59,374 nt of DNA from Magnetococcales bacterium (GTDB taxonomy: Bacteria; Pseudomonadota; Magnetococcia; Magnetococcales; JADFZT01): contig JADFZT010000023.1 of NCBI GenBank assembly GCA_015232395.1, forward strand, positions 1 through 59,374. Direction: 5' to 3'. The notes beneath the pieces are model-generated. The model searched no databases and had not been told where the DNA came from. It saw nothing but the letters and a program-made list of their open reading frames with translations. How positions within the stretch are numbered: position 1 is the stretch's first letter; each line of letters starts with the position of its first letter. This document shows, piece by piece, positions 1 through 59,374 of this stretch. A program made the translations under genes and the position numbers.

Positions 1-33
1 TGTTGGTAGATATGAATCACCCCGTTTGGGGGG

Positions 34-2490
34 GTGGCATACCCTTTTCAGCCAGTATGGGAGAATCGATTGGGCCGTTTTTTGGCATTTTTGATCCTGG
101 GGCTCGTTCTGGTCGCTGAACTGCCGCCAACAGGGGGGTGGGGGGTGATCAGTGGGGCCGGGGTGGCGGCATTGGGGACTTTTTTCGCATCCAGTTGGCG
201 AAAAGGGTGGTTGGTGGTATTGGCAGGACTTGTTGTTGGTTTGACAACGGCATGGTGGAATGGTGAGCAATATCAGGGCCATTTGCCTGAAAAGCTTTCG
301 GGGGAGGAGGTCATCACCGGGGTGGTGGCGGACCGGGAGGATCGGGCCCGTTCGGTCAAATTGATTTTGGCTGGGGTAACCGCCTCTATGGCTGAGGTGG
401 GGGCGGTTTCCCAGGGGGAGAGGCTCGATTCCGTGGATGATCTGGAAGGGGGGAGCACTACCCTGTGGCGGGCTGAAGGGTTGGTGCAGGTGACGGTCTA
501 TCGGCAGGATGTGTTCGCCCTGCCCGGGGATCGGGTTCGTTTTTCCGCCCGACTCTTTCCCCCCTCCGGCCATCGGGTGCCGGGGAGTTTTGACTATGGG
601 GCCTGGCTTAAAGAGCGGGGTATTGTAGCCACCGGCTATGCCCGGGGGGATGTGGAGATTCTGGAAAGCACGGAGGATTGGCGCTGGAACCGCTTGCGCC
701 AGCATATTTTTCAATGGATTACCCATCATCTTCCCCCGGAAAGCCAGGGGATGGTGGCAGCCATTCTGGTGGGCAAACGGGGAGGACTCTCCCATGAGGT
801 TCGGGAAAATCTGGTGGTGGCCGGGGTGTTTCATCTGGTGGCCATCTCCGGGTTGCATCTGGGGCTGGTGGCTTTTTGGGGATATGGCTTGATTCGTTTG
901 GCCTTGGCCTTGGTGATTCCCCTCTCAGCCCGGTGGGATGTGAAGCGCCTGGCTGCGGGGCTGGCAATTTTCCCTATGCTGGCCTATGCCTTTCTTGCAG
1001 GCTGGCCGGTTTCCACCCAACGGGCGGCGGTGATGGCCGGGGCTTTTTTGCTCAGTATCGCCTTAAGTCGAAACCCCCACCCTTGGCGGGCTTTGGGGGT
1101 GGCGGCGATGATTGTGTTGGTTTGGCGGCCGGGACAACTCTTCGAAGCGGGCTTTTTGCTCTCCTTTTTGGCGGTGGGGGTGTTGCTATGGCTCTGGTGG
1201 CCGGGGCGCTCTCCCATCGGCAATGAAAAGGCCCCGACGGGTCTGGCTGTTCGGGAAGAGAGTGGGGTTTGGGGCCAGCTTCGGGGGTTGGTGATCACCA
1301 CTGTGGTGTTGGGGGTGGTTCTCTCACCCATCTCGGCCCATTTTTTCCACCGCCTCACCCCCTATGGCTTTGTCGGCAACCTGGTGGCGGTGCCTTGGGT
1401 GAGCCTGGTGGCGGTTCCCTTGGGGCTGGGGAGCTTGGTGGTAGCCCCCTTTTCCGACACCCTGGGGGCTTGGCTGCTGCTGGGGACGGGGTGGAGCCTG
1501 GATCTGGTTCGCCTGGGTTCTGATTGGTTGGCTGCTCTTCCTGGTGCGTGGCAACGCCTTCCCGGCCCCCCCTTGGATGGGATCGCCTGGGGGGTGGTGG
1601 GGGGATTGGGGGTGGTGGCACTCCCGGGGCGGATGGCCAAGGGGTTTTCCTTGCTGGTGATGGTGGCAGCCCTCTTTTGGCCCCGGGTGGCTCCTTCGTA
1701 TGGGGTTTTTCACCTGGCGGCGCTGGAGGTGGGGCAGGCCCAATCGGTGGCGGTAAGGGGGCCGGAGGGGGCGTGGTCCATTGTGGATGCCGGGGGGGCG
1801 GTGACCCCTCGTTTCAATATTGGTGAAGGGGTGATTTCCAGTTATCTCTGGCACCATGGGGTCACGGAGTTGAAGCATTTGGTGGTGAGCCACCCCCAGG
1901 CGGATCATATGGCGGGGGCTCGGCGGGTGTTGCGCAATTTTGCGGTGGAGAGTCTCTGGTTGGGGCAGTTTCCTGTCAAGGAGCGGGAAAAGGCGAGCTA
2001 TCGGGCGCTGATGGCAATGGCTGAAGCCCGGGGCGTGGCGATTCGGCGGTTTGCAGTGAGGGAAGCCTTTCAGGAAGGGGAGCTGATATGGCGCATTTTG
2101 CCTCCCTGGTCTCCGGGGGAGGGTCGAAACCATAATGATCGCAGTGTGGTGGTGGAAGCGGCTTTTGGGGCGCATCGCTTTCTTTTTCCAGGGGATATCG
2201 AAAAAGCCGGGGAGGAGTGGCTTTTGGGGCAGGGGGTGTTGCAGCCTGTGACGCTACTGATGGCCCCCCACCACGGCTCCAACTCCTCCAGCTCCCCGGA
2301 GTTTATCGCCGCCACCCAGCCCGAGGGGGTGATTTTCAGCGTGGGGCGGCGCAATCGTTATGGATTTCCCAAACAGCCGGTGGTGGATCGATGGCGGGAG
2401 AGTGGGGCGCAGCTGTGGCGGACGGATCGCCACGGCACGGTGATTGTGGAAAGCGATGGTGAGGCTTGGTGGGTTAAACCTGTAGAATAA
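34..2490 (+). CDS. comEC: ComEC/Rec2-family DNA uptake channel protein
   Basis: This 818-residue protein is predicted to form the inner-membrane channel that carries single-stranded DNA into the cytoplasm during transformation. The N-terminal third has hydrophobic segments and a soluble DUF4131-like part. The competence domain follows, with the typical stretch GVFHLVAISGLHLGL near residues 260-275 and many membrane helices. The last 260 residues are a metallo-beta-lactamase-like domain with SHPQADHMAG (near residue 620) and a later HHGSNSSSS motif, as in full-length ComEC. The start is a GTG at 34; no in-frame ATG gives the same N-terminus. No other competence gene is nearby. The 3' end overlaps the convergent gene at 2474 by 17 bases. 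Confidence 0.93.
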   Translation: MAYPFQPVWENRLGRFLAFLILGLVLVAELPPTGGWGVISGAGVAALGTFFASSWRKGWLVVLAGLVVGLTTAWWNGEQYQGHLPEKLSGEEVITGVVADREDRARSVKLILAGVTASMAEVGAVSQGERLDSVDDLEGGSTTLWRAEGLVQVTVYRQDVFALPGDRVRFSARLFPPSGHRVPGSFDYGAWLKERGIVATGYARGDVEILESTEDWRWNRLRQHIFQWITHHLPPESQGMVAAILVGKRGGLSHEVRENLVVAGVFHLVAISGLHLGLVAFWGYGLIRLALALVIPLSARWDVKRLAAGLAIFPMLAYAFLAGWPVSTQRAAVMAGAFLLSIALSRNPHPWRALGVAAMIVLVWRPGQLFEAGFLLSFLAVGVLLWLWWPGRSPIGNEKAPTGLAVREESGVWGQLRGLVITTVVLGVVLSPISAHFFHRLTPYGFVGNLVAVPWVSLVAVPLGLGSLVVAPFSDTLGAWLLLGTGWSLDLVRLGSDWLAALPGAWQRLPGPPLDGIAWGVVGGLGVVALPGRMAKGFSLLVMVAALFWPRVAPSYGVFHLAALEVGQAQSVAVRGPEGAWSIVDAGGAVTPRFNIGEGVISSYLWHHGVTELKHLVVSHPQADHMAGARRVLRNFAVESLWLGQFPVKEREKASYRALMAMAEARGVAIRRFAVREAFQEGELIWRILPPWSPGEGRNHNDRSVVVEAAFGAHRFLFPGDIEKAGEEWLLGQGVLQPVTLLMAPHHGSNSSSSPEFIAATQPEGVIFSVGRRNRYGFPKQPVVDRWRESGAQLWRTDRHGTVIVESDGEAWWVKPVE

Positions 2491-3064
2491 CTTCCCAGAG
2501 AGGTGTTGTTCCTGAAAAATCAAAGATCTTCCCTGCTGGAACCCCGTCAAACCGGCTGCCCAGAGCGGTCAACGCCTCTTGATAGATCTTCCCATCAGCC
2601 GGAAAAGAGATTCCTTCCGGATGGCGGATGGTCAGCCGATGGTCACAGCCCGCAAGCCCTGTGGCCAGGCGCAGCCCTTCGGTGAGGTGCAAAGGGTCGG
2701 GCAGCAGCACAAGTATGCTTTTGTGTCGGCCATCATCGGGGGCGCTTGGCCAGTGCAGGTTGGGGAGGGAGAGGGTGAACCGGCTTCGTCCGATCATCTC
2801 TCCCAGGTTGGCAAGTCCTCCGTCCCGGGCTGGATGGTCTCCGGTAAAGGGGGGGAGATGATGGCGATTTCGGCTGTGGGCGCAGGCGATTTTTTGGCGA
2901 ATGTCGAGATGGGGGAAAGCGTTGTCAGCCAGATAAACCCCTCGGTCCAAAAAAAAGAGATTGATCTGAAATTCATCAGAAAATGGCTCGGGGATTCCGG
3001 TGATGGCCTTTTCAATGGTGTCTTCGGGGAGCTGATCCCGGGTGATGAGGAGGGTGACTTCCAT
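2474..3064 (-). CDS. Uncharacterised protein, about 196 aa
   Basis: I do not recognise this gene. It starts MEVTLLITRDQLPED at 3064; the frame stays open upstream to 3133, but those extra residues look unlike coding sequence. It has alternating hydrophobic beta-like strands (INLFFLDRGVYLAD, ILVLLPDP) and no signal peptide or membrane helix. The strand pattern faintly recalls DsrE-like alpha/beta proteins, but no conserved cysteine or diagnostic motif supports that. It runs convergently into comEC and lies 115 bases downstream of the membrane protein gene at 3180-3782 on the same strand, so the two may be cotranscribed. Confidence 0.6.
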   Translation of the reverse strand: MEVTLLITRDQLPEDTIEKAITGIPEPFSDEFQINLFFLDRGVYLADNAFPHLDIRQKIACAHSRNRHHLPPFTGDHPARDGGLANLGEMIGRSRFTLSLPNLHWPSAPDDGRHKSILVLLPDPLHLTEGLRLATGLAGCDHRLTIRHPEGISFPADGKIYQEALTALGSRFDGVPAGKIFDFSGTTPLWEVILQV

Positions 3065-3179
3065 GGGGCATTTCGCTAACTGCGTTCGATTTCCTGATGA
3101 TTGGCGTGGCTGTCTGTTTCGGATCGTTTCCATTCCGGTCGTGTTGACTTGTTCCCGATAGATCCCTCCCCGGTCGCAT

Positions 3180-3782
3180 TTACTTGTTCCGGAAGGGATC
3201 TTTCACTTTGACCCGCTGGCCGGGACGGGGTTGATCTCCAGCCTTCTCTTCCAGCTTCCACGCTTCGGTAGCCCGCAAGCGCCGGGTAAAGATGATCTGC
3301 AACAGCGGCGTCAGAAGGAGCGCGATCAGCACTGTCAGCAGGATGCCCATGTGGAGATTTGCCCGGGCGGTATAGTCGGGGGGGAGCATTACGCCGATGC
3401 CTACAGTGAGGAAGAGGATGGCCAAAATTTTGGAGACATAGCGCCCCATCCACACCCCCAAAACCGCAATCAGGGTGAGAATGGCCAAATTTTGCCACAA
3501 CCCCGTATTGCCCCCTTCGGAACTCATGGGGATGTTGGCACCCAGGGCCAGAATCAGCACCACGATGGCCACCAGAATGTTTTGATTCCTCAACATCCAG
3601 ATTGCCACAAGGGCGTAGAGGGTGCCCAGGAGAAAATTGGTCTCCACTCCCACCCGGGCGGCCAGCTCCGCTGGAAGATTGGCTCCCACGGAGAGTACCA
3701 GGATAAAGAAGATAAACCCGGATTTGATCATCCCCGTTAACGAGGCGGGTTCGGGTTTTGAGGTGATGATTTTTTCCGCCAT
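3180..3782 (-). CDS. Hypothetical inner-membrane protein, 200 aa
   Basis: A short cytoplasmic N-terminus (about 18 residues) is followed by five or six hydrophobic segments, for example GFIFFILVLSVGANLP, FLLGTLYALVAIWML, ILVAIVVLILALGANIPM and MGILLTVLIALLLTPLLQII. The tail of about 40 residues is charged and basic, ending DPFRNK. It is an integral inner-membrane protein of unknown role. The repeated VGANLP/LGANIPM motif suggests two related membrane halves. It is followed on the same strand by the 2474-3064 gene. I see no family motif that would assign a function. Confidence 0.75.
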   Translation of the reverse strand: MAEKIITSKPEPASLTGMIKSGFIFFILVLSVGANLPAELAARVGVETNFLLGTLYALVAIWMLRNQNILVAIVVLILALGANIPMSSEGGNTGLWQNLAILTLIAVLGVWMGRYVSKILAILFLTVGIGVMLPPDYTARANLHMGILLTVLIALLLTPLLQIIFTRRLRATEAWKLEEKAGDQPRPGQRVKVKDPFRNK

Positions 3783-3951
3783 TCGTCCCCCCTTGCCTTT
3801 GACGATTGCGAAATGAAGGTTTAAGCCGATAGTTCCATTATCGAATGGATGAAGGGAAGAGTTGAACGGAATTTAGGATTGTTCACAAATATCCCCCGGT
3901 TTTTTTCCTGAGGCTCTTCCCTGATTTTCCAGAAAATGCATGTGTCCGGGT

Positions 3952-4776
3952 TCAAGGAAATAGCCGTTTGGAGTCTTGCCAGAGCTCTTCCAGTGCCGCC
4001 AGATCTTCATCCTCCACCAGCTTGTCCTGCTGTTGCAGGTGTTCCTCGATATAGCGAAAACGGGATTGGGCTTTGATGGTGGTGCGGCGCAGGGCGGCCT
4101 CGGGGTTGACGTTCATGTGTCGGGCCAGATTGACCAGGACAAACAGCAGATCCCCAAATTCCCCCTCCATCCCCTCCTGATCCTGCTGGGCATGGGCCTC
4201 TTCCAGCTCCCCCAGCTCCTCATGGACTTTTTTCCACACCGGCTCGATTTCGGTCCAGTCAAAATTGACCTTGGCCATCTTGCGCTGCACCTTGTGCGCC
4301 CAGAGGAGCGCTGGCAGCTTGCCGCTCAAGCCGTCGAATACCGACAGGGTCTGGGGGGAGCGTTTATCTTCCCGATCAGCCTTTTCCCGACGTTTGATCT
4401 CCTCCCATTGATCCACCACCTGATCCGGCGTGGCGAGGGTTTCCTCCTTGGAGCCGAAGACGTGGGGGTGGCGATTGGTCATCTTGGTGGTGATGTGGCG
4501 GATCACCTCTTCCAGGGTGAAGGTGCCATTTTCCCGGGCGATCTCGCTGTGAAAAACAATGTGAAAAAGCAGATCCCCCAACTCCTCCTTAAGCTCTGCC
4601 GGATCCCCGGATTCCACCCCTTCAGCCACTTCATAGGCCTCTTCGATGGTGTAGGGGAGGAGGGAGTGGTGGGTCTGTTTGCGATCCCAGGGGCAGCCGT
4701 CGGGAGCGCGTAGACGCTGCATCAAGGTTTCGAGTTCCTGGATGGCTTCGCTGGAAAGGGAAGTGTCGGAGGGCAT
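3952..4776 (-). CDS. mazG: Nucleoside triphosphate pyrophosphohydrolase MazG
   Basis: MazG hydrolyses nucleoside triphosphates to monophosphates and pyrophosphate, a house-cleaning and stress-linked activity in the cytosol. The 274-residue length matches full MazG with two tandem MazG domains. The first domain carries the acidic metal-binding pattern EEAYEVAEG and EELGDLLFHIVFH (roughly residues 45-80). The N-terminal block LRAPDGCPWDRKQTHHSL is the family signature. The second domain carries EELGELEEAH and EFGDLLFVLVN near residues 190-215. It starts at an ATG at 4776 and is monocistronic here, with its back to the flagellar operon. Confidence 0.95.
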   Translation of the reverse strand: MPSDTSLSSEAIQELETLMQRLRAPDGCPWDRKQTHHSLLPYTIEEAYEVAEGVESGDPAELKEELGDLLFHIVFHSEIARENGTFTLEEVIRHITTKMTNRHPHVFGSKEETLATPDQVVDQWEEIKRREKADREDKRSPQTLSVFDGLSGKLPALLWAHKVQRKMAKVNFDWTEIEPVWKKVHEELGELEEAHAQQDQEGMEGEFGDLLFVLVNLARHMNVNPEAALRRTTIKAQSRFRYIEEHLQQQDKLVEDEDLAALEELWQDSKRLFP

Positions 4777-5080
4777 ATGGCTCGGTCCATGGGGTGGTTG
4801 GCAAGCCCATGGATGGATCCTTCACGGGCAGTTGGCTTCCTGTTTGCTACTTTATATTAAAGTGAGACCATCCGGGTAGGAACCTCCGCCCCTCCCGGGG
4901 TGGATCGGTTTGATGGGGTAAAAAACATGAAGGCCCCGGAGCGTTCTTGTTTGGTGCTTCGGTCTATCCCTGTTTGGTTAATTGACTGTCTTTGCGCTCT
5001 TTTTGTGCAAGTCGGAGCATGTCATGCACCTCCTGCTCCAGCCCGGATCAGAGGGTGTGGGATTCATTCCCAGAGGGCTC

Positions 5081-5114
5081 CCCGGGCTTCCCTGCCAGGG
5101 AACAATTGCCCGGG
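5081..5114. repeat. Nested GC-rich inverted repeat upstream of flgF
   Basis: An outer stem of CCCGGGC (5081-5087) with GCCCGGG (5108-5114) encloses an inner stem of TTCCCT (5088-5093) with AGGGAA (5097-5102). The result is a hairpin with a five-base bulge. It lies about 120 bases upstream of the sigma-54-like promoter. It could be a terminator-like structure or a protein site; no T-run follows. Confidence 0.5.
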
Positions 5115-5231
5115 CAGGGGGCAAAAAACGCCAACTTAACCGAATGTGGAAAAAGTTTCCCCCTGTTCTTCCCCAGGGGAAATCACTGGTGAATCCAGCT
5201 GTTGCTGAAAAAAACCGCCTCAATCCGGGTA

Positions 5232-5247
5232 TGGCATGGGGGTTGCT
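5232..5247 (+). promoter_or_regulatory. Sigma-54 (RpoN) -24/-12 promoter for the flg operon
   Basis: The sequence TGGCAT-GGGGG-TTGCT matches the sigma-54 consensus TGGCAC-N5-TTGCW. It has the invariant GG at 5233-5234 and GC at 5245-5246, spaced exactly as required. It ends 44 bases before the flgF start, and an AGGAG ribosome site follows at 5276-5280. Sigma-54 control of rod and ring genes is usual in polar-flagellate proteobacteria. The activator and its upstream site are not identified. Confidence 0.8.
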
Positions 5248-5291
5248 TTGATTCTGGATACCTTAGAATCCTCATAGGAGAAGTTTTCATC

Positions 5292-6098
5292 ATGGACAGT
5301 GGATTGTATGCGGCGGTCAATGGCGCACTCAGGGCCGAACTACGGATGGAAGTGTTGGCCAATAACCTGGCCAACGTCAATACCAACGGTTACAAGGAAG
5401 ATAACATCACCTTTGATTCCTATATGACCGAGCCGGGTCCCGAGCAGTTTCCCCTGCCCACAGACTCCTTTTTGGGACAGCGTACTCCGGGGGGCATCCC
5501 TTTTCCTTTCAGCAACCCCTCCGCCAACGCCTACCAGATGACCTATCCCCGAGCTGACGGCACCACCGTCGATCTTTCCCAGGGGGCCATGCAAAAAACC
5601 GGCAATCGTCTGGATGTGGCTCTGGAAGGGGAGGGGTTTTTCGTGGTCAACACCCCCGACGGCCCCCGTTATACCCGGGACGGTCACTTTCAGGTCAATA
5701 CCCTGGGGGAGCTGGTCAACAAAAACGGCCATCCGGTCCAGGGCGCGGGTGGTGCCAATCTGGTGATTGGTGATAACCCGGTGGAAATCGGAGCCGATGG
5801 GGTGATCTCCGGCCCCGGGGGCAATCTCGGCCAGATCCAGGTGGTGGGACTCCCGGAAGAGGCCTTGACCAAAGTCGGTCAAAATCTCTATTCCGCGCCT
5901 GCCGGGGCTGAAGTGGCCCTGGAGGACTCATCCCAAAGCTTCCATCAGGGATTTCTCGAAGGCTCCAACTCCAACATGATCCGGGGCATGACCCAGATGA
6001 TCGAAACAGGGCGGGCCATGGAGGCCTATATGCGTCTGATCAAAACCATGGATCAGCTGGATGCCCAGGCCGCAGGCCAGATCGGTAAGTTGGAATAG
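5292..6098 (+). CDS. flgF: Flagellar basal-body proximal rod protein FlgF
   Basis: FlgF is a structural subunit of the proximal rod that crosses the periplasm. The 268-residue protein opens with MDSGLYAAVNGALRAELR and the rod/hook signature LANNLANVNTNGYK (residues 20-33). It closes with the coiled helix MTQMIETGRAMEAYMRLIKTM that rod proteins use for bundle packing. The start at 5292 is preferred because AGGAG precedes it at good distance and the family begins at this Met; the open frame upstream to 5202 is not coding. It is the first gene of the operon, directly behind the sigma-54-like promoter. Confidence 0.95.
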   Translation: MDSGLYAAVNGALRAELRMEVLANNLANVNTNGYKEDNITFDSYMTEPGPEQFPLPTDSFLGQRTPGGIPFPFSNPSANAYQMTYPRADGTTVDLSQGAMQKTGNRLDVALEGEGFFVVNTPDGPRYTRDGHFQVNTLGELVNKNGHPVQGAGGANLVIGDNPVEIGADGVISGPGGNLGQIQVVGLPEEALTKVGQNLYSAPAGAEVALEDSSQSFHQGFLEGSNSNMIRGMTQMIETGRAMEAYMRLIKTMDQLDAQAAGQIGKLE

Positions 6099-6260
6099 CC
6101 CGGCCAGAGGGGATAACCCAGTATAAATGAACCGGAATGGCTGAACTGTTTTAGGGGTTGCAGGGGCTGAATCAATCTCCTCTCACCCTCCCAAATGGAT
6201 CCCATTCCCAGTCAGATTGAATCATTCAAGCCAAAAAAAAGAACCAAGGAGCCTTTCGTC

Positions 6261-7067
6261 ATGATTCGGGCACTCTATACCGCCTCTACCGGCATGCAAG
6301 CTCAGCAACTCAACATCGACGTGATCGCCGACAACCTGGCCAACGTCAACACCACCGGCTTTAAAAATGCCCGGACTGACTTTCAGGATCTGCTCTACGC
6401 CAACCTGCGCTCTCCCGGTGCTGAAAACTCCTCTGCTGGCACTCTGGTGCCGGTGGGAACCCAGCTGGGCCACGGTGTCAAAGTGGCTTCCGTCAGCAAG
6501 GATTTTACCCAGGGCAGCCCTGTCGCCACCAGTGAAGATCCCATGAACGTGGACATGATGGTTCAGGGACAAGGTTTTTTCCAGATCGAACTCCCCTCTG
6601 GTGAGACCGCCTACACCCGGGATGGCAGCTTTAAAATTCTCGACGGCAACATCGTCACCTCCGACGGCTATCCTCTGATCGGTGGCCAGATCGGCTTTGA
6701 TCCCACCACCACCCTGGGCATCAGCGTTGAGTCCAGCGGCGCCATCGGCCTGGAGGACACCTCCACCACCGGGTTTACCTCTGGCGTTGGTCAGCTGCAA
6801 CTGGCCCGTTTTGTCAATCCCGAGGGTTTGAATGCCATCGGCAACAATCTCTACAAAGAGACCGAATCTTCCGGTACCCCCCAGCTGGGCAACCCCGAAG
6901 AGGATGGTTACGGTTCGGTCAACCAGCACTATCTGGAGCAGTCCAACGTCTCCATGGTGAGCGAGATGGTCAACATGATTACCACCCAGCGGGCCTACGA
7001 AGTAGGGGCCAAGGCGATTCAGACCGCCGACTCCATGCTGGGTGAAGTGACCGGCCTGAAACGCTGA
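6261..7067 (+). CDS. flgG: Flagellar basal-body distal rod protein FlgG
   Basis: FlgG builds the distal rod, the drive shaft between the motor and the hook. The 268-residue product starts MIRALYTASTGMQAQQ and has IADNLANVNTTGFKNARTDF, the rod-protein N-terminal signature. The C-terminus VSEMVNMITTQRAYEVG is the conserved FlgG bundle helix. AAGGAG sits 10 bases before the ATG at 6261, so the in-frame upstream extension to 6195 is rejected. It lies 162 bases after flgF; that gap shows no clear promoter. Confidence 0.96.
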   Translation: MIRALYTASTGMQAQQLNIDVIADNLANVNTTGFKNARTDFQDLLYANLRSPGAENSSAGTLVPVGTQLGHGVKVASVSKDFTQGSPVATSEDPMNVDMMVQGQGFFQIELPSGETAYTRDGSFKILDGNIVTSDGYPLIGGQIGFDPTTTLGISVESSGAIGLEDTSTTGFTSGVGQLQLARFVNPEGLNAIGNNLYKETESSGTPQLGNPEEDGYGSVNQHYLEQSNVSMVSEMVNMITTQRAYEVGAKAIQTADSMLGEVTGLKR

Positions 7068-7211
7068 TCCGGATAAACAGGATTTTTGATGCGGGGTGAT
7101 TTCGGTTTTTGACCGGATGATCCCCGCGACCGGTTCCCGGTTTTGGATGCCAGATTTCAAGTTTCAAGCTCAAAACCGACAGCGACAACGTTTTGGTCCA
7201 ATGGAGTGACG

Positions 7212-8021
7212 ATGAAGGGCTCTATCTTTTCTGGCGCGATTCTTGAATATTCAACTCTTGAGTGTTCAACTTCACTCTATTCAACAGGGCCATGTGCACG
7301 ACAGCCTCTCGGGTTTTGGCCCAGGGGAATCGCCCTGATTTTCGCCCTGGTACTGGGATTGAGTGGCTTCGACGCCCAGGCCCAGCTTCTCTCTCAGGAG
7401 CAGCTGAATCGCCAGGTGAGTTTAGAACTTCAGAAGATTTTGGCTGATGATGGCAACGGTTTGACGGTTTCCAATGTGCTTTACCGTTACGATCTGCAGG
7501 TGAATGATGGTGAAGTCAGCGTGGAAGTGGATCTGCCAATGGAGATCCAAACCCCTGGCCGCCACACCATTTTGGTCAATGTTTTGGTAGACGGGGTGGT
7601 GGAAAAGGTGCTGGAGCCCACCGCAAAGCTCACGCAGCGGCTGCGGATTCCGGTTCCAGCGACAACCCTGGAGCGGGGCACAGTGGTCAGCAGTGCTGAT
7701 TTCAACTGGATCGAAAAGGAGTTTTCCCGCTCGATACCAGGTTTGGTCACAGAAATAAATGCGGTGGTCGGCAAGGCTTTGACCCGCACCGCCCGTGAGG
7801 GCAGGCTCCTGCAGAGCAAATGGTTTGAAGCCCCGGTGGCTGTCGATCGGGGAGAGAGAATCCGAGTAAAAGTGAGCACAGGATTGCTCACCATCAATAC
7901 CCTGGGGGTGGCCATGGGCAAGGGGCGCATCGGTGAAACCATCGAAGTGCGCAACCCCGACAGTCGCCAACGCTATCTGGCCCGGATTATAGGACCCGGG
8001 GAGGTCCAGGTAGAAAACTGA
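7212..8021 (+). CDS. flgA: Flagellar P-ring assembly chaperone FlgA
   Basis: FlgA is a periplasmic chaperone for assembly of the FlgI P-ring. A hydrophobic export segment (GIALIFALVLGLSG, about residues 36-50) ends at AQAQ. An SAF-like domain follows (VPATTLERGTVVSSADF). The C-terminal FlgA block includes VSTGLLTINTLGVAMGKGRIG and the closing IIGPGEVQVEN. The start at 7212 follows GGAG. The 35 residues before the signal core are unusual and contain three near-repeats, EYST-LECST-SLYST, encoded by a local DNA repeat at about 7246-7283. No in-frame start removes them. Confidence 0.9.
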   Translation: MKGSIFSGAILEYSTLECSTSLYSTGPCARQPLGFWPRGIALIFALVLGLSGFDAQAQLLSQEQLNRQVSLELQKILADDGNGLTVSNVLYRYDLQVNDGEVSVEVDLPMEIQTPGRHTILVNVLVDGVVEKVLEPTAKLTQRLRIPVPATTLERGTVVSSADFNWIEKEFSRSIPGLVTEINAVVGKALTRTAREGRLLQSKWFEAPVAVDRGERIRVKVSTGLLTINTLGVAMGKGRIGETIEVRNPDSRQRYLARIIGPGEVQVEN

Positions 8022-8076
8022 TCCGCCTAAAGCACTGGGGCATAGAGGCGGGGCAAGCGTGGAAAGAAGAGAGACC

Positions 8077-8763
8077 ATGACGACGGACCGGCTGGTAATC
8101 GTATTGCTGATGGTAAGTGTGACCCTGACCGGTTGCGGCATGACCCGCGCCTCCCAGCGTCCCATCGCCCCGATGGCGGTGGTTCAGCCTGAGGCCCCGG
8201 AGCGTTTGTCTCCCAAAAAGGGCTCCATCTGGCAGACCACCGACCGCAACACCCTTTTTGTGGACAACAAGGCCCGCAACATCGGCGACCTGATTACCGT
8301 CTACGTATCAGAAGAGTCCGAGGCGGGCAAAGAGGCCTCCACGGCACTCTCCCGGGAAGATGACAGCTCCTTCAGCTTTTCCGGTCTGTTTGATCTGACC
8401 TCGGTCTTCAAATCCGACAAAACCCTCGCTTCCGGGGGCACTTCCAGCAAACATGAATTCGACGGCTCCGGCAAAACCGAGCGGGAGAGCGCCTTTACCG
8501 CGACCATCTCCTGCCAGGTGACCGAGATGCTCAGCAACGGCAACCTCCGCATCGAGGGGCGTCGGGATATCACCATCAATAACGAAAACCAGTTTATCCT
8601 CCTCTCCGGCATCATCCGGCCCGAGGATATCGCCACGGACAACTCCATCCAGTCGGCCCAGATCGCCGATGCCCGGATCGAATATTCCGGTGATGGCGAT
8701 ATCGATGACCAGCAAAATCCGGGATGGGTCAACTCCTTCTTTGCCAACCTGCCCATCCTGTGA
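8077..8763 (+). CDS. flgH: Flagellar L-ring lipoprotein FlgH
   Basis: FlgH forms the outer-membrane L-ring bushing. The 228-residue precursor has a lipoprotein signal ending in the lipobox LTGC, with the lipidated Cys at about residue 18. The mature part shows the FlgH motifs GSIWQTTDRNTLFVDNKARN, IGDLITVYVSEESEAGKEAS and the C-terminal block GNLRIEGRRDITINNENQ, followed by LSGIIRPEDI. The ATG at 8077 is preferred over the GTG at 8059 because the signal peptide starts there. It sits between flgA and flgI, 20 bases before flgI. Confidence 0.95.
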   Translation: MTTDRLVIVLLMVSVTLTGCGMTRASQRPIAPMAVVQPEAPERLSPKKGSIWQTTDRNTLFVDNKARNIGDLITVYVSEESEAGKEASTALSREDDSSFSFSGLFDLTSVFKSDKTLASGGTSSKHEFDGSGKTERESAFTATISCQVTEMLSNGNLRIEGRRDITINNENQFILLSGIIRPEDIATDNSIQSAQIADARIEYSGDGDIDDQQNPGWVNSFFANLPIL

Positions 8764-8783
8764 GGCTGAGGAAGCTGAACATC

Positions 8784-9881
8784 ATGAAAAAAATACCCTC
8801 TCTGCTGATCCTGCTGGCTCTGCTGCTGTTTGGTCCCATCACCGAGACCCAGGCAGCCCGGCTCAAGGATGTGGTGGATATCGAAGGTGTTCGGGACAAC
8901 CCTTTGACCGGGTTCGGCCTGATCGTGGGCCTCAACGGCACCGGGGATTCCAGTGCTGACTTTACCACCCAGTCCCTGAAAATGATGTTGAAGCGTATGG
9001 GGATTTCCGCCCCCGACGATGTGAAGGTAAAAAATATCGCCGCTGTGATGGTCACCGCCACCCTGCGCCCCTTTGCCCGGCAAGGTAGTCGCCTGGATGT
9101 CATTCTCTCTTCCCTGGGAGATGCCAAAAGCCTCCAGGGCGGTACCCTGATTTTGACTCCCCTCAAAGGTGCTGATGGTCAGATCTATGCCGTGGCCCAA
9201 GGACCGGCCTCCATCGGTGGTTTTGCCGCTGAGGGGGGGGCTCAAGGGGTTCAAAAAAACCATCCGACCGTGGCGCGTATCGCTGGTGGAGCCATTGTTG
9301 AGCGGGAAGTGGATTTTGATTTGACCAACGAGCGCCACTTGCGCTTTGCCCTGAAAAATCCAGACTTTACCACAGCCAGTCGGGTGGCCAGGGGGATCAA
9401 TAATCTGATTGGCCAACGTCTGGCCAAGGCCCGGGATTCGGGTACGGTGGATCTGGAAATTCCCCCCACCTATCACGGTCGGGTGGTGGAGTTTATCTCC
9501 CGCCTGGAAAATATCCAGATCGAACAGGACCAAACCGCCCGCATTGTCGTCAACGAGCGCACCGGCACCATCGTCATGGGTGAAAATGTCCGGGTCTCCA
9601 CCGTCGCTCTCTCCCACGGCAATCTTTCCATCCGGGTGAGCGAAGATCAGCAGGTGAGCCAACCGGCTCCCTTCAGCGATGGTGAAACCGCCGAAACCAA
9701 CCAGACCCAGATCGATGTGGATGAAGAAGAGGCGAAATTGCTGGAGATGGAAGAGGGGGTGACCCTGGGGGATCTGGTGCGGGGACTCAACAGCGTCGGG
9801 GTAACCCCCCGGGATTTGATCGCCATTTTGCAGGCCATCAAGGCTGCAGGAGCACTGCAAGCCGATTTGGAGATCCTCTGA
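8784..9881 (+). CDS. flgI: Flagellar P-ring protein FlgI
   Basis: FlgI assembles into the periplasmic P-ring around the rod. The 365-residue precursor has a Sec signal (MKKIPSLLILLALLLFGP) cut near TQAA. The family start RLKDVVDIEGVRDNPLTGFG is followed by LIVGLNGTGDSS. The C-terminus has GVTLGDLVRGLNSVGVTPRD and ILQAIKAAGALQADLEIL. GAGGAAG lies upstream of the ATG at 8784. The stop overlaps the flgJ start by one base (TGATG), so the two genes are translationally coupled. Confidence 0.97.
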   Translation: MKKIPSLLILLALLLFGPITETQAARLKDVVDIEGVRDNPLTGFGLIVGLNGTGDSSADFTTQSLKMMLKRMGISAPDDVKVKNIAAVMVTATLRPFARQGSRLDVILSSLGDAKSLQGGTLILTPLKGADGQIYAVAQGPASIGGFAAEGGAQGVQKNHPTVARIAGGAIVEREVDFDLTNERHLRFALKNPDFTTASRVARGINNLIGQRLAKARDSGTVDLEIPPTYHGRVVEFISRLENIQIEQDQTARIVVNERTGTIVMGENVRVSTVALSHGNLSIRVSEDQQVSQPAPFSDGETAETNQTQIDVDEEEAKLLEMEEGVTLGDLVRGLNSVGVTPRDLIAILQAIKAAGALQADLEIL

Positions 9882-10279
9882 TGAACGCCATATCCGGAAA
9901 TATGCCCCAGGTCGCCAGCCTCAGCGAGAGCGACACCAAGCGTCTGCGTGAGGCGACAGCTGATTTTGAGGCTCTGTTTGTCCGCCAGCTCTTTTCGGCC
10001 ATGCGCAAGGCGGTCCCGGAAGGGGAAGAAGGGCTGTTCGCCAAGAGCAATGGGGAAAAAATATTTCGTGAAATGCTGGACGGCGAATATGCTAACATTA
10101 TCAGTCGTAGGCCCAATGGTCTGGGTATGAAGGAGTCGATCTTCAAGGAGATGACCCGCAACTACAAGCTCCCCACCCAGGAGACCCGGGGAGCCTTGGA
10201 TGAAGCCCAGGCCAAAGTAGCCGCCATGAAGGCCATGGATCATCGCATGAAGGGTTCATTGACCCCTTCGTCGGAGTGA
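9881..10279 (+). CDS. flgJ: Rod-binding protein FlgJ, N-terminal domain only
   Basis: This 132-residue protein contains the FlgJ rod-capping domain, seen in FEALFVRQLFSAMRKAVPEG, KIFREMLDGEY and GLGMKESIFKEM. It lacks the C-terminal muramidase domain found in enteric FlgJ. Short FlgJ proteins are common in bacteria that use a separate peptidoglycan hydrolase for rod passage; none is visible in this window. Its start overlaps the flgI stop by one base. It precedes flgM by 163 bases, a gap with no clear promoter. Confidence 0.9.
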   Translation: MNAISGNMPQVASLSESDTKRLREATADFEALFVRQLFSAMRKAVPEGEEGLFAKSNGEKIFREMLDGEYANIISRRPNGLGMKESIFKEMTRNYKLPTQETRGALDEAQAKVAAMKAMDHRMKGSLTPSSE

Positions 10280-10442
10280 TGGTTGGCCGAGTCGTGTGAA
10301 GGGATCAGGGCCAAGAAGCAAATGACCTGAGCCAACGGAAGGCTTGAAGCAGTCAAGTAGCGTCGGAAGAGAGCGGTCGGAGCCGGCTGGTTTTCGTACC
10401 ATTTCCCGGGACGTAAGTTCAAACAGAGGATCCATTTGCACC

Positions 10443-10748
10443 ATGGTCACGCGCATCAAAGGCACAAAGGTCGGTCAGCTGGAACGGATTTCCGGACGCC
10501 GGGTCGCCAAACCCAAAACCGGGACAACAGCCAAGGCCAAACCCCGTCAGGATGACGTGGCGCTCTCGGCCATCTCCCGTACCATTGGTATGGCTGGTGA
10601 GGCCGCTAGTAACGCCCCGGAAATCCGCAGCGAACTGGTAGAGCCCATTCGAGAGGCTTTGGCTGCCGGGCGCTATAATGTTTCCAGTCTGGATGTGGCG
10701 GATAAAATTTTGCGCCAGATTCTGATGGAACGCAAAAAAAGCGCCTGA
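10443..10748 (+). CDS. flgM: Anti-sigma-28 factor FlgM
   Basis: FlgM binds and holds sigma-28 (FliA) until the hook is finished, then leaves through the flagellar export channel. The 101-residue product has a basic, disordered N-terminus (KPKTGTTAKAKPRQDDVALS) and the conserved C-terminal binding helices: RSELVEPIREALAAGRYNV, then DVADKILRQILMERK. The ATG at 10443 follows AGAGGA by about 11 bases. The reading frame is open upstream to 10344, but those residues do not resemble the family. flgN follows after 17 bases. Confidence 0.92.
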   Translation: MVTRIKGTKVGQLERISGRRVAKPKTGTTAKAKPRQDDVALSAISRTIGMAGEAASNAPEIRSELVEPIREALAAGRYNVSSLDVADKILRQILMERKKSA

Positions 10749-10765
10749 CGGGGGTCGGTTAAGCC

Positions 10766-11296
10766 ATGGAAGCTCGCAAAATGAGAAAAGCCGCTTTTGA
10801 CGCTGAAGATCTGATCCGCCAACTCAAAGGGATCCTCAGCCAGATGATCCAGCGGTTTGAGGGATTGATCGCCCTTTCCGAACGGGAGCGGGAGGCCATC
10901 CGCCAGCGGGAGCCTGAAAAGGTCGAAGCGGCCTCTGCCGAAATAGCCGGGGTGCTCAAGGAGATCGGGCGCATCAACAGCGAACGCCAGCGCCTGACTC
11001 TGGGCTTGGCCGACGGCTTGGGGCTGCCTAAAAAAGAGCTGGATCTGCTCAAGGTGGATGCGGCCACCGGAGGGCGATACGGCCTCAAAGAACTGAGAAC
11101 CAAACTCCAGGATGCCATCAGCCGGGCCGACCAGGCCAACAAGGAAAACAAGGCGATTTTGAATGGGGTATTGATGGCCACCGAATCGGTGATCAAGGCG
11201 CTGAAGGATGGTACCCGGGACTCCTCCATCGCCTATGACCGTTTGGGTCAGCGTCAGGCTTCCTCTGGATACAATCTGTTTTCCAAGCAGCTGTAG
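10766..11296 (+). CDS. flgN: FlgN-family flagellar export chaperone
   Basis: FlgN is the cytosolic chaperone for the hook-associated proteins FlgK and FlgL. The 176-residue protein is almost entirely helical. It has a heptad-like N-terminal coil (LIRQLKGILSQMIQRFEGLI), long charged helices around EREAIRQREPEKVE and RINSERQRLTLGLADGLGL, and a less ordered tail. Length, composition and position right after flgM agree with FlgN. It is the last flagellar structural-assembly gene in the cluster; csrA follows after a 239-base gap. Confidence 0.85.
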   Translation: MEARKMRKAAFDAEDLIRQLKGILSQMIQRFEGLIALSEREREAIRQREPEKVEAASAEIAGVLKEIGRINSERQRLTLGLADGLGLPKKELDLLKVDAATGGRYGLKELRTKLQDAISRADQANKENKAILNGVLMATESVIKALKDGTRDSSIAYDRLGQRQASSGYNLFSKQL

Positions 11297-11535
11297 GGGG
11301 TTGGGTGGTTTCAAGGGTGTGATGGCGGTTGAAGGATTATTGGTTGATTTTGAGCCAATGGAGCCTTGCTGAGTGCGGGCCTGTTAACAGGTTCTGGAGT
11401 GTGTTTTAAGGCAGCATTATGCCGAAGATCGTTTTTGACAAAGAAATTCCAACAGGGATGTTGAGCCATGAGGCATAACCACTATTACAGGCTTTTGGGC
11501 AGGGATGCCGGTGGCGATTCGAGGGGGGGTGGGCC

Positions 11536-11769
11536 ATGCTGATTTTGACCAGGCGGATCGGGGAAAGCCTGAACATCGGCGACGACATCAAGATTACCTT
11601 GCTGGGCATCAAGGGCAACCAGGTGCGCATCGGTATCGACGCACCCCGGGATGTGCAGGTCCACCGGGAAGAGATCTACGACAAGATCAAACGTGAAACC
11701 CGCAAGGCCAACCGTCGAATGAGCGAAGAAGTCTTGGATCAAGCCTCCAGAATGCTCTCTCAGAAATAG
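11536..11769 (+). CDS. csrA: Carbon storage / translational regulator CsrA
   Basis: CsrA is a homodimeric RNA-binding protein that blocks or stabilises mRNAs by binding GGA motifs, often including flagellin mRNA. The 77-residue protein is full length: [20 protein letters not shown], then [16 protein letters not shown] and the RNA-contact segment [13 protein letters not shown]. The C-terminus has a short extension ending MLSQK. The ATG at 11536 follows a G-rich stretch. It lies behind the flagellar operon; no fliW antagonist is visible here. It is convergent with tamB. Confidence 0.96.
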
Positions 11770-11900
11770 TCTCTCCTGTTAGCTCGGGGGGGCTGGGGAG
11801 GGGCTATCTGGAATGCTCTCCTGGGATGTTCCCTTGGGGTTTTCTTTCTTGAGGACGGACTCATTTTTTTGGTTTTCAGCCTGGAGCCGGCCCCTCCCTC

Positions 11901-14900
11901 TCAATAATCATGCTTCCAGTTGATGCCAAACGCCCCGTTTTGCTTTTGATCCATTTCGGTTTCGAGGGTTATGTCGGGGGTGAGTTCCACCTCCACGCTC
12001 ATCTTGCCACTCCCCTCCGATAGTCCCTGCTCCACCTCCAGAAACACCCGATCACCGATATATTTACCCACCTTGACGGTGCCGGTGGCCAGATCGTCCC
12101 CTCCAGCTTCAAAAGAGTCGATGCCCAGGCTATCCTGCATTTTGTCCATCATTCCCGGCCCACCCCCCTGAAGACGCGCCACCGCAGCAGCCAGTTTAAT
12201 GGCCTGGCCCGGGGTGATGTCACTGGCGTTGCGGTCGAAGAGCAGGTTGGCCAAAATTTCATCCTGGGGCTGGGGGGGCTCGCTGGTGAGAATCAGCTTG
12301 GGTTCGCTGGCCGGGCCTTCCAGACCAATCACCGCCTTGATCTCCTCCTTGGTGACCGAGGCGGAGATATCCAGGTTGGGGGTCGGTGGGGAAGCGCCGC
12401 CAAATTCGATGATTCCCTTGTCCAGATTGAAGCGGTGGTCGAGAAAATCGAAGGTGCCCTTTTTGACCGAGAGATCCCCCAGCACCACCGGATTCGTGGC
12501 ATACCCCTTGATTTTGAGGTCCCCCCGCCACTCCGATTCCAACCCCTTGCCCCGAACATAAACCTGTCCGGGAATATGCACCGCGACATCGAGCTTGATG
12601 GCGGCAGACTCCGAGTCTTCCGTCCCATCTTCCTCTCCGTCAGCACTCTCCCCGCTCTCCCGCAGCTCCAGGGTGGCGATATCCGGCCCCACTCCCTCGG
12701 GGAGGTAGAACAGCACCCGGTCGGTGGTGAGGTCCCCCTTGACCATCACCAGGGAGGTATCCCCCGTGACATCGATGGCGCCGCTGATGGTGGCGGAAAG
12801 GTCGTCCCGCTGCACCAGGTTGGCGTGATCCAGCTCGCTGTGGATCCCAAAGGTGTATCCCCCTTTCTCCAGGAACGACACCTTGCCAGAGCCCGACAGC
12901 TGGCCTTTGTTGCCATCCGTCGCACTCAATTTTTCCAGGACGAGGACTTTTTCATCGAGCTTGGCTACCAGGGTCATTTTTTGAATGTCGGTGCCGCTCT
13001 CGATGCTTTTGAAGAAACCTTCCCCCACAGTCAGCTCTCCCGAAGCCTGGGGGGTTTCCAGGGTACCGGTTGCAGTGAAATCCGCTTTCATCTGCCCCCC
13101 CATCTCCCAGCCATCCGGGGCGAGAAAGGCCATGAGTCGGGCCATGTCCGCCTCCATGTTGAAGACGCCACTCAAAGGCTCGTTCTGGGGGATGACCAGA
13201 TTCCAGGGAATCAGGCTCACGGTGACCGGCAGGGCAAAGTGGCCTTTGGCCGGCTTTACAGTGAGCTTTTCGATCAGGAGTTCCCCTTTGGCCTGATCAT
13301 CCCCCAAAGCGAGGTGCAAGGTGAGATCTGCAGGGGGGACCGGTTTCAGAGCCGGTTCATCCATGTGGAAGTCGCTGACGTTGAGGTGGACCTCTGCCCG
13401 GGGCTTGGAGGGGTGGCCGGAAAGATTTCCCTGCAAGGCCGCTTTGCCGGTGAGAGGGGGAGCACCGAACTGGCTGGCCAGGCTCAAGGGAAGATCCAGA
13501 TCGATCTTGGCCGTAACCCCTTGCTCGGTGAGGGTGCCAGCCCCGGTGAGTTGCGCTGTGCCAAAGGTCAGATCCAGGGCTTCCAGAGTCATCTCCCGGC
13601 CCGACTGCTTCAGGTGAAGGGGGTGGGCGAGATGAAAGGGTTCCGGACCAAAGGTGCCGTCCAGGGTGTTCAGGGAGGCTGCTACACCGTTATCCAGAAG
13701 ATCCACCCGGGCTTGGGTTCTGGCGGTAAATATTTCAACCGCCCTACCCTCGGTGGTCAGGGTGAGATTGAGCCCTTTGAGATCACCGTCGGTTTGCAGT
13801 GTGGTTTCCTGAACCACCATATCCCCCGTTTCGAACTGGGTGGCATTGAGGGTCGCTTTGAATCCAATCTCTGCCAACAGATCGGTCACCCGGGCTTCCA
13901 GGCGGCTCCAGGCGAGGGAGCCGAAATCTCCCTTGATATCTGCCCCGTCGAGTTCAAAATCGAGATCCTGCCTGGTCAAGGGGCCACCGGGTTTTCCCCC
14001 GGGGTGGAGTTGGGCCTTGAAGACGATATGGCCAGCCAGATTCATCCCCGGTGGGGGAATCATGGCTGCCGGATCGTGGATTTTACCGGTCAAGGTGCCG
14101 GTTAGGAGGGGGCCTGCCAGGTCGATATCCAGGGGGCCGGTGATCTGGCCTCCGGGAAAGTCGATGCGGAGATCTTTCAGGTTGACCCCGGCGGCGGTTT
14201 TTTCGAAAGGGGTGGCGACGCTGAAATGTTGCTTCTGCCGGGTGGCGGTCAGATGGATATTTCCAGTTGGGCTCGCCACTGAGCCGGTGGTGGCGAGTTT
14301 GAGTGCCAGGCGCTCTATTTTTTCCTGATCAAAGCGGATAGAGGAGCCCTTTACCGTCAGATCCAGGGTGGGTTCCGTGGCGCTGCCGGAGAGCTTGGCG
14401 GTGGTGGTTACCTGGCCCGCTAAGGGTTTGCCCAGGGCATTGGAAAGGGGATTCAAGTCCGGCAGTGTCAGATCGATTTGACCCATAAGCGCTTGGGTGG
14501 CGGTGTTAAAATCAATGCTGGAGGCGGTGAGGTGGATGGCGCGACCCTTTAAAGAGAGCCCCTTGAGCTGGATCGCCTCCTCGCCCGTCATCAAGACCTT
14601 TCCTGTCAGCTGCATGTGGGGGCCCAAGAGGGCTGCGGCTTCGGGAATGCCCTGGAAATCATCAAGCCCCCCATCCAGATCAACGCGAATGCGCCGGGGG
14701 TTTTCCTGAAAATCGATCCGGGTGGTGAGAGCCAGCCTGCCATCGATGGCCAGCCCTTGGGGCTCGGCCCAGGGAGTGGGATCGGTGATCCGGGTGGTTA
14801 ACTCCACCTGGGCGGCTGGGGCTGCGGGGTCGATGTCGCCCTTCAATCCCAGCGCCAGGGTTTGGCCGGTGAGATCAAATCCGGCAATGTGCAACCGGCC

Positions 14901-16301
14901 ATCGGGGGGCATCCGGCCCTTGAGCTGCCACTGGAGTTCCTTTTCCGGCCAAGCTGGTTGATCCGCTGGCTGCAAGCCACTGACGCCCCCTTTCCCGGTC
15001 AAGAGCAGGGTGGGCTGGTCGTTTTGGGGCTCCTGGGACCAACGGGCATTCAGGGTGGCGGTGAGTTGGTCGATAGCCACCTGGGGGGCGTCGATGGCTT
15101 GGCCGGTGATGTCGATGGTCGCGGTGGGATGGGGGAGGGGGCCATCGGCATTGAGAATAATATTTACCCCACCTGCCAGGGGGGTGGCGGCGATGGGGCT
15201 TAAACGGTCCAGATCGGGCAGGGCGATGGTGGCTTGGGCCTGGAGTTGATTGGTGGCCTCATCCAGGGTGGCTTGGGCCTGGAGAGTGCCCAGGGGGAGC
15301 GCCAGATCAAGGGTTTTAAGGGAGAGCACTCCTTCAGAGCTGCGGGTGGCTTGGGTTTTGAATGTCCAGGGGGAAACGCCCAGCATTAGAGGATCCTGAA
15401 CCATGCTGAGGCTGCCATCGAGGGTGATTCCCAAGGGTTCGCCCAGAGTCAGGGTGAGGCCGGTATGGATCTCCCCAAGCCCTTCAACCCCGGCAGCCAG
15501 TTTTCCCTGCCAATCGTCGAGAGGCCCCTCACCATCCAGCTCCAGGCTCAGATCCCCCGCTTCTTGCAGTCCGGAGAGCATCGCCACCAATCCGCCGCGC
15601 TCTTGGGCTGCGGTGTTGAGGGTGAGATGTCCCGTCGCCAGGTTGAGTCCGGCGGTTATGTTCAGGTGCGCCGTGGCTTGATCCAGGCGTTCGGTTTTCA
15701 GCTGTAGATCAAACATTTCCCCGCTTTGATCGATCCCCATGCGGCCATTGAGATTAAATGTGGCGGCACTTCCCAAAATCGCCTCACCCAGCTCCAGCCG
15801 GGCCACAGCCAGCCGGTCGATCTCAAAGGGGGGCAACCCCTGGGGGAGTACCATGGGGCCTGCCTGGAGCTCTTCCACTTCAGGGGGGGCTTCGGAGGGG
15901 GGGAGGAGAGGGGGGCGTAGCAAAGTGATTTTTTCGGCGGATATTTCCTGCACCCGGATAATTCCCAAGGGTGGCCCCAGGGGGGACCAGGCGATGCGGA
16001 GTTGATCCAGGGCAAACCAGTCCCCATCCTGATCTGCCAGAGCCAGGTGTTCCAGTTCGATGGAGAAGGGAATGAAGCCGTCCAACCCCCGGATTTGTGC
16101 GTTGATTCCCATCTCACCCAGAAGGGTTTCCACCACATCCACCAGCTGCTGGCGTCCCCAATCGGTTTGGAGGATGGTGAAGGGGATGAGGAGCACAACG
16201 ATCACGACGACAAACAGCCGTGCCAGCCAGCGCAGGGGTTTGGCACGGGAGGTGGGCTCGTCGGGAGGCGGGGGGGCCGGGGTGGTTTCGTCACTGCTCA
16301 T
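11901..16301 (-). CDS. tamB: Translocation and assembly module inner-membrane protein TamB
   Basis: TamB spans from the inner to the outer membrane and works with TamA in envelope biogenesis, probably by moving phospholipid. The 1466-residue protein has an N-terminal anchor (WLARLFVVVIVVLLIPFTIL, about residues 24-43). A very long beta-rich, repetitive periplasmic body follows, built from variations on LxLxxxGxLxxP. The C-terminal DUF490/TamB block includes GTFDFLDHRFNLDKGIIEFG and DEILANLLFDR. It is the second gene of the tamA-tamB operon, 18 bases after tamA. The length is typical. Confidence 0.93.
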   Translation of the reverse strand: MSSDETTPAPPPPDEPTSRAKPLRWLARLFVVVIVVLLIPFTILQTDWGRQQLVDVVETLLGEMGINAQIRGLDGFIPFSIELEHLALADQDGDWFALDQLRIAWSPLGPPLGIIRVQEISAEKITLLRPPLLPPSEAPPEVEELQAGPMVLPQGLPPFEIDRLAVARLELGEAILGSAATFNLNGRMGIDQSGEMFDLQLKTERLDQATAHLNITAGLNLATGHLTLNTAAQERGGLVAMLSGLQEAGDLSLELDGEGPLDDWQGKLAAGVEGLGEIHTGLTLTLGEPLGITLDGSLSMVQDPLMLGVSPWTFKTQATRSSEGVLSLKTLDLALPLGTLQAQATLDEATNQLQAQATIALPDLDRLSPIAATPLAGGVNIILNADGPLPHPTATIDITGQAIDAPQVAIDQLTATLNARWSQEPQNDQPTLLLTGKGGVSGLQPADQPAWPEKELQWQLKGRMPPDGRLHIAGFDLTGQTLALGLKGDIDPAAPAAQVELTTRITDPTPWAEPQGLAIDGRLALTTRIDFQENPRRIRVDLDGGLDDFQGIPEAAALLGPHMQLTGKVLMTGEEAIQLKGLSLKGRAIHLTASSIDFNTATQALMGQIDLTLPDLNPLSNALGKPLAGQVTTTAKLSGSATEPTLDLTVKGSSIRFDQEKIERLALKLATTGSVASPTGNIHLTATRQKQHFSVATPFEKTAAGVNLKDLRIDFPGGQITGPLDIDLAGPLLTGTLTGKIHDPAAMIPPPGMNLAGHIVFKAQLHPGGKPGGPLTRQDLDFELDGADIKGDFGSLAWSRLEARVTDLLAEIGFKATLNATQFETGDMVVQETTLQTDGDLKGLNLTLTTEGRAVEIFTARTQARVDLLDNGVAASLNTLDGTFGPEPFHLAHPLHLKQSGREMTLEALDLTFGTAQLTGAGTLTEQGVTAKIDLDLPLSLASQFGAPPLTGKAALQGNLSGHPSKPRAEVHLNVSDFHMDEPALKPVPPADLTLHLALGDDQAKGELLIEKLTVKPAKGHFALPVTVSLIPWNLVIPQNEPLSGVFNMEADMARLMAFLAPDGWEMGGQMKADFTATGTLETPQASGELTVGEGFFKSIESGTDIQKMTLVAKLDEKVLVLEKLSATDGNKGQLSGSGKVSFLEKGGYTFGIHSELDHANLVQRDDLSATISGAIDVTGDTSLVMVKGDLTTDRVLFYLPEGVGPDIATLELRESGESADGEEDGTEDSESAAIKLDVAVHIPGQVYVRGKGLESEWRGDLKIKGYATNPVVLGDLSVKKGTFDFLDHRFNLDKGIIEFGGASPPTPNLDISASVTKEEIKAVIGLEGPASEPKLILTSEPPQPQDEILANLLFDRNASDITPGQAIKLAAAVARLQGGGPGMMDKMQDSLGIDSFEAGGDDLATGTVKVGKYIGDRVFLEVEQGLSEGSGKMSVEVELTPDITLETEMDQKQNGAFGINWKHDY

Positions 16302-16319
16302 GAAGAGGTGTCCAATGGG

Positions 16320-18203
16320 TTAAAAAGCTTGCCCCAGACTGACATAAAACTGTACCACGTCATCTACATCTTCCCGGGAGTTGACGGGAAAGCCGACATC
16401 CAGGCGCAGGGGGCCGATGGGGGTTTTGTAGCGGACGCCAGCACCCGCACCGATGAATAGCTCTTCGGTGAGGTCGGGAATTTCATCTTCGTAGGCTCTT
16501 CCGGCATCCACAAACAGCACCATGCCGATGGAGTCGGTAATACCGATGCGAAATTCGTTGTTGAGTTCCAACATGGAGGCCCCACCCAGGGGATCGAGTT
16601 CGTCATCCAGGGGGCCTGCCAGCTGAAAGCCGAACCCGCGCAGAGAGCCGCCACCCCCCACATAGAATCGCTCGTCCGCCGGGAGCTGCTCCCGTCCGGC
16701 TCCAGAGAGAAATCCCCCGGCCAGGCGGGTGGCGAGGATGATTTGAGGGGATTTCATGATCGGGATATAGCGGCTGTGGCTGGCTTGGAATTTACCGAAG
16801 AGGACGCCATTTTCCAGGGTTTCCAGGTAGGGTCCGCCGGAGATCTCCAGCCGCCAGCCGCTGGTGGGGTCGAGAAGATCGTTGGAGTGGTCCATCAACA
16901 CCCGGGCGGGGAGGGAGACGAGACCGAAGGAGTCGTCATCGAGCTCTCCCCCTTCCAGAATGGTGACCACACGATAGCTCAACCCCAGGGAGATTTGCAG
17001 GCGGGGAGAGAAGGTACGCTCCACCCCCATACTGGCTTCCAGGGAGGTGCGCTCAAAGGCTTCGGTCTCTTCATCGTTAAAGTCGATGGCGGCGATCAAT
17101 TTTTGATCCATCCGCAAAAAATGGGGCTTGCCGAAGGAGCCGGTAAAACCAAATCCATCCACGGCGGCCTCTCCCTCCAGGCTCACCACCTCGCCGGAGC
17201 GATTAAAATTGCGGTGTTCCCAACCGAGGGTGCCGCCAACCCCTTTATCGGTGGAAAATTGCATTCCGGAGCTGATCGTGCGGTGTTTTTTTTCCTTCAG
17301 CTCAATTTCTACCGGAAGGTGCTTTTCAGGGTCCGGTTCTTTCAGCAGATGCACCCGGGCCATGGCAAAAAGCCCGGTGCCGACCATGGCTTGGCGGGCT
17401 TTTTCCAGGATATCCGGATGATATTTTTCCCCGGGCTGCCAGGGAATCAGGGTCATGAGAAAATCGGGATTGGTCTCCCCATAGCCTTTCAGCCGCGCCG
17501 CCCCCAGATGCACAAGCGGCCCCGGATCAGCCCCCACGACCACATTCAGCAGCTTTTTATCCCGATCAGCGTAGGCCAGATAGGGGATGGGTTTGACAAA
17601 GGGGTAGCCCATCTTTTGGATGAGAGAGGTGAGCTTGCTCTGGGCATCCAGCACGGTGCGGGCGACGGCGGGCTCGCCAAAGTTAAGTTCCAGCTCGTGG
17701 GGTTTGGGGGGCTCGGGGGCATTTTCTCCCGGGGTGATGTTGATCTGGATATCCCCAAAACGATAGCGGGTACCGGCTTCCACCTGAAAGGTGAGCACAA
17801 TGGGATCGACATCGGCACGCATGGATCCTTTTACCTGGGCATCGAGATACCCCCGGGAATACATCGCCCGAACCAGATTGGTCTCATCCCCTTCGAGTCG
17901 GCGCTCCAGGACGATGTGGGTTTCGGGGGGGCGATCCTGGCGTTTGATGGCGTCGGAAGCGGATTCCAGGAGGCTGGTCAGTTCATTATCGGGCGCCCCA
18001 AGAATTTCGACTTCATACTCCAGCGGAGAGGCTTTGCTCTGAGGGGCCTCTTCACTCTGAGAGGGGGGGTCATCATCGGGGATGGTTTCATCTTCGGCAT
18101 GACTTTCCTGACCCACCAACAAAAACAGCCCGACTCCCATCATCAGGAGCGAGCGAAAAAAAGGTTTCAATCGAAAGGGTTTAAACAACGCCATCCAGTC
18201 CAT
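16320..18203 (-). CDS. tamA: Outer-membrane translocation and assembly module protein TamA
   Basis: TamA is a BamA-like Omp85 barrel in the outer membrane. The 627-residue precursor has a signal segment (SLLMMGVGLFLLVGQESHA, about residues 18-36). An acidic linker and about three POTRA domains follow (residues 60-300, for example YRFGDIQINI). The 16-strand barrel is typical of D15/Omp85. It has FYVGGGGSLRGFGFQ near residue 515 (the conserved VRGF-type lid-lock motif) and IGPLRLDVGFPVNSRED near the C-terminus, ending in an aromatic residue. The exact start among two nearby Mets (residues 1 and 4) is uncertain. tamB follows. Confidence 0.93.
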   Translation of the reverse strand: MDWMALFKPFRLKPFFRSLLMMGVGLFLLVGQESHAEDETIPDDDPPSQSEEAPQSKASPLEYEVEILGAPDNELTSLLESASDAIKRQDRPPETHIVLERRLEGDETNLVRAMYSRGYLDAQVKGSMRADVDPIVLTFQVEAGTRYRFGDIQINITPGENAPEPPKPHELELNFGEPAVARTVLDAQSKLTSLIQKMGYPFVKPIPYLAYADRDKKLLNVVVGADPGPLVHLGAARLKGYGETNPDFLMTLIPWQPGEKYHPDILEKARQAMVGTGLFAMARVHLLKEPDPEKHLPVEIELKEKKHRTISSGMQFSTDKGVGGTLGWEHRNFNRSGEVVSLEGEAAVDGFGFTGSFGKPHFLRMDQKLIAAIDFNDEETEAFERTSLEASMGVERTFSPRLQISLGLSYRVVTILEGGELDDDSFGLVSLPARVLMDHSNDLLDPTSGWRLEISGGPYLETLENGVLFGKFQASHSRYIPIMKSPQIILATRLAGGFLSGAGREQLPADERFYVGGGGSLRGFGFQLAGPLDDELDPLGGASMLELNNEFRIGITDSIGMVLFVDAGRAYEDEIPDLTEELFIGAGAGVRYKTPIGPLRLDVGFPVNSREDVDDVVQFYVSLGQAF

Positions 18204-18544
18204 ACCATGATGCGTTAAAGTGGCGGCTTTCTACCAGTCAACCGCGATTCCCAACGGAGCAATCTGGTAAAGAAGGGTATCCCCATCACGCCCCTTCGGC
18301 AACGCTCTTTGATAACTCTCATGTCCAGATGTAGATCATTGGGGGGCTATCAGATGCGGGATGGCCGGTTCGGAAATTCACACCTGCCTGGCCACTGTTA
18401 TCCCTCTCCCGCCACTGGAGAGTTGATCGTTTTTGGTAGTCATTTGCGTCGATTATTGATTTCTATGGCTTCTATTACAGGTAAAGGGAGATGGTTCAAT
18501 AAAAAAAGGGGAGTGAGTAGGGAATGGGTTCAAACAGGGGCGTA
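18204..18544. other. Intergenic region upstream of tamA
   Basis: This 341-base stretch presumably carries the tamA promoter and the end of the 18545 transcript. I see no gene, RNA motif or clear terminator in it. The open frame on the plus strand at 18309-18680 runs through the small minus-strand genes and looks like chance. Confidence 0.5.
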
Positions 18545-18688
18545 TCAGGGGAAAAACTTGATGATGGCGATGATGAGTCCGGTTTGGGTCAGAAGGAAGG
18601 TGACGAGCCATTTGATCAGCCGATTTTCCGTTTCCAGCAGGTCGCGCTTGGTCGCCAACTCTCCCAGCCGGGACTCCTGAACTTTCAT
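18545..18688 (-). CDS. C-terminal half of a split CCDC90/DUF1640-like coiled-coil membrane protein
   Basis: This 47-residue product starts MKVQESRLGELATKRDLLET, a charged helix, and ends with one membrane helix (WLVTFLLTQTGLIIAIIKFF). The motif LATKRDL followed by a C-terminal helix is typical of the second half of small DUF1640/CCDC90-like proteins. The first half is encoded by the overlapping frame at 18685-18789. The ATG overlaps the upstream stop as ATGA. A one-base insertion would fuse both frames into one ordinary protein of about 81 residues. It may be a frameshifted gene, a frameshifting product, or two coupled genes. Confidence 0.65.
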   Translation of the reverse strand: MKVQESRLGELATKRDLLETENRLIKWLVTFLLTQTGLIIAIIKFFP

Positions 18689-18789
18689 TTATGAGCCTCG
18701 GCATGGGCTTCCGCTTGCTCTTCCGGCACACCGGCGGCGACCAGAAGTTTGACGAATTCGTGGGTATCAAAAGTAATTCCGTTGGCCAT
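18685..18789 (-). CDS. N-terminal half of a split CCDC90/DUF1640-like protein
   Basis: This 34-residue product contains ITFDTHEFVKLLVAAGVPEE and QAEAHAEAHK, which match the usual N-terminus of bacterial DUF1640/CCDC90-like proteins (I/T-FDT-x-F-V/I-K-x-L-x-x-x-G-x-x-x-x-Q-A-E-A). It stops at TGA (18685-18687) inside an ATGA overlap with the frame that encodes the rest. See 18545-18688 for the downstream half. Confidence 0.65.
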   Translation of the reverse strand: MANGITFDTHEFVKLLVAAGVPEEQAEAHAEAHK

Positions 18790-18939
18790 CTCTTGAATTC
18801 CTCCTCCAGTCAGAATATCACATTACAATGGGGTGCCAAGTGATTTTTGCCTGCCAAGACACCCTTTCCCAATCCATCAACTGACTGTAGGCTGATGGCG
18901 AGGTATGGCTTTAAAATCTCCCCTGAAAGGAAACCCAAG

Positions 18940-19533
18940 GTGAATCCCGACCGTGACAAGTGGAACGAACGCTACCGGCAATCCACAGCGCTCCCGGGGG
19001 CGGCGCGGGTGTTGATTGAAAACAAGCATTTGCTGCCACCATCGGGGCTGGCTCTGGATTTGGCTTGTGGCTTGGGGGGCAATGCGCTTTTACTGGCGGA
19101 GTTGGGGTTTCAGGTGGAAGCCTGGGATATCTCCGATGTGGCGGTAAAACGGCTGCAACAGGAGTCCCGCAAACAAAAACTCCCCGTCAAAGCCCAAGTC
19201 CGCAACCTCACCATGGGCGCACTGCCGGACGATCATTTTGATATCATCGTCGTCAGCCGTTTTTTGGAACGGGGGCTGGCACCCTGTATCATCAAAGCCC
19301 TGCGACCCGGGGGAGTGCTTTTTTATCAAACCTTCATCCGCGCCCGAGTAGGCGAAGCCGGACCCGAAAGTCCCATCTTTCGCCTTAAGGAAAATGAACT
19401 CCTCCACCTTTTCGATGGTCTGACAGTGCTCGCCTACCGGGAAGAGGGGCTGGTAGGGGATCTTAAAAGAGGGTTTCGGGATGAAGCCCAGCTGGTCGCC
19501 AGAAAAAATGACTCCAATCTCACGGAAGAGTAA
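18940..19533 (+). CDS. Class I SAM-dependent methyltransferase (TehB-like)
   Basis: This 197-residue cytosolic enzyme carries SAM motif I, LDLACGLGGNALLLAELGF (about residues 40-58), then VEAWDISDVAVKRL with the acidic ribose-binding position. Motif IV is PDDHFDIIVVSRFLERGL and the post-motif is ALRPGGVLFYQTF. The opening, DKWNERYRQ, is typical of TehB-like or UbiE-like small methyltransferases. The GTG at 18940 is chosen because AAGG lies at ribosome distance and the family starts here; an in-frame TTG (18847) and ATG (18895) upstream are possible. The substrate is unknown. nnrS starts 9 bases later, so they are probably cotranscribed. Confidence 0.85.
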   Translation: MNPDRDKWNERYRQSTALPGAARVLIENKHLLPPSGLALDLACGLGGNALLLAELGFQVEAWDISDVAVKRLQQESRKQKLPVKAQVRNLTMGALPDDHFDIIVVSRFLERGLAPCIIKALRPGGVLFYQTFIRARVGEAGPESPIFRLKENELLHLFDGLTVLAYREEGLVGDLKRGFRDEAQLVARKNDSNLTEE

Positions 19534-19542
19534 CCCACCAAG

Positions 19543-20892
19543 ATGAGCCGAAACAAACCCATTCAACCCCCCGGAAAAACCATCTCCATTCAATCCCCAG
19601 GCAGCGGCCCCGGTGGTGGCAGGCCCATTCAACCCCCCGGTGCGCCCCCAGGTGGCGGTTTTCCCCTGCGCCCCCCAGGCCGAGGCATCCCCATCGCCTC
19701 CCAGCCCGAAGCCCCCCCCAAACCACCTTCAGGCTTTGTCCCCTTTGCGTTGGGCTTTCGCCCCTTCTTTTTGCTGGGGCCGCTTTGGGGTGTGGTGTCG
19801 ATTCTTGTTTGGCTGGTGATCCTGGAAGGGGGCTTCATGCCGGCGTGGCAGCTTCCCCCGGGGTGGTGGCACGGTCATGAAATGGTCTTCGGTTTTGTCG
19901 GGGCGATGGCGGCTGGTTTTTTGCTGACAGCAGTACCCAACTGGACCGGTGGGGATCACCTCAAAGGCAGGCTGCTGGCGGGCCTGGTGGGGGTGTGGCT
20001 TGCTGGGCGGCTGGTGATGGGGTTTTCCCATCTGCTCCCTTTCTGGCTCTCTTCCGGCATCGATCTGCTCTTTCTTTTCCTGGTGATGCTCGCCACCGGA
20101 CTGCCGGTGATTCAATCCAAACGTTGGAACCAGGGCGCTTTTCCGGCCCTTTTGGGGCTGCTTTGGTGTGCGGATGTGCTGTTTCATCTGGAGGGGTTGG
20201 GGGTGGTGGAGGATGGGATGCGCCGGGGGCTCTGGCTGGGAGCGGACGTTGTCGCCTGGATCATCGTGATTTTTGGAGGACGCATGCTGCCCATGTTTAC
20301 CCGCACCACCCTGCTCACTCGGGGAATTGATCCCGGGGTGATGATGAAACCGTGGGTGGAGTGGGGGTCGGTGATTTCCCTGGTTTTGATTGCGGTGTGT
20401 GATCTCTTCCTGGCAGAAGTTTCCTGGAGCGGTTGGATTTTTCTCCTCGCCGCCCTCATCCACGGGGTGCGCCTCGCCGGTTGGCAGCCGGTCAAATGCC
20501 GCATCGAGCCCCTGGTTTGGGTTTTGCATCTGGGCTACGGCTGGCTGATCGTGGGCTTTTTCCTCCGGGGGCTTTCGCTGCTGTGGGAGGTGATGCCAAT
20601 GAACGATGCCCTCCACGCGCAAACCGTTGGTGCGATCGGCATGTTGGCGGTGGGGATCTCCAGCCGGGTTTCCCTGGCCCACACCGGCCGACCTTTAATG
20701 GCTTCCCGGGGAGTTGTGGGGGTCTATCTGGCGCTTTTTGTGGCGGCATTGGTGCGGGTGTTGGGGGGGTGGATTGCACCGGAATGGTTGGTTCCCCTCT
20801 CCGGGCTGATCTGGATCGGTGCTTTTGGCCTTTTTGTGTCGATATTTGCGCCCAAGCTACTCCGTCCCCGACTGGATGGCCGGCCTGGATGA
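19543..20892 (+). CDS. nnrS: NnrS-family membrane protein with a proline/glycine repeat extension
   Basis: NnrS proteins are polytopic haem- and copper-containing membrane proteins linked to nitric oxide and nitrosative-stress tolerance. After a 62-residue cytoplasmic extension the protein shows the family start FALGFRPFFLLGPLWGVV. About twelve membrane helices follow, with GWWHGHEMVFGFVGAMAAGF (conserved His pair) and FGGRMLPMFTRTTLL. The N-terminal extension is low complexity and contains IQPPG, IQSPG, IQPPG and LRPPG units, which normal NnrS lacks. No denitrification reductase is in the window. Confidence 0.9.
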   Translation: MSRNKPIQPPGKTISIQSPGSGPGGGRPIQPPGAPPGGGFPLRPPGRGIPIASQPEAPPKPPSGFVPFALGFRPFFLLGPLWGVVSILVWLVILEGGFMPAWQLPPGWWHGHEMVFGFVGAMAAGFLLTAVPNWTGGDHLKGRLLAGLVGVWLAGRLVMGFSHLLPFWLSSGIDLLFLFLVMLATGLPVIQSKRWNQGAFPALLGLLWCADVLFHLEGLGVVEDGMRRGLWLGADVVAWIIVIFGGRMLPMFTRTTLLTRGIDPGVMMKPWVEWGSVISLVLIAVCDLFLAEVSWSGWIFLLAALIHGVRLAGWQPVKCRIEPLVWVLHLGYGWLIVGFFLRGLSLLWEVMPMNDALHAQTVGAIGMLAVGISSRVSLAHTGRPLMASRGVVGVYLALFVAALVRVLGGWIAPEWLVPLSGLIWIGAFGLFVSIFAPKLLRPRLDGRPG

Positions 20893-20989
20893 ACAGACAG
20901 GATATGCCATTGAACTGGCAGGCCCCTCTCTGGCACTCTCCTCAACGATGATTTTTCCCTGACCTGAACATTGGAAGGCAACACTCGCC

Positions 20990-22678
20990 ATGGCTTCGAA
21001 CGAAGAGTTGGACACCCGTGACCTGGACTTTATCCGCGCCATCATCGCCCAGGATCTGGCAAGCGGCAAACATCAACGGGTGGTCTCCCGCTTTCCCCCG
21101 GAGCCCAACGGCTTTTTGCATATCGGCCACGCCAAATCCATCTGCCTCAACTTTGGGGTGGCAGAGGAAAACCCCAACTCCCTCTGCCGTCTGCGTTTTG
21201 ACGATACCAATCCCGAAAAAGAGAGCCAGACCTACATCGACGCCATCGAAACCGATGTTCGTTGGCTCGGCTTCGACTGGGGAGGAAAGACCCTCTACAC
21301 CTCTGACTATTTCGATAAAATCCACGCCAGCGCCGTTACCCTGATCCAAAAAGGCCAAGCTTACGTTTGCGATCTGAGCGCCGAGGAGACCAGAAATTAT
21401 CGGGGCACTTTGACCGATCCGGGAAGAGAAAGTCCCTTTCGCAACCGCTCCATAGAGGAAAATCTCGATCTTTTTGAACGCATGGGCAAAGGGGAGTTTG
21501 ATGATGGTGCGTGTGTGCTCCGGGCCAAAATCGACATGGCGAGCCCCAACATGAACCTCCGGGATCCCACCCTCTATCGCATTCGGCGGGTGAATCACCA
21601 TCAAACCGGCGATAGCTGGTGCATCTATCCCACCTATGACTTTTCCCACCCCATTTCCGACTGGCTGGAAGGGGTGACCCACTCTCTGTGTACCCTGGAG
21701 TTTGAAGACCACCGCCCCCTCTACGACTGGGTGCTGGCCAAACTGGAGCTGGAAAACCGTCCCCGGCAGATCGAATTTTCCCGGCTCGATCTGGAATATA
21801 CGGTGATGAGCAAGCGCAAGCTCAACGAACTGGTCACATCAGGCCATGTCAACGGTTGGGACGACCCCCGCATGCCGACTCTTTCCGGTCTCAGACGACG
21901 GGGCTTTACGCCTAAATCAATCCGTACCTTTTGTGGGCGCATCGGCATCTCCAAAGCCATCGGTACCGTGGAATTGGCCCAGCTGGAAGCGTGCATCCGG
22001 GAGGACTTGGAGGAAAAAGCCCCCCGGGCCATGGCGGTGCTTGATCCCATCAAAGTGGTCATCGATAACTTTCCCGAAGGTCAGGTGGAGGAGATTATCG
22101 CCCCCAACCATCCCCAAAAACCAGAGAGGGGTGAGCGGACTCTCTATTTTACCCGGGAAATCTGGATCGACCGGGAGGATTTCAAGGAGATCCCCCCTCG
22201 CAAATACAAGCGCCTGATCCCGGGAGGGGAGGTGCGTCTGCGCAACGGCTATGTGATTCGTTGTGACGAGATGGTCAAGGATCCGGAAAGTGGCGAGGTG
22301 GTAGAGCTGAGCTGCTCCTACGACCCCAAAACCCTGGGGGCTCCCCCGGAAGGGCGTAAGGTGAAAGGGGTGATCCATTGGGTTTCAGCCGAGCGTTGTG
22401 TCCGGGCCGATATTCGTCTCTACGACCATCTCTTCACCGAGCCCAACCCCGACGGTGGCGGCGATTTTACCGACCGGCTCAACCCCGACTCCCTCACCCT
22501 CCTGGAAAATCGCCCGGTGGAGATGAGTCTCGCCAACGCCCAGCCAGAAACCGGCTATCAGTTTGAGCGGGTGGGATATTTCAGTGTCGATGAAAAAGAT
22601 TCAACCCCGGAGCGTCTGGTGTTCAACCGCACCGTGAGCCTGCGTGATTCCTGGGCCAAAATTGTCCGCAAGGGGTGA
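20990..22678 (+). CDS. glnS: Glutaminyl-tRNA synthetase
   Basis: This enzyme charges tRNA-Gln with glutamine in the cytosol. The 562-residue protein has the class I HIGH motif in [17 protein letters not shown] (about residues 28-44) and the KMSKS-type motif as VMSKRKL (about residues 268-274). It also has the GlnRS-specific [12 protein letters not shown] and the C-terminal beta-barrel anticodon-binding region. The length is normal for GlnRS without an N-terminal extension. It stands alone, about 100 bases after nnrS. Presence of glnS implies direct Gln charging rather than sole use of the GatCAB route. Confidence 0.97.
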
Positions 22679-22806
22679 AACCAGGAGGGGATACCAAGGG
22701 GAAAAGATCGAGAGGATGGAGCGAACGTGTTGCCGGGAGGGAAAGGGTGTGGGGCTTGATTTCCCAGCGGGTCAAAGCACGCAACGGCAGGGGAGAATGA
22801 AACAGA

Positions 22807-22842
22807 GGTTTGGCCAAGCCAAAAGCCTGGATTGGCCAAACC
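22807..22842. terminator. Perfect 11-bp hairpin between convergent genes
   Basis: GGTTTGGCCAA (22807-22817) pairs perfectly with TTGGCCAAACC (22832-22842) across a 14-base loop. It lies between the end of glnS and the end of the convergent gene at 22904, where a bidirectional terminator is expected. It lacks a T-run, so intrinsic termination is uncertain. Confidence 0.5.
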
Positions 22843-22903
22843 GGGGATAGGGCATCCCGGAGGGGAAAACAGCCCTTTCCCGGCTCAAATCAGCGGCAAT
22901 GAT

Positions 22904-23470
22904 TCATTTGCCCGAAAGAAAAAACCACACCAAAGCACCGATAGCCCCAACAATAAGCACCACTTTGAAGAGGGTGGCCGCCAAAGAGGGTGAAGCCGAG
23001 GAGGGTGACGGGGTATTTTCATCCCCGGCTTCAGGCTTTTTTGCCGGGGGTGCCTGGTCCGTGGCCCGATCTTTGGCTTCGATGTCGCCAGAGGCTGGGG
23101 AGCTGGATTGGTTGCCAGCGGATTTGCGGCGTCTTTTTTTCTTGGGGGTTAGCGGAAGAGTGGCCTCCATGCGGTCAATCTCAGCGTTGTGGGAGTCCAT
23201 ATCCACCGGCCACGCTTCCCACTCCAGGCCCATCTCCTCCAGATCCCGACTGTACTCTTCCACCTTCTGTTTTTCAGCGCAGCCAAACACCTTGAACCAC
23301 TGATCCGGATTGCTCGTGGCACAGTTGCCAGCTGTCAAAACCTCCTGGGAAGGATGTTTCCACAGGGCGTCGATTGCCCGTTTTTTGGCTGCATCACCCA
23401 GGGTTCCGTCGGTTGGCGGAGACCAGCGACAGCGAAGTGTGCGCATTTCGGATTTGGCGTTATTGGTCAT
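22904..23470 (-). CDS. Hypothetical C-terminally anchored protein, 188 aa
   Basis: I do not recognise the family. Residues 1-105 form a soluble domain with two Cys (GNCATSNPDQW, VFGCAEK) and Trp-rich segments. Residues 110-160 are a disordered basic, then Pro/Ser/Glu-rich linker (KKKRRRKS, AKKPEAGDENTPSPSS). The last 25 residues are one membrane helix (VVLIVGAIGALVWFFLS) ending in SGK, so the bulk probably faces the cytoplasm as a tail-anchored protein. It converges on glnS. Function unknown. Confidence 0.7.
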   Translation of the reverse strand: MTNNAKSEMRTLRCRWSPPTDGTLGDAAKKRAIDALWKHPSQEVLTAGNCATSNPDQWFKVFGCAEKQKVEEYSRDLEEMGLEWEAWPVDMDSHNAEIDRMEATLPLTPKKKRRRKSAGNQSSSPASGDIEAKDRATDQAPPAKKPEAGDENTPSPSSASPSLAATLFKVVLIVGAIGALVWFFLSGK

Positions 23471-24091
23471 GGATTCGAGCTTTTCAGTAGTTGGCCCGGA
23501 TGAATCAGGGAGAGCGCAGCCCTGTGAAGCGAGGGGCTTTCTCTTTGATTCAGAAAAGTTGGATCTTCAGACCGATTATCTATGCAATGCCCATTCCAGT
23601 GTTGCCTGTTTCAGTGCATATTTGTTTCAATAGCCCCCTTTAATCCACATCCTGATCCCTGTTAAGCGTGCTTGGGCTCTTGGGCTGATCGAATCATCTG
23701 GCGCTTGGACAGCTCCTGTTTAGAATAATCGGAACAAACCGATTGAGCCAGAAATCTCTTGTATCGAGAACGTCGGGCGGTAGAAAAAACACGGCATACC
23801 ATCTCTTTTTCGGCTCAGTTGGGGAAAACCTTGAATCTGGCAGAGGGTCGCCATGACATTTTTGCCGATTTTGGTCGGAGTGATATTCCCTGGCGTATGG
23901 ATCAAGGCTCCGGAATAAGCCGCAGAATGAATGGCAAAGAGGGATGGTCCTGGAGGGGAGGGGGTATGGAATACGTTGAAAAATATTGACTGGATAAGGA
24001 AATAAAGCCCATCACTTTGCAAAATGCTTGAAAGCCACCGGTGAAAAACGCCAAACTGGGATTTTTCCAGACCCCCCAAGGAGGCCCAGCC
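23471..24091. other. Intergenic region upstream of the Fe-S redox cluster
   Basis: About 620 bases without a supported gene. It should contain the promoter of the cluster that starts at 24092. Short frames here (for example 23759-23989 plus) have no family features. Base composition is more AT-rich than the flanking genes, around 23570-23720 and 23940-24020. Confidence 0.5.
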
Positions 24092-25291
24092 ATGAAGCGA
24101 CGGGAATTCATCAAATCCACCGCAGCCCTTGCCACAGCCGCCGCCGTGATTAGCCCCACCCCAGGCCAGGCTGCCCCCAGTCGTCCCAAGGTCAAGCAAT
24201 ATCGCACTCTGGGCAAAACCAATATCGCCATGAGTGATATTTCTTTTGGTGCCGGAAAATTGCCCTCCTCCTCCATGATTCTTCGGGCCATGGATCGGGG
24301 GATCAACTATTTTGACACCTCCCCGGATTATGGTGAGAGCGAGGATCTGATCGGCAAGGCTCTGAAACGCCGCAAGGATCGTGAAAAATATTATATCGCT
24401 TCCAAATTTTGCAGCCCCATCGCCTACCCTGGCCATGTGCGTTTTGGCTCCTCCAAAAAAGAGTATATCGAGGCGGTGGATGGCAGCCTGAAGCGTTTGG
24501 GGTGCGACTATCTGGACGTGGTTTTTGTCCACGCCATCGGCTCCAAAAAGGACTATGCGTTGGATAAGCGGCGTATGCTCGATCCCCGTATGTTCGAGGC
24601 TTTCGCTGAGCTGAAGGAGAAGGGCAAGGCCAACTATCTGGCGGTCTCCTCCCACGGCCCCCACCATATGGAAAAGTTGATGTTGGCAGCGGTGGAGTCG
24701 GGGAAGTTTGACATCATCATGCCCGCTTTCAACTTTATGAACTTTCCCAGAGTGCCGGAGCTGATTCAAAAGGCCAAAGCCAACGGGGTGGGGGTGGTCG
24801 CCATGAAAACCCTGGCTGGGGCCAAGGATAGCGGGGTGGAGCTGGATCCAGGTGTGTTTGAACAGGCTGCCTTTAAATGGGTATTACGCCACAAGGAGGT
24901 GGATGGCCTGGTGATCACCATCAAGAGCGTCGGGGATCTGGATACCTTTTTGCCCGCCTCCGGCGAAGAATACAGCGCCCGGGATCAACGGGCTCTGGAC
25001 CACTATGCCGCCCGCCACGGCCAGGACTATTGCCGTACGGGTTGTGGGGATTGCGAGCCTGACTGTGCTGAGGGGGTGCAGATTGCCACCATCCTGCGGC
25101 AGCAGATGTATTTCGAAGATTATGGGGACGAAAAACGGGCGATGGAAAATTATGCCACCCTGGATCGGGATGCCTCTGCTTGTGGGGATTGTGGCGATGC
25201 GGTGTGTGTGTCCGCCTGCCCCCACGGCCTGGATGTGGTGGCCAAGCTGCAGTCAGCCCACCGGAGCCTCACCTTCAACCCCGTCGCTTGA
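24092..25291 (+). CDS. Tat-exported aldo/keto reductase fused to a C-terminal Fe-S domain
   Basis: This 399-residue protein begins with a twin-arginine signal (KRREFIKST, then an Ala-rich core and GQAA). The aldo/keto reductase barrel has the tetrad residues Asp and Tyr in FDTSPDYGES, Lys in ASKF and His in VFVHAIGS. The C-terminal 90 residues hold two cysteine groups, YCRTGCGDCEPDC (about 312-325) and ACGDCGDAVCVSACPHG (about 363-378), able to bind iron-sulfur clusters. AAGGAGG precedes the ATG at 24092. It heads a cluster of a DUF6599 protein, a DUF362 protein and a polyferredoxin. The substrate is unknown. Tat export suggests folding with cofactor before transport. Confidence 0.9.
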   Translation: MKRREFIKSTAALATAAAVISPTPGQAAPSRPKVKQYRTLGKTNIAMSDISFGAGKLPSSSMILRAMDRGINYFDTSPDYGESEDLIGKALKRRKDREKYYIASKFCSPIAYPGHVRFGSSKKEYIEAVDGSLKRLGCDYLDVVFVHAIGSKKDYALDKRRMLDPRMFEAFAELKEKGKANYLAVSSHGPHHMEKLMLAAVESGKFDIIMPAFNFMNFPRVPELIQKAKANGVGVVAMKTLAGAKDSGVELDPGVFEQAAFKWVLRHKEVDGLVITIKSVGDLDTFLPASGEEYSARDQRALDHYAARHGQDYCRTGCGDCEPDCAEGVQIATILRQQMYFEDYGDEKRAMENYATLDRDASACGDCGDAVCVSACPHGLDVVAKLQSAHRSLTFNPVA

Positions 25292-25303
25292 GGTTGATCT
25301 GAC

Positions 25304-26251
25304 GTGGCTGCCCGGGTTCCGGTTCCTGCCCCCCCTGCGTCGGTTCAGTGGCTGTTGCTTTTGCTGCTGCCGGTGATGGCGCTTGGGGTTTGGCTGGATG
25401 GCGCTGCCTATGATCCGGATCGCGCCCGCTTCAAGCCGGGGGGGAAGAGGATCCCCATGGCGGCCTTTCTGCCGGAGCGGTTGGGAAACCTTTTTCGTTT
25501 GAACCCGGTCAAAGGCTACGACAAGGCAAACCTCTTCGAATATATCAACGGCCACGCGGAATTTTTTATCGATGCCGGGTTTGTCAATCTGGCTGTGGGG
25601 GAGTATGGCGGGGAAAAAGGGGCTGCCTCTCCCGCTGTGGTGGTGGATATCTATGACCTGCAAAAGCCTCTCCACGCCTTCGGGGTGTTGATGGATGAAG
25701 CCGCCCGCCACGGGGAGCCGGTAGAGGTGGGGGAGATGGGTTTTGCCAGTGAAGCCGGGTTGGCATTCATCTCAGGCCCTTATTATATCAAGCTGGCTGC
25801 TTTTGATAGCGATACGCCGCTGATGCCATTGGCCCGGGGAGTTCATCAGGTCATCGGTGGCGCTGGGGGAGAGCAGGCCCAGGCGTTTGCTTTTCCGGAT
25901 CTGGGGGAGACCACCCGCACCCGTTTTATCAAAGAGAGCTATCGGGGGTTGGACTTTTTTTCCAACGTGGTGGAGCGTTCTTTTGATCTGGATGGTCGGG
26001 AGCTGACTGCTTTTTTGTTGACGGGCAGCCCGGAAGAAAAACGCCAAACGACGACCGCGCTGAAAGATTTTCTGGCTGGAGAGGAGATTCCCAATCCTGC
26101 CATCCGTGAAGCCGGGGTGGAGTGGGTCACGGTGATGGATCCTTATGAGGATGAGTGGTTTTTTGTCTGGTCTGAGGATCGCTTTTTAGGGGTTTTCGCC
26201 CCCCTGACCGATGAGTTGAAAACACGCATCCAAGCCTACCTGGCCTTGTGA
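25304..26251 (+). CDS. DUF6599-family membrane-anchored protein
   Basis: The 315-residue protein starts at a GTG 12 bases after the reductase gene. It has an N-terminal hydrophobic anchor (WLLLLLLPVMALGVWL, about residues 16-31), then a mostly beta soluble domain facing the periplasm. The segment KANLFEYINGHAEFFIDAGF (about residues 70-90) is the signature of DUF6599 proteins (N-L-Y/F-E-Y-I-N-G). The biochemical role is unknown. Its place between two Tat-exported redox proteins suggests work in the same periplasmic process. Confidence 0.8.
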   Translation: MAARVPVPAPPASVQWLLLLLLPVMALGVWLDGAAYDPDRARFKPGGKRIPMAAFLPERLGNLFRLNPVKGYDKANLFEYINGHAEFFIDAGFVNLAVGEYGGEKGAASPAVVVDIYDLQKPLHAFGVLMDEAARHGEPVEVGEMGFASEAGLAFISGPYYIKLAAFDSDTPLMPLARGVHQVIGGAGGEQAQAFAFPDLGETTRTRFIKESYRGLDFFSNVVERSFDLDGRELTAFLLTGSPEEKRQTTTALKDFLAGEEIPNPAIREAGVEWVTVMDPYEDEWFFVWSEDRFLGVFAPLTDELKTRIQAYLAL

Positions 26252-26263
26252 GAGGCAACACCC

Positions 26264-27274
26264 ATGGCCAAAAAAGAGGGGTCTGATCGCAACCGGGTAG
26301 ACCCCCCCTTGAATCGACGGCAGTTTATCAAACGCCTGGCAGGCACCTCGGGCTTGGCTTTGGGGCTGGGTGTGGGGGGGGCTTTGGTCTACAGCGACAA
26401 GCCCATCCGCCGGGCTCCGGAAATCATTCACACCCTCAACGATTTTCGCGTTCCCCCTTCTGACCATCATCCGATGATGGCGGTGGTGCGGGGGAGTGAT
26501 GCCGAAACCATGGTGCGGGAGGCGGTGGCCAAGCTGGGGGGCATTTCCCGGTTTATCTCCCGGGGGGAGCGGGTGTTGCTGAAGCCCAATGTGGGGTGGG
26601 ATCGTTTGCCGGAGCAGGCGGCCAACACCGGGCCTGAGGTAGTCGGGGCGGTGGCGAAGCTTTGCCGGGAGGCGGGGGCGGGGGAGGTGTGGGTGACGGA
26701 TGTTTCCCTGAACGACCCTTATCGCTCTTTTGCCCGCTCCGGGATTGAACAGAGCGCCATCGCAGCAGGCGCCCAGGTGCGGATTCCCGGACAGGCGGAT
26801 TTTTGGTCCACGGATCTGGGGGGAGAGTTGTTGGGCGTGTGGCCGGTGTCGCGTTTTTTCCATGAGGTAGACCGGGTGATCAACCTGCCTATTATTAAAA
26901 ACCACTCCCTCTGCGGCTGCACCCTGGCCATGAAAAACTGGTATGGGGTGTTGGGGGGGCGCCGGAATCAACTGCATCAAAAAATCCACACTTCCATCGT
27001 CGATCTGGCCAGAGCGGTGCGCCCGACGTTGACCATTATGGATGGCATACGGGTATTGAAGGAGAATGGTCCGACGGGGGGGAGCTTGAGTGATGTGGTG
27101 ATGGGGCACACGGTGGTGGCTGGTTTGGATGAGGTGGCGATGGATAGCTTTGCCCTGGGATTTTTGGAGCTGACACCAGAAGAGATCCCTTTCCTCACCA
27201 TGGCTGAAAAAGCCGGTTTGGGACAAGTGGATTGGCAAGGATTGAACTGGACAGAATCAAAGATAAACATCTGA
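26264..27274 (+). CDS. Tat-exported DUF362 protein
   Basis: The 336-residue protein has a twin-arginine signal (NRRQFIKRLAGTSGLALGLG, about residues 17-36) and a DUF362 domain. The family blocks are GERVLLKPNVGWDRLP, ANTGPEVVGAVAKLCREAG and VINLPIIKNHSLCGCTLAMK (about residue 210). DUF362 proteins are often paired with ferredoxins; here the next gene is a polyferredoxin. It starts 12 bases after the DUF6599 gene. The exported location is unusual for this family and argues for a periplasmic redox or maturation step. Confidence 0.87.
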   Translation: MAKKEGSDRNRVDPPLNRRQFIKRLAGTSGLALGLGVGGALVYSDKPIRRAPEIIHTLNDFRVPPSDHHPMMAVVRGSDAETMVREAVAKLGGISRFISRGERVLLKPNVGWDRLPEQAANTGPEVVGAVAKLCREAGAGEVWVTDVSLNDPYRSFARSGIEQSAIAAGAQVRIPGQADFWSTDLGGELLGVWPVSRFFHEVDRVINLPIIKNHSLCGCTLAMKNWYGVLGGRRNQLHQKIHTSIVDLARAVRPTLTIMDGIRVLKENGPTGGSLSDVVMGHTVVAGLDEVAMDSFALGFLELTPEEIPFLTMAEKAGLGQVDWQGLNWTESKINI

Positions 27275-27285
27275 TCTGATACGAT

Positions 27286-27346
27286 TAAAAAAAAGAGGAG
27301 GGGGTTTGGGGGGATTCCTCCCCCCCAAGGTTTGTCCTTTGATCTT
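27286..27346. repeat. G-rich hairpin repeat, copy 1
   Basis: After a run of eight A residues lies a G-rich segment that can fold as TTGGGGGGA with TCCCCCCCAA (27306-27328). It is followed by a tail resembling that of the element at 37998-38055. Both share the order A-run, G-rich stretch, C-rich stretch, then a GATCTT-like tail, and both follow the 3' end of a gene. It may be a terminator or a dispersed palindromic element. Confidence 0.55.
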
Positions 27347-27359
27347 ATGGTGAGCCTAA

Positions 27360-28871
27360 ATGCCCGGACTGCGCAACATACGCCGAATCTACGCATTTTT
27401 CTTCCTGGGGCTCTTCCTCTTCCTGCTCCTGATAGCTGATTTTCGCCACCTGAAAGGCTACGAAGCCGCCCTTTTCCTGGAGCTGGATCCCCTCACCGCC
27501 ATCGCTGCTTTTCTCACCTCGGGCACTCTCTACAAGGGGTTGGCCCTCTCCCTGATTATTCTGATTCCCACTCTTTTTTTCGGGCGTTTTTTCTGTTCGT
27601 GGATCTGCCCTTTGGGGATTCTCAACCAGTGGCTGAGCCATTTTTTCAATAAACGCCGAGCTGTTGATGAATACAAGATCAACCGCTATCGCCCGATCCA
27701 GCGGCTGAAATATTATCTTTTGGCGGCTCTGTTGATATTGGCCCTGTTTGGCTCCCTGCAAGTGGGGCTGTTGGATCCCATTCCCCTGCTTTATCGCTCC
27801 TTCACCACCGCCGCTCTGCCTGCCATGGATGGGGCCGGGTTGGGGATTTATCTCAACCATCCGGTTTTTCATGGGGGGGTGCTGATTGCGGTTTTGTTTT
27901 TGGGGATATTGATCGCCAATCGTTTGCTGACCCGTTTTTGGTGTCGGGTGTTGTGTCCTTTGGGGGCGCTGCTGGGGGCCTGTTCGGGGCGGGCGCCGTT
28001 GCGCATTCGGCGGGATGTGGATAAGTGCACCGATTGCCAAAAGTGCCTGCAATTTTGCCAGGGGGGGTGCGATCCCGATGGGGAGCTTCGGGTGAGTGAG
28101 TGCCATGTCTGCATGAACTGCCTGGAGCAGTGTCCGGAAGGGGCGTTGCATTATGGCCTGCCCACCCCCCGGAGTTCCATCCACACCCCGCTGGATTTTA
28201 ACCGTCGGCGTTTGGTGGAGAGCGGTGTGGCGGCGGGGGTGCTGTTTCCCATGTTGCGTTCTTCAGCTTCAGCCCACACCACCCCCGCTCCAGAGGTGAT
28301 CCGCCCCCCGGGTTCCTTGGAAGAGGGGGATTTTTTGGCGCGTTGTATCAAATGTTCGGCCTGTATGCGGGTCTGCCCCACCAACGTGCTACAACCGGCA
28401 TTGTTGGAGAGCGGTTTTGAGGGGTTGTGGACGCCGATTTTGCAAAACCGCATCGGCTATTGCGAGCACCACTGTGTTTTGTGTTCTGAAGTGTGCCCCA
28501 CAGCGGCGATTCGCCCCCTGACGGTGCAGGAGAAGGTTGGGGAGGGGGATTTTAAGACGCCGATCAAGCTCGGGACCGCTTTTTTTGATCGGGGCAGGTG
28601 CTTGCCTTGGGCGATGCAGGTGCCGTGTATTGTCTGTGAGGAGGTGTGTCCGACCTCACCAAAAGCGATCTGGTACGAAAAGGTGACTGTGCCCGACCGC
28701 AACGGCAAGCTGATCCAGCTCAAGCAGCCCTACGTGGAGCCTGCCCGCTGTATTGGTTGCGGCATCTGCGAAAACAAATGCCCGGTCACCGATAAAGCCG
28801 CGATCCGGGTGACCAGCGTAGGGGAGACCCGCTCCAAGAGGAATCGGATGATTTTGGACCAGCGGGTATAG
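27360..28871 (+). CDS. Membrane polyferredoxin (NapH/MauN-like part fused to an exported ferredoxin part)
   Basis: The 503-residue protein joins two units. Residues 1-200 carry about four membrane helices and the paired CSWICPLG and CRVLCPLG motifs of NapH/MauN/CcoG-like quinol-linked proteins. Two 4Fe-4S clusters follow (CTDCQKCLQFC, CHVCMNCLEQC). At residues about 280-305 the motif NRRRLVESGVAAGVL resembles an internal twin-arginine segment. After it come CIKCSACMRVCP, CVLCSEVCP, CIVCEEVCP and CIGCGICENKCP. The whole looks like a NapH-NapG style fusion moving electrons from quinol to the periplasmic proteins encoded just upstream. It ends 5 bases before a convergent gene. Confidence 0.88.
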   Translation: MPGLRNIRRIYAFFFLGLFLFLLLIADFRHLKGYEAALFLELDPLTAIAAFLTSGTLYKGLALSLIILIPTLFFGRFFCSWICPLGILNQWLSHFFNKRRAVDEYKINRYRPIQRLKYYLLAALLILALFGSLQVGLLDPIPLLYRSFTTAALPAMDGAGLGIYLNHPVFHGGVLIAVLFLGILIANRLLTRFWCRVLCPLGALLGACSGRAPLRIRRDVDKCTDCQKCLQFCQGGCDPDGELRVSECHVCMNCLEQCPEGALHYGLPTPRSSIHTPLDFNRRRLVESGVAAGVLFPMLRSSASAHTTPAPEVIRPPGSLEEGDFLARCIKCSACMRVCPTNVLQPALLESGFEGLWTPILQNRIGYCEHHCVLCSEVCPTAAIRPLTVQEKVGEGDFKTPIKLGTAFFDRGRCLPWAMQVPCIVCEEVCPTSPKAIWYEKVTVPDRNGKLIQLKQPYVEPARCIGCGICENKCPVTDKAAIRVTSVGETRSKRNRMILDQRV

Positions 28872-28876
28872 TTTGA

Positions 28877-29071
28877 TCAGGCCGCATCATGGGTGCGGTT
28901 CCAGGGGGATGGGGCTTGGTTTTTCAGGAGCTTTTTGCCCTCTTCCGAGAGGTTCGCTTCGATATATTGATTGATCTCCTCGAAGGTCATCCCCTGCATA
29001 TCCTGGCTGATTTGAGCCCGTCGTTCCCGCTGGAATTTGACCGCATCAAAGTTTTTTTCCTCTTTCATCAC
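28877..29071 (-). CDS. Small antitoxin-like protein partnered with a PIN toxin
   Basis: This 64-residue, highly charged protein contains FDAVKFQRERRAQISQ and MTFEEINQYIEANL, a pattern seen in small proteins encoded next to PIN-domain genes. The start overlaps the end of the PIN gene by 26 bases, so the order is toxin then antitoxin-like gene. There is no recognisable DNA-binding fold. The role as antitoxin is inferred from neighbourhood and size. Confidence 0.65.
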   Translation of the reverse strand: MMKEEKNFDAVKFQRERRAQISQDMQGMTFEEINQYIEANLSEEGKKLLKNQAPSPWNRTHDAA

Positions 29072-29519
29072 CGATAACCTCCCGTGGTGTCCGGATTTCC
29101 AGAAGGGGATAGCCCAGCCGTAGGTTGATGGCGTTATATCCCCGTATTTGGTTGAGGTTGACGATATCTTTGAAGTTCCAACTCACCAGCACATCAACAC
29201 GATGAATGGTCGCCAAAGCGATGTGTTGGGCATCAGCTGACTTTTTTGCACTGATCACACCTGCTTGAATATAGTTCTTGGCAAGGCTTTTCGCCTCATC
29301 TGTCAGTATAACACTTTCCCTGTGTGACTCGGGAATTTTTTCAAGAACCGATTTCACTTTGGAAGGGGCTCTATCCAGTTCCAGTATGGTGATATTGGAA
29401 AGCACAATTATCCGGGAGCCGGACTGGAAGGATTCTACCAGGGGGACGGACCACTCCTTGAACTCTTTGTCCAGGTATCCCCCGATGACGGATGTGTCGG
29501 TATAGATTCTGGGTTTCAT
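29046..29519 (-). CDS. PIN-domain protein (VapC-like toxin candidate)
   Basis: The 157-residue protein starts MKPRIYTDTSVIGGYLD, with the first conserved PIN Asp in YTDTSVIGG. A later acidic position lies in ELDRAP, and SADAQHIALATIHRVDVLVSWNFKDI supplies the remaining acidic and Asn/Asp metal-site region. PIN proteins in toxin pairs cut RNA. Its gene overlaps the 64-residue partner downstream. It opens an island of toxin-antitoxin-like genes around the TIR-CHAT gene. Confidence 0.8.
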   Translation of the reverse strand: MKPRIYTDTSVIGGYLDKEFKEWSVPLVESFQSGSRIIVLSNITILELDRAPSKVKSVLEKIPESHRESVILTDEAKSLAKNYIQAGVISAKKSADAQHIALATIHRVDVLVSWNFKDIVNLNQIRGYNAINLRLGYPLLEIRTPREVIGDERGKKL

Positions 29520-29543
29520 CGGGGGATACCTTATCAGTCAGGT

Positions 29544-29957
29544 TTATTGCTCACCCATGGTGAAATCCCGGCGGGAGGTGGAGATGGTGACGGTGAAGCC
29601 GGCGACCACATCCAGGAAGGCCATCAGGGAGAGGATGAAGAAGGTGGGGGTGGCGGCTTGGGGCACCAGGAGGAACTCCACCAGGAAGGCGACGAACACC
29701 AGCATGGAGAGAAAATGGTCGACGATGGAGGAGTCGCTGGAGCGGGTGGCTTTGAATATTTCGATATAGAGAGCGGCCATCCCCACCATCAGGAGCAGAT
29801 CCCCGACGCTGGCGGTGAAGAGCACCCCGGAGGTTAACGGAATGCTGAAGGCGGTCATCTCCAGATCCACCCCGGGCCGTGAGCCGCCGGCAAAAGCGAT
29901 AACGTTATAGATGATCAGCAGATAAGCAGTCAGGGGGATGGCGCGGATGATGCCCAT
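29544..29957 (-). CDS. Hypothetical four-helix membrane protein, 137 aa
   Basis: Four predicted membrane helices are visible: IPLTAYLLIIYNVIAFAGG, LFTASVGDLLLMVGMAALYI, FLSMLVFVAFLVEFLLV and FFILSLMAFLDVVAGFTVTI. The N- and C-termini are short and cytoplasmic. AGGAG precedes the ATG at 29957. It is divergent from the TIR-CHAT gene, with 192 bases between them, so the two share a regulatory region. The family is unknown. A linked role (for example as membrane effector or sensor) is only a possibility. Confidence 0.75.
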   Translation of the reverse strand: MGIIRAIPLTAYLLIIYNVIAFAGGSRPGVDLEMTAFSIPLTSGVLFTASVGDLLLMVGMAALYIEIFKATRSSDSSIVDHFLSMLVFVAFLVEFLLVPQAATPTFFILSLMAFLDVVAGFTVTISTSRRDFTMGEQ

Positions 29958-30088
29958 GGTCAATCTCCTAGGTGGATAATCGGGAACATTTTCAAAGAGG
30001 CTCCAAATTTAGGCTTTTTCCCGGCAAAAGCCAAATGGATCTTTCTCAAGGGGGTGATGAGGGATTTTCGAGTGGTTTCGGCAATAAA

Positions 30089-30130
30089 AAATATCATATA
30101 ATCAAGGTTTGTGATTTTGCGAAATATCAT
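30089..30130. promoter_or_regulatory. Paired AAATATCAT direct repeats upstream of the TIR-CHAT gene
   Basis: AAATATCAT occurs at 30089-30097 and again at 30122-30130, 33 bases (about three helical turns) apart, in an AT-rich stretch just before the 30150 start codon. Spaced repeats of this kind are often operators. The XRE regulator encoded at the end of the same operon is the obvious candidate to bind here. This is inference. Confidence 0.35.
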
Positions 30131-30149
30131 TCCCTCGGAAAAGGCCGCC

Positions 30150-33100
30150 ATGTCCACCAATTCAGCCCCCAGCCAAAAACCGGTTTTTATCTCCCACTCC
30201 AGTGTGGATGACGCGTTTGTCCAATCCTTGCGCCAACACCTTCAGGATCATGGGGTGCCGGTGTGGGAGGATGCTTCCTGTTTGAGTGGTGGCGTCAATC
30301 TACCGGAAGTGATCTTTAAAGCCATCCGTGATTCCCAGCATTTTATTGTGGTGGTGAGTGAGGATGCGATGGACTCCGAATGGGTGGTGGATGAGACCGA
30401 GCTGGCCATGACGCTGTTGGCGGAGCGCACCGATGGCTTCAAGGTGGTGCCCATTTTGTTGGGGAAGAAAACCCACACAGCGGCCCGGGCTTTGACAGGG
30501 AAAAAATTGGCCGCCATCCGGGGGCAGGAGGGGGTGGATGTGGCGATGCCGGAAATCCTCGCCGCTTTGGGGAAACAGCTGCCAGAGGGATATTTTAAAC
30601 CCGAGGCCGTGGATGCCCCGGATATCGAAGAGTTGACCCTGGAGCTGGAAAATCCCCGTTTGGAAAAGCTGGAGGGGAAGGAGCGGGGGGTGGCAGAGGC
30701 CCGGTTGATCTATCAGCCCAGTGGCGGTGCTCGCGCCATTCGCAGTGCCAAATTTAAATTTACTGCTCCCATTGGCCCCATCGAAGCGGACAAGCTGCGT
30801 TGGTATTTGGAAGACTATTATCTTTGGCCGACGGGGCCGTTTAAAACGCGGGCTGAGGAGGTGGAGAGGGCGTTGCCGGAGTGGGGGGCGGCGCTTTATT
30901 GGGGGGCAGTGGGGGGGGATGTCAATCTGGCTCCTTTAGCCAGCTGGGAGCGGGTGCCGGTGGGCAAGGCGCGGCGTTTTTCGGTCTATGTGGATGACCG
31001 GGCTGTGACGGGGGCGGATGAAAAAACGACTGCCGAGGTGAAACAAGCCGCCACTACCCTGATGGGGCTGCCCTGGGAGCTGGCTTATGATCAACGGGGC
31101 TATCTTTTCCAGGGAGCGAAACCCGCCCGGGTGCGTAGATTGCTCCCCAACGAATTGGAGGCCGAAGCTCTCCTCACCGAGCCCCCGATTCGGATTTTGC
31201 TGGCCAGCCCCCGGCCTGATGATGACAAAGCCGGATACATCGACCACCGCATCAGCGCCCGGCCCCTGGTGGAGGCGTTGGCGGGGTTGGGGGGGATGGT
31301 GGAGGTGACGGTGTTGGAGCCCCCCACCTTTCCCGAGTTGAAAAAGGAACTGAAGCGGGCGCGGCAGGCGAAAAAGCCCTATCACGTGGTCCATTTCGAT
31401 GGGCATGGGGTGTATGACCCGGTGGTGGGGCTGGGGGGGCTCTGCTTTGAGGATCCGGAAGATGCCCACAAGCTGCAAAAACGGGGCACTGCCATCATCA
31501 ATGCCCAGGAGCTGGGGGCGGAGATTCAGGATCATCGGATTGCGCTGTTTTTCCTGGAAGCGTGCCAAACCGCCCAAGCAGAGCTGGATCCCATCGCTTC
31601 GGTGGCTGGGAGGTTGCTGGAGTGTGGGGTGGCATCGGTGGTGGCCATGAGTCACAGCGTGTTGGTGGAGACGGCGCGCCGGTTTGTGGAGGCGTTTTAT
31701 CAAGAGTTGGCCGGGGGGCATCGGATTGGGGAGGCGATGCTGGCGGGGCAGATCCATATTTATGACAATCCCTTCAAGTTTGAGGTTCCGGGGGCGGGGG
31801 ATCTACATCTGCAGGATTGGTTTGTGCCGGTGCTCTACCAGGAGGCCCACGATCCCCAGCTGGTCACAACCATCCCCGCTGAAAAAGCTCAAAATCTGAT
31901 CAAAAAACGCCAAAAGAATGTCCTGGGCAAGCTACCGGAACCACCCCCTCACCATTTTGTGGGTCGCAGTCGGGAGTTGCTGGCTCTGGAGCGGCTGTTG
32001 CAGCATCACGGCTATGGGGTGCTGGTGGGGCAGGGGGGGGAGGGGAAGACCACCTTGGGGGTGGAGCTGGCTCGCTGGCTGGTGATGACCAATCGCTTTG
32101 AGCGGGCCGCTTTTGTCAGCCTGGAGGAGTATCGGGATCACCGCACCATTCTGGATAGCTTGGGGCAACAGCTGCTACCCGGTTACACCATCGCCAAATA
32201 TGGCCACGAGTTGGATAAAGCCTGGCTGCCCATCCAGCAGACACTTTCAGAGCGGGCGACCCTGATCGTGTTCGACAACCTGGAGTCCGCCCTCCCACCC
32301 CCCGATGGTAGCGGTTATTCTGACTTTGAACCCGCTATCTGGCAGGGGATTTTGGCGTTGTTCAAGCAGGTGGGGGCGGTGGCACGCGCCAAGATGATCT
32401 TCACCACCCGGGAGCCCATGCCGGAGCCTTTTGATATCCATCAAGTGCGGATTGGCAAGCTGGATAAAAAGGCGGCGATAGAGCTGGTGAGCGGGGTGCT
32501 GAAACAGAACCACTTGCCCCCCAAAGCGGATGATCCAGGCCTCAACGAAGCCGAGATCGAAGCCCTGGTGGAATCAGTCAACCGCCACGCCCGCTCCCTC
32601 ACCTTGCTCGCCCCCGAGATCGCCAAAACCGGCGTCACAGGCACCACCGAAAACCTCACCAGCATCATGCAGGCGCTACAAAAAAAACACCCCAATGAAC
32701 GGGAACGCTCCCTCTACGCCTCGGTGGAGCTTTCCCTCAGAAGACTCAAACCCGACACCCGGGAAAAGATCAAGGTGCTGGGGGTGTTTCATGGGGGGGC
32801 GAATTTAAACATCGTTGATGACATGCTGAAACTGGATCCGTCAGAAATGATGGCAGTGGCTCAGGAGTTGGCAGAAGCTGGTTTGGCTGGGGAGTTTTAC
32901 AACGGCCACCTAAGACTCCACCCCGCCCTCTGCCCCTACCTCCTGGGGGAACTGGGGGAGACCGAGGCGGAAGGTTTCCGGGAGCAATGGTTGCAGGGGA
33001 TGGTGCAGCTGGTGGGGTTTTTGAGTCAGCAACAGCACCAGGACACCCAAATGGCCTACACCCTCACCCGCCTGGAGCTACCCAACCTCCTCGCCGCCCT

Positions 33101-34523
33101 GGAGCGGGTGCGGGAGCAGCCACCGGAGCAGGTGGTGGATTATGCCAAGAGGGTGGAACAGTTGCTGTCCAGACAGGGGCTGCCCTCAGCTCTCAAACGA
33201 GCCGTGGAAGCCCGGGAAGAGGCGGCGGCAAAAATTCCCGATTGGGGCCACGCCCGGTTTGAGTCCCAACAGCTTGGCATCGAGCGATTGCTGGAAGCAG
33301 GGAATCTGCAAGAGGCCTTTTCCCAAGCTCAGGATTTGCTCGCCCAGAGCCAAGCCGCTGGAGAAGCCGCCTATCCAGGGGCTGATTATGATCTGGCTAT
33401 GGCTCACAATCTATTAGGCCAGGTTTTGTATGCAGGTGGGAATGCGCAGTTGGCCCTGAATTGTTTTGTTGAGGCTCATCAACGTTTTCAGACTTTGGAA
33501 GAAGTGGGGGATGATGCAGCTAAGAGAATGGTTGCCGTAATAATCACCAGAAAAGGGGATTGTTACAGGGGGCTTGGCCAATTGGATGAGGCGGCCAAGG
33601 CCTATCAGGAGGGGATTGAGTTGGATGAGAGGCAGGGGGATGACCGGGGTGTGGCTGTTGGGAAAGGGCAGCTGGGTACGGTGTGGCTGGAGCAAAATAA
33701 ATATGGCGAGGCTTTGAAAGCGCACGAAGAGGCTCGGGAGAGTTTTGAAAATATGGATGAGCCCCTGAGTGTGGCCACGGCTTGGCATCAGATCGGCATG
33801 GTTCATCAGCAGGCGGGCAACACGAAAGAGGCGGAAAAGGCCTATAAGGAATCCCTGAGCATCAGGACCAGGGAAAGTAATCGGGACGGGGAGGCGGACA
33901 GCTCAATCCAGTTGGGCAATTTGTACGACAGTATGGGCCGTCTTGAGGAAGCGGCGATCTTTTACAATAGGGCAGCAGATATCCGTGTGGAATTGAAGGA
34001 TTTGGCAGGTGAAGGTCGGGTTCGCAGCAACTTGGCTAATACCCTGATCCAGCTTAAACGCTACGACGATGCCAGGGTGGTGGCAGAGCGTGCGATTGAG
34101 TGCTTAACCCCTTATGGTCAAAATGCCCAGCCTTGGATTTTATGGAGTGTCCTCCACAATCTGGAACAGGCTGTGGGCAACCGGGAAGCGGCTCTCCAGG
34201 CGCGGCAGAAGGCCATGGAGCTCTTTCTCCAATATCGTCGGGATGGGGGGGAGAATCATGCAGGGGGAGGCAGGCTTTGTCTGATGGTGGAGCAGGGGAT
34301 CAAAGCTAAGGATACCGGTGAGGTGGCGGGGCTGTTGGGGCAGCTGGCGAGCGATACTGATTACCATCCCTACATTAGAGCCCTCGCTGCCTCTCTGCAA
34401 AAGATCGTGAACGGCTCCCGCGATCCCACTCTGGCCGACGACCCGGCTTTGGACTATGACGATGCCGTGGAACTGAAGCTCCTCCTGGAGCGGTTGAGGG
34501 AGCTGGAGGGGAATGATGCATGA
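30150..34523 (+). CDS. TIR-CHAT-STAND NTPase-TPR immune-type protein
   Basis: This 1457-residue protein has four parts. Residues 1-140 are a TIR domain (PVFISHSSVDDAFVQSL, SEWVVDETE with probable NADase Glu82). Residues about 345-570 are a CHAT caspase-like protease: FDGHGVYD with His419 and FLEACQTA with Cys472, then GVASVVAMSHSV. Residues about 600-890 are a STAND/NB-ARC ATPase, with HHFVGRSREL, Walker A GQGGEGKTT (Lys633) and Walker B LIVFDNLE (Asp709). Residues about 1080-1400 are TPR repeats (for example GQLDEAAKAYQEGIEL). STAND proteins use the repeat region to sense a trigger, oligomerise and switch on the N-terminal effector. Here two different effectors are present. The ATG at 30150 fits the domain start; an upstream in-frame start at 30111 is less likely. 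The stop overlaps the XRE start (ATGA). Confidence 0.92.
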   Translation: MSTNSAPSQKPVFISHSSVDDAFVQSLRQHLQDHGVPVWEDASCLSGGVNLPEVIFKAIRDSQHFIVVVSEDAMDSEWVVDETELAMTLLAERTDGFKVVPILLGKKTHTAARALTGKKLAAIRGQEGVDVAMPEILAALGKQLPEGYFKPEAVDAPDIEELTLELENPRLEKLEGKERGVAEARLIYQPSGGARAIRSAKFKFTAPIGPIEADKLRWYLEDYYLWPTGPFKTRAEEVERALPEWGAALYWGAVGGDVNLAPLASWERVPVGKARRFSVYVDDRAVTGADEKTTAEVKQAATTLMGLPWELAYDQRGYLFQGAKPARVRRLLPNELEAEALLTEPPIRILLASPRPDDDKAGYIDHRISARPLVEALAGLGGMVEVTVLEPPTFPELKKELKRARQAKKPYHVVHFDGHGVYDPVVGLGGLCFEDPEDAHKLQKRGTAIINAQELGAEIQDHRIALFFLEACQTAQAELDPIASVAGRLLECGVASVVAMSHSVLVETARRFVEAFYQELAGGHRIGEAMLAGQIHIYDNPFKFEVPGAGDLHLQDWFVPVLYQEAHDPQLVTTIPAEKAQNLIKKRQKNVLGKLPEPPPHHFVGRSRELLALERLLQHHGYGVLVGQGGEGKTTLGVELARWLVMTNRFERAAFVSLEEYRDHRTILDSLGQQLLPGYTIAKYGHELDKAWLPIQQTLSERATLIVFDNLESALPPPDGSGYSDFEPAIWQGILALFKQVGAVARAKMIFTTREPMPEPFDIHQVRIGKLDKKAAIELVSGVLKQNHLPPKADDPGLNEAEIEALVESVNRHARSLTLLAPEIAKTGVTGTTENLTSIMQALQKKHPNERERSLYASVELSLRRLKPDTREKIKVLGVFHGGANLNIVDDMLKLDPSEMMAVAQELAEAGLAGEFYNGHLRLHPALCPYLLGELGETEAEGFREQWLQGMVQLVGFLSQQQHQDTQMAYTLTRLELPNLLAALERVREQPPEQVVDYAKRVEQLLSRQGLPSALKRAVEAREEAAAKIPDWGHARFESQQLGIERLLEAGNLQEAFSQAQDLLAQSQAAGEAAYPGADYDLAMAHNLLGQVLYAGGNAQLALNCFVEAHQRFQTLEEVGDDAAKRMVAVIITRKGDCYRGLGQLDEAAKAYQEGIELDERQGDDRGVAVGKGQLGTVWLEQNKYGEALKAHEEARESFENMDEPLSVATAWHQIGMVHQQAGNTKEAEKAYKESLSIRTRESNRDGEADSSIQLGNLYDSMGRLEEAAIFYNRAADIRVELKDLAGEGRVRSNLANTLIQLKRYDDARVVAERAIECLTPYGQNAQPWILWSVLHNLEQAVGNREAALQARQKAMELFLQYRRDGGENHAGGGRLCLMVEQGIKAKDTGEVAGLLGQLASDTDYHPYIRALAASLQKIVNGSRDPTLADDPALDYDDAVELKLLLERLRELEGNDA

Positions 34524-34798
34524 CCATCCCATTTTCTGAAGTGCGCAAAGAGTGGCGCAAAAATCCCGGCTTCATGAAAGCCTATGACGATCTGGCCGAA
34601 GCGTTCGACCTGGCCAAAGAGTTGATCCAAGCCCGGGTAAACGCAGGCTTGAGCCAGCAGGAGCTGGCGGAGCGGATGGGGCGTTCTCAGCCCGTGGTCG
34701 CCAGACTCGAAAGCAGCCACAAAACCTCCCTCAAATCCCTGGAACGCTACGTCAAAGCCTTGGGAATGAAAGTGAAAATTCAACTCGCGCCGGAATGA
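34520..34798 (+). CDS. XRE-family HTH regulator (HigA-like)
   Basis: The 92-residue protein carries a lambda-repressor type helix-turn-helix: IQARVNAGLSQQELAERMGR, then SQPVVARLESS (about residues 34-65). The N-terminal segment EVRKEWRKNPGFMKAYDDL is typical of HigA/XRE antitoxins encoded after a RelE-like toxin. Here the gene upstream is instead the TIR-CHAT-STAND gene, and the two overlap by four bases (ATGA), so they are translated together. The likely role is autorepression of the operon, or holding the large protein inactive. Confidence 0.88.
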   Translation: MTIPFSEVRKEWRKNPGFMKAYDDLAEAFDLAKELIQARVNAGLSQQELAERMGRSQPVVARLESSHKTSLKSLERYVKALGMKVKIQLAPE

Positions 34799-34919
34799 TG
34801 GCGGGGTTGGAGTAAGGCGAAGATAGCTGGAGAGGGTTGGGTTTTTGGGTGTTGGGATGGGGGTGTTATGGTACTCTTTGATGAGAAATCTCCAACATCA
34901 ACCAAACGGGGGTTGAATC

Positions 34920-35171
34920 ATGCGGGTCGCTCGGGAATTTAATAAATTGGCAGTGGTGCATGGGCTGGAAACCGTTCGGGAAGAAGAATTGGAAGCCTTC
35001 CTGAAAACCGCCCCCAAGGATCCCAAGGCGTTGGAACTGCGGGAATGGCAGCTACAAGAGATCGATGCCGGTATCCGAGAAGCCGACACCGAACCCGGCA
35101 TCCCCCACGAAAAGGTTAAGGCGTGGGTGGAAAGCTGGGGAATGGAGAATGAACTTCCCATGCCGGAATGA
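34920..35171 (+). CDS. Antitoxin-like protein of a ParE/RelE pair
   Basis: The 83-residue acidic protein (for example ETVREEELEAFLKTAP and WQLQEIDAGIREADTEPG) precedes a ParE-like toxin gene and overlaps it by four bases (ATGA). The phrase EIDAGIREADTEPGIPHEKV is typical of antitoxins of the addiction-module class that hold a short C-terminal toxin-binding tail. It starts with ATG at 34920. The role is inferred from gene order and sequence type. Confidence 0.8.
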   Translation: MRVAREFNKLAVVHGLETVREEELEAFLKTAPKDPKALELREWQLQEIDAGIREADTEPGIPHEKVKAWVESWGMENELPMPE

Positions 35172-35452
35172 AGGTCCATTGGAATAAACGCGCCCTGGCC
35201 AATCTTGCCAATATTCGTTTTTATATTTTTCAAGAAAACCCTCGGGCCGCTTCCAAAGTAGCATCACGCATCCTGGAGGCAGCCAATAGACTGGCTGAAT
35301 TCCCTGAAAAAGGTCGTCTGGGGCCTAGACCTAACACCCGGGAACTGGTGATCCCAAATTTGCCATTTATCGTCTTATACCGGCTCGACAAAAACGCCAT
35401 CAAAATTTTGCGGGTTTTCCATACCGCCAGGAAATGGCCGATACGTTTATAA
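35168..35452 (+). CDS. parE: RelE/ParE-family toxin
   Basis: The 94-residue basic protein has the ParE/RelE pattern. It starts VHWNKRALANLANIRFYI, continues AANRLAEFPEKGRLGPRPNTREL and closes LPFIVLYRLDKNAIKILRVFHTARKWP. The arginine/histidine-rich C-terminus RVFHTARKWP is typical. Such toxins inhibit gyrase (ParE) or cleave ribosome-bound mRNA (RelE); the sequence suits ParE slightly better. It is overlapped by its antitoxin gene. Confidence 0.87.
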   Translation: MKVHWNKRALANLANIRFYIFQENPRAASKVASRILEAANRLAEFPEKGRLGPRPNTRELVIPNLPFIVLYRLDKNAIKILRVFHTARKWPIRL

Positions 35453-35602
35453 TGGCTTCGCGGCTGGATTGAGGATTGTTCGGGGTTGGTCAACGATCAT
35501 AAAATGGTGGGATTTGGTTCGGAGGGGGTGGGGAGAGGAAAAACGGTTCCCCGGCCTGCCGTTGGAGGGGGAGAACCCTCCAGTTTGGGGTTGGGTTGGG
35601 CG

Positions 35603-35731
35603 TTAGATGAGGAACATAAGAGCGATGCCGACGGCTCCGACCGCCAAGCTAAGCAGAACCCGCTCCATTTGGTGCCCGCCGATGTTGAAAAACGAAGGGC
35701 TGTTGATGTTTTCCACTGGGTCCATGAACAT
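35603..35731 (-). CDS. Small single-helix membrane protein, 42 aa
   Basis: The product starts MFMDPVENINSPSFFNIGGH and ends in one membrane helix (VLLSLAVGAVGIALMFLI). A strong ribosome site AAAGGAG sits 7 bases before the ATG at 35731, and an AT-rich upstream region (35735-35800) could hold a promoter. I know no family for it. Its size fits a type I toxin-like or stress membrane peptide, and it lies between two toxin-antitoxin pairs. That role is speculation. Confidence 0.6.
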   Translation of the reverse strand: MFMDPVENINSPSFFNIGGHQMERVLLSLAVGAVGIALMFLI

Positions 35732-35868
35732 GATGATTCTCCTTTTTTGGTTTTAGTTACCTGGTTAGATTCCCCCCCTGAATGATTAGTTCCGCAAATT
35801 CGCACATAAAGAATCCTTTTCAGGCCGATTTTTGCTCAGCGGTTGGTTTGACAAAAACCCATCAATTT

Positions 35869-36282
35869 TCAATGGATTTCAGCGGTAGGATCCAGCTGTT
35901 CCACACGAAAATATCGACCATATCCCCGATCCCGACTGATCAGCCCATAGCCCTGAACCGTGGCATGAGCGCCAATCAAAAAATCCGCCAGCATCCGCTT
36001 TTTCTGCCCACCCCGCTGCCGATATTGACGAAACACCTGACCTGCCAGAAAAGCCGCTGTGGGGGGAATCGGCTCATGGCGAAAAAGATCCGTCGGCAAC
36101 AATAGATCCAGCTCCTCTTTGGCTTCGAACCAGCCCGCAAGTTCTGCATAAATCACGGGATTAATGACCAACTCTCCCGACTCGGCTATCTCCCCCAGAA
36201 TTTCCCTGGCGCGTTCGCCAAAATGGGTATCCCCCTGGAAGTGATCAATCAGGACATTGGTGTCCACCAGCCAGCTTTTCAT
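35869..36282 (-). CDS. vapC: VapC-like PIN-domain ribonuclease toxin
   Basis: The 137-residue protein starts WLVDTNVLIDHFQGD, with the first PIN Asp in VDTNVLID. It has the conserved Glu in INPVIYAELAGWF and the third and fourth acidic positions in MLADFLIGAHATVQG and LISRDRGYGRYF. VapC toxins cut tRNA or rRNA. It follows the AbrB-type antitoxin gene by 5 bases on the same strand, forming a standard VapBC operon. Confidence 0.92.
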   Translation of the reverse strand: MKSWLVDTNVLIDHFQGDTHFGERAREILGEIAESGELVINPVIYAELAGWFEAKEELDLLLPTDLFRHEPIPPTAAFLAGQVFRQYRQRGGQKKRMLADFLIGAHATVQGYGLISRDRGYGRYFRVEQLDPTAEIH

Positions 36283-36287
36283 AAAGC

Positions 36288-36503
36288 TTAATCCCGCAAA
36301 AAAGCCATGATTTCATCGGTAGAAAGCCCAGTCTGCACGCGCCCATACAGATCATCCATTTTCTGACGGCGCGCTTTGGGGTTTCGGGTCAATATCAACT
36401 CCCCATCCCGCTCGATGAACTCCACCTCACTGCCAGGGAGCAGGTCGTAACGCTCCCGAAGGGCTTTGGGTATGGTAATTTGACCGCGCTCGCCAATCCG
36501 CAT
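36288..36503 (-). CDS. vapB: VapB/MazE-type antitoxin, AbrB-fold
   Basis: The 71-residue protein opens with an AbrB swapped-hairpin DNA-binding domain (GERGQITIPKALRERYDL, then PGSEVEFIERDGELIL). It closes with an acidic, toxin-binding tail (LYGRVQTGLSTDEIMAFLRD). It is the first gene of the VapBC operon. A perfect 18-base palindrome 25 bases upstream of the start is the likely autoregulatory operator. Confidence 0.92.
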   Translation of the reverse strand: MRIGERGQITIPKALRERYDLLPGSEVEFIERDGELILTRNPKARRQKMDDLYGRVQTGLSTDEIMAFLRD

Positions 36504-36527
36504 CGTCCGCTCCTTGGGTAAAAATAG

Positions 36528-36545
36528 GAATATGAATTCATATTC
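36528..36545. promoter_or_regulatory. 18-bp perfect palindrome, probable VapB operator
   Basis: GAATATGAATTCATATTC is a perfect inverted repeat. It lies 25 bases before the start of the AbrB-type antitoxin, in an AT-rich promoter-like stretch. AbrB-fold antitoxins bind such palindromes to repress their own operon. The assignment is by position. Confidence 0.7.
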
Positions 36546-36688
36546 ATACTTTCACTTGCCCCTGTCCAGCAAAAAGTCCCCCTCTGCCCATGCTGAACCC
36601 AGCTTGTGGGCGCTTTCCGGAGCGGGGGGAATCCGTTAGACTGCTTGGGTTTATTTTATCTTTATTGTCAGAATGATGGGATGCGCGA

Positions 36689-37993
36689 ATGGCCTGGATA
36701 GCCGCCTGGATCTGGAACCCCTTTTTAAGCCTCGTCTATCTGGAGGTGGGATTGCTCTTTTTGCTTCTCACCCGAGGGCTTTCGTGGCGGCGGCCTTGGG
36801 GGCTCTTTCGAGAGCTGGGGAGGGGGCAGCCAGCCGGGGAGGGGGAGCGGGTGATCTCCCATCGGCGGGCCTTTATCGCCGCACTTGCCACCTCCATCGG
36901 CGTGGGCAATCTCGCCGGAGTCGCCACCGCCATTCATCTGGGAGGGCCGGGGGCGCTCTTCTGGATGTGGATGACGGCGATCACCGGTAACGCCTTTCGC
37001 ATGTGCTCCACCTATCTCGCCATCCAACACGGCCCGTCAGACCCCAACTCCCCCCTCTTCGCCACCCCCATGGCCTATCTGGATAAATTTCTCCCCCGCT
37101 CCTGGAAATGGCTCGGCAGTTTTTTGGCGGGGATGATTTTGGTCAAGGGGCTGGTGACCGCCAATCTGATCCAATCCAACTCGGTGGCCCATGCGGTGGT
37201 GGGGGAGTTTGGCTTGCCAAAAATGCTGGTGGCATTGGTGCTGTTTGGCCTGGTGGCGGTAGTGGTGGTCGGGGGATTGCGCTCCATCCTTAACTTTAGC
37301 GTATTGTTGGCTCCCTGGATGATGGGGCTCTATCTGGGGGCGGGGTTGTGGATTTTGCTTTCAGATCCGGCCCGCACCATGGGGGCTTTGGGGGAGGTGT
37401 GGCGTTATGCGTTTCAACCCTATTCGGCGGCGGGGGGATTGCTGGGCTATGGGGTGATGCAGGCGATGCAGTTTGGGGTCTCCAGGGGAGTTTTTTCCCA
37501 TAACTCCGGGATGGGGGTGGCCCCTTTTCTCCACGGAGCCAATCGGGATCATCCGGCCAGGGGTGCGATGTTTGCCGCACTCGTGCCCATGGTGGATACC
37601 TTGATCGTCTGTAGCGTGACCGGGCTGGTGGTGCTTTCGGTAGGCAACTGGCATGAATGGACCGGGGCCTATCTCACGGTGAACGCCTTTCAGAGCGCCT
37701 TGGGGGATGGTGGACGGGGGTTGGTGGTGGTGTGTTTGATGCTGTTCGCCTTCACCACCATGATCAACTGGGCCTACTTTTCCGAACGCTGCTATGAATA
37801 TCTGGGGGGGCGCAATATCAAGGGCTACCGCTGGTTTTTCGCCGGTGTCACCTTCCTGGGACCATTCTTCCCCGTCGCTTTTATCTGGTCGGTAGGAGAC
37901 ATCCTGATCGGCGTGATCCTCATAGTCCACCTACTCCCCTTGACGATGATCGTGATCAAGCAACTACCTGAACTAAAAAAGGTTTTGACTTAA
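36689..37993 (+). CDS. Sodium:alanine symporter family (AGCS) transporter
   Basis: The 434-residue inner-membrane protein has about eleven helices. It shows the AGCS blocks SIGVGNLAGVATAIHLGGPG, then ALFWMWMTAITGNAFRMC, the later LLGYGVMQAMQFGVSRGVFS (conserved gating region) and HNSGMGVAP. AGCS carriers import alanine or glycine with sodium. It is shorter than many family members, which often have a longer C-terminus. It stands alone between vapBC and the sirtuin gene. Confidence 0.88.
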   Translation: MAWIAAWIWNPFLSLVYLEVGLLFLLLTRGLSWRRPWGLFRELGRGQPAGEGERVISHRRAFIAALATSIGVGNLAGVATAIHLGGPGALFWMWMTAITGNAFRMCSTYLAIQHGPSDPNSPLFATPMAYLDKFLPRSWKWLGSFLAGMILVKGLVTANLIQSNSVAHAVVGEFGLPKMLVALVLFGLVAVVVVGGLRSILNFSVLLAPWMMGLYLGAGLWILLSDPARTMGALGEVWRYAFQPYSAAGGLLGYGVMQAMQFGVSRGVFSHNSGMGVAPFLHGANRDHPARGAMFAALVPMVDTLIVCSVTGLVVLSVGNWHEWTGAYLTVNAFQSALGDGGRGLVVVCLMLFAFTTMINWAYFSERCYEYLGGRNIKGYRWFFAGVTFLGPFFPVAFIWSVGDILIGVILIVHLLPLTMIVIKQLPELKKVLT

Positions 37994-37997
37994 ACTG

Positions 37998-38055
37998 TTA
38001 AAAAAAGGGTGGGGTCTGGGGGAGTTCCCTCCCCCAGGATCTTGACCTTGATTTT
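37998..38055. repeat. G-rich hairpin repeat, copy 2 (possible terminator)
   Basis: A run of A residues precedes a hairpin of CTGGGGGA (38016-38023) with TCCCCCAG (38030-38037) and loop GTTCCC. The tail GGATCTTGACCTTGATTTT follows. The layout matches the element at 27286-27346. It sits between the convergent ends of the AGCS gene and cobB, where a terminator is expected. Confidence 0.6.
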
Positions 38056-38758
38056 AAAAGATCTTCCCCTCAAGCCAAAGTGTCTCCAACACCTCGGTCG
38101 CCTTCCCCTCCAAAATCCCATCAAAAGCCCCAAAATTATCAGCAGCCTCCAGATTGATCAGCCGGGTTCGCGCCCCCCCTGATTTGGCCATGCTGACAAA
38201 CTGCGCTGCGGGATAGACCGCCCCGCTGGTGCCGATGGCGATAAACTGGCTGGCGCGCATCAGGGCTGTCTGAATCTCTTCCATATGAAAGGGCATCTCC
38301 CCAAACCAGACGATGTGGGGTCGGACGCTGCTGCCGCAGTCGGGGCATCCTTCGATGGAGCGGTTGTAATCATAATCCCCGTGCACCATACCGCAGTGCA
38401 GGCAGCGGGCTTTCATGATCTCCCCGTGCATGTGCAAAAGCTTTCGGCTGCCCCCCCGTTCGTGAAGGTCATCGACATTTTGGGTGACCAGGAGCATGCG
38501 CTCCCCCAGCTCCGCTTCCATCTCGGCGAGAATTTCATGGGCGCGGTTGGGTTGGGCGTTGCGCACCCCCTCCTGCCGCCAGCGATAAAAATCCCACACC
38601 AGATCCGAATCCGCCGCAAAGGCCTCCGGAGTGGCCAACTCCTCGAATCGATGCTGGCGCCAGAGCCCACCGTTGGAGCGAAAAGTGGGCACGCCGGATT
38701 CTGCAGAAATGCCCGCTCCGGTCAATACCACGAGAAAATCATCTTTTTTCATTTCCAC
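38054..38758 (-). CDS. cobB: NAD-dependent protein deacylase of the Sir2 family
   Basis: This sirtuin removes acyl groups from lysines using NAD. The 234-residue protein has FLVVLTGAGISAESGVPTFR (NAD binding), LVTQNVDDLHERGG (catalytic His neighbourhood is LHMHGEI), and a zinc site from CLHCG and CPDCG. SSVRPHIVWFGE follows and GTSGAVYPAAQF closes the Rossmann part. The size is normal for bacterial CobB. It starts at 38758, and upstream to 38865 lies the divergent htpG promoter region. Confidence 0.95.
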   Translation of the reverse strand: MEMKKDDFLVVLTGAGISAESGVPTFRSNGGLWRQHRFEELATPEAFAADSDLVWDFYRWRQEGVRNAQPNRAHEILAEMEAELGERMLLVTQNVDDLHERGGSRKLLHMHGEIMKARCLHCGMVHGDYDYNRSIEGCPDCGSSVRPHIVWFGEMPFHMEEIQTALMRASQFIAIGTSGAVYPAAQFVSMAKSGGARTRLINLEAADNFGAFDGILEGKATEVLETLWLEGKIF

Positions 38759-38864
38759 CCCCGCTTGTAATCTGCCAACTGCGTTACTATATATACCCGC
38801 AACCTCCCTGATCCGGTATCGGGCTGGATGACAAAATCATACGTTTAAGAGGATGGAACGGACA

Positions 38865-40811
38865 ATGAGCGAAGCTGAGAAAAAAGAGACCCGGCAATTC
38901 CAAACCGAAGTGCGGCAACTGCTGGACCTCATGATTCACTCCCTTTACAGCAACAAGGAGATCTTTCTGCGGGAGTTGATCTCCAACGCTTCCGATGCAT
39001 CGGACAAGCTCCGCTACGAAGCTCTTTCCAATGAGTCCCTTTATGAAGGGGAGTCAGACCTGCAAATCCGCGTCACCTTCGACAAAGAGGCCAAGACCGT
39101 TACCGTTTCGGATAACGGTATCGGCATGAACCGGGAAGAGGTGGTGGAAAATATCGGCACCATCGCCCGCTCCGGTACCCGGGAATTTTTAAACGCCATG
39201 AGTGGGGATCAGGCCAAGGATGCCAATCTGATCGGGCAGTTCGGGGTCGGGTTCTATGCTTCTTTCATCGTCGCCGACCGTTTGACCCTCGTCACCCGCC
39301 GGGCTGGAGCCCCAGCCAATCAGGCGGTTCGCTGGGAGTCTGCCGGGGATGGGGAATATACCCTGGAAGAGGTGGAAAAAGAGGGTCGGGGGACCGATGT
39401 GATTCTCCACCTGCGGGAGGGGGAAGAGGATTTTCTCGACGATTGGCGGCTGCGCTCCATCATCCGCAAATTTTCCGATCACGTCTCCTGGCCCGTGCTG
39501 ATGGAAAAACAGGAGATGCCTGTCCCACCCATGGGCGATGAAGCCAAGGAAGATGAAGAAGAGAGTGAGGCTGAGGAGAAGGCCCCGGAGTGGGAGACCG
39601 TCAACCGCGCTTCCGCCCTCTGGACCCGTCCCAAGAGTGAAATCAGCGACGAGGAGTATCAGGAATTTTACAAACACGTCGCCCACGATTTTGAGGATGC
39701 CCTCATCCACACCCATGTCAAGCTGGAAGGGAAATACGAATATACCCTGCTCCTCTACACCCCCAAGCGGGCTCCCTTTGATCTATGGGATCGGGATCGC
39801 AAACATGGGGTGAAGCTCTATGTGCGGCGGATCTTCATCATGGAAGGGGCTGAGGAGATCATGCCCCGCTATCTGCGCTTTATCCGGGGTGTGGTGGACT
39901 CTTCCGACCTGCCCTTGAACGTATCCCGGGAAATTTTGCAGCAAAACCGGGCGGTGGAAGCGATTCGCAAGGGGTGTGTCAACAAGGTCTTTGGCATGTT
40001 TGAGTCGCTGGCCAAAAACGATGCGGAAAAATATGCTGAATTTTGGAGCACCTTCGGCCAGGTGTTGAAGGAAGGGGTGATTGAGGATAGCGCCAACAAG
40101 GAGCGCATCGCCAAGCTTCTGCGTTTTGCCTCCACCAACAGCGATACCGAAACCCAGGATGTGTCCCTCGCCGACTATGTCTCCCGGATGAAGCCGGACC
40201 AGGAGCTGATCTATTATGTCAATGGTGAGACCTTTGCTGCGGCCAAAAACAGCCCCCACCTGGAAATTTTCCGCAAGAAGGGCATCGAGGTGTTGCTGCT
40301 CTCCGACCGGGTGGATGAGTGGTTGGCAAGCCATCTGACGGAATTTGACGGCAAAAAGCTTCAGGCGGTGAGCAAGGGCGAGCTGGACCTGGGCAAGATG
40401 GATGATGAAGAGGACAAGGAAGAGCGCCAAAAGAGCGAAGAGGCGCTGGCCGGCTTGGTGGAGCGGATGAAGAGTGCCTTGGGGGATCAGGTGCAGGATG
40501 TGCGCTTGAGCCACCGCCTGACCGACTCTCCCTCCTGTCTGGTGGGGGGCGATCACGATATGAGTGCCTCCATGGAGCGTATTCTCAAGGAGGCGGGGCA
40601 GGAGGTGCCGGTTTCCAAGCGGTCCCTGGAAATCAATCCCAGCCATCCCCTGGCGGTGCGCTTGAAGGATGAGCAGAATGAAAGCCGTTTTGGCGATCTC
40701 TCCCAGATACTGCTGGATCAAGCGGTGCTGAGTGAGGGGGGGCAGCTGGAGGATCCGGCTGAGTTTGTCCGGCGTTTGAACAATCTGCTCTTGGAAGTCG
40801 CCAACCAATAA
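38865..40811 (+). CDS. htpG: Hsp90 molecular chaperone HtpG
   Basis: HtpG is the bacterial Hsp90, an ATP-driven cytosolic chaperone dimer. The 648-residue protein has the GHKL ATPase site: [40 protein letters not shown] and [13 protein letters not shown]. The middle domain holds [20 protein letters not shown]. The C-terminus has the dimerisation part but no MEEVD tail, as expected in bacteria. The ATG at 38865 gives the usual family start; an in-frame ATG at 38853 sits too near the AGAGG sequence. It has a large acidic insert [15 protein letters not shown] (about residue 230). Confidence 0.97.
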
Positions 40812-40872
40812 TCCAACTTTCCCGTTTCGATTTGGCTTTGGAACGGGCTTGAAAAACAGCCCCCTGCTTCTC

Positions 40873-40916
40873 TCCACCCCTGTCGCATCCTGGATTGATG
40901 GTGCGGCAGGGGTGGA
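40873..40916 (+). terminator. 14-bp hairpin after htpG
   Basis: CCACCCCTGTCGCA (40874-40887) pairs with TGCGGCAGGGGTGG (40902-40915), with one mismatch. It lies 60 bases after the htpG stop and before the next gene, as a terminator would. No T-run follows, so Rho or other factors may be needed. Confidence 0.5.
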
Positions 40917-41012
40917 AAGGGAGCCTCTCTGGGGGTAGTCTGTCAACAAAGCAGTCTCGTCTTTATCCTTTTATTGATTAACCTGTCTGACACCCACAGC
41001 AGGGGAGAGCCC

Positions 41013-41291
41013 ATGGACCAGGAACCGGAAAAACAGCAGGAAGAAGAGGATGTCGGCGGCCTGGCCCAGGATCATCTCCGCCAGATGATCGACCGGATTG
41101 AGCGGTTGGAAGAAGAGAAGGAAGAGGTCGGGCTGCAGATCCGAGCGATCTATGCCGAGGCCAAGAGTGCGGGTTTTGAGCCCAAGGTGATGCGCACCAT
41201 CATTCGGGATCGCAAAAAGGAACCCCATGTGCTGGAGGAGGAGGAAACGTTGATCCACCTCTATAAAAAAGCCCTGGGAATGAGCTTTTGA
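41013..41291 (+). CDS. DUF2312 / GapR-like DNA-binding protein
   Basis: The 92-residue protein has an acidic start, then the DUF2312 pattern DHLRQMIDRIERLEEEKEEV, QIRAIYAEAKSAGFEPKVM, RTIIRDRKKE and a tail LIHLYKKALGM. In alphaproteobacteria this family includes GapR, a nucleoid protein that tracks overtwisted DNA. The long helix plus short helices here match GapR's fold. The ATG at 41013 follows GGGGAGAG. The family is mostly alphaproteobacterial, so its presence is a taxonomic clue. Confidence 0.85.
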   Translation: MDQEPEKQQEEEDVGGLAQDHLRQMIDRIERLEEEKEEVGLQIRAIYAEAKSAGFEPKVMRTIIRDRKKEPHVLEEEETLIHLYKKALGMSF

Positions 41292-41410
41292 TCCGGCGAT
41301 ATTCCGACCAGACTGTTCCCTTTCAAAAAAAATCCTCATATTTGCCATTTTTCTTGCTGCGTTCCGACTCTCCGTTGCCACAATGGCGAGTGGGTTATGC
41401 TTCTTTCCGA

Positions 41411-41488
41411 TTTTCCAGGCTTGATCCATGCTAGCCGTTACTTCCCTCTTTTCCAGGTCTAATCCATGTTAGCCAGTTATCCCCTCTT
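41411..41488. repeat. 38-bp tandem duplication over the rlmKL start
   Basis: Two near-identical 40-base copies lie at 41411-41450 and 41449-41488, period 38. Each holds TTTTCCAGG, then an ATCCATG(C/T)TAGCC start-like segment and CCCTCTT. The second copy contains the ATG of rlmKL at 41466. The first copy contains an out-of-frame ATG at 41428 that opens a 14-codon frame ending at TAG 41470-41472, inside the first codons of rlmKL. This looks like a leader peptide coupled to rlmKL, or a harmless duplication. Confidence 0.75.
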
Positions 41489-43856
41489 TGCTACCGCTGC
41501 CCGAGGGGTTGAGGCCCTGCTTGCCCAGGAGTTGCGGGATATGGGGGCCAAGCGGGTTCGGGAAGTGCGGGCCGGGGTCTCCTTTCATGGGGATTTTCGC
41601 CTGGCGGCCCGGGTTTGCCTCTGGTCCCGGGTGGCAAGCCGCTTGATCCTGCCCCTGGCCCAGGTGCAGGCCCCGGATCCGGAAGCGCTTTATCAGGGGG
41701 TTCGGGATATTCCCTGGGAAAACCATCTGCCTCGTGAGGCCACCCTTGCGGTCTCTTTTACCGGTACCCATACCACGATTCGTCATACCCATTTTGGCGC
41801 TCTCAAGGTCAAGGATGGAGTGGTGGATCGCTTGCGGGAGGTGTGGGGGGTGCGCCCTGATGTGAACCTGGACGCCCCGGATTTATTGATCAACGTCCGC
41901 CTGCGGGAAAATACCGCCCATGTGGGGATCGATCTTTCGGGGGAGAGCCTCCATCGCCGGGGCTACCGCTCCGCCCAAACCACCGCCCCTCTGAAGGAAT
42001 CCCTGGCGGCGGCAATACTGCTGTTGGCTGGTTGGCCCGAGGTGGCCCAAGAGGGAGGGGCGCTGCTGGATCCCATGTGTGGCTCGGGCACTCTGCTGAT
42101 CGAAGGGGCCTGGATGGCGGCGGATATGGCTCCGGGGTTATTGCGGGAGCGGTTTGGCTTTATGGGGTGGCTGGGGCAGGATCCCGAGGTTTGGCGGGAG
42201 CTGTTGGATGAGGCCCATGAGCGGGCCCAGGAAGGGTTGAAAACGTTACCCCCGGTGATCGGTTACGATCGGGATTCCAGGGCGATCAAGGCGGCTCGGG
42301 AAAATATCATTCGGGCGGGATTGGTGGAAAAAGTGCGGGTCTCTTCAGCCGAGGTGGGGGAGCTGACCCTCCCAGGCCCCGATGAGCTGCCCCCCGGGGT
42401 GATGGTCACCAACCCCCCTTATGGCACCCGCCAGGGGGAGGAAGTGAATTTACACCCCCTCTATCAAACCTTGGGTGAGGTGATCCAGAGTCGTTTGCAG
42501 GGGTGGAAGGGGGCTGTGTTTACCGCCCGAGGTAAGCTGGAAGAGGCCCTGGGACTGCCTCCCAAGCGGCCTATCCTGCTCTATAACGGCGCGCTCCCCT
42601 GCCATTTGCTGCCTTTCGACAGCTACGTCAAAAGAGACAAAAAAGAGAAAGCCAAGGGGGAGTGGTCAAAGGGCAAGCTCCTGCGCCACCCTGGGGAGAG
42701 TGGGCGCAGACAGGGTGGCCAGGATCCATCGCTCCCCAAGGGGGGACGTAGGGAAGAGCGGGGAGGGAGGGAATTCGCTCCCCCAAAGGATATCGGGGAG
42801 GGGCGCGATCAGGAATTGGACGGCCCCCGTATCACACCAGGCCCCCACAATCAAATGGGGCCTGGGGGGGAGATGCTTTTTAATCGGTTGATTAAAAACC
42901 TCAAGCGCTTGAAATCCTGGATCAACCGGGAGGAGATCCGCTGTTTTCGGCTTTATGATGCCGATATCCCCGAATTTGCCGTTGCCATTGATGTCTACGA
43001 AGAGTGGGTGCACGTTCAGGAATACAGTCCCCCGGCGCATATTGATCCCCAAAAGGCCCGGGAGCGGCTGGAGACGGTGTTGGCGGTGATTCCGGAGGCG
43101 TTGGATCTGCCGTGGAATCATATTTTCCTCAAGGTACGTAAACGCCGCCAGGGGGGCACGGGTCATAATATCAAACCCCATGCCGGGCGCTTTCACAAAG
43201 TATCGGAAGGGGGCTTGCAGTTTCGGGTCAACTTTACCGACCATCTGGATACCGGGCTATTCCTCGATCACGCACCCACCAGGCGCATGTTGGGGAAGAT
43301 GGCTGGAGAAAAACGCTTTTTGAATCTGTTCGGCCATACCGGGGCGGCGACAGTGGCGGCCGCGGCGGGGGGGGCCTTGGAAACCGTCACCGTGGATTTG
43401 TCCAATACCTATCTGGATTGGGCGAAAAAAAACATGGCCTTGAATGGTTTCAAGGGACCTGAGCATCAATTCATTCGGAAAGATTGTCTGGCCTGGCTCA
43501 AAGCGCAACAAAGGCTTTCCGGGAAGTCCAAACGTTTTGGCCTGATTTTTCTGGATCCACCGACTTTTTCCAACTCCAAAAGCCTGGATGCCCCCTTTGA
43601 CCTGCAAAAGAGCCACGTCTCTCTGATTTCTCTGGCGGCTTCCCTGCTGGACCATGGGGGGGTGTTGGTGTTTTCGAATAACCTTCGACGCTTTCGAATG
43701 GATCGTGACGCTTTGCCCAAGCATCTGGAAGTGACCGATATCACCCGTGAGACTCTGGCTCCGGATTTTCAACGTAATGCGCGGATTCACAACTGCTGGC
43801 GCATTCGCTATCAAAAAAGTCTGGGTGGAAACAGTTCGCTTTCCGATAAAAATTGA
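41466..43856 (+). CDS. rlmL: Bifunctional 23S rRNA methyltransferase RlmKL
   Basis: RlmKL methylates G2445 (N2, RlmL part) and G2069 (N7, RlmK part) of 23S rRNA. The 796-residue protein starts LASYPLFATAARGVEALLAQ (ferredoxin-like and THUMP part). The first SAM domain has LLDPMCGSGTLLIEGAWMA and catalytic VTNPPYG. The second has FLNLFGHTGAATVAAAAGGA and FLDPPTFSNS. Between them (about residues 385-470) is a disordered, charged linker (KGKLLRHPGESGRRQGGQDP). The length is slightly above the E. coli protein. The start lies inside a tandem repeat. Confidence 0.95.
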   Translation: MLASYPLFATAARGVEALLAQELRDMGAKRVREVRAGVSFHGDFRLAARVCLWSRVASRLILPLAQVQAPDPEALYQGVRDIPWENHLPREATLAVSFTGTHTTIRHTHFGALKVKDGVVDRLREVWGVRPDVNLDAPDLLINVRLRENTAHVGIDLSGESLHRRGYRSAQTTAPLKESLAAAILLLAGWPEVAQEGGALLDPMCGSGTLLIEGAWMAADMAPGLLRERFGFMGWLGQDPEVWRELLDEAHERAQEGLKTLPPVIGYDRDSRAIKAARENIIRAGLVEKVRVSSAEVGELTLPGPDELPPGVMVTNPPYGTRQGEEVNLHPLYQTLGEVIQSRLQGWKGAVFTARGKLEEALGLPPKRPILLYNGALPCHLLPFDSYVKRDKKEKAKGEWSKGKLLRHPGESGRRQGGQDPSLPKGGRREERGGREFAPPKDIGEGRDQELDGPRITPGPHNQMGPGGEMLFNRLIKNLKRLKSWINREEIRCFRLYDADIPEFAVAIDVYEEWVHVQEYSPPAHIDPQKARERLETVLAVIPEALDLPWNHIFLKVRKRRQGGTGHNIKPHAGRFHKVSEGGLQFRVNFTDHLDTGLFLDHAPTRRMLGKMAGEKRFLNLFGHTGAATVAAAAGGALETVTVDLSNTYLDWAKKNMALNGFKGPEHQFIRKDCLAWLKAQQRLSGKSKRFGLIFLDPPTFSNSKSLDAPFDLQKSHVSLISLAASLLDHGGVLVFSNNLRRFRMDRDALPKHLEVTDITRETLAPDFQRNARIHNCWRIRYQKSLGGNSSLSDKN

Positions 43857-44056
43857 TTTGTTTTTGACGGTTTTTACGGTAAGTTACAAGATTGAAGAAG
43901 ACACAGGCCAAGAGAATTGAGCCCGTGTTACAAGCCCGGGTCATCACAATTGACCAAACGCTGATTGTTTTGCTTTGAATGGAAACAATCTTGCATGGGG
44001 TGCCACTTCCTTTAGATATAAGCGATACGATCGACTTTTCCAGGAGGCCTTCTGAC

Positions 44057-44992
44057 GTGAAACCAAAAAAATACCGCTTGGTAACCCGGAGCGATTTCGA
44101 TGGACTGGTGTGTGCGGCGATCTTGAAGGAGGTGGACCTGATCGATGATATCAAGTTTGTCCATCCCAAGGATATGCAGGATGGCAAGATTGAAATCACC
44201 AGCCAGGATATCACCACCAACCTGCCTTACGTGGAAGGGGTGCATCTGGCGTTTGACCATCACTCTTCCGAGGTGATGCGCCGGGGGGGTAACCAGCCCG
44301 ATAATCACATCATCGATCCCGATGCTCCGTCAGCTGCCCGGGTGGTGTTCGATCACTATGGCGGTGCAGCGGCGCTGCCCAGAATTTCCAATGAGTTGAT
44401 GGTGGCGGTGGATCAGGGGGATTCGGCCCAATTTTCCAAGGACGAAATCCTCAACTCCACCGGCTGGCCGCTCCTGAACTTTCTCATGGATGCCCGCACC
44501 GGCTTGGGCCGGTTTCGGAGCTTCCGGGTCTCCAACTATCAACTGATGATGCAGTTGATCGACGAATGCCGGGAAAAGAGTGTCGAGGAGATTCTGGAGC
44601 TGCCGGATGTCAAGGAGCGGGTGGATCTCTATTTTGAGCACGAGGCCAAATGCAAGGAGCAGATCCAGCGCCTGGCCAAGGTGTACAATAACCTGGTGGT
44701 GCTCGATCTTCGGAATGAGGAGACCATCTGGGCGGGAAATCGCTTCCTGATCTATGCCCTCTATCCCGACTGCAACATTTCGATCCACGTGCTCTGGGGC
44801 TTTAAAAAGCAGAACACGGCGCTGCCCATCGGTAAATCCATCATCAATCGCACCTCCAAGACCAACGTCGGTGAGCTGGCGCTCTCCTACGGCGGTGGCG
44901 GGCATGCCAATGCGGGTACCTGCCAGGTGGCCAATGAGGATGCGGAAGATGTGTTGAAAGAGCTGATCGAAAAGATTACGGCGGACGGTTGA
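44057..44992 (+). CDS. DHH-family phosphoesterase (exopolyphosphatase/oligoribonuclease type)
   Basis: The 311-residue protein starts KPKKYRLVTRSDFDGLVCAA and contains the DHH-type metal motifs DFDG and LAFDHHSSEV. The C-terminal DHHA1-like block is SKTNVGELALSYGGGGHANA. These enzymes cleave phosphoester bonds in polyphosphate, short RNA or cyclic dinucleotides; the substrate here is open. The GTG at 44057 is preferred because AGGAGG lies 9 bases upstream. The in-frame ATG at 43979 would add 26 unrelated residues. A strong terminator follows. Confidence 0.85.
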   Translation: MKPKKYRLVTRSDFDGLVCAAILKEVDLIDDIKFVHPKDMQDGKIEITSQDITTNLPYVEGVHLAFDHHSSEVMRRGGNQPDNHIIDPDAPSAARVVFDHYGGAAALPRISNELMVAVDQGDSAQFSKDEILNSTGWPLLNFLMDARTGLGRFRSFRVSNYQLMMQLIDECREKSVEEILELPDVKERVDLYFEHEAKCKEQIQRLAKVYNNLVVLDLRNEETIWAGNRFLIYALYPDCNISIHVLWGFKKQNTALPIGKSIINRTSKTNVGELALSYGGGGHANAGTCQVANEDAEDVLKELIEKITADG

Positions 44993-45063
44993 GCCGAATC
45001 AAAAAAAGCTGAACTGGGTTGGATCGGGAGGAGGTACCCTCCCGGTCGAGCCTGCTTTCGAAT

Positions 45064-45108
45064 AAAAAAAAGGGGTCTCTCCGGTTGTTTTGGAGAGGCC
45101 CTTTTTTT
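45064..45108. terminator. Rho-independent terminator after the DHH gene
   Basis: An A-run is followed by GGGGTCTCTCC (45072-45082), a loop, GGAGAGGCCC (45092-45101) and a T-run (45102-45108). The stem carries one G-U pair. The A-run on the left makes it usable from both directions. Confidence 0.9.
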
Positions 45109-45191
45109 ATGTGGCTTGTGATGCTGCCGTTTGTGGCAGCAATTCCATCTGAAAATTGGATGCTTGGTGGCTTACCAACGACTCTAAAATT

Positions 45192-45388
45192 CGTCATTCC
45201 CGCGAATGCGGGAATCCAGGGAGTCTGGCACGAATCTATCCAATTTTTCCATAATTTTCAGTTGAATTGTCTGTTTTTTTAAAGGTTTGATTTATTCTTG
45301 CGGGCCATCATGATCTCCCTGGATCCCCGCTTTCGCGGGGATGACGAGTCAGGGAAGAGTGCCCAATTTTGAGATAGAACTGCTATAG
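45192..45388 (+). repeat. MITE-like element, copy 1
   Basis: Two hairpin arms bound a 99-base middle. The left arm (45192-45219) is a CGTCATTCCCGCG...GGAATCCAG palindrome and the right arm (45319-45346) is the same type in inverse order. The right arm continues through GTCAGGGAAGAGTG and CAATTTTGAGA to CTGCTATA (to 45388). The copy at 57321-57519 is inverted and matches in both arms, middle length and outer flank. No gene is inside. Confidence 0.8.
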
Positions 45389-45466
45389 CGCGTTTCGCAT
45401 CAGGTGCAGATCAATGGTTGCTCGTCAGGTCAGGATCAGGGGTGTAGATTTTTGGTCCATCAGGCA

Positions 45467-45646
45467 TCAGGGGCATTTGCCTTTTTTTCCCTCCATCATC
45501 TTTGGAGAGCAGCCGCCGGAGCAGCCGCAGTTGTTGCCCTTTGGGGGTGGGTTGAAGGTGCGTTTGAGACCTCTGCCTACATAGAGCAGGCAGAGGATTC
45601 CCACCACGGAGAGGGTCAAAATATCCATCAGGCTGGTTTCGTTCAT
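45467..45646 (-). CDS. FeoB-associated Cys-rich membrane protein
   Basis: This 59-residue protein has one N-terminal membrane helix (MDILTLSVVGILCLLYVGRG) and a cytosolic tail with NCGCSGGCSPK, a metal-binding Cys cluster, and a final KGKCP. Small proteins of this shape are encoded just after feoB in many bacteria and are thought to act with ferrous iron uptake. It starts at 45646, 39 bases after the feoB stop on the same strand. Confidence 0.85.
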   Translation of the reverse strand: MNETSLMDILTLSVVGILCLLYVGRGLKRTFNPPPKGNNCGCSGGCSPKMMEGKKGKCP

Positions 45647-45684
45647 GGTTTGATGACCACTCTCACTTTAAGTCTCTGTTTGGA

Positions 45685-47820
45685 TCATGCCAGAAGGTGA
45701 CCGACCTTGACGATGGAGAAGGCCAGGGTCCAGGCCAGGGTGAGGGAAAAGACGACGGAAAATCCAGCCCAGCGCCATCCCCCTGCTTCACGCCGAATGG
45801 CTGCGATGGTAGCGAGGCACGGGGCATAGAGCAAGGCGAAGACCATGAAGGAGAAGGCCACCAGGGGGGACATGGTGCCTGCCAATACCTCCCGCAGGCT
45901 GTCGGACTCTTCGGTGGCCTCTTCCCCCTGGGAGTAGAGCACCGCATAACTGGCCACCACCACCTCTTTGGCGACAAAACCGGTCAAAATGGCCACGGTA
46001 TCCTTCCAGGTAAACTCCAAGGGGGCGAGAAGCGGGGCGACCGTGTGAGAAACTTGCCCCAGGTAGCTTTTTTCCAGGGCTTCCTGTCCCTGTTGCAGTT
46101 TCAGTTTGTGGAGTGCCTGATCCCGTTCAACGGTTGCGGGTTCATTTTCCAGCTGGGTGATGGCCTGTTCGTAGTTTATGGACCAGTTGATCTCTTTGGG
46201 GAACTCCTGCAAAAACCAGATGACGATGGATCCAACCAGAATGACTCCGGCGATTTTTTGCAGGAAGTTCAAGGCCTTGTCCCACATGTGCACAATTACG
46301 GCCCGCAAGGTGGGCAGGCGATAGGGGGGCAGCTCCATGACGAAGGCTTCGGCAGCGCCTTGGGGGAGAATTTTATTCAGAAAAACCGAGGCCGCCATGG
46401 CCATGATGATGGAGAGCATATACATGCCAAAGACCACGGTACCGGCATTTTCGGCAAAAAAGGCCCCGGCAAAGAGGATGAAGACCGGCAGTCTGGCGGC
46501 GCAGAGCATGAAGGGGTTGACCAGAATGGCGATGAGTCGGGAGCGGTCGCTTTCGATGGTGCGGGTAGCCATCACCGCAGGCACGTTACAGCCGAAGCCC
46601 ATTACCAGGGGAATGAGCGCCTTACCGTGGAGGCCGAAGGTGTGCATCACCCGGTCCATCAGGAAGGCCGCCCGGGTGAGATAACCGGTTTCGCTGAAGA
46701 TGGCCATGAAGAAAAAGAGGATGACGATGTTGGGCAGAAAGATGATGGTGCCGCCGACCCCTGCGATAATACCATCAATCACCAGATCGTGGACCATCCC
46801 TGGGGGAATGATATCGTCCAAGGCGTCGGAGACGATGGATACACCGGCATCGATCCAATCCATGGGATATTCGCCGATGGAAAAGGTGGTCTGAAACATC
46901 AGCCACAGGAAAGCGATAAAAATGGGAATCCCCATCACCTTGTGGAGCAGCAGGGTATCGAGCTTACGGGTCATGTCGAGGCGGGCGTTGGCGTCCGGGG
47001 TGACCTCAACCGCTTCGACGACCAAGCCGTGAACAAAACCGAAACGGGCGTCGGCAAAGAGCATTTCACACTCCTCGCCATGGTCTCTGGAAAGGTCGTA
47101 GCGTTCTCGACGAACCAGCTCCAGCAGGTGGGCATGCTCCTCCTCCTGGCGCAAAAGGGCGTCATCCCCCTCCAATAGTTTGATGGAGAGCCAGCGACCC
47201 TGATGGTCGTCCATCTCTTCCCCGGGGTGGAGATCGTGGAGATGTTTTTGTACCCGTTGCACCGACTCTTCCAGATGGCTGTCATACTGGATAAAGGAGG
47301 GGGTGGGGGGGGTGGATTGCCCGGCTACCGTGACGACACTGTCCAGGAGTTCTTCCATCCCGTTGCCGGAGATGGCGTTCATGGTGAGCACCGGTCCTCC
47401 CAGCATGGAGGAGAGGGATTTGATATCGATCTTGATTTTTTTCTTGTCCGCCTCGTCGATCATGTTGAGGAGGAATATGGTGGGCCGGCCCATTTCCATC
47501 AGCTGCGTGGTCAAAAACAGCGAACGCTCCAGATTACCGGCATCCAGCACGTTGACGATGATGTCGGCGTTGCGGGCGTTGATATAATCCCGGCTTTCCG
47601 CTTCCTCAGGGGTCTGGGTGGTGAGGGCGTAGACCCCGGGGAGATCCACCAGATTGATTTCCCACCCCTGGTGGTGGGTGATGCGCTGCTGCACCGCAAC
47701 CGTGACCCGGGGATAGTTACCCACCTGGTCTTTGGATTTGGCGAGTTTATTGATGATGGAGGTTTTGCCGCAGTTGGGATTACCCACCAGAGCCACGGTA
47801 ATGGAGCGCTGTTCAGACAC
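45685..47820 (-). CDS. feoB: Ferrous iron transporter FeoB
   Basis: FeoB is the GTP-dependent inner-membrane Fe(II) importer. The 711-residue protein has an N-terminal G domain: VALVGNPNCGKTSIINKLAK (P loop), VDLPGVYALTT and LNMIDEADK. A GDI-like helical part follows. The membrane part has the gate motifs MGFGCNVPAVMATRTIES and AARLPVFILFAGAF, and the C-terminal half has a second gate (LLYAPCLATIAAIRRE). It is slightly shorter than E. coli FeoB. The gene follows feoA with a hairpin-rich gap and precedes a small Cys-rich partner. Confidence 0.97.
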   Translation of the reverse strand: MSEQRSITVALVGNPNCGKTSIINKLAKSKDQVGNYPRVTVAVQQRITHHQGWEINLVDLPGVYALTTQTPEEAESRDYINARNADIIVNVLDAGNLERSLFLTTQLMEMGRPTIFLLNMIDEADKKKIKIDIKSLSSMLGGPVLTMNAISGNGMEELLDSVVTVAGQSTPPTPSFIQYDSHLEESVQRVQKHLHDLHPGEEMDDHQGRWLSIKLLEGDDALLRQEEEHAHLLELVRRERYDLSRDHGEECEMLFADARFGFVHGLVVEAVEVTPDANARLDMTRKLDTLLLHKVMGIPIFIAFLWLMFQTTFSIGEYPMDWIDAGVSIVSDALDDIIPPGMVHDLVIDGIIAGVGGTIIFLPNIVILFFFMAIFSETGYLTRAAFLMDRVMHTFGLHGKALIPLVMGFGCNVPAVMATRTIESDRSRLIAILVNPFMLCAARLPVFILFAGAFFAENAGTVVFGMYMLSIIMAMAASVFLNKILPQGAAEAFVMELPPYRLPTLRAVIVHMWDKALNFLQKIAGVILVGSIVIWFLQEFPKEINWSINYEQAITQLENEPATVERDQALHKLKLQQGQEALEKSYLGQVSHTVAPLLAPLEFTWKDTVAILTGFVAKEVVVASYAVLYSQGEEATEESDSLREVLAGTMSPLVAFSFMVFALLYAPCLATIAAIRREAGGWRWAGFSVVFSLTLAWTLAFSIVKVGHLLA

Positions 47821-47852
47821 GATAGGCTTCCTTTATTTCTTGAAAGACGCAC

Positions 47853-47960
47853 TGCCTGACTTAAAGAATTCAGGCAATAAAAGATTCAACCGACAGACAA
47901 TAAGCCTGTCGGCTGGATGCTTTGCAGCTTAACGCCCTATGGATCAGGGCGTTAAGCTGC
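47853..47960. repeat. Three tandem hairpins between feoA and feoB
   Basis: Three inverted repeats lie in a row. They are TGCCTGA...TCAGGCA (47853-47876), CCGACAG...CTGTCGG (47890-47912), and a perfect 15-bp stem GCAGCTTAACGCCCT with AGGGCGTTAAGCTGC around a 7-base loop (47924-47960). All lie in the 168-base gap of the feoA-feoB operon. They could set different mRNA levels for FeoA and FeoB or serve as regulatory or processing sites. Confidence 0.8.
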
Positions 47961-47988
47961 TATGTCAGGAGAAGGTCGAAACGATTGG

Positions 47989-48210
47989 TCAGGAGTCGAC
48001 CAGGATGTTTCTCGCGTCTTCGTTGCGGATGGTGAGGCGGTAACCCAGGATGGAATAGATACGGGGATCCCCCATGGGGGCTTTTACTTCCAACGAAATT
48101 TCTTTGCCTTTGACGATCCCCAGGGCCATCAACCGCCGCTTACTGGTTTCGTCTCCCATCAGGCGATGGATTTTGGCGGTTTCTCCATTTTTCAAGTCGG
48201 CAAGGGTCAC
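47989..48210 (-). CDS. feoA: Ferrous iron transport protein FeoA
   Basis: FeoA is a small SH3-like cytosolic protein that regulates FeoB. The 73-residue product has LADLKNGETAKIHRLMGD, then RRLMALGIVKGKEISLEVKA and a final beta block GYRLTIRNEDARNILVDS, as in the family. It is the first gene of the feo operon. A Fur-like operator was not identified in the 195 bases upstream. Confidence 0.95.
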   Translation of the reverse strand: MTLADLKNGETAKIHRLMGDETSKRRLMALGIVKGKEISLEVKAPMGDPRIYSILGYRLTIRNEDARNILVDS

Positions 48211-48405
48211 GTTGGGCCTCCACGATGGTTGAACTGGATGCGTGCGGATTCAAGCCTGATTTGAGCTTGAAAGTCGCAGGCATGATCAAAGAGCCTTGTT
48301 GGTCAATGGTGGCAGCTAACTGCGAATCAATCTTGCTACCATCCGCTTCTTTACTATCATTGGCTCATTTTATTGTCAACCATGAATGATGGCGTTTGTA
48401 ACATT

Positions 48406-49722
48406 TTATGATGATTCCATGACAACGGCCCCAGGCTGGTTGAAGAAGCCCTGTTTTTTGAGAAAAGTACGCAGGGTGAGCCCAACCAGAAGCACGGTGG
48501 AGGAGCCGCTCAACCACAGAGGAACCGCATCTTCCTGGGCTGAGGCCATGGGCGCTTCGATCACCAGGTTCCAGTGAAGAGCGATCCAGTCGATGAGAAG
48601 CCCGAACCCGACGGCACTCAGGAGAATGCCCAGCACATAGGCCGCCATGATCTTCCAGCCCAGCTCCCGGCCGATGATCCCCAAGGGGGCGATGTTGGTG
48701 GCGGGGCCTGCGATGAGAAAAGCCAGGGCCATGCCCGGGGTGAGGCCGCTATAGAGCATGGCGGCGGCCAGTGGGGTGGAGGCGGTGGCGCAGACATAGA
48801 CCGGAATGGAGGCCACCACGATCAGGAGCATGGCCATTATCCCGCCATCGGCATACTGGTGCAGGTCACCGGGAGGTAACCAGGTCATCACTGCCGCAGC
48901 CAGAAGCAATCCTACCCCAAGCCACAGGGCCAGATCATCCCAAAGATCGGTGAGGGCGTAGCGCACGCCCAGCTCAAAGCGCCTCCAAACCGAAAGCTTT
49001 TTGAAATCCATCTCGGGGGCCGAACTGCCACAACAGCCACCACTGGAGCAGGCCGATTCACTCTTTTTTTCCGTTGGGGCTGGGTTGGTTTCCATGGCTG
49101 GGCCGGGGGCTTGGCTGCTGTTTTGGCTCTCCAAAATAGGCATGGTGGCGCACCCCCCTTCATCCCGGGTCATGATGGGAATGGTGTTGCCACTCCCCAG
49201 GGCCATGATGGGGATGGCCGTGCTTCTGGTTGCGTAGCCGGATGGCGCGGCAACAGTGGATTGTACCGCCACAGGAATGGGCTTGGGAGCTGCGGGCTTG
49301 GGGAGCTGTTGTGGGGCTTCTTCCTTATCCACCAGCAGGGTCAAAAATCCCGAAAGCAGGGCGCTCAGGATGGCGGTGATGGGGCGGATGATGGTCATGA
49401 TGGGGCCCAGCATAATCCACGAAACCGCTACGGAATCAACGCCGGTTTCCGGAGTGGCCACCAAAAAAGAGACCGTGGCTGGTTTTGACGCCCCATTGCG
49501 CCTCAACCCCAAAGCCATGGGAATCACCGAGCAGGAACAGAGGGGCAGGGGGGCACCGATCAGGGCACCTCTCAGGATGGGGCCGCTTCCCTTCCCCCCC
49601 AGCCAGCGGCTGATGGTACTTTCAGGAATCCAATATTTGATAAACCCCGCAGCGAGCAGTCCCCCCACCAGCCAGGGGGCCATGTCCAGGGTGAGATCCA
49701 GCAGATTGTTCAGGTAAGACAT
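48406..49722 (-). CDS. SO_0444-type Cu/Zn efflux permease
   Basis: The protein (438 residues from the chosen start) is a polytopic permease in two halves. The first half has GALIGAPLPLCSCSVIPMALG and FLVATPETGVDSVAV; the second has VYVCATASTPLAAAMLYSG and FLIAGPATNIAPLG. This is the pattern of the PF03773 permease group named for metal efflux. A central cytosolic linker has a Cys-rich metal motif (SACSSGGCCGSSAPEM) and three near-repeats of a PIM/PIL unit. GGAG precedes the ATG at 49722, so the extra upstream residues (to 49743) are doubtful. The divergent MerR gene and promoter point to metal induction. Confidence 0.87.
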   Translation of the reverse strand: MSYLNNLLDLTLDMAPWLVGGLLAAGFIKYWIPESTISRWLGGKGSGPILRGALIGAPLPLCSCSVIPMALGLRRNGASKPATVSFLVATPETGVDSVAVSWIMLGPIMTIIRPITAILSALLSGFLTLLVDKEEAPQQLPKPAAPKPIPVAVQSTVAAPSGYATRSTAIPIMALGSGNTIPIMTRDEGGCATMPILESQNSSQAPGPAMETNPAPTEKKSESACSSGGCCGSSAPEMDFKKLSVWRRFELGVRYALTDLWDDLALWLGVGLLLAAAVMTWLPPGDLHQYADGGIMAMLLIVVASIPVYVCATASTPLAAAMLYSGLTPGMALAFLIAGPATNIAPLGIIGRELGWKIMAAYVLGILLSAVGFGLLIDWIALHWNLVIEAPMASAQEDAVPLWLSGSSTVLLVGLTLRTFLKKQGFFNQPGAVVMESS

Positions 49723-49813
49723 CGGGTTCTCCATGGGGTTCATTTACAACTTGTTAACGTAACCGGGGTCAATCCAGGCTGTTTTCGTCTGGATTGGGGT
49801 CACTCTTTCCGTT

Positions 49814-49844
49814 ACGGTACAACCTACAGTAGCTTTAGGTTCAA
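49814..49844 (-). promoter_or_regulatory. MerR-type promoter with 19-bp spacer and palindromic operator
   Basis: On the minus strand TTGAAC (-35, 49839-49844) and TACCGT (-10, 49814-49819) are separated by exactly 19 bases. A dyad, AACCTACAGTAGCTTTAGGTT (49821-49841, near-palindromic), fills the spacer. Such over-long spacers with a central dyad are the hallmark of promoters that MerR-family metal sensors activate by twisting the DNA. It reads into the permease gene. Confidence 0.85.
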
Positions 49845-49852
49845 GGGAAAAA

Positions 49853-50305
49853 ATGCAAATGAGAACACGAATCCAAATCGGTAAGCTTGCCAAGGCGGGG
49901 GGGTGCAAGGTGCAGACCATTCGCTACTATGAAGAAATCGGGCTCCTGGAACCCCCCATGCGTTCCTCCGGCAACCAGCGCATCTATGCCCAACACCATC
50001 TGGATCGGCTGGTTTTTATCCGCCACTGCCGGGATCTGGGCTTTCCCCTGGATCGTATCCGCAAGCTGTTGGCTCTCAACGACGATAGTGAGCGTGCCTG
50101 CGAGGAGGTGGAGGAGATCGCCCGGGAGCAGTTGGGGGAGGTGGAGCGCAAGATATCGATTTTGAATGGCCTGAAGTTGGAACTGGAGCGGATTATCAAC
50201 AGTTGCAGTGGATTGGGGCCTGCCGGGGATTGCGAAATCATCCAGGCGCTGGCGGATCACAGCGCCTGTTTTTCCAACCATCATGAGGGGGATGAGAAAG
50301 GGTGA
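49853..50305 (+). CDS. MerR-family heavy-metal responsive regulator
   Basis: The 150-residue protein has the MerR winged helix: IQIGKLAKAGGCKVQTIRYY, then EEIGLLEPPMRSSGNQRIYA. A dimerisation coil follows (VEEIAREQLGEVERKISILN). The metal-site region has a Cys at the start of the coil (SERACEEVEEI), NSCSGLGPAGDCEI and a final SACFSNHH, as in Cd/Pb/Zn sensors. It is divergent from the permease, whose promoter it should activate. Alternative starts lie at residues 1 and 3. Confidence 0.9.
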   Translation: MQMRTRIQIGKLAKAGGCKVQTIRYYEEIGLLEPPMRSSGNQRIYAQHHLDRLVFIRHCRDLGFPLDRIRKLLALNDDSERACEEVEEIAREQLGEVERKISILNGLKLELERIINSCSGLGPAGDCEIIQALADHSACFSNHHEGDEKG

Positions 50306-50349
50306 AGGAGGGGTGGCGCTCTGATGGAGCTTTGAGTTGTCAGGGGGGA

Positions 50350-52965
50350 TCAGGCGGGGGGCTTCTTGGGTTTTTTCTTGACCACACTTTTAACACACGC
50401 CACCAGATCCCGGGTCATCAAGCTCCCCTTTTGATAGCGATCTTCAGGCTCTTTTTCCAGCAATCGATTGATCACCTGCTCCAAACAGGGGGGTAGCCCC
50501 GGTCGGTGAGTGCGAACGCCGGGGGCGGGCTGGCGGGTGATCTGAAACAGCGTGCTGGCCAGATCATCCCCATGGAAGGGGCGTCGACCGGTGAGAAGCT
50601 GATAGAAGAGGGTGCCCAGGGAAAAAAGATCCGAGCGGCCATCCACCTTGGCGCCGGCGATCTGCTCCGGGGACATATAATGGGGTGTGCCCATGACGTG
50701 TCCGGTGCGGGTTTGGCCAATATTGCTTTCGGTCAGGCGGGCAATGCCAAAATCGGTCACCTTCACATCCCCGCTTTCCGGGTCGTAGAGGACGTTGGCC
50801 GGCTTGATATCCCGATGGACGACGCCGTTTTTGTGGGCATAATCCAACGCCATCGCCACCTTGGCCATGATCTGAATCAGCCGTGTCAGGGGCAGGAGGT
50901 CGCCTTCCTGGGTGTAGCGCTCCAGATTGTGGCCCGGCAAAAAGGCCATGGCGATATAGGCCACATCCTGCTCTTCGCCGCTGTCGTGGATGGTGACGAT
51001 GTTGGGATGGTTGAGGCGTCCAGCGCTTTCAGCCTCCCGGAAAAAGCGTGTCTTGGCGTTCTGAAGATCCTCTCCGGCAAATTCATCTCCCAAGGGTAGG
51101 GTTTTGATCGCCACCGTCCGATTGATCTTTGGATCCCGCCCCTGGTAAACCACCCCCATGGCCCCGCGTCCCAGCTCTTTTTCGATGATGTAGCGCCCCA
51201 ACATCGGTTTTTGTACATCGGATACCCCTTCCGTATCCGGGGTCGGGAGCAGGGTGTTGGCCCCGGTGGAGGCGGGGCCTGGCATCAGGTTGCTGGAGAG
51301 GGCATCGGTGCGTTCCAGGCGCTCTGCCACATCCCGAAAACCGGGGGCGTGGTCGAGGATGGTGCGGTAGGCGGAGGAGGCCTTGGCATATTGGCGTTTG
51401 CGTTCAAAATCCAGGGCCAGATGGAAATAAATTTCCATCAGGGTTTCGTCCGGTGGGCACTTGCGAAACTTTTCAAAAGCCAGATCCAACTGCCCCTGCC
51501 CCTGAAAAACCAGTCCCAGGAGACGATTGTTTTCAGCGGATTCGGCGGCAAAAGTGCGATGGTTTCGCTCTGATGCGAGAAATCCCCGGGTGGTAAAGAG
51601 GGGATAGCCGATGGCCAGGAGCAGCAGAGGCCCCATCAGCTGAAGCCATAGAGAGGTGGCCACCATCAGATAAAAGTGTGTGCCGACAAGCCCCAGCCCG
51701 ATCAGCAGGCTGATGATCGCCGCTCCCCCCGGTGACAACCTGGGCAGAACACCGGCCAAAAAGAGCAATAGCGCCAGATAGAGCCCGAGCTTGGCTGGAA
51801 AGCCCCAGGAGGGAATGGTAAAGCGGTCCAGGTTGAGGAGGGATTCCACCCCGTGAGCCAAGAGCGTGACTGGAGCCATGGCGGGGGAGAGTGGTGTTGC
51901 AAAGTGACCTGCCAGACCGGGAGCCGTCACGCCGATCAAGACGATGCGATCCCGATATTTTCCGGCTTTGATCCGACCGTTCAGAAGATCGACAAAGGAG
52001 TCCACCGGGAAGGGGTGGTCGTTTCTGGGGTCTGAATAAAAATAGGGGTTGAAACGGCGTTGGTGGTTGGTGGGTAGCTGCAGATTGCCCAGCTGAATGG
52101 TGCCATCGGGATGGAGATGAATATCACTGGCAGACAGGTTTAATGCCCGGGCGGCAGTGAGTAGAGTCAGGGAGGGAAAAAAATCTCCCTGGAAGGAAAC
52201 AACCAGGGGCAGGCTGCGCAGGCTGCCATCGGAATCCAGCGCCAAAACCTGTGCGCCAACACCAGCCGCCGCCCGTCCCAATTGGGCCATCGGGGGAGTG
52301 GCTGCCCGGGCCATGAGGGGTTGGGCCACTTCGGGAATGGGTTCGGCTGGAGGGGGGATGGTGTGGCGGTGAAGATAGTCATCCAGGGGCTTGGTTGGGG
52401 CTTGGGTGGGTAGTCCCGGAATGAAGGTGCCTCCCAGCACCACATTGCCCGCTTCGCGCAGGGCGTTGGCCAGCTGCCGGTCGGTGTCGAGCTTTTGGAT
52501 GGCGTCGGTCAAAATACGACTCAAAACCCGGCTGTCCCGGACCATGGCCATCTGGTTGTCGGCTTCCTCATCGCCTTTTTTCGGGCTCATTTGATGCAGG
52601 CTGGAACTCTGGAGAAAACCGAGGGCGCGGGTCAGGTGAGCGAGTCCCGGATCATTTTGGGCTTCCAGAAACAGGACATTTTCCACCACCACCTTGGGTT
52701 TGCCTTGGGCCAGTTTGTTGATCAGACGGGCATGGGTATCCCGGGGCCAAGGCCAACGACCCAGTTCAGAGATGCTCTTTTCATCGATGGCGAGGATGGA
52801 GATGGGGTGTTTTGGCGGACGGGCACTCAGCTGCACCCCCCAGTCATAGGCGGTGCGTTCCAGGCCCTGGATCAGGTCTCCCTGATCGTTGGCCACCAGA
52901 AAAAGAGTGAGGGCAAGTCCCAAAAGCCAGGGATTACGCCAAAAACGAATTGTCATGAGCCGCAT
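50350..52965 (-). CDS. CHASE2-domain transmembrane Ser/Thr protein kinase
   Basis: The protein (about 871 residues from the chosen start) has an N-terminal anchor (WLLGLALTLFLVAND). A periplasmic CHASE2 sensor domain follows (about residues 25-400: ISILAIDEKSISELGRWPWP, DRIVLIGVTAPGLAGHFATP), then three membrane helices (about 405-475). A TPR-like helical part (about 490-560) precedes a cytosolic kinase (about 610-865). The kinase shows KELGRGAMGVVYQGRD, VAIKTL, VHRDIKPANVLYD and VTDFGIARL, so it looks active. The start is uncertain among Mets at 53028, 52965 and 52956. It probably senses a periplasmic signal. Confidence 0.9.
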   Translation of the reverse strand: MRLMTIRFWRNPWLLGLALTLFLVANDQGDLIQGLERTAYDWGVQLSARPPKHPISILAIDEKSISELGRWPWPRDTHARLINKLAQGKPKVVVENVLFLEAQNDPGLAHLTRALGFLQSSSLHQMSPKKGDEEADNQMAMVRDSRVLSRILTDAIQKLDTDRQLANALREAGNVVLGGTFIPGLPTQAPTKPLDDYLHRHTIPPPAEPIPEVAQPLMARAATPPMAQLGRAAAGVGAQVLALDSDGSLRSLPLVVSFQGDFFPSLTLLTAARALNLSASDIHLHPDGTIQLGNLQLPTNHQRRFNPYFYSDPRNDHPFPVDSFVDLLNGRIKAGKYRDRIVLIGVTAPGLAGHFATPLSPAMAPVTLLAHGVESLLNLDRFTIPSWGFPAKLGLYLALLLFLAGVLPRLSPGGAAIISLLIGLGLVGTHFYLMVATSLWLQLMGPLLLLAIGYPLFTTRGFLASERNHRTFAAESAENNRLLGLVFQGQGQLDLAFEKFRKCPPDETLMEIYFHLALDFERKRQYAKASSAYRTILDHAPGFRDVAERLERTDALSSNLMPGPASTGANTLLPTPDTEGVSDVQKPMLGRYIIEKELGRGAMGVVYQGRDPKINRTVAIKTLPLGDEFAGEDLQNAKTRFFREAESAGRLNHPNIVTIHDSGEEQDVAYIAMAFLPGHNLERYTQEGDLLPLTRLIQIMAKVAMALDYAHKNGVVHRDIKPANVLYDPESGDVKVTDFGIARLTESNIGQTRTGHVMGTPHYMSPEQIAGAKVDGRSDLFSLGTLFYQLLTGRRPFHGDDLASTLFQITRQPAPGVRTHRPGLPPCLEQVINRLLEKEPEDRYQKGSLMTRDLVACVKSVVKKKPKKPPA

Positions 52966-53265
52966 TCTATACCCGGATTCCCGCCAATACCATTGTTCCT
53001 TTGCGCCCCTCCAAGGTTGTGATTCCAAGCAGGAACAGGCTACGTGATCGGGGAGAGGATATTTCGGTATTTTTGGTGGGAGTGCTCCCCCCGGTTATTC
53101 GAACCCGTCGTAGAATAGTGTCGAGAGTGGGGTGAGATTGTTGGTCGGCCTGTTTTTCAGTTCCTGTGAATACCGCCAGCGCTTTTTTTCATCCAGCGTA
53201 AACGATAAGATGGCGGTTTGCTGAAAGTCACTTTTTAAGTCGAGAGAGCGCTTGCCGCCACATCC

Positions 53266-54351
53266 ATGATCAGAATTCAAAAAGAAGATTTTTCCGTAGA
53301 AGAGGAAACCGCTGCCCTGATTCAAGATTCCACCGTGGTGGGCGGGGTGGTGAGTTTTGTGGGCACGGTACGGGATTATGTGGATGACTCCCGGGTGGTG
53401 GCCATGGAGCTGGAACACTATCCCGGCATGACCGAATCGGAGTTGGAAAAGATCGAAGTGGCTGCCCGGGTTCGGTTTGGTGTGGAAGAGATTTCCGTGG
53501 TCCATCGGGTGGGGCGCCTGGGGGTAGGTGAAAACATCGTTCTGGTGATCGCTGCCGCCCGCCATCGGGCCGACGCCTTCGATGCCTGCCGTTATATGAT
53601 CGACCATCTTAAAATTCACGCCACCTTCTGGAAAAAAGAGTATCTTGATAGTGGGGAGACCCAGTGGGTCAAAGGGTGTCCCGGCTGTGAAGCCGCAGCC
53701 AGCCAGTGGTCCGATCTGGGGGCGGTGGCCCATGCCCACGACCGTCCAGTGGAGGCAGCGGCTACCCCGGAGCAAAAAACGTCGGATTCCAACCACCAAG
53801 AGAGTGCACTCAAGCCATCATCAGAAAAAAATCACCACCCTGGAGATACCCATCACCATGGGGGAAAGGCGACCTGGTCTGGATTGCGAGTGGGTATTTT
53901 AACCCTTTCCGACAGCCGCAACCGCCAATCCGACAAGAGCGGAGATGCCTTGGAAGGGATGGTGCTGGGGTTGGGGGCCATGGTCGCCGCCCGGGAAATT
54001 TTGCCGGATGAACAGATTCGGATTCAGGAATGTCTTCTGGAGTGGAGTGATACCTCCCACCTCAACCTGATTCTCACCACCGGTGGCACAGGTCCCGGCC
54101 CCCGGGATGTCACCCCGGAAGCCACCCGCCAGGTGTGTGATCGGGAGCTGCCTGGGTTTAGTGAATTTATCCGCGCTGAAGGATTGAAACAGGTCCGTTC
54201 AGCACTCCTTACCCGGGGGGTGGCGGCTTTTCGGGGGCAGACCCTGGTGGTCAACCTGCCCGGCTCCACCCGGGGGGCGGTGCACTCCCTGGAAGCCGTT
54301 TCAGATCTCATCCCCCACGCCCTGCGGATGGCTCGGGGGGGGGGACACTGA
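53266..54351 (+). CDS. Fusion of molybdopterin synthase large subunit MoaE and MoaB/MogA
   Basis: The 361-residue protein joins two Moco enzymes. Residues 1-150 are MoaE: GGVVSFVGTVRDYVDDSRV, MELEHYPGMTE, VVHRVGRLGVGENIVLV and FWKKEYLDSGETQWVKG. MoaE puts sulfur into precursor Z with MoaD. Residues about 150-205 are a linker with His-rich NHHPGDTHHHGG. Residues 206-361 are MogA/MoaB: RVGILTLSDSRNRQSDKSG, LILTTGGTGPGPRDVTPEAT and VVNLPGSTRGAVHSLE, which adenylates molybdopterin. No moaD is seen nearby. It heads the cluster moaE/B-moeA-moaC-moaA. Confidence 0.93.
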   Translation: MIRIQKEDFSVEEETAALIQDSTVVGGVVSFVGTVRDYVDDSRVVAMELEHYPGMTESELEKIEVAARVRFGVEEISVVHRVGRLGVGENIVLVIAAARHRADAFDACRYMIDHLKIHATFWKKEYLDSGETQWVKGCPGCEAAASQWSDLGAVAHAHDRPVEAAATPEQKTSDSNHQESALKPSSEKNHHPGDTHHHGGKATWSGLRVGILTLSDSRNRQSDKSGDALEGMVLGLGAMVAAREILPDEQIRIQECLLEWSDTSHLNLILTTGGTGPGPRDVTPEATRQVCDRELPGFSEFIRAEGLKQVRSALLTRGVAAFRGQTLVVNLPGSTRGAVHSLEAVSDLIPHALRMARGGGH

Positions 54352-54566
54352 CGCACCCGTTTGGTTGAGGCCCCGGCAGGTTGTTGGCGTTGTGGCAGGT
54401 TGGTTGGCGTCCTGGTGGGCATTCCAGCACTCCTCGGCAGGTATCACGGCATACCCCCGGTAGGCATCACGGCAGACACTTGGTATTAACCAGCACGAAA
54501 TACCGATCCCGGCTTGGTCTTTTCCCGGGGTATTATCTGACTACGAAAAAAGGATTGGATCCAGCG

Positions 54567-55778
54567 ATGATCTCATTTTCCGATGCCCGAAAACAGGTCA
54601 TGGAACAGGTAAAGCCCATCACCGATATCGAGCAGGTGGCTGTTGCAGATGCCTTGGGCAGGGTGCTGGCCGCCCCGGCCAAGGCGCTCATCGATGTGCC
54701 CAACCACGACAACTCCGCGATGGATGGCTATGGGGTGCGCTTCAAGGATCTTTCATTGGATCAGCCAGTGGGGCTTGAAGTGATAGCGGACCTGCCCGCC
54801 GGGGATCGGTTGACCAAGCCCCTGGGGGGTGGCGAAGCGGTGCGGATCATGACCGGCGCCCCCATCCCCGACGGTTGCGACTGCATCGTCATCCAGGAGG
54901 TGGTGACCTGGGAGGCGGGGGGGCAGTTGATGGTGCCTCCTGGTCAAAAAAAGGCTCAGCACATTCGTCGGGCAGGGGAAGATATCGCCAAAGGGGAGAA
55001 GGTGCTTCCGGCAGGGCGGCGTTTGGGCCCTGCTGATTTGGGGCTTCTCACCTCCCTGGGACTGGTCGAGGTGGCCTGTTATCGCAAACCCCGGGTGGCG
55101 CTACTCTCCACCGGCAACGAAGTGGTGGAGGCGGGGACGCCCCTCAAGCCCGGCCAGGTCTATGATTCCAATCGTTCCTCCCTGCGGGGGGCGCTGCAAT
55201 CCCTGGGCGTTGATATCATCGATCTGGGCCTGGTCCAGGACGACCGCAAAGCCATTACCGATATTTTGGCCCGAGGGGGAGAAGAAGCCGATGCGGTCAT
55301 CTCCACCGGTGGGGTTTCGGTGGGGGATTACGACCTGATCAAGGAGGTGTTGATCAATCAGGGCCAGATTCATTTTTGGAAGGTCTCCATGAAACCCGGC
55401 AAGCCCCAGGCCTATGGCCGTTTGGGCAAGGCCCTCTTTTTTGGCCTGCCGGGCAACCCCGTCTCGGGGCTGGTGGTTTTTCTGCTCATGGTGCGTCCTG
55501 CGCTGATCGAGATGATGGGGGCCACACCGGAACCGGAGCGAATCTTGAGACTGCCTTTCAAGGGGAGCCATCGGAAAAAACATGGCCGTATGGATTTTGT
55601 CCGGGGCGTGGTGCACTTTGATGGCCGAAAAGCGCCCTGGGTGGAGACCACCGGTCCCCAGGGGTCGGGGATATTGACCTCCATGTCCAAAGCCAACGCC
55701 TTCATCGTGCTCCCGGAAGGCCCGGTCAAACTGAAAGATGGAGATGAGGTGTCCGTACTCATGATCGACTATGGCTGA
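54567..55778 (+). CDS. moeA: Molybdopterin molybdenumtransferase MoeA
   Basis: MoeA inserts molybdate into adenylated molybdopterin. The 403-residue protein has the family blocks [49 protein letters not shown]-like [16 protein letters not shown] and [17 protein letters not shown], then [16 protein letters not shown]. It starts at the ATG 54567 after AAGGAT. The in-frame region upstream to 54381 is intergenic. It overlaps moaC by 8 bases. Confidence 0.96.
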
Positions 55779-56268
55779 TGAAAAACGTTTGACCCATTTT
55801 GACGAAACCGGCGCTTCCCGGATGGTGGACGTCTCTGCCAAGGGGGTCACCGAGCGGCTGGCGGTGGCGGTGGGCCAGGTGGTCATGGCCCCGGAAACCT
55901 TTCGCCTGGTCATGGATCGGGGGATGGCCAAGGGGGATGTGCTGGAGGTGGCCCGCATTGCAGGCATCATGGGGGCCAAGCGGGTGGATATGTTGATTCC
56001 CCTCTGTCACCAACTGGCTTTGACCTCGGTAAAAGTGGCCTTTGAGCCCCACTCCGAAACCGCCACCATCGGCATCGAGGCCCGGGTAAAGACCGCCGGA
56101 CGCACCGGTGTGGAGATGGAGGCCCTGACGGCGGTATCGGTGACGGCTCTGACGATCTATGACATGTGCAAGGCGGTGGACCGGGATATGCGGATTGAAG
56201 GCATTCGGCTGATGGAAAAAGTGGGCGGCAAGTCCGGCCATTATCTCAGATCCCAAGAGACTGGCTGA
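55771..56268 (+). CDS. moaC: Cyclic pyranopterin monophosphate synthase MoaC
   Basis: MoaC converts the MoaA product (3',8-cH2GTP) to cyclic pyranopterin monophosphate. The 165-residue protein has [52 protein letters not shown] (active-site motif) and [20 protein letters not shown], with final VGGKSGHY. It overlaps moeA at its start and moaA at its end (TGATG). Confidence 0.97.
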
Positions 56269-57263
56269 TGCCCCTGGTCGATACCTTTGGCAGAACCATC
56301 CGCTACCTGCGGGTTTCGGTTACCGACCGCTGCAATTTTCGCTGTCACTATTGTCGCCCGGCTGAGGGGATTGCCTTGGCTGAGCAGGAGGAAATTCTCT
56401 CCCTGGAGGAGATGGCGCGACTGGTGCGGCTCTTTACCGAACTGGGGGTGGAGCGGGTGCGCTTGACGGGGGGGGAACCTCTCCTGCGTCGCAACGTGAT
56501 GGAGCTGATTGAAACACTGGGGGCACTCCCCGGTCTGGAGGATCTTTCCCTCTCCACCAACGCCTTGCTCCTGGCCCGCCATGCCCGGGGGCTGCGGGAG
56601 GCGGGGGTGGGGCGGGTCAATATTTCCCTGGATTCCCTCAATCCGGAAACCTTTTTCACCATCACCCGCAATGGCCGCCTGGATACGGTATTGGCCGGGA
56701 TCGATGCTGCCGTGGCTGCGGGTTTGGGGCCGGTCAAGGTGAATATGGTGGTGATGCGGGGGATCAACGATTCCGAAATCACCGCCATGGTGGACTTTGC
56801 CCGGGAAAAAGGGGTGATTTTGCGTTTTATCGAGACCATGCCGGTGGGGGAGGCGGGTCAGGAGGTGGTGGATCGCTTCATGCCTGCTGAGGAAATATTG
56901 CAAGTGGTCAAAGAGCACGCTGGCAGCGAGTTGATTCCGGTCAAAATTTCCCGGGGGGCGGGGCCCGCACGCTATTATCGTATCTCTGGAAGTACCGCTG
57001 AAGTCGGGGTGATCTCCGCTCTTTCCCAACACTTTTGTGAGGGGTGCAACCGGGTGCGTCTTACCTCCCAGGGCTCTCTGGTGCTCTGTTTGGGGCGGGT
57101 GGATTCGGTGGATCTGAAGACCCCCCTGCGCAATGGGGCCAGCGATGAAGAGATGAAAACCCGGATTCAGGCCGCCATCGATACCAAACCCATGGGTCAT
57201 CAGTTCGATGCCGAGACCCCCAAATCAGGCTCCAACCATCGCATGTCCGCTTTGGGGGGATGA
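56268..57263 (+). CDS. moaA: GTP 3',8-cyclase MoaA (radical SAM)
   Basis: MoaA starts Moco synthesis from GTP. The 331-residue protein has the radical-SAM cluster motif CNFRCHYCRP (about residues 24-33), GGEPLLRRN and the second cluster at the C-terminus (FCEGCNRVRLTSQG and LVLCLG). It ends SALGG; the C-terminal GG is typical of MoaA. Its start overlaps the moaC stop by one base. Confidence 0.97.
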   Translation: MPLVDTFGRTIRYLRVSVTDRCNFRCHYCRPAEGIALAEQEEILSLEEMARLVRLFTELGVERVRLTGGEPLLRRNVMELIETLGALPGLEDLSLSTNALLLARHARGLREAGVGRVNISLDSLNPETFFTITRNGRLDTVLAGIDAAVAAGLGPVKVNMVVMRGINDSEITAMVDFAREKGVILRFIETMPVGEAGQEVVDRFMPAEEILQVVKEHAGSELIPVKISRGAGPARYYRISGSTAEVGVISALSQHFCEGCNRVRLTSQGSLVLCLGRVDSVDLKTPLRNGASDEEMKTRIQAAIDTKPMGHQFDAETPKSGSNHRMSALGG

Positions 57264-57320
57264 TTTTTCCCGAACCTCCACTCTCCCTTTAAACCATTCC
57301 TGCCCCTACGTTTGCCCTGG

Positions 57321-57519
57321 TATAGCAGAGTTCTGTCTCAAAATTGAACACTCTTCCCTGACGCGTCATCCCCGCGAAGGCGGGGATCCAGTGAGCTGAT
57401 GATTGCCCTCAAGGAAAGACCAGATCTTCAAGAAAGGCCGGTGTTTTGCTGAAAGTGATACAAGATTTTGGAAAGGTTCGCGCCAGCCCCTCTGGATTCC
57501 CGCATTCGCGAGAATGACG
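57321..57519 (-). repeat. MITE-like element, copy 2 (inverted relative to copy 1)
   Basis: This element lies between moaA and moeB, in the 353-base gap 57264-57616 that holds no gene. Its reverse complement matches 45192-45388. It shows the outer TATAGCAG flank, TCTCAAAATTG, CACTCTTCCCTGAC, a CGTCATCCCCGCG...GGGGATCCAG arm (57364-57391), a 100-base middle and a CTGGATTCCCGC arm (57492-57519). The middles are alignable but diverged. Confidence 0.8.
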
Positions 57520-57616
57520 GCAAAAATGCAACGGCATATGTCCAATTCTTGATTTGAATGGCTATAGTGGCGACCGGATTTCCCCTTCATTTTCAGCCGC
57601 TCCGCTCCTGCAGCTC

Positions 57617-58393
57617 TTAGCCCTTTTTTCCTCCACAGAGGGGACAATCGGGATTTTTGGGGATCTGAATGCGGTGATAGATGCCGTCCAGGGCGTTGAT
57701 GAGCAGCATGAATCCGGCAAGACTCTGACCGATACCCAAAATCTCTTTGATGGTTTCCGTCGCCTGAATCGTACCCACCAACCCGGGGAGTGCGCCCAAT
57801 ACCCCAGCGGTTGAGCAGGTGGGGGCGGTGCCAGGGGCTGGTGGGGTGGGAAAGAGGCAGGCGTAACAGGGGGCTTTGGCATCGATTCCGTGACGGAAGG
57901 TGGCGACTTGCCCTTCAAAGCCCAGCACGGCTCCTGAGATCAACGTTTTTTTCTCCTGTAGGCACGCTTCATTGATCAGGTGGCGGGTGGCAAAATTATC
58001 GCTGCCATCCACCACCAGGTCGCACTCGGCAATCCATTCCCGGACATTTTCGGCATTCACCCGGCCTTCCCGGGGAATCACGGTGACATCGCTGTTCAAG
58101 GCGGCGATGGCCCGGGTGGCGGAGTGGACCTTGGGAGTGCCGACGGATTGGCGGGTGTGGATAATTTGCCGTTGCAGATTGGAAAGATCCACCCGGTCGT
58201 GATCGGCGATGACCAGGGTGCCTACCCCGGCGGCGGCCAGGTAGAGCGCCACCGGGGAGCCGAGTCCCCCAGCCCCCAGAAGAAACACCTTGGCAGCCAG
58301 GAGTTTTTCCTGGCCAACCCCGCCAATTTCCCGCAACAGGATTTGCCGGGAATAACGATCAATTTGGGTGTCGGAAAGAGGCATGGGCGTCAA
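57617..58393 (-). CDS. moeB: Molybdopterin-synthase adenylyltransferase MoeB / ThiF-family E1-like enzyme
   Basis: MoeB adenylates the C-terminus of MoaD. The 258-residue protein has the HesA/MoeB/ThiF pattern: RYSRQILLREIGGVGQEKLL, VFLLGAGGLGSPVALYLAAAG and DLSNLQRQIIHT, with catalytic-Cys area RHLINEACLQEK. Zinc ligands lie in CYACLFP and CPLCGG. No rhodanese domain is attached. It points toward moaA from the other strand. It could instead serve thiamin synthesis, but the neighbourhood supports Moco. Confidence 0.9.
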   Translation of the reverse strand: MTPMPLSDTQIDRYSRQILLREIGGVGQEKLLAAKVFLLGAGGLGSPVALYLAAAGVGTLVIADHDRVDLSNLQRQIIHTRQSVGTPKVHSATRAIAALNSDVTVIPREGRVNAENVREWIAECDLVVDGSDNFATRHLINEACLQEKKTLISGAVLGFEGQVATFRHGIDAKAPCYACLFPTPPAPGTAPTCSTAGVLGALPGLVGTIQATETIKEILGIGQSLAGFMLLINALDGIYHRIQIPKNPDCPLCGGKKG

Positions 58394-58752
58394 CGGTTCT
58401 TTGGGCTGGAGGAGAGCGGGCCGGGAGATCCAAAAAAAACACCAGTGTAAAACATTCTGCGCCTGTTTGGGAGAGATGTGGCTGTTGCGAGAGGGGCTTA
58501 TGTTGTCGACAACGCCAGATCGGTCCGGGTCTGATTGAATGTGGTGCGGGGATTGGCAGAAATGAGTGGAAAGGGGGTGGGAATATACGGCCAGGATGAG
58601 AGCTGGAGGCTCTTAAGGGTATTGCGGATGGTGGCCTGGGGAAACAAAGGGAGGTCAATGGATCTGATTGGAAATGGCTGGAGGGAGCTATCAGCTTGGT
58701 AGCGTTTGCCAGGCAAGAGTCTGTTTGATGGGTCAATAGTCTGTTTGATGGG
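58394..58752. other. Non-coding stretch between moeB and the UmuD-like remnant
   Basis: No supported gene lies here. It is AT-richer toward 58760 and includes a 20-bp tandem repeat at 58719-58758. It may carry the moeB promoter. Confidence 0.5.
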
Positions 58753-58758
58753 TCAATA
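58719..58758. repeat. 20-bp tandem repeat (two copies)
   Basis: GTCTGTTTGATGGGTCAATA occurs at 58719-58738 and again, exactly, at 58739-58758. It lies at the 3' end of the UmuD-like remnant. The second copy overlaps its stop codon. Confidence 0.85.
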
Positions 58759-58873
58759 TTTTTTATATTTGGAGACCACCACGCCTATGATGGAAGTTTG
58801 ATGATTTATCTCGGTGAGGGGGTAGCGGTGGTTCAGTGGTTTGAGATATCGGCGTTCACCATCAAGGATGAGT
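58753..58873 (-). pseudogene. Truncated UmuD/LexA-like peptidase S24, C-terminal remnant
   Basis: A 39-codon frame ends in a TGA at 58753-58755. It reads LILDGERRYLKPLNHRYPL, then TEI and SIIGVVVSKYKKY. This matches the last strands of S24 peptidases of the LexA/UmuD type (pattern RYLxPxNxxYPxxEI...IIGVVxxxxxxY). The catalytic Ser, Lys and the N-terminus are missing. The upstream part is replaced by an IS end at 58874. Confidence 0.7.
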
Positions 58874-58900
58874 TGTACTTGCCAAGACTTGATCTGACAG
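58874..58900. repeat. IS terminal inverted repeat
   Basis: Reading inward on the plus strand the sequence is TGTACTTGCCAAGACTTGAT, then CTGACAG. IS481-type ends start with TGT and contain a CAAGACTTGA-like core. The UmuD-like reading frame begins directly outside it. Confidence 0.6.
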
Positions 58901-59013
58901 ATGTAGGATATTCCTAGGTTCGAAAATGTTCGTTGGGCAACCCATTCACCAGGGAAGCATAAAGTGGGCGCTCCACCTTTGAGCGTGGCCCCACCCCCCG
59001 GACCCCCGATGAC

Positions 59014-59056
59014 CACCCCTGACCGCCAAAACCGGCTCCGCCGGCGGCCAGGGGTG
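59014..59056. repeat. 14-bp hairpin in the IS tail
   Basis: CACCCCTGACCGCC (59014-59027) pairs with GGCGGCCAGGGGTG (59043-59056), with one mismatch. It lies after the transposase stop and may terminate or insulate transcription of the element. Confidence 0.6.
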
Positions 59057-59155
59057 ACCATGGTAACCAGGGGGTCAACCCCATCTCAAAGGTCGTTCGT
59101 CCATTTATATTCCCGGGCGACTGCGATGCTTGTGTCAATGCTGAGTCACTGTGAA

Positions 59156-59296
59156 TCATGCAGCAACCTTCCTGTCTGTCTGGTGAAGTCTTTCCAAAAC
59201 CTTATCCTGTGCCAGTTTCTTGCTGTCCAGGAAGGTCTGCATAGGAGTCTTACCATAGCAATATTTTCCTGTGTGTGTTCTCTCATTGTTATACAG
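59156..59296 (-). pseudogene. Transposase C-terminal fragment (DDE integrase core, IS481-like)
   Basis: A 46-residue tail reads YNNERTHTGKYCYGKTPMQT, then FLDSKKLAQDKVLERL and a final KVAA before TGA. The YNNERTH motif is the usual end of the integrase core in IS481/IS3-like transposases. The upstream coding part is absent: the frame enters the 23S rRNA sequence at 59297. Confidence 0.8.
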
Positions 59297-59297
59297 G

Positions 59298-59374
<77 letters not shown>

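What the first reader, a model, noticed from the sequence alone, without database searches (positions are those of the whole stretch)
24092..28871. Four-gene periplasmic redox cluster of unknown purpose
Two Tat-exported proteins (an Fe-S aldo/keto reductase and a DUF362 protein), a DUF6599 protein and a quinol-linked polyferredoxin lie 12, 12 and 85 bases apart on one strand. Together they form a plausible electron path from the quinol pool through Fe-S clusters to a periplasmic reductase. No known pathway uses exactly these four. The substrate is open.
Basis: partly seen in the sequence, partly recalled or inferred. Interest (0 to 1): 0.65.

Follow-up and report, generated by a model that had tools for sequence, protein, structure and literature searches.

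The report
Likely exported nickel-pincer enzyme operon
Four neighbouring genes, kept together in several bacterial phyla, appear to build a redox machine on the outer face of the cell membrane, and one of them (DUF362) looks like the missing partner of a rare nickel cofactor that many bacteria make without any known enzyme to use it.

Summary
The four genes are at the stated coordinates. They are conserved well beyond this genome: the order AKR > DUF6599 > DUF362 > polyferredoxin was found in 18 of 20 Magnetococcales loci, and also in Nitrospirota, Nitrospinota and Gammaproteobacteria. The new result concerns DUF362. Its predicted fold matches lactate racemase (LarA) and homologues in all 19 significant PDB hits. 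LarA enzymes use the nickel-pincer nucleotide (NPN). Residues matching LarA His174 and the NPN-tethering Lys184 are invariant in 80 DUF362 sequences. The NPN biosynthesis genes larB, larC and larE sit next to the cluster in two Magnetococcales lineages and one gammaproteobacterium. Across 48 Magnetococcales genomes larC is found in 41 and canonical LarA in none; the three genomes without the cluster also lack larC. Best reading: an NPN enzyme loaded in the cytoplasm, exported by Tat, and coupled to a fused NapH-NapG polyferredoxin and an Fe-S aldo/keto reductase. This proposes a client for larBCE in genomes without larA, a published open question. Not shown: NPN binding, electron direction, substrate. 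Against: some Zixibacteria keep DUF362-polyferredoxin without larC, and the LarA His200 (nickel ligand) equivalent is unresolved.

The parts
24092..25291 (+). Tat-exported aldo/keto reductase with C-terminal double 4Fe-4S domain (399 aa)
   Evidence: Pfam Aldo_ket_red and Fer4; twin Arg3-Arg4, tetrad D75-Y80-K105-H147 and eight Cys conserved
25304..26251 (+). DUF6599 protein with one N-terminal hydrophobic helix (315 aa, GTG start)
   Evidence: Pfam DUF6599 E 7e-24; model pLDDT 84 with helix 12-36; no usable PDB match
26264..27274 (+). Tat-exported DUF362 protein with LarA-like fold; proposed nickel-pincer nucleotide enzyme (336 aa)
   Evidence: Pfam DUF362 E 3e-46; all 19 PDB fold hits with E<=0.001 are LarA-type; Arg18-Arg19 invariant
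26903..26905 (+). codon of DUF362 His214, aligned with LarA catalytic His174
   Evidence: profile alignment; at least 98% conserved in 80 sequences
26933..26935 (+). codon of DUF362 Lys224, aligned with LarA Lys184 that carries NPN
   Evidence: profile alignment; at least 98% conserved in 80 sequences
26975..26977 (+). codon of DUF362 His238, candidate nickel ligand (equivalence to LarA His200 unresolved)
   Evidence: at least 98% conserved; the alignment places it at another LarA histidine
27305..27329 (+). hairpin in the 85-base gap before the polyferredoxin; role unknown
   Evidence: stem of 9 pairs without a strong T run
27360..28871 (+). NapH-NapG fusion polyferredoxin with internal RRR (residues 282-284); 4Fe-4S sites in the NapH-like and NapG-like parts (503 aa)
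   Evidence: NCBIfam NapH and NapG; cysteine motifs conserved in 68 sequences; family described in PMC5449189

Best explanation
The cluster encodes a redox module on the periplasmic face of the membrane whose key catalyst is the DUF362 protein. DUF362 folds in the cytoplasm like lactate racemase and receives the nickel-pincer nucleotide made by LarB, LarE and LarC, probably on Lys224 (inferred). It is exported folded by Tat and probably stays membrane-anchored. In the periplasm NPN takes or gives a hydride on a hydroxy- or keto-substrate (inferred). The NapH-NapG fusion exchanges electrons between the quinone pool (or a cytoplasmic ferredoxin) and periplasmic 4Fe-4S clusters, and the Fe-S aldo/keto reductase acts on the same or the next substrate. 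DUF6599 is an accessory or substrate-binding subunit. Shown here: conserved cluster, export signals, predicted LarA fold, invariant His and Lys, physical and phylogenetic linkage to larBCE without larA. Inferred: NPN occupancy, partner reactions, direction and substrate.
For: Predicted fold: all 19 PDB hits with E<=0.001 are LarA-type proteins. A profile alignment places His214 on LarA His174 and Lys224 on LarA Lys184; its score exceeds 60 shuffles, the reversed profile and three sister proteins. These residues are at least 98% conserved in 80 homologues. LarB and LarE pass NCBIfam equivalog cut-offs beside the cluster, with LarC, in three different arrangements. Own genome has LarC and LarB over cut-off and a LarE homologue on contig C30. 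In 48 genomes of the order LarC is in 41, Lar_N in 0, and DUF362 is single-copy except in the own genome. The two high-quality genomes lacking DUF362 also lack DUF6599, polyferredoxin and LarC. Outside the order 19 of 24 genomes with this DUF362 have a LarC match. Tat carries folded proteins, which suits a cofactor attached in the cytoplasm (general knowledge).
Against: No cofactor was observed. The profile-profile match alone is weak (probability 2%, P 0.024). LarA His108 has no His counterpart and the segment with nickel ligand His200 is shortened. Three of four Zixibacteria genomes tested keep DUF362-polyferredoxin without LarC, one of them a complete chromosome; B. ihuae has DUF362 without LarC. 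C. glutamicum and M. jannaschii have a LarC match with neither DUF362 nor Lar_N, so other clients may exist. In the window's genome the lar genes are on another contig.
Confidence: 0.6

Rival explanations
1. DUF362 uses NPN but only as an epimerase or racemase of a periplasmic hydroxy acid or sugar acid; the AKR and polyferredoxin then do the net redox step on the product.
For: All LarA-type reactions in the papers read are racemisations or epimerisations (PMC11770544, PMC7583248). The AKR has an intact catalytic tetrad of its own.
Against: LarA needs two catalytic histidines (PMC12611868) and only one is matched here. The gene DUF362 stays with is the polyferredoxin, found in 70 of 80 loci.
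Confidence: 0.2
2. One reading: quinol to polyferredoxin to the Fe-S aldo/keto reductase, which is the only catalyst; DUF362 and DUF6599 are accessory and the larBCE link is incidental.
For: The AKR has both the tetrad and two cluster sites; characterised NapGH complexes are quinol dehydrogenases donating outward (PMC5449189).
Against: DUF362 and polyferredoxin stay together where no AKR of this type was found, e.g. Zixibacteria. larBCE adjacency and co-occurrence with no LarA in the order.
Confidence: 0.13
3. The same module runs the other way: AKR and DUF362 oxidise a substrate and pass electrons through the polyferredoxin into the quinone pool.
For: AKR and NPN chemistry is reversible in principle; free NAD(P)H is scarce in the periplasm (general knowledge); the AKR match to NADPH-dependent enzymes fades in the C-terminal cofactor region.
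Against: Homology to NapGH, which donates outward. Nothing in the sequence fixes direction. This overlaps with the best explanation, which leaves direction open.
Confidence: 0.3
4. DUF362 binds a different cofactor with a LarA-like fold, and larBCE serves an undetected protein.
For: Zixibacteria and B. ihuae have DUF362 without LarC; the His200 equivalent is unresolved.
Against: Co-loss with larC in the order and larBCE adjacency in three arrangements.
Confidence: 0.15

Closest known systems
LarA superfamily (nickel-pincer nucleotide racemases and epimerases; Lar_N, DUF2088)
   Same: Predicted fold, Pfam clan CL0471, His174 and Lys184 equivalents, larBCE in the genome
   Different: No Lar_N match; shorter; no His108 counterpart; Tat signal; partnered with Fe-S electron carriers
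NapGH quinol dehydrogenase
   Same: NapH membrane part with CX3CP motifs, NapG-like 4Fe-4S domain
   Different: Fused into one chain; no napAB or napC in the cluster; the own genome has separate NapG- and NapH-like genes on C30
Dual Sec/Tat polyferredoxins of Tooke et al. 2017 (PMC5449189)
   Same: NapH-NapG fusion with an internal twin-arginine before the last hydrophobic segment; Nitrospirae members were noted there
   Different: That paper treats membrane insertion; the terms DUF362 and DUF6599 were not found with it in the literature searches
Fe-S aldo/keto reductases
   Same: AKR barrel tetrad plus C-terminal double cluster
   Different: Tat-exported; diverged C-terminal cofactor region

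Membership tests
LarA (NPN-dependent) family | Lar_N (PF09861) domain | tested here: not met
   DUF362 was the only Pfam family found; Lar_N absent from all 48 genomes of the order
LarA (NPN-dependent) family | LarA fold | tested here: met
   AF2 model, all 19 PDB hits with E<=0.001 are LarA-type; TM-scores about 0.4
LarA (NPN-dependent) family | Lys184 equivalent (NPN tether) | tested here: met
   Lys224 by profile alignment, conserved in 80 sequences
LarA (NPN-dependent) family | two catalytic histidines (His108, His174) | tested here: not met
   only His174 matched, by His214
LarA (NPN-dependent) family | nickel ligand His200 | tested here: inconclusive
   segment shortened; His238 is a candidate only
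LarA (NPN-dependent) family | larB, larC and larE in the genome | tested here: met
   own genome C30: LarC and LarB over NCBIfam cut-off, LarE homologue by tblastn; LarC in 41 of 48 genomes
LarA (NPN-dependent) family | bound nickel-pincer nucleotide | not testable with these tools
   needs protein chemistry
NapGH quinol dehydrogenase | NapH CX3CP motifs and NapG cluster cysteines | tested here: met
   conserved in 68 sequences
NapGH quinol dehydrogenase | encoded with periplasmic nitrate reductase | tested here: not met
   no such gene among the cluster and its annotated neighbours
Dual Sec/Tat polyferredoxin (PFD) | internal twin-arginine before the last hydrophobic segment | tested here: met
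   R282-R284 invariant in the order, R283 across phyla
Aldo/keto reductase | Asp-Tyr-Lys-His tetrad | tested here: met
   D75, Y80, K105, H147 at least 98% conserved in 52 sequences
Aldo/keto reductase | NAD(P)H-binding C-terminal loops | tested here: inconclusive
   Pfam match ends at 194 of 291; alignments to solved AKRs fade there

The most novel reading that the evidence does not exclude
DUF362 is a family of NPN-dependent oxidoreductases, the missing users of the nickel-pincer cofactor in organisms with larBCE but no larA (Magnetococcales; possibly cyanobacteria and Haloferax). Here it is exported and wired to the respiratory chain, so NPN does net redox chemistry outside the cytoplasm rather than the hidden redox step of racemisation.
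Probability: 0.4. Interest if true: 0.92.

Novelty: new variant of a known kind. Interest (0 to 1): 0.8.

Why it matters
A 2024 paper (PMC11796402) states that about 15% of genomes analysed carry larB, larC and larE but no larA, and expects an unidentified NPN-binding protein, for cyanobacteria even one with a fold distinct from LarA. The finding offers a concrete, testable candidate, DUF362, with a predicted LarA-like fold, a specified attachment lysine and cofactor genes encoded alongside in some genomes. To my knowledge it would also be the first exported NPN enzyme and the first coupled to an Fe-S electron chain.

Tried and rejected
1) Literature: DUF6599 has no paper in the library; DUF362 appears only in passing, e.g. 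as an outgroup of LarA because of the shared Pfam clan. 2) DUF362 as an Fe-S protein: rejected, no invariant cysteine across 80 sequences. 3) Sequence-only PDB search with DUF362 gave nothing, and hhalign against only three LarA sequences failed; a ten-sequence LarA profile was needed. The LarA sequence was written from memory and checked against PDB 5huq before use: identical. 4) Second DUF362 of the own genome (C12) as the general NPN client: it keeps His/Lys/His but no other genome of the order has a second copy, so it cannot explain larBCE there. 5) Magnetosome function: not followed, because lineages not known to be magnetotactic also carry the genes. 6) Radical-SAM/MEMO neighbours: seen beside this cluster mainly in Zixibacteria. 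7) DUF6599 fold: no PDB match at E<=0.001. 8) Promoter scan: no better than shuffles. 10) DUF362 on plasmids: three weak hits, not informative.
Full report
Observation. The four ORFs, their strand and the 12/12/85-base gaps are exactly as described. Pfam and NCBIfam give Aldo_ket_red plus Fer4, DUF6599, DUF362, and a protein that matches NapH over residues 6-265 and NapG over 281-486. The genomes that the tools call the same order are Magnetococcales: for example contig G031:C80 has the same 45,955-base length as PEAK01000030.1, 'Magnetococcales bacterium'.

Conservation. DUF6599 occurs once in each of 43 of 48 genomes of the order and in none of the other genomes of the phylum sampled. In 18 of 20 neighbourhoods the order AKR-DUF6599-DUF362-polyferredoxin on one strand is intact. 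A scan of 84,980 species genomes with the DUF362 alignment found relatives in Gammaproteobacteria, Nitrospirota (including Candidatus Magnetobacterium casense), Nitrospinota, Zixibacteria, Acidobacteria, Gemmatimonadota and KSB1. The full four-gene order recurs in 13 of 22 Nitrospirota loci and 2 of 5 Nitrospinota loci; a polyferredoxin was found in 70 of 80 loci. Pairwise distances of the four proteins correlate (r 0.77-0.88).

Anatomy. The AKR keeps the tetrad D75-Y80-K105-H147 and eight cysteines for two clusters, and its twin arginine is conserved. Its match to NADPH-dependent AKRs fades in the C-terminal cofactor region. The polyferredoxin has the form of the dual Sec/Tat NapH-NapG fusion described by Tooke et al. 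(PMC5449189), with an internal RRR motif before the NapG part. DUF6599 has one N-terminal hydrophobic helix and no recognisable fold. DUF362 has a twin arginine and a helix at 18-43 in the model (low confidence there) without an obvious cleavage site, so it is probably anchored (inference).

DUF362 as a LarA-fold protein. The AF2 model (pLDDT 86.6, pTM 0.82) matches lactate racemase and its homologues in all 19 PDB hits with E<=0.001, at TM-scores of about 0.4. Pfam places DUF362 and LarA's DUF2088 in one clan (PMC11770544). A profile of ten LarA proteins, three from PDB entries and seven from plasmid records, aligns colinearly with the DUF362 profile over 253 columns. It puts His214 on LarA His174 and Lys224 on LarA Lys184. 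The score, 25.1, exceeds all 60 column-shuffled controls (maximum 20.9), the reversed profile (18.1) and the three sister proteins (13.5-17.2). His214, Lys224 and His238 are at least 98% conserved in 80 homologues and are also present in the more distant DUF362 proteins aligned. His108 has no His counterpart, and the LarA segment holding nickel ligand His200 is shortened, so His238 is only a candidate ligand.

Link to nickel-pincer nucleotide. Flanking genes that recur beside the cluster are LarB (273 bits, cut-off 175) and LarE (284 bits, cut-off 150), with LarC beside them. The arrangements are PFD>LarE> <LarB<LarC in one genus, PFD>LarC>LarB>LarE> in another, and PFD>LarC>...LarE>LarB> in a gammaproteobacterium whose lar proteins are only 31-35% identical to the Magnetococcales query proteins. 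The window's own genome has LarC and LarB over cut-off and a LarE homologue on another contig, C30:4400-9544.

Phylogenetic profile. LarC is found in 41 of 48 genomes of the order, LarA's Lar_N in none. DUF362 is single-copy in every DUF362-positive genome except the window's own, which has a second, non-Tat, ferredoxin-fused copy. Among 27 high-quality genomes, DUF6599, DUF362, polyferredoxin and LarC are each in 25; G022 and G041 lack all four. G042 (75% complete) also lacks all. Taking these three as cluster-negative, the chance that all three fall among the seven LarC-negative genomes is 35/17296 = 0.002 (my arithmetic). Two of the three are in one genus, and incompleteness can remove genes jointly, so the effective evidence is weaker. 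Outside the order, 19 of 24 genomes with this DUF362 have a LarC match, two of them partial.

Interpretation. NPN is a hydride-carrying cofactor bound covalently to a lysine in LarA. The LarC-positive Magnetococcales genomes lack Lar_N, and DUF362 is the only LarA-fold family I detected. The economical reading is that DUF362 is the NPN enzyme and is exported folded and loaded by Tat. Its constant partner is a polyferredoxin that can pass electrons across the membrane, so a net redox reaction is more likely than racemisation; the missing second catalytic histidine agrees. The published gap, larBCE without larA in about 15% of genomes (PMC11796402), would then have a candidate answer. Haloferax volcanii has larBCE-like genes (PMC8305020), a DUF362 match and no Lar_N match in the control searches; Synechococcus elongatus likewise has LarC and DUF362 matches but no Lar_N match.

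Limits. Zixibacteria are a counter-example: DUF362-polyferredoxin without LarC in three of the four genomes tested, one a complete chromosome. They may use a different cofactor or a divergent LarC. C. glutamicum and M. jannaschii have a LarC match with neither DUF362 nor Lar_N, and B. ihuae the reverse. No tool here can show cofactor binding, direction of electron flow or substrate.

Verdict. Observation confirmed; interpretation partly supported and extended. The parts are known families; the assembly and the NPN link are not described in the literature I could search (open-access papers only). Scored as a new variant of a known kind with high interest, because it makes a stated open question directly testable.

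Noticed in passing
window 30111-34523 (+): 1470-aa ORF that reads like a TIR-CHAT-NB-ARC-TPR protein (defence or cell-death type), followed by small toxin-antitoxin-like genes at 34520-36282. Judged by eye from the translation, no family search run.
   Followed up: no
own genome G000:C12:284-1537 (L185): Second DUF362 protein, without Tat signal and fused to a C-terminal double 4Fe-4S ferredoxin; keeps the His/Lys/His positions of the Tat-exported one.
   Followed up: partly
L134, L135, L139, L141 (Zixibacteria and an unnamed bacterium): DUF362-polyferredoxin lies beside a radical SAM protein with a Tat-like signal; L134, L135 and L139 also have a second DUF362 and a MEMO-like gene. An exported radical SAM protein would be odd.
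   Followed up: partly
L140, L145, L146 (Gemmatimonadota) and L117 (Nitrospirota): Gemmatimonadota loci carry two or three AKR ORFs and two DUF6599 genes divergent from DUF362-polyferredoxin; L117 has tandem AKRs.
   Followed up: no
L111 6068-11336 (Nitrospirae bacterium MYbinv3): A transposase-like ORF separates DUF6599 from DUF362, and a DNA methyltransferase/Vsr-like block separates DUF362 from the polyferredoxin.
   Followed up: no
L131 (Candidatus Magnetominusculus xianensis contig111): Its DUF362 is 66% identical to the window's, far closer than other Nitrospirota, so the contig may be Magnetococcales contamination.
   Followed up: no
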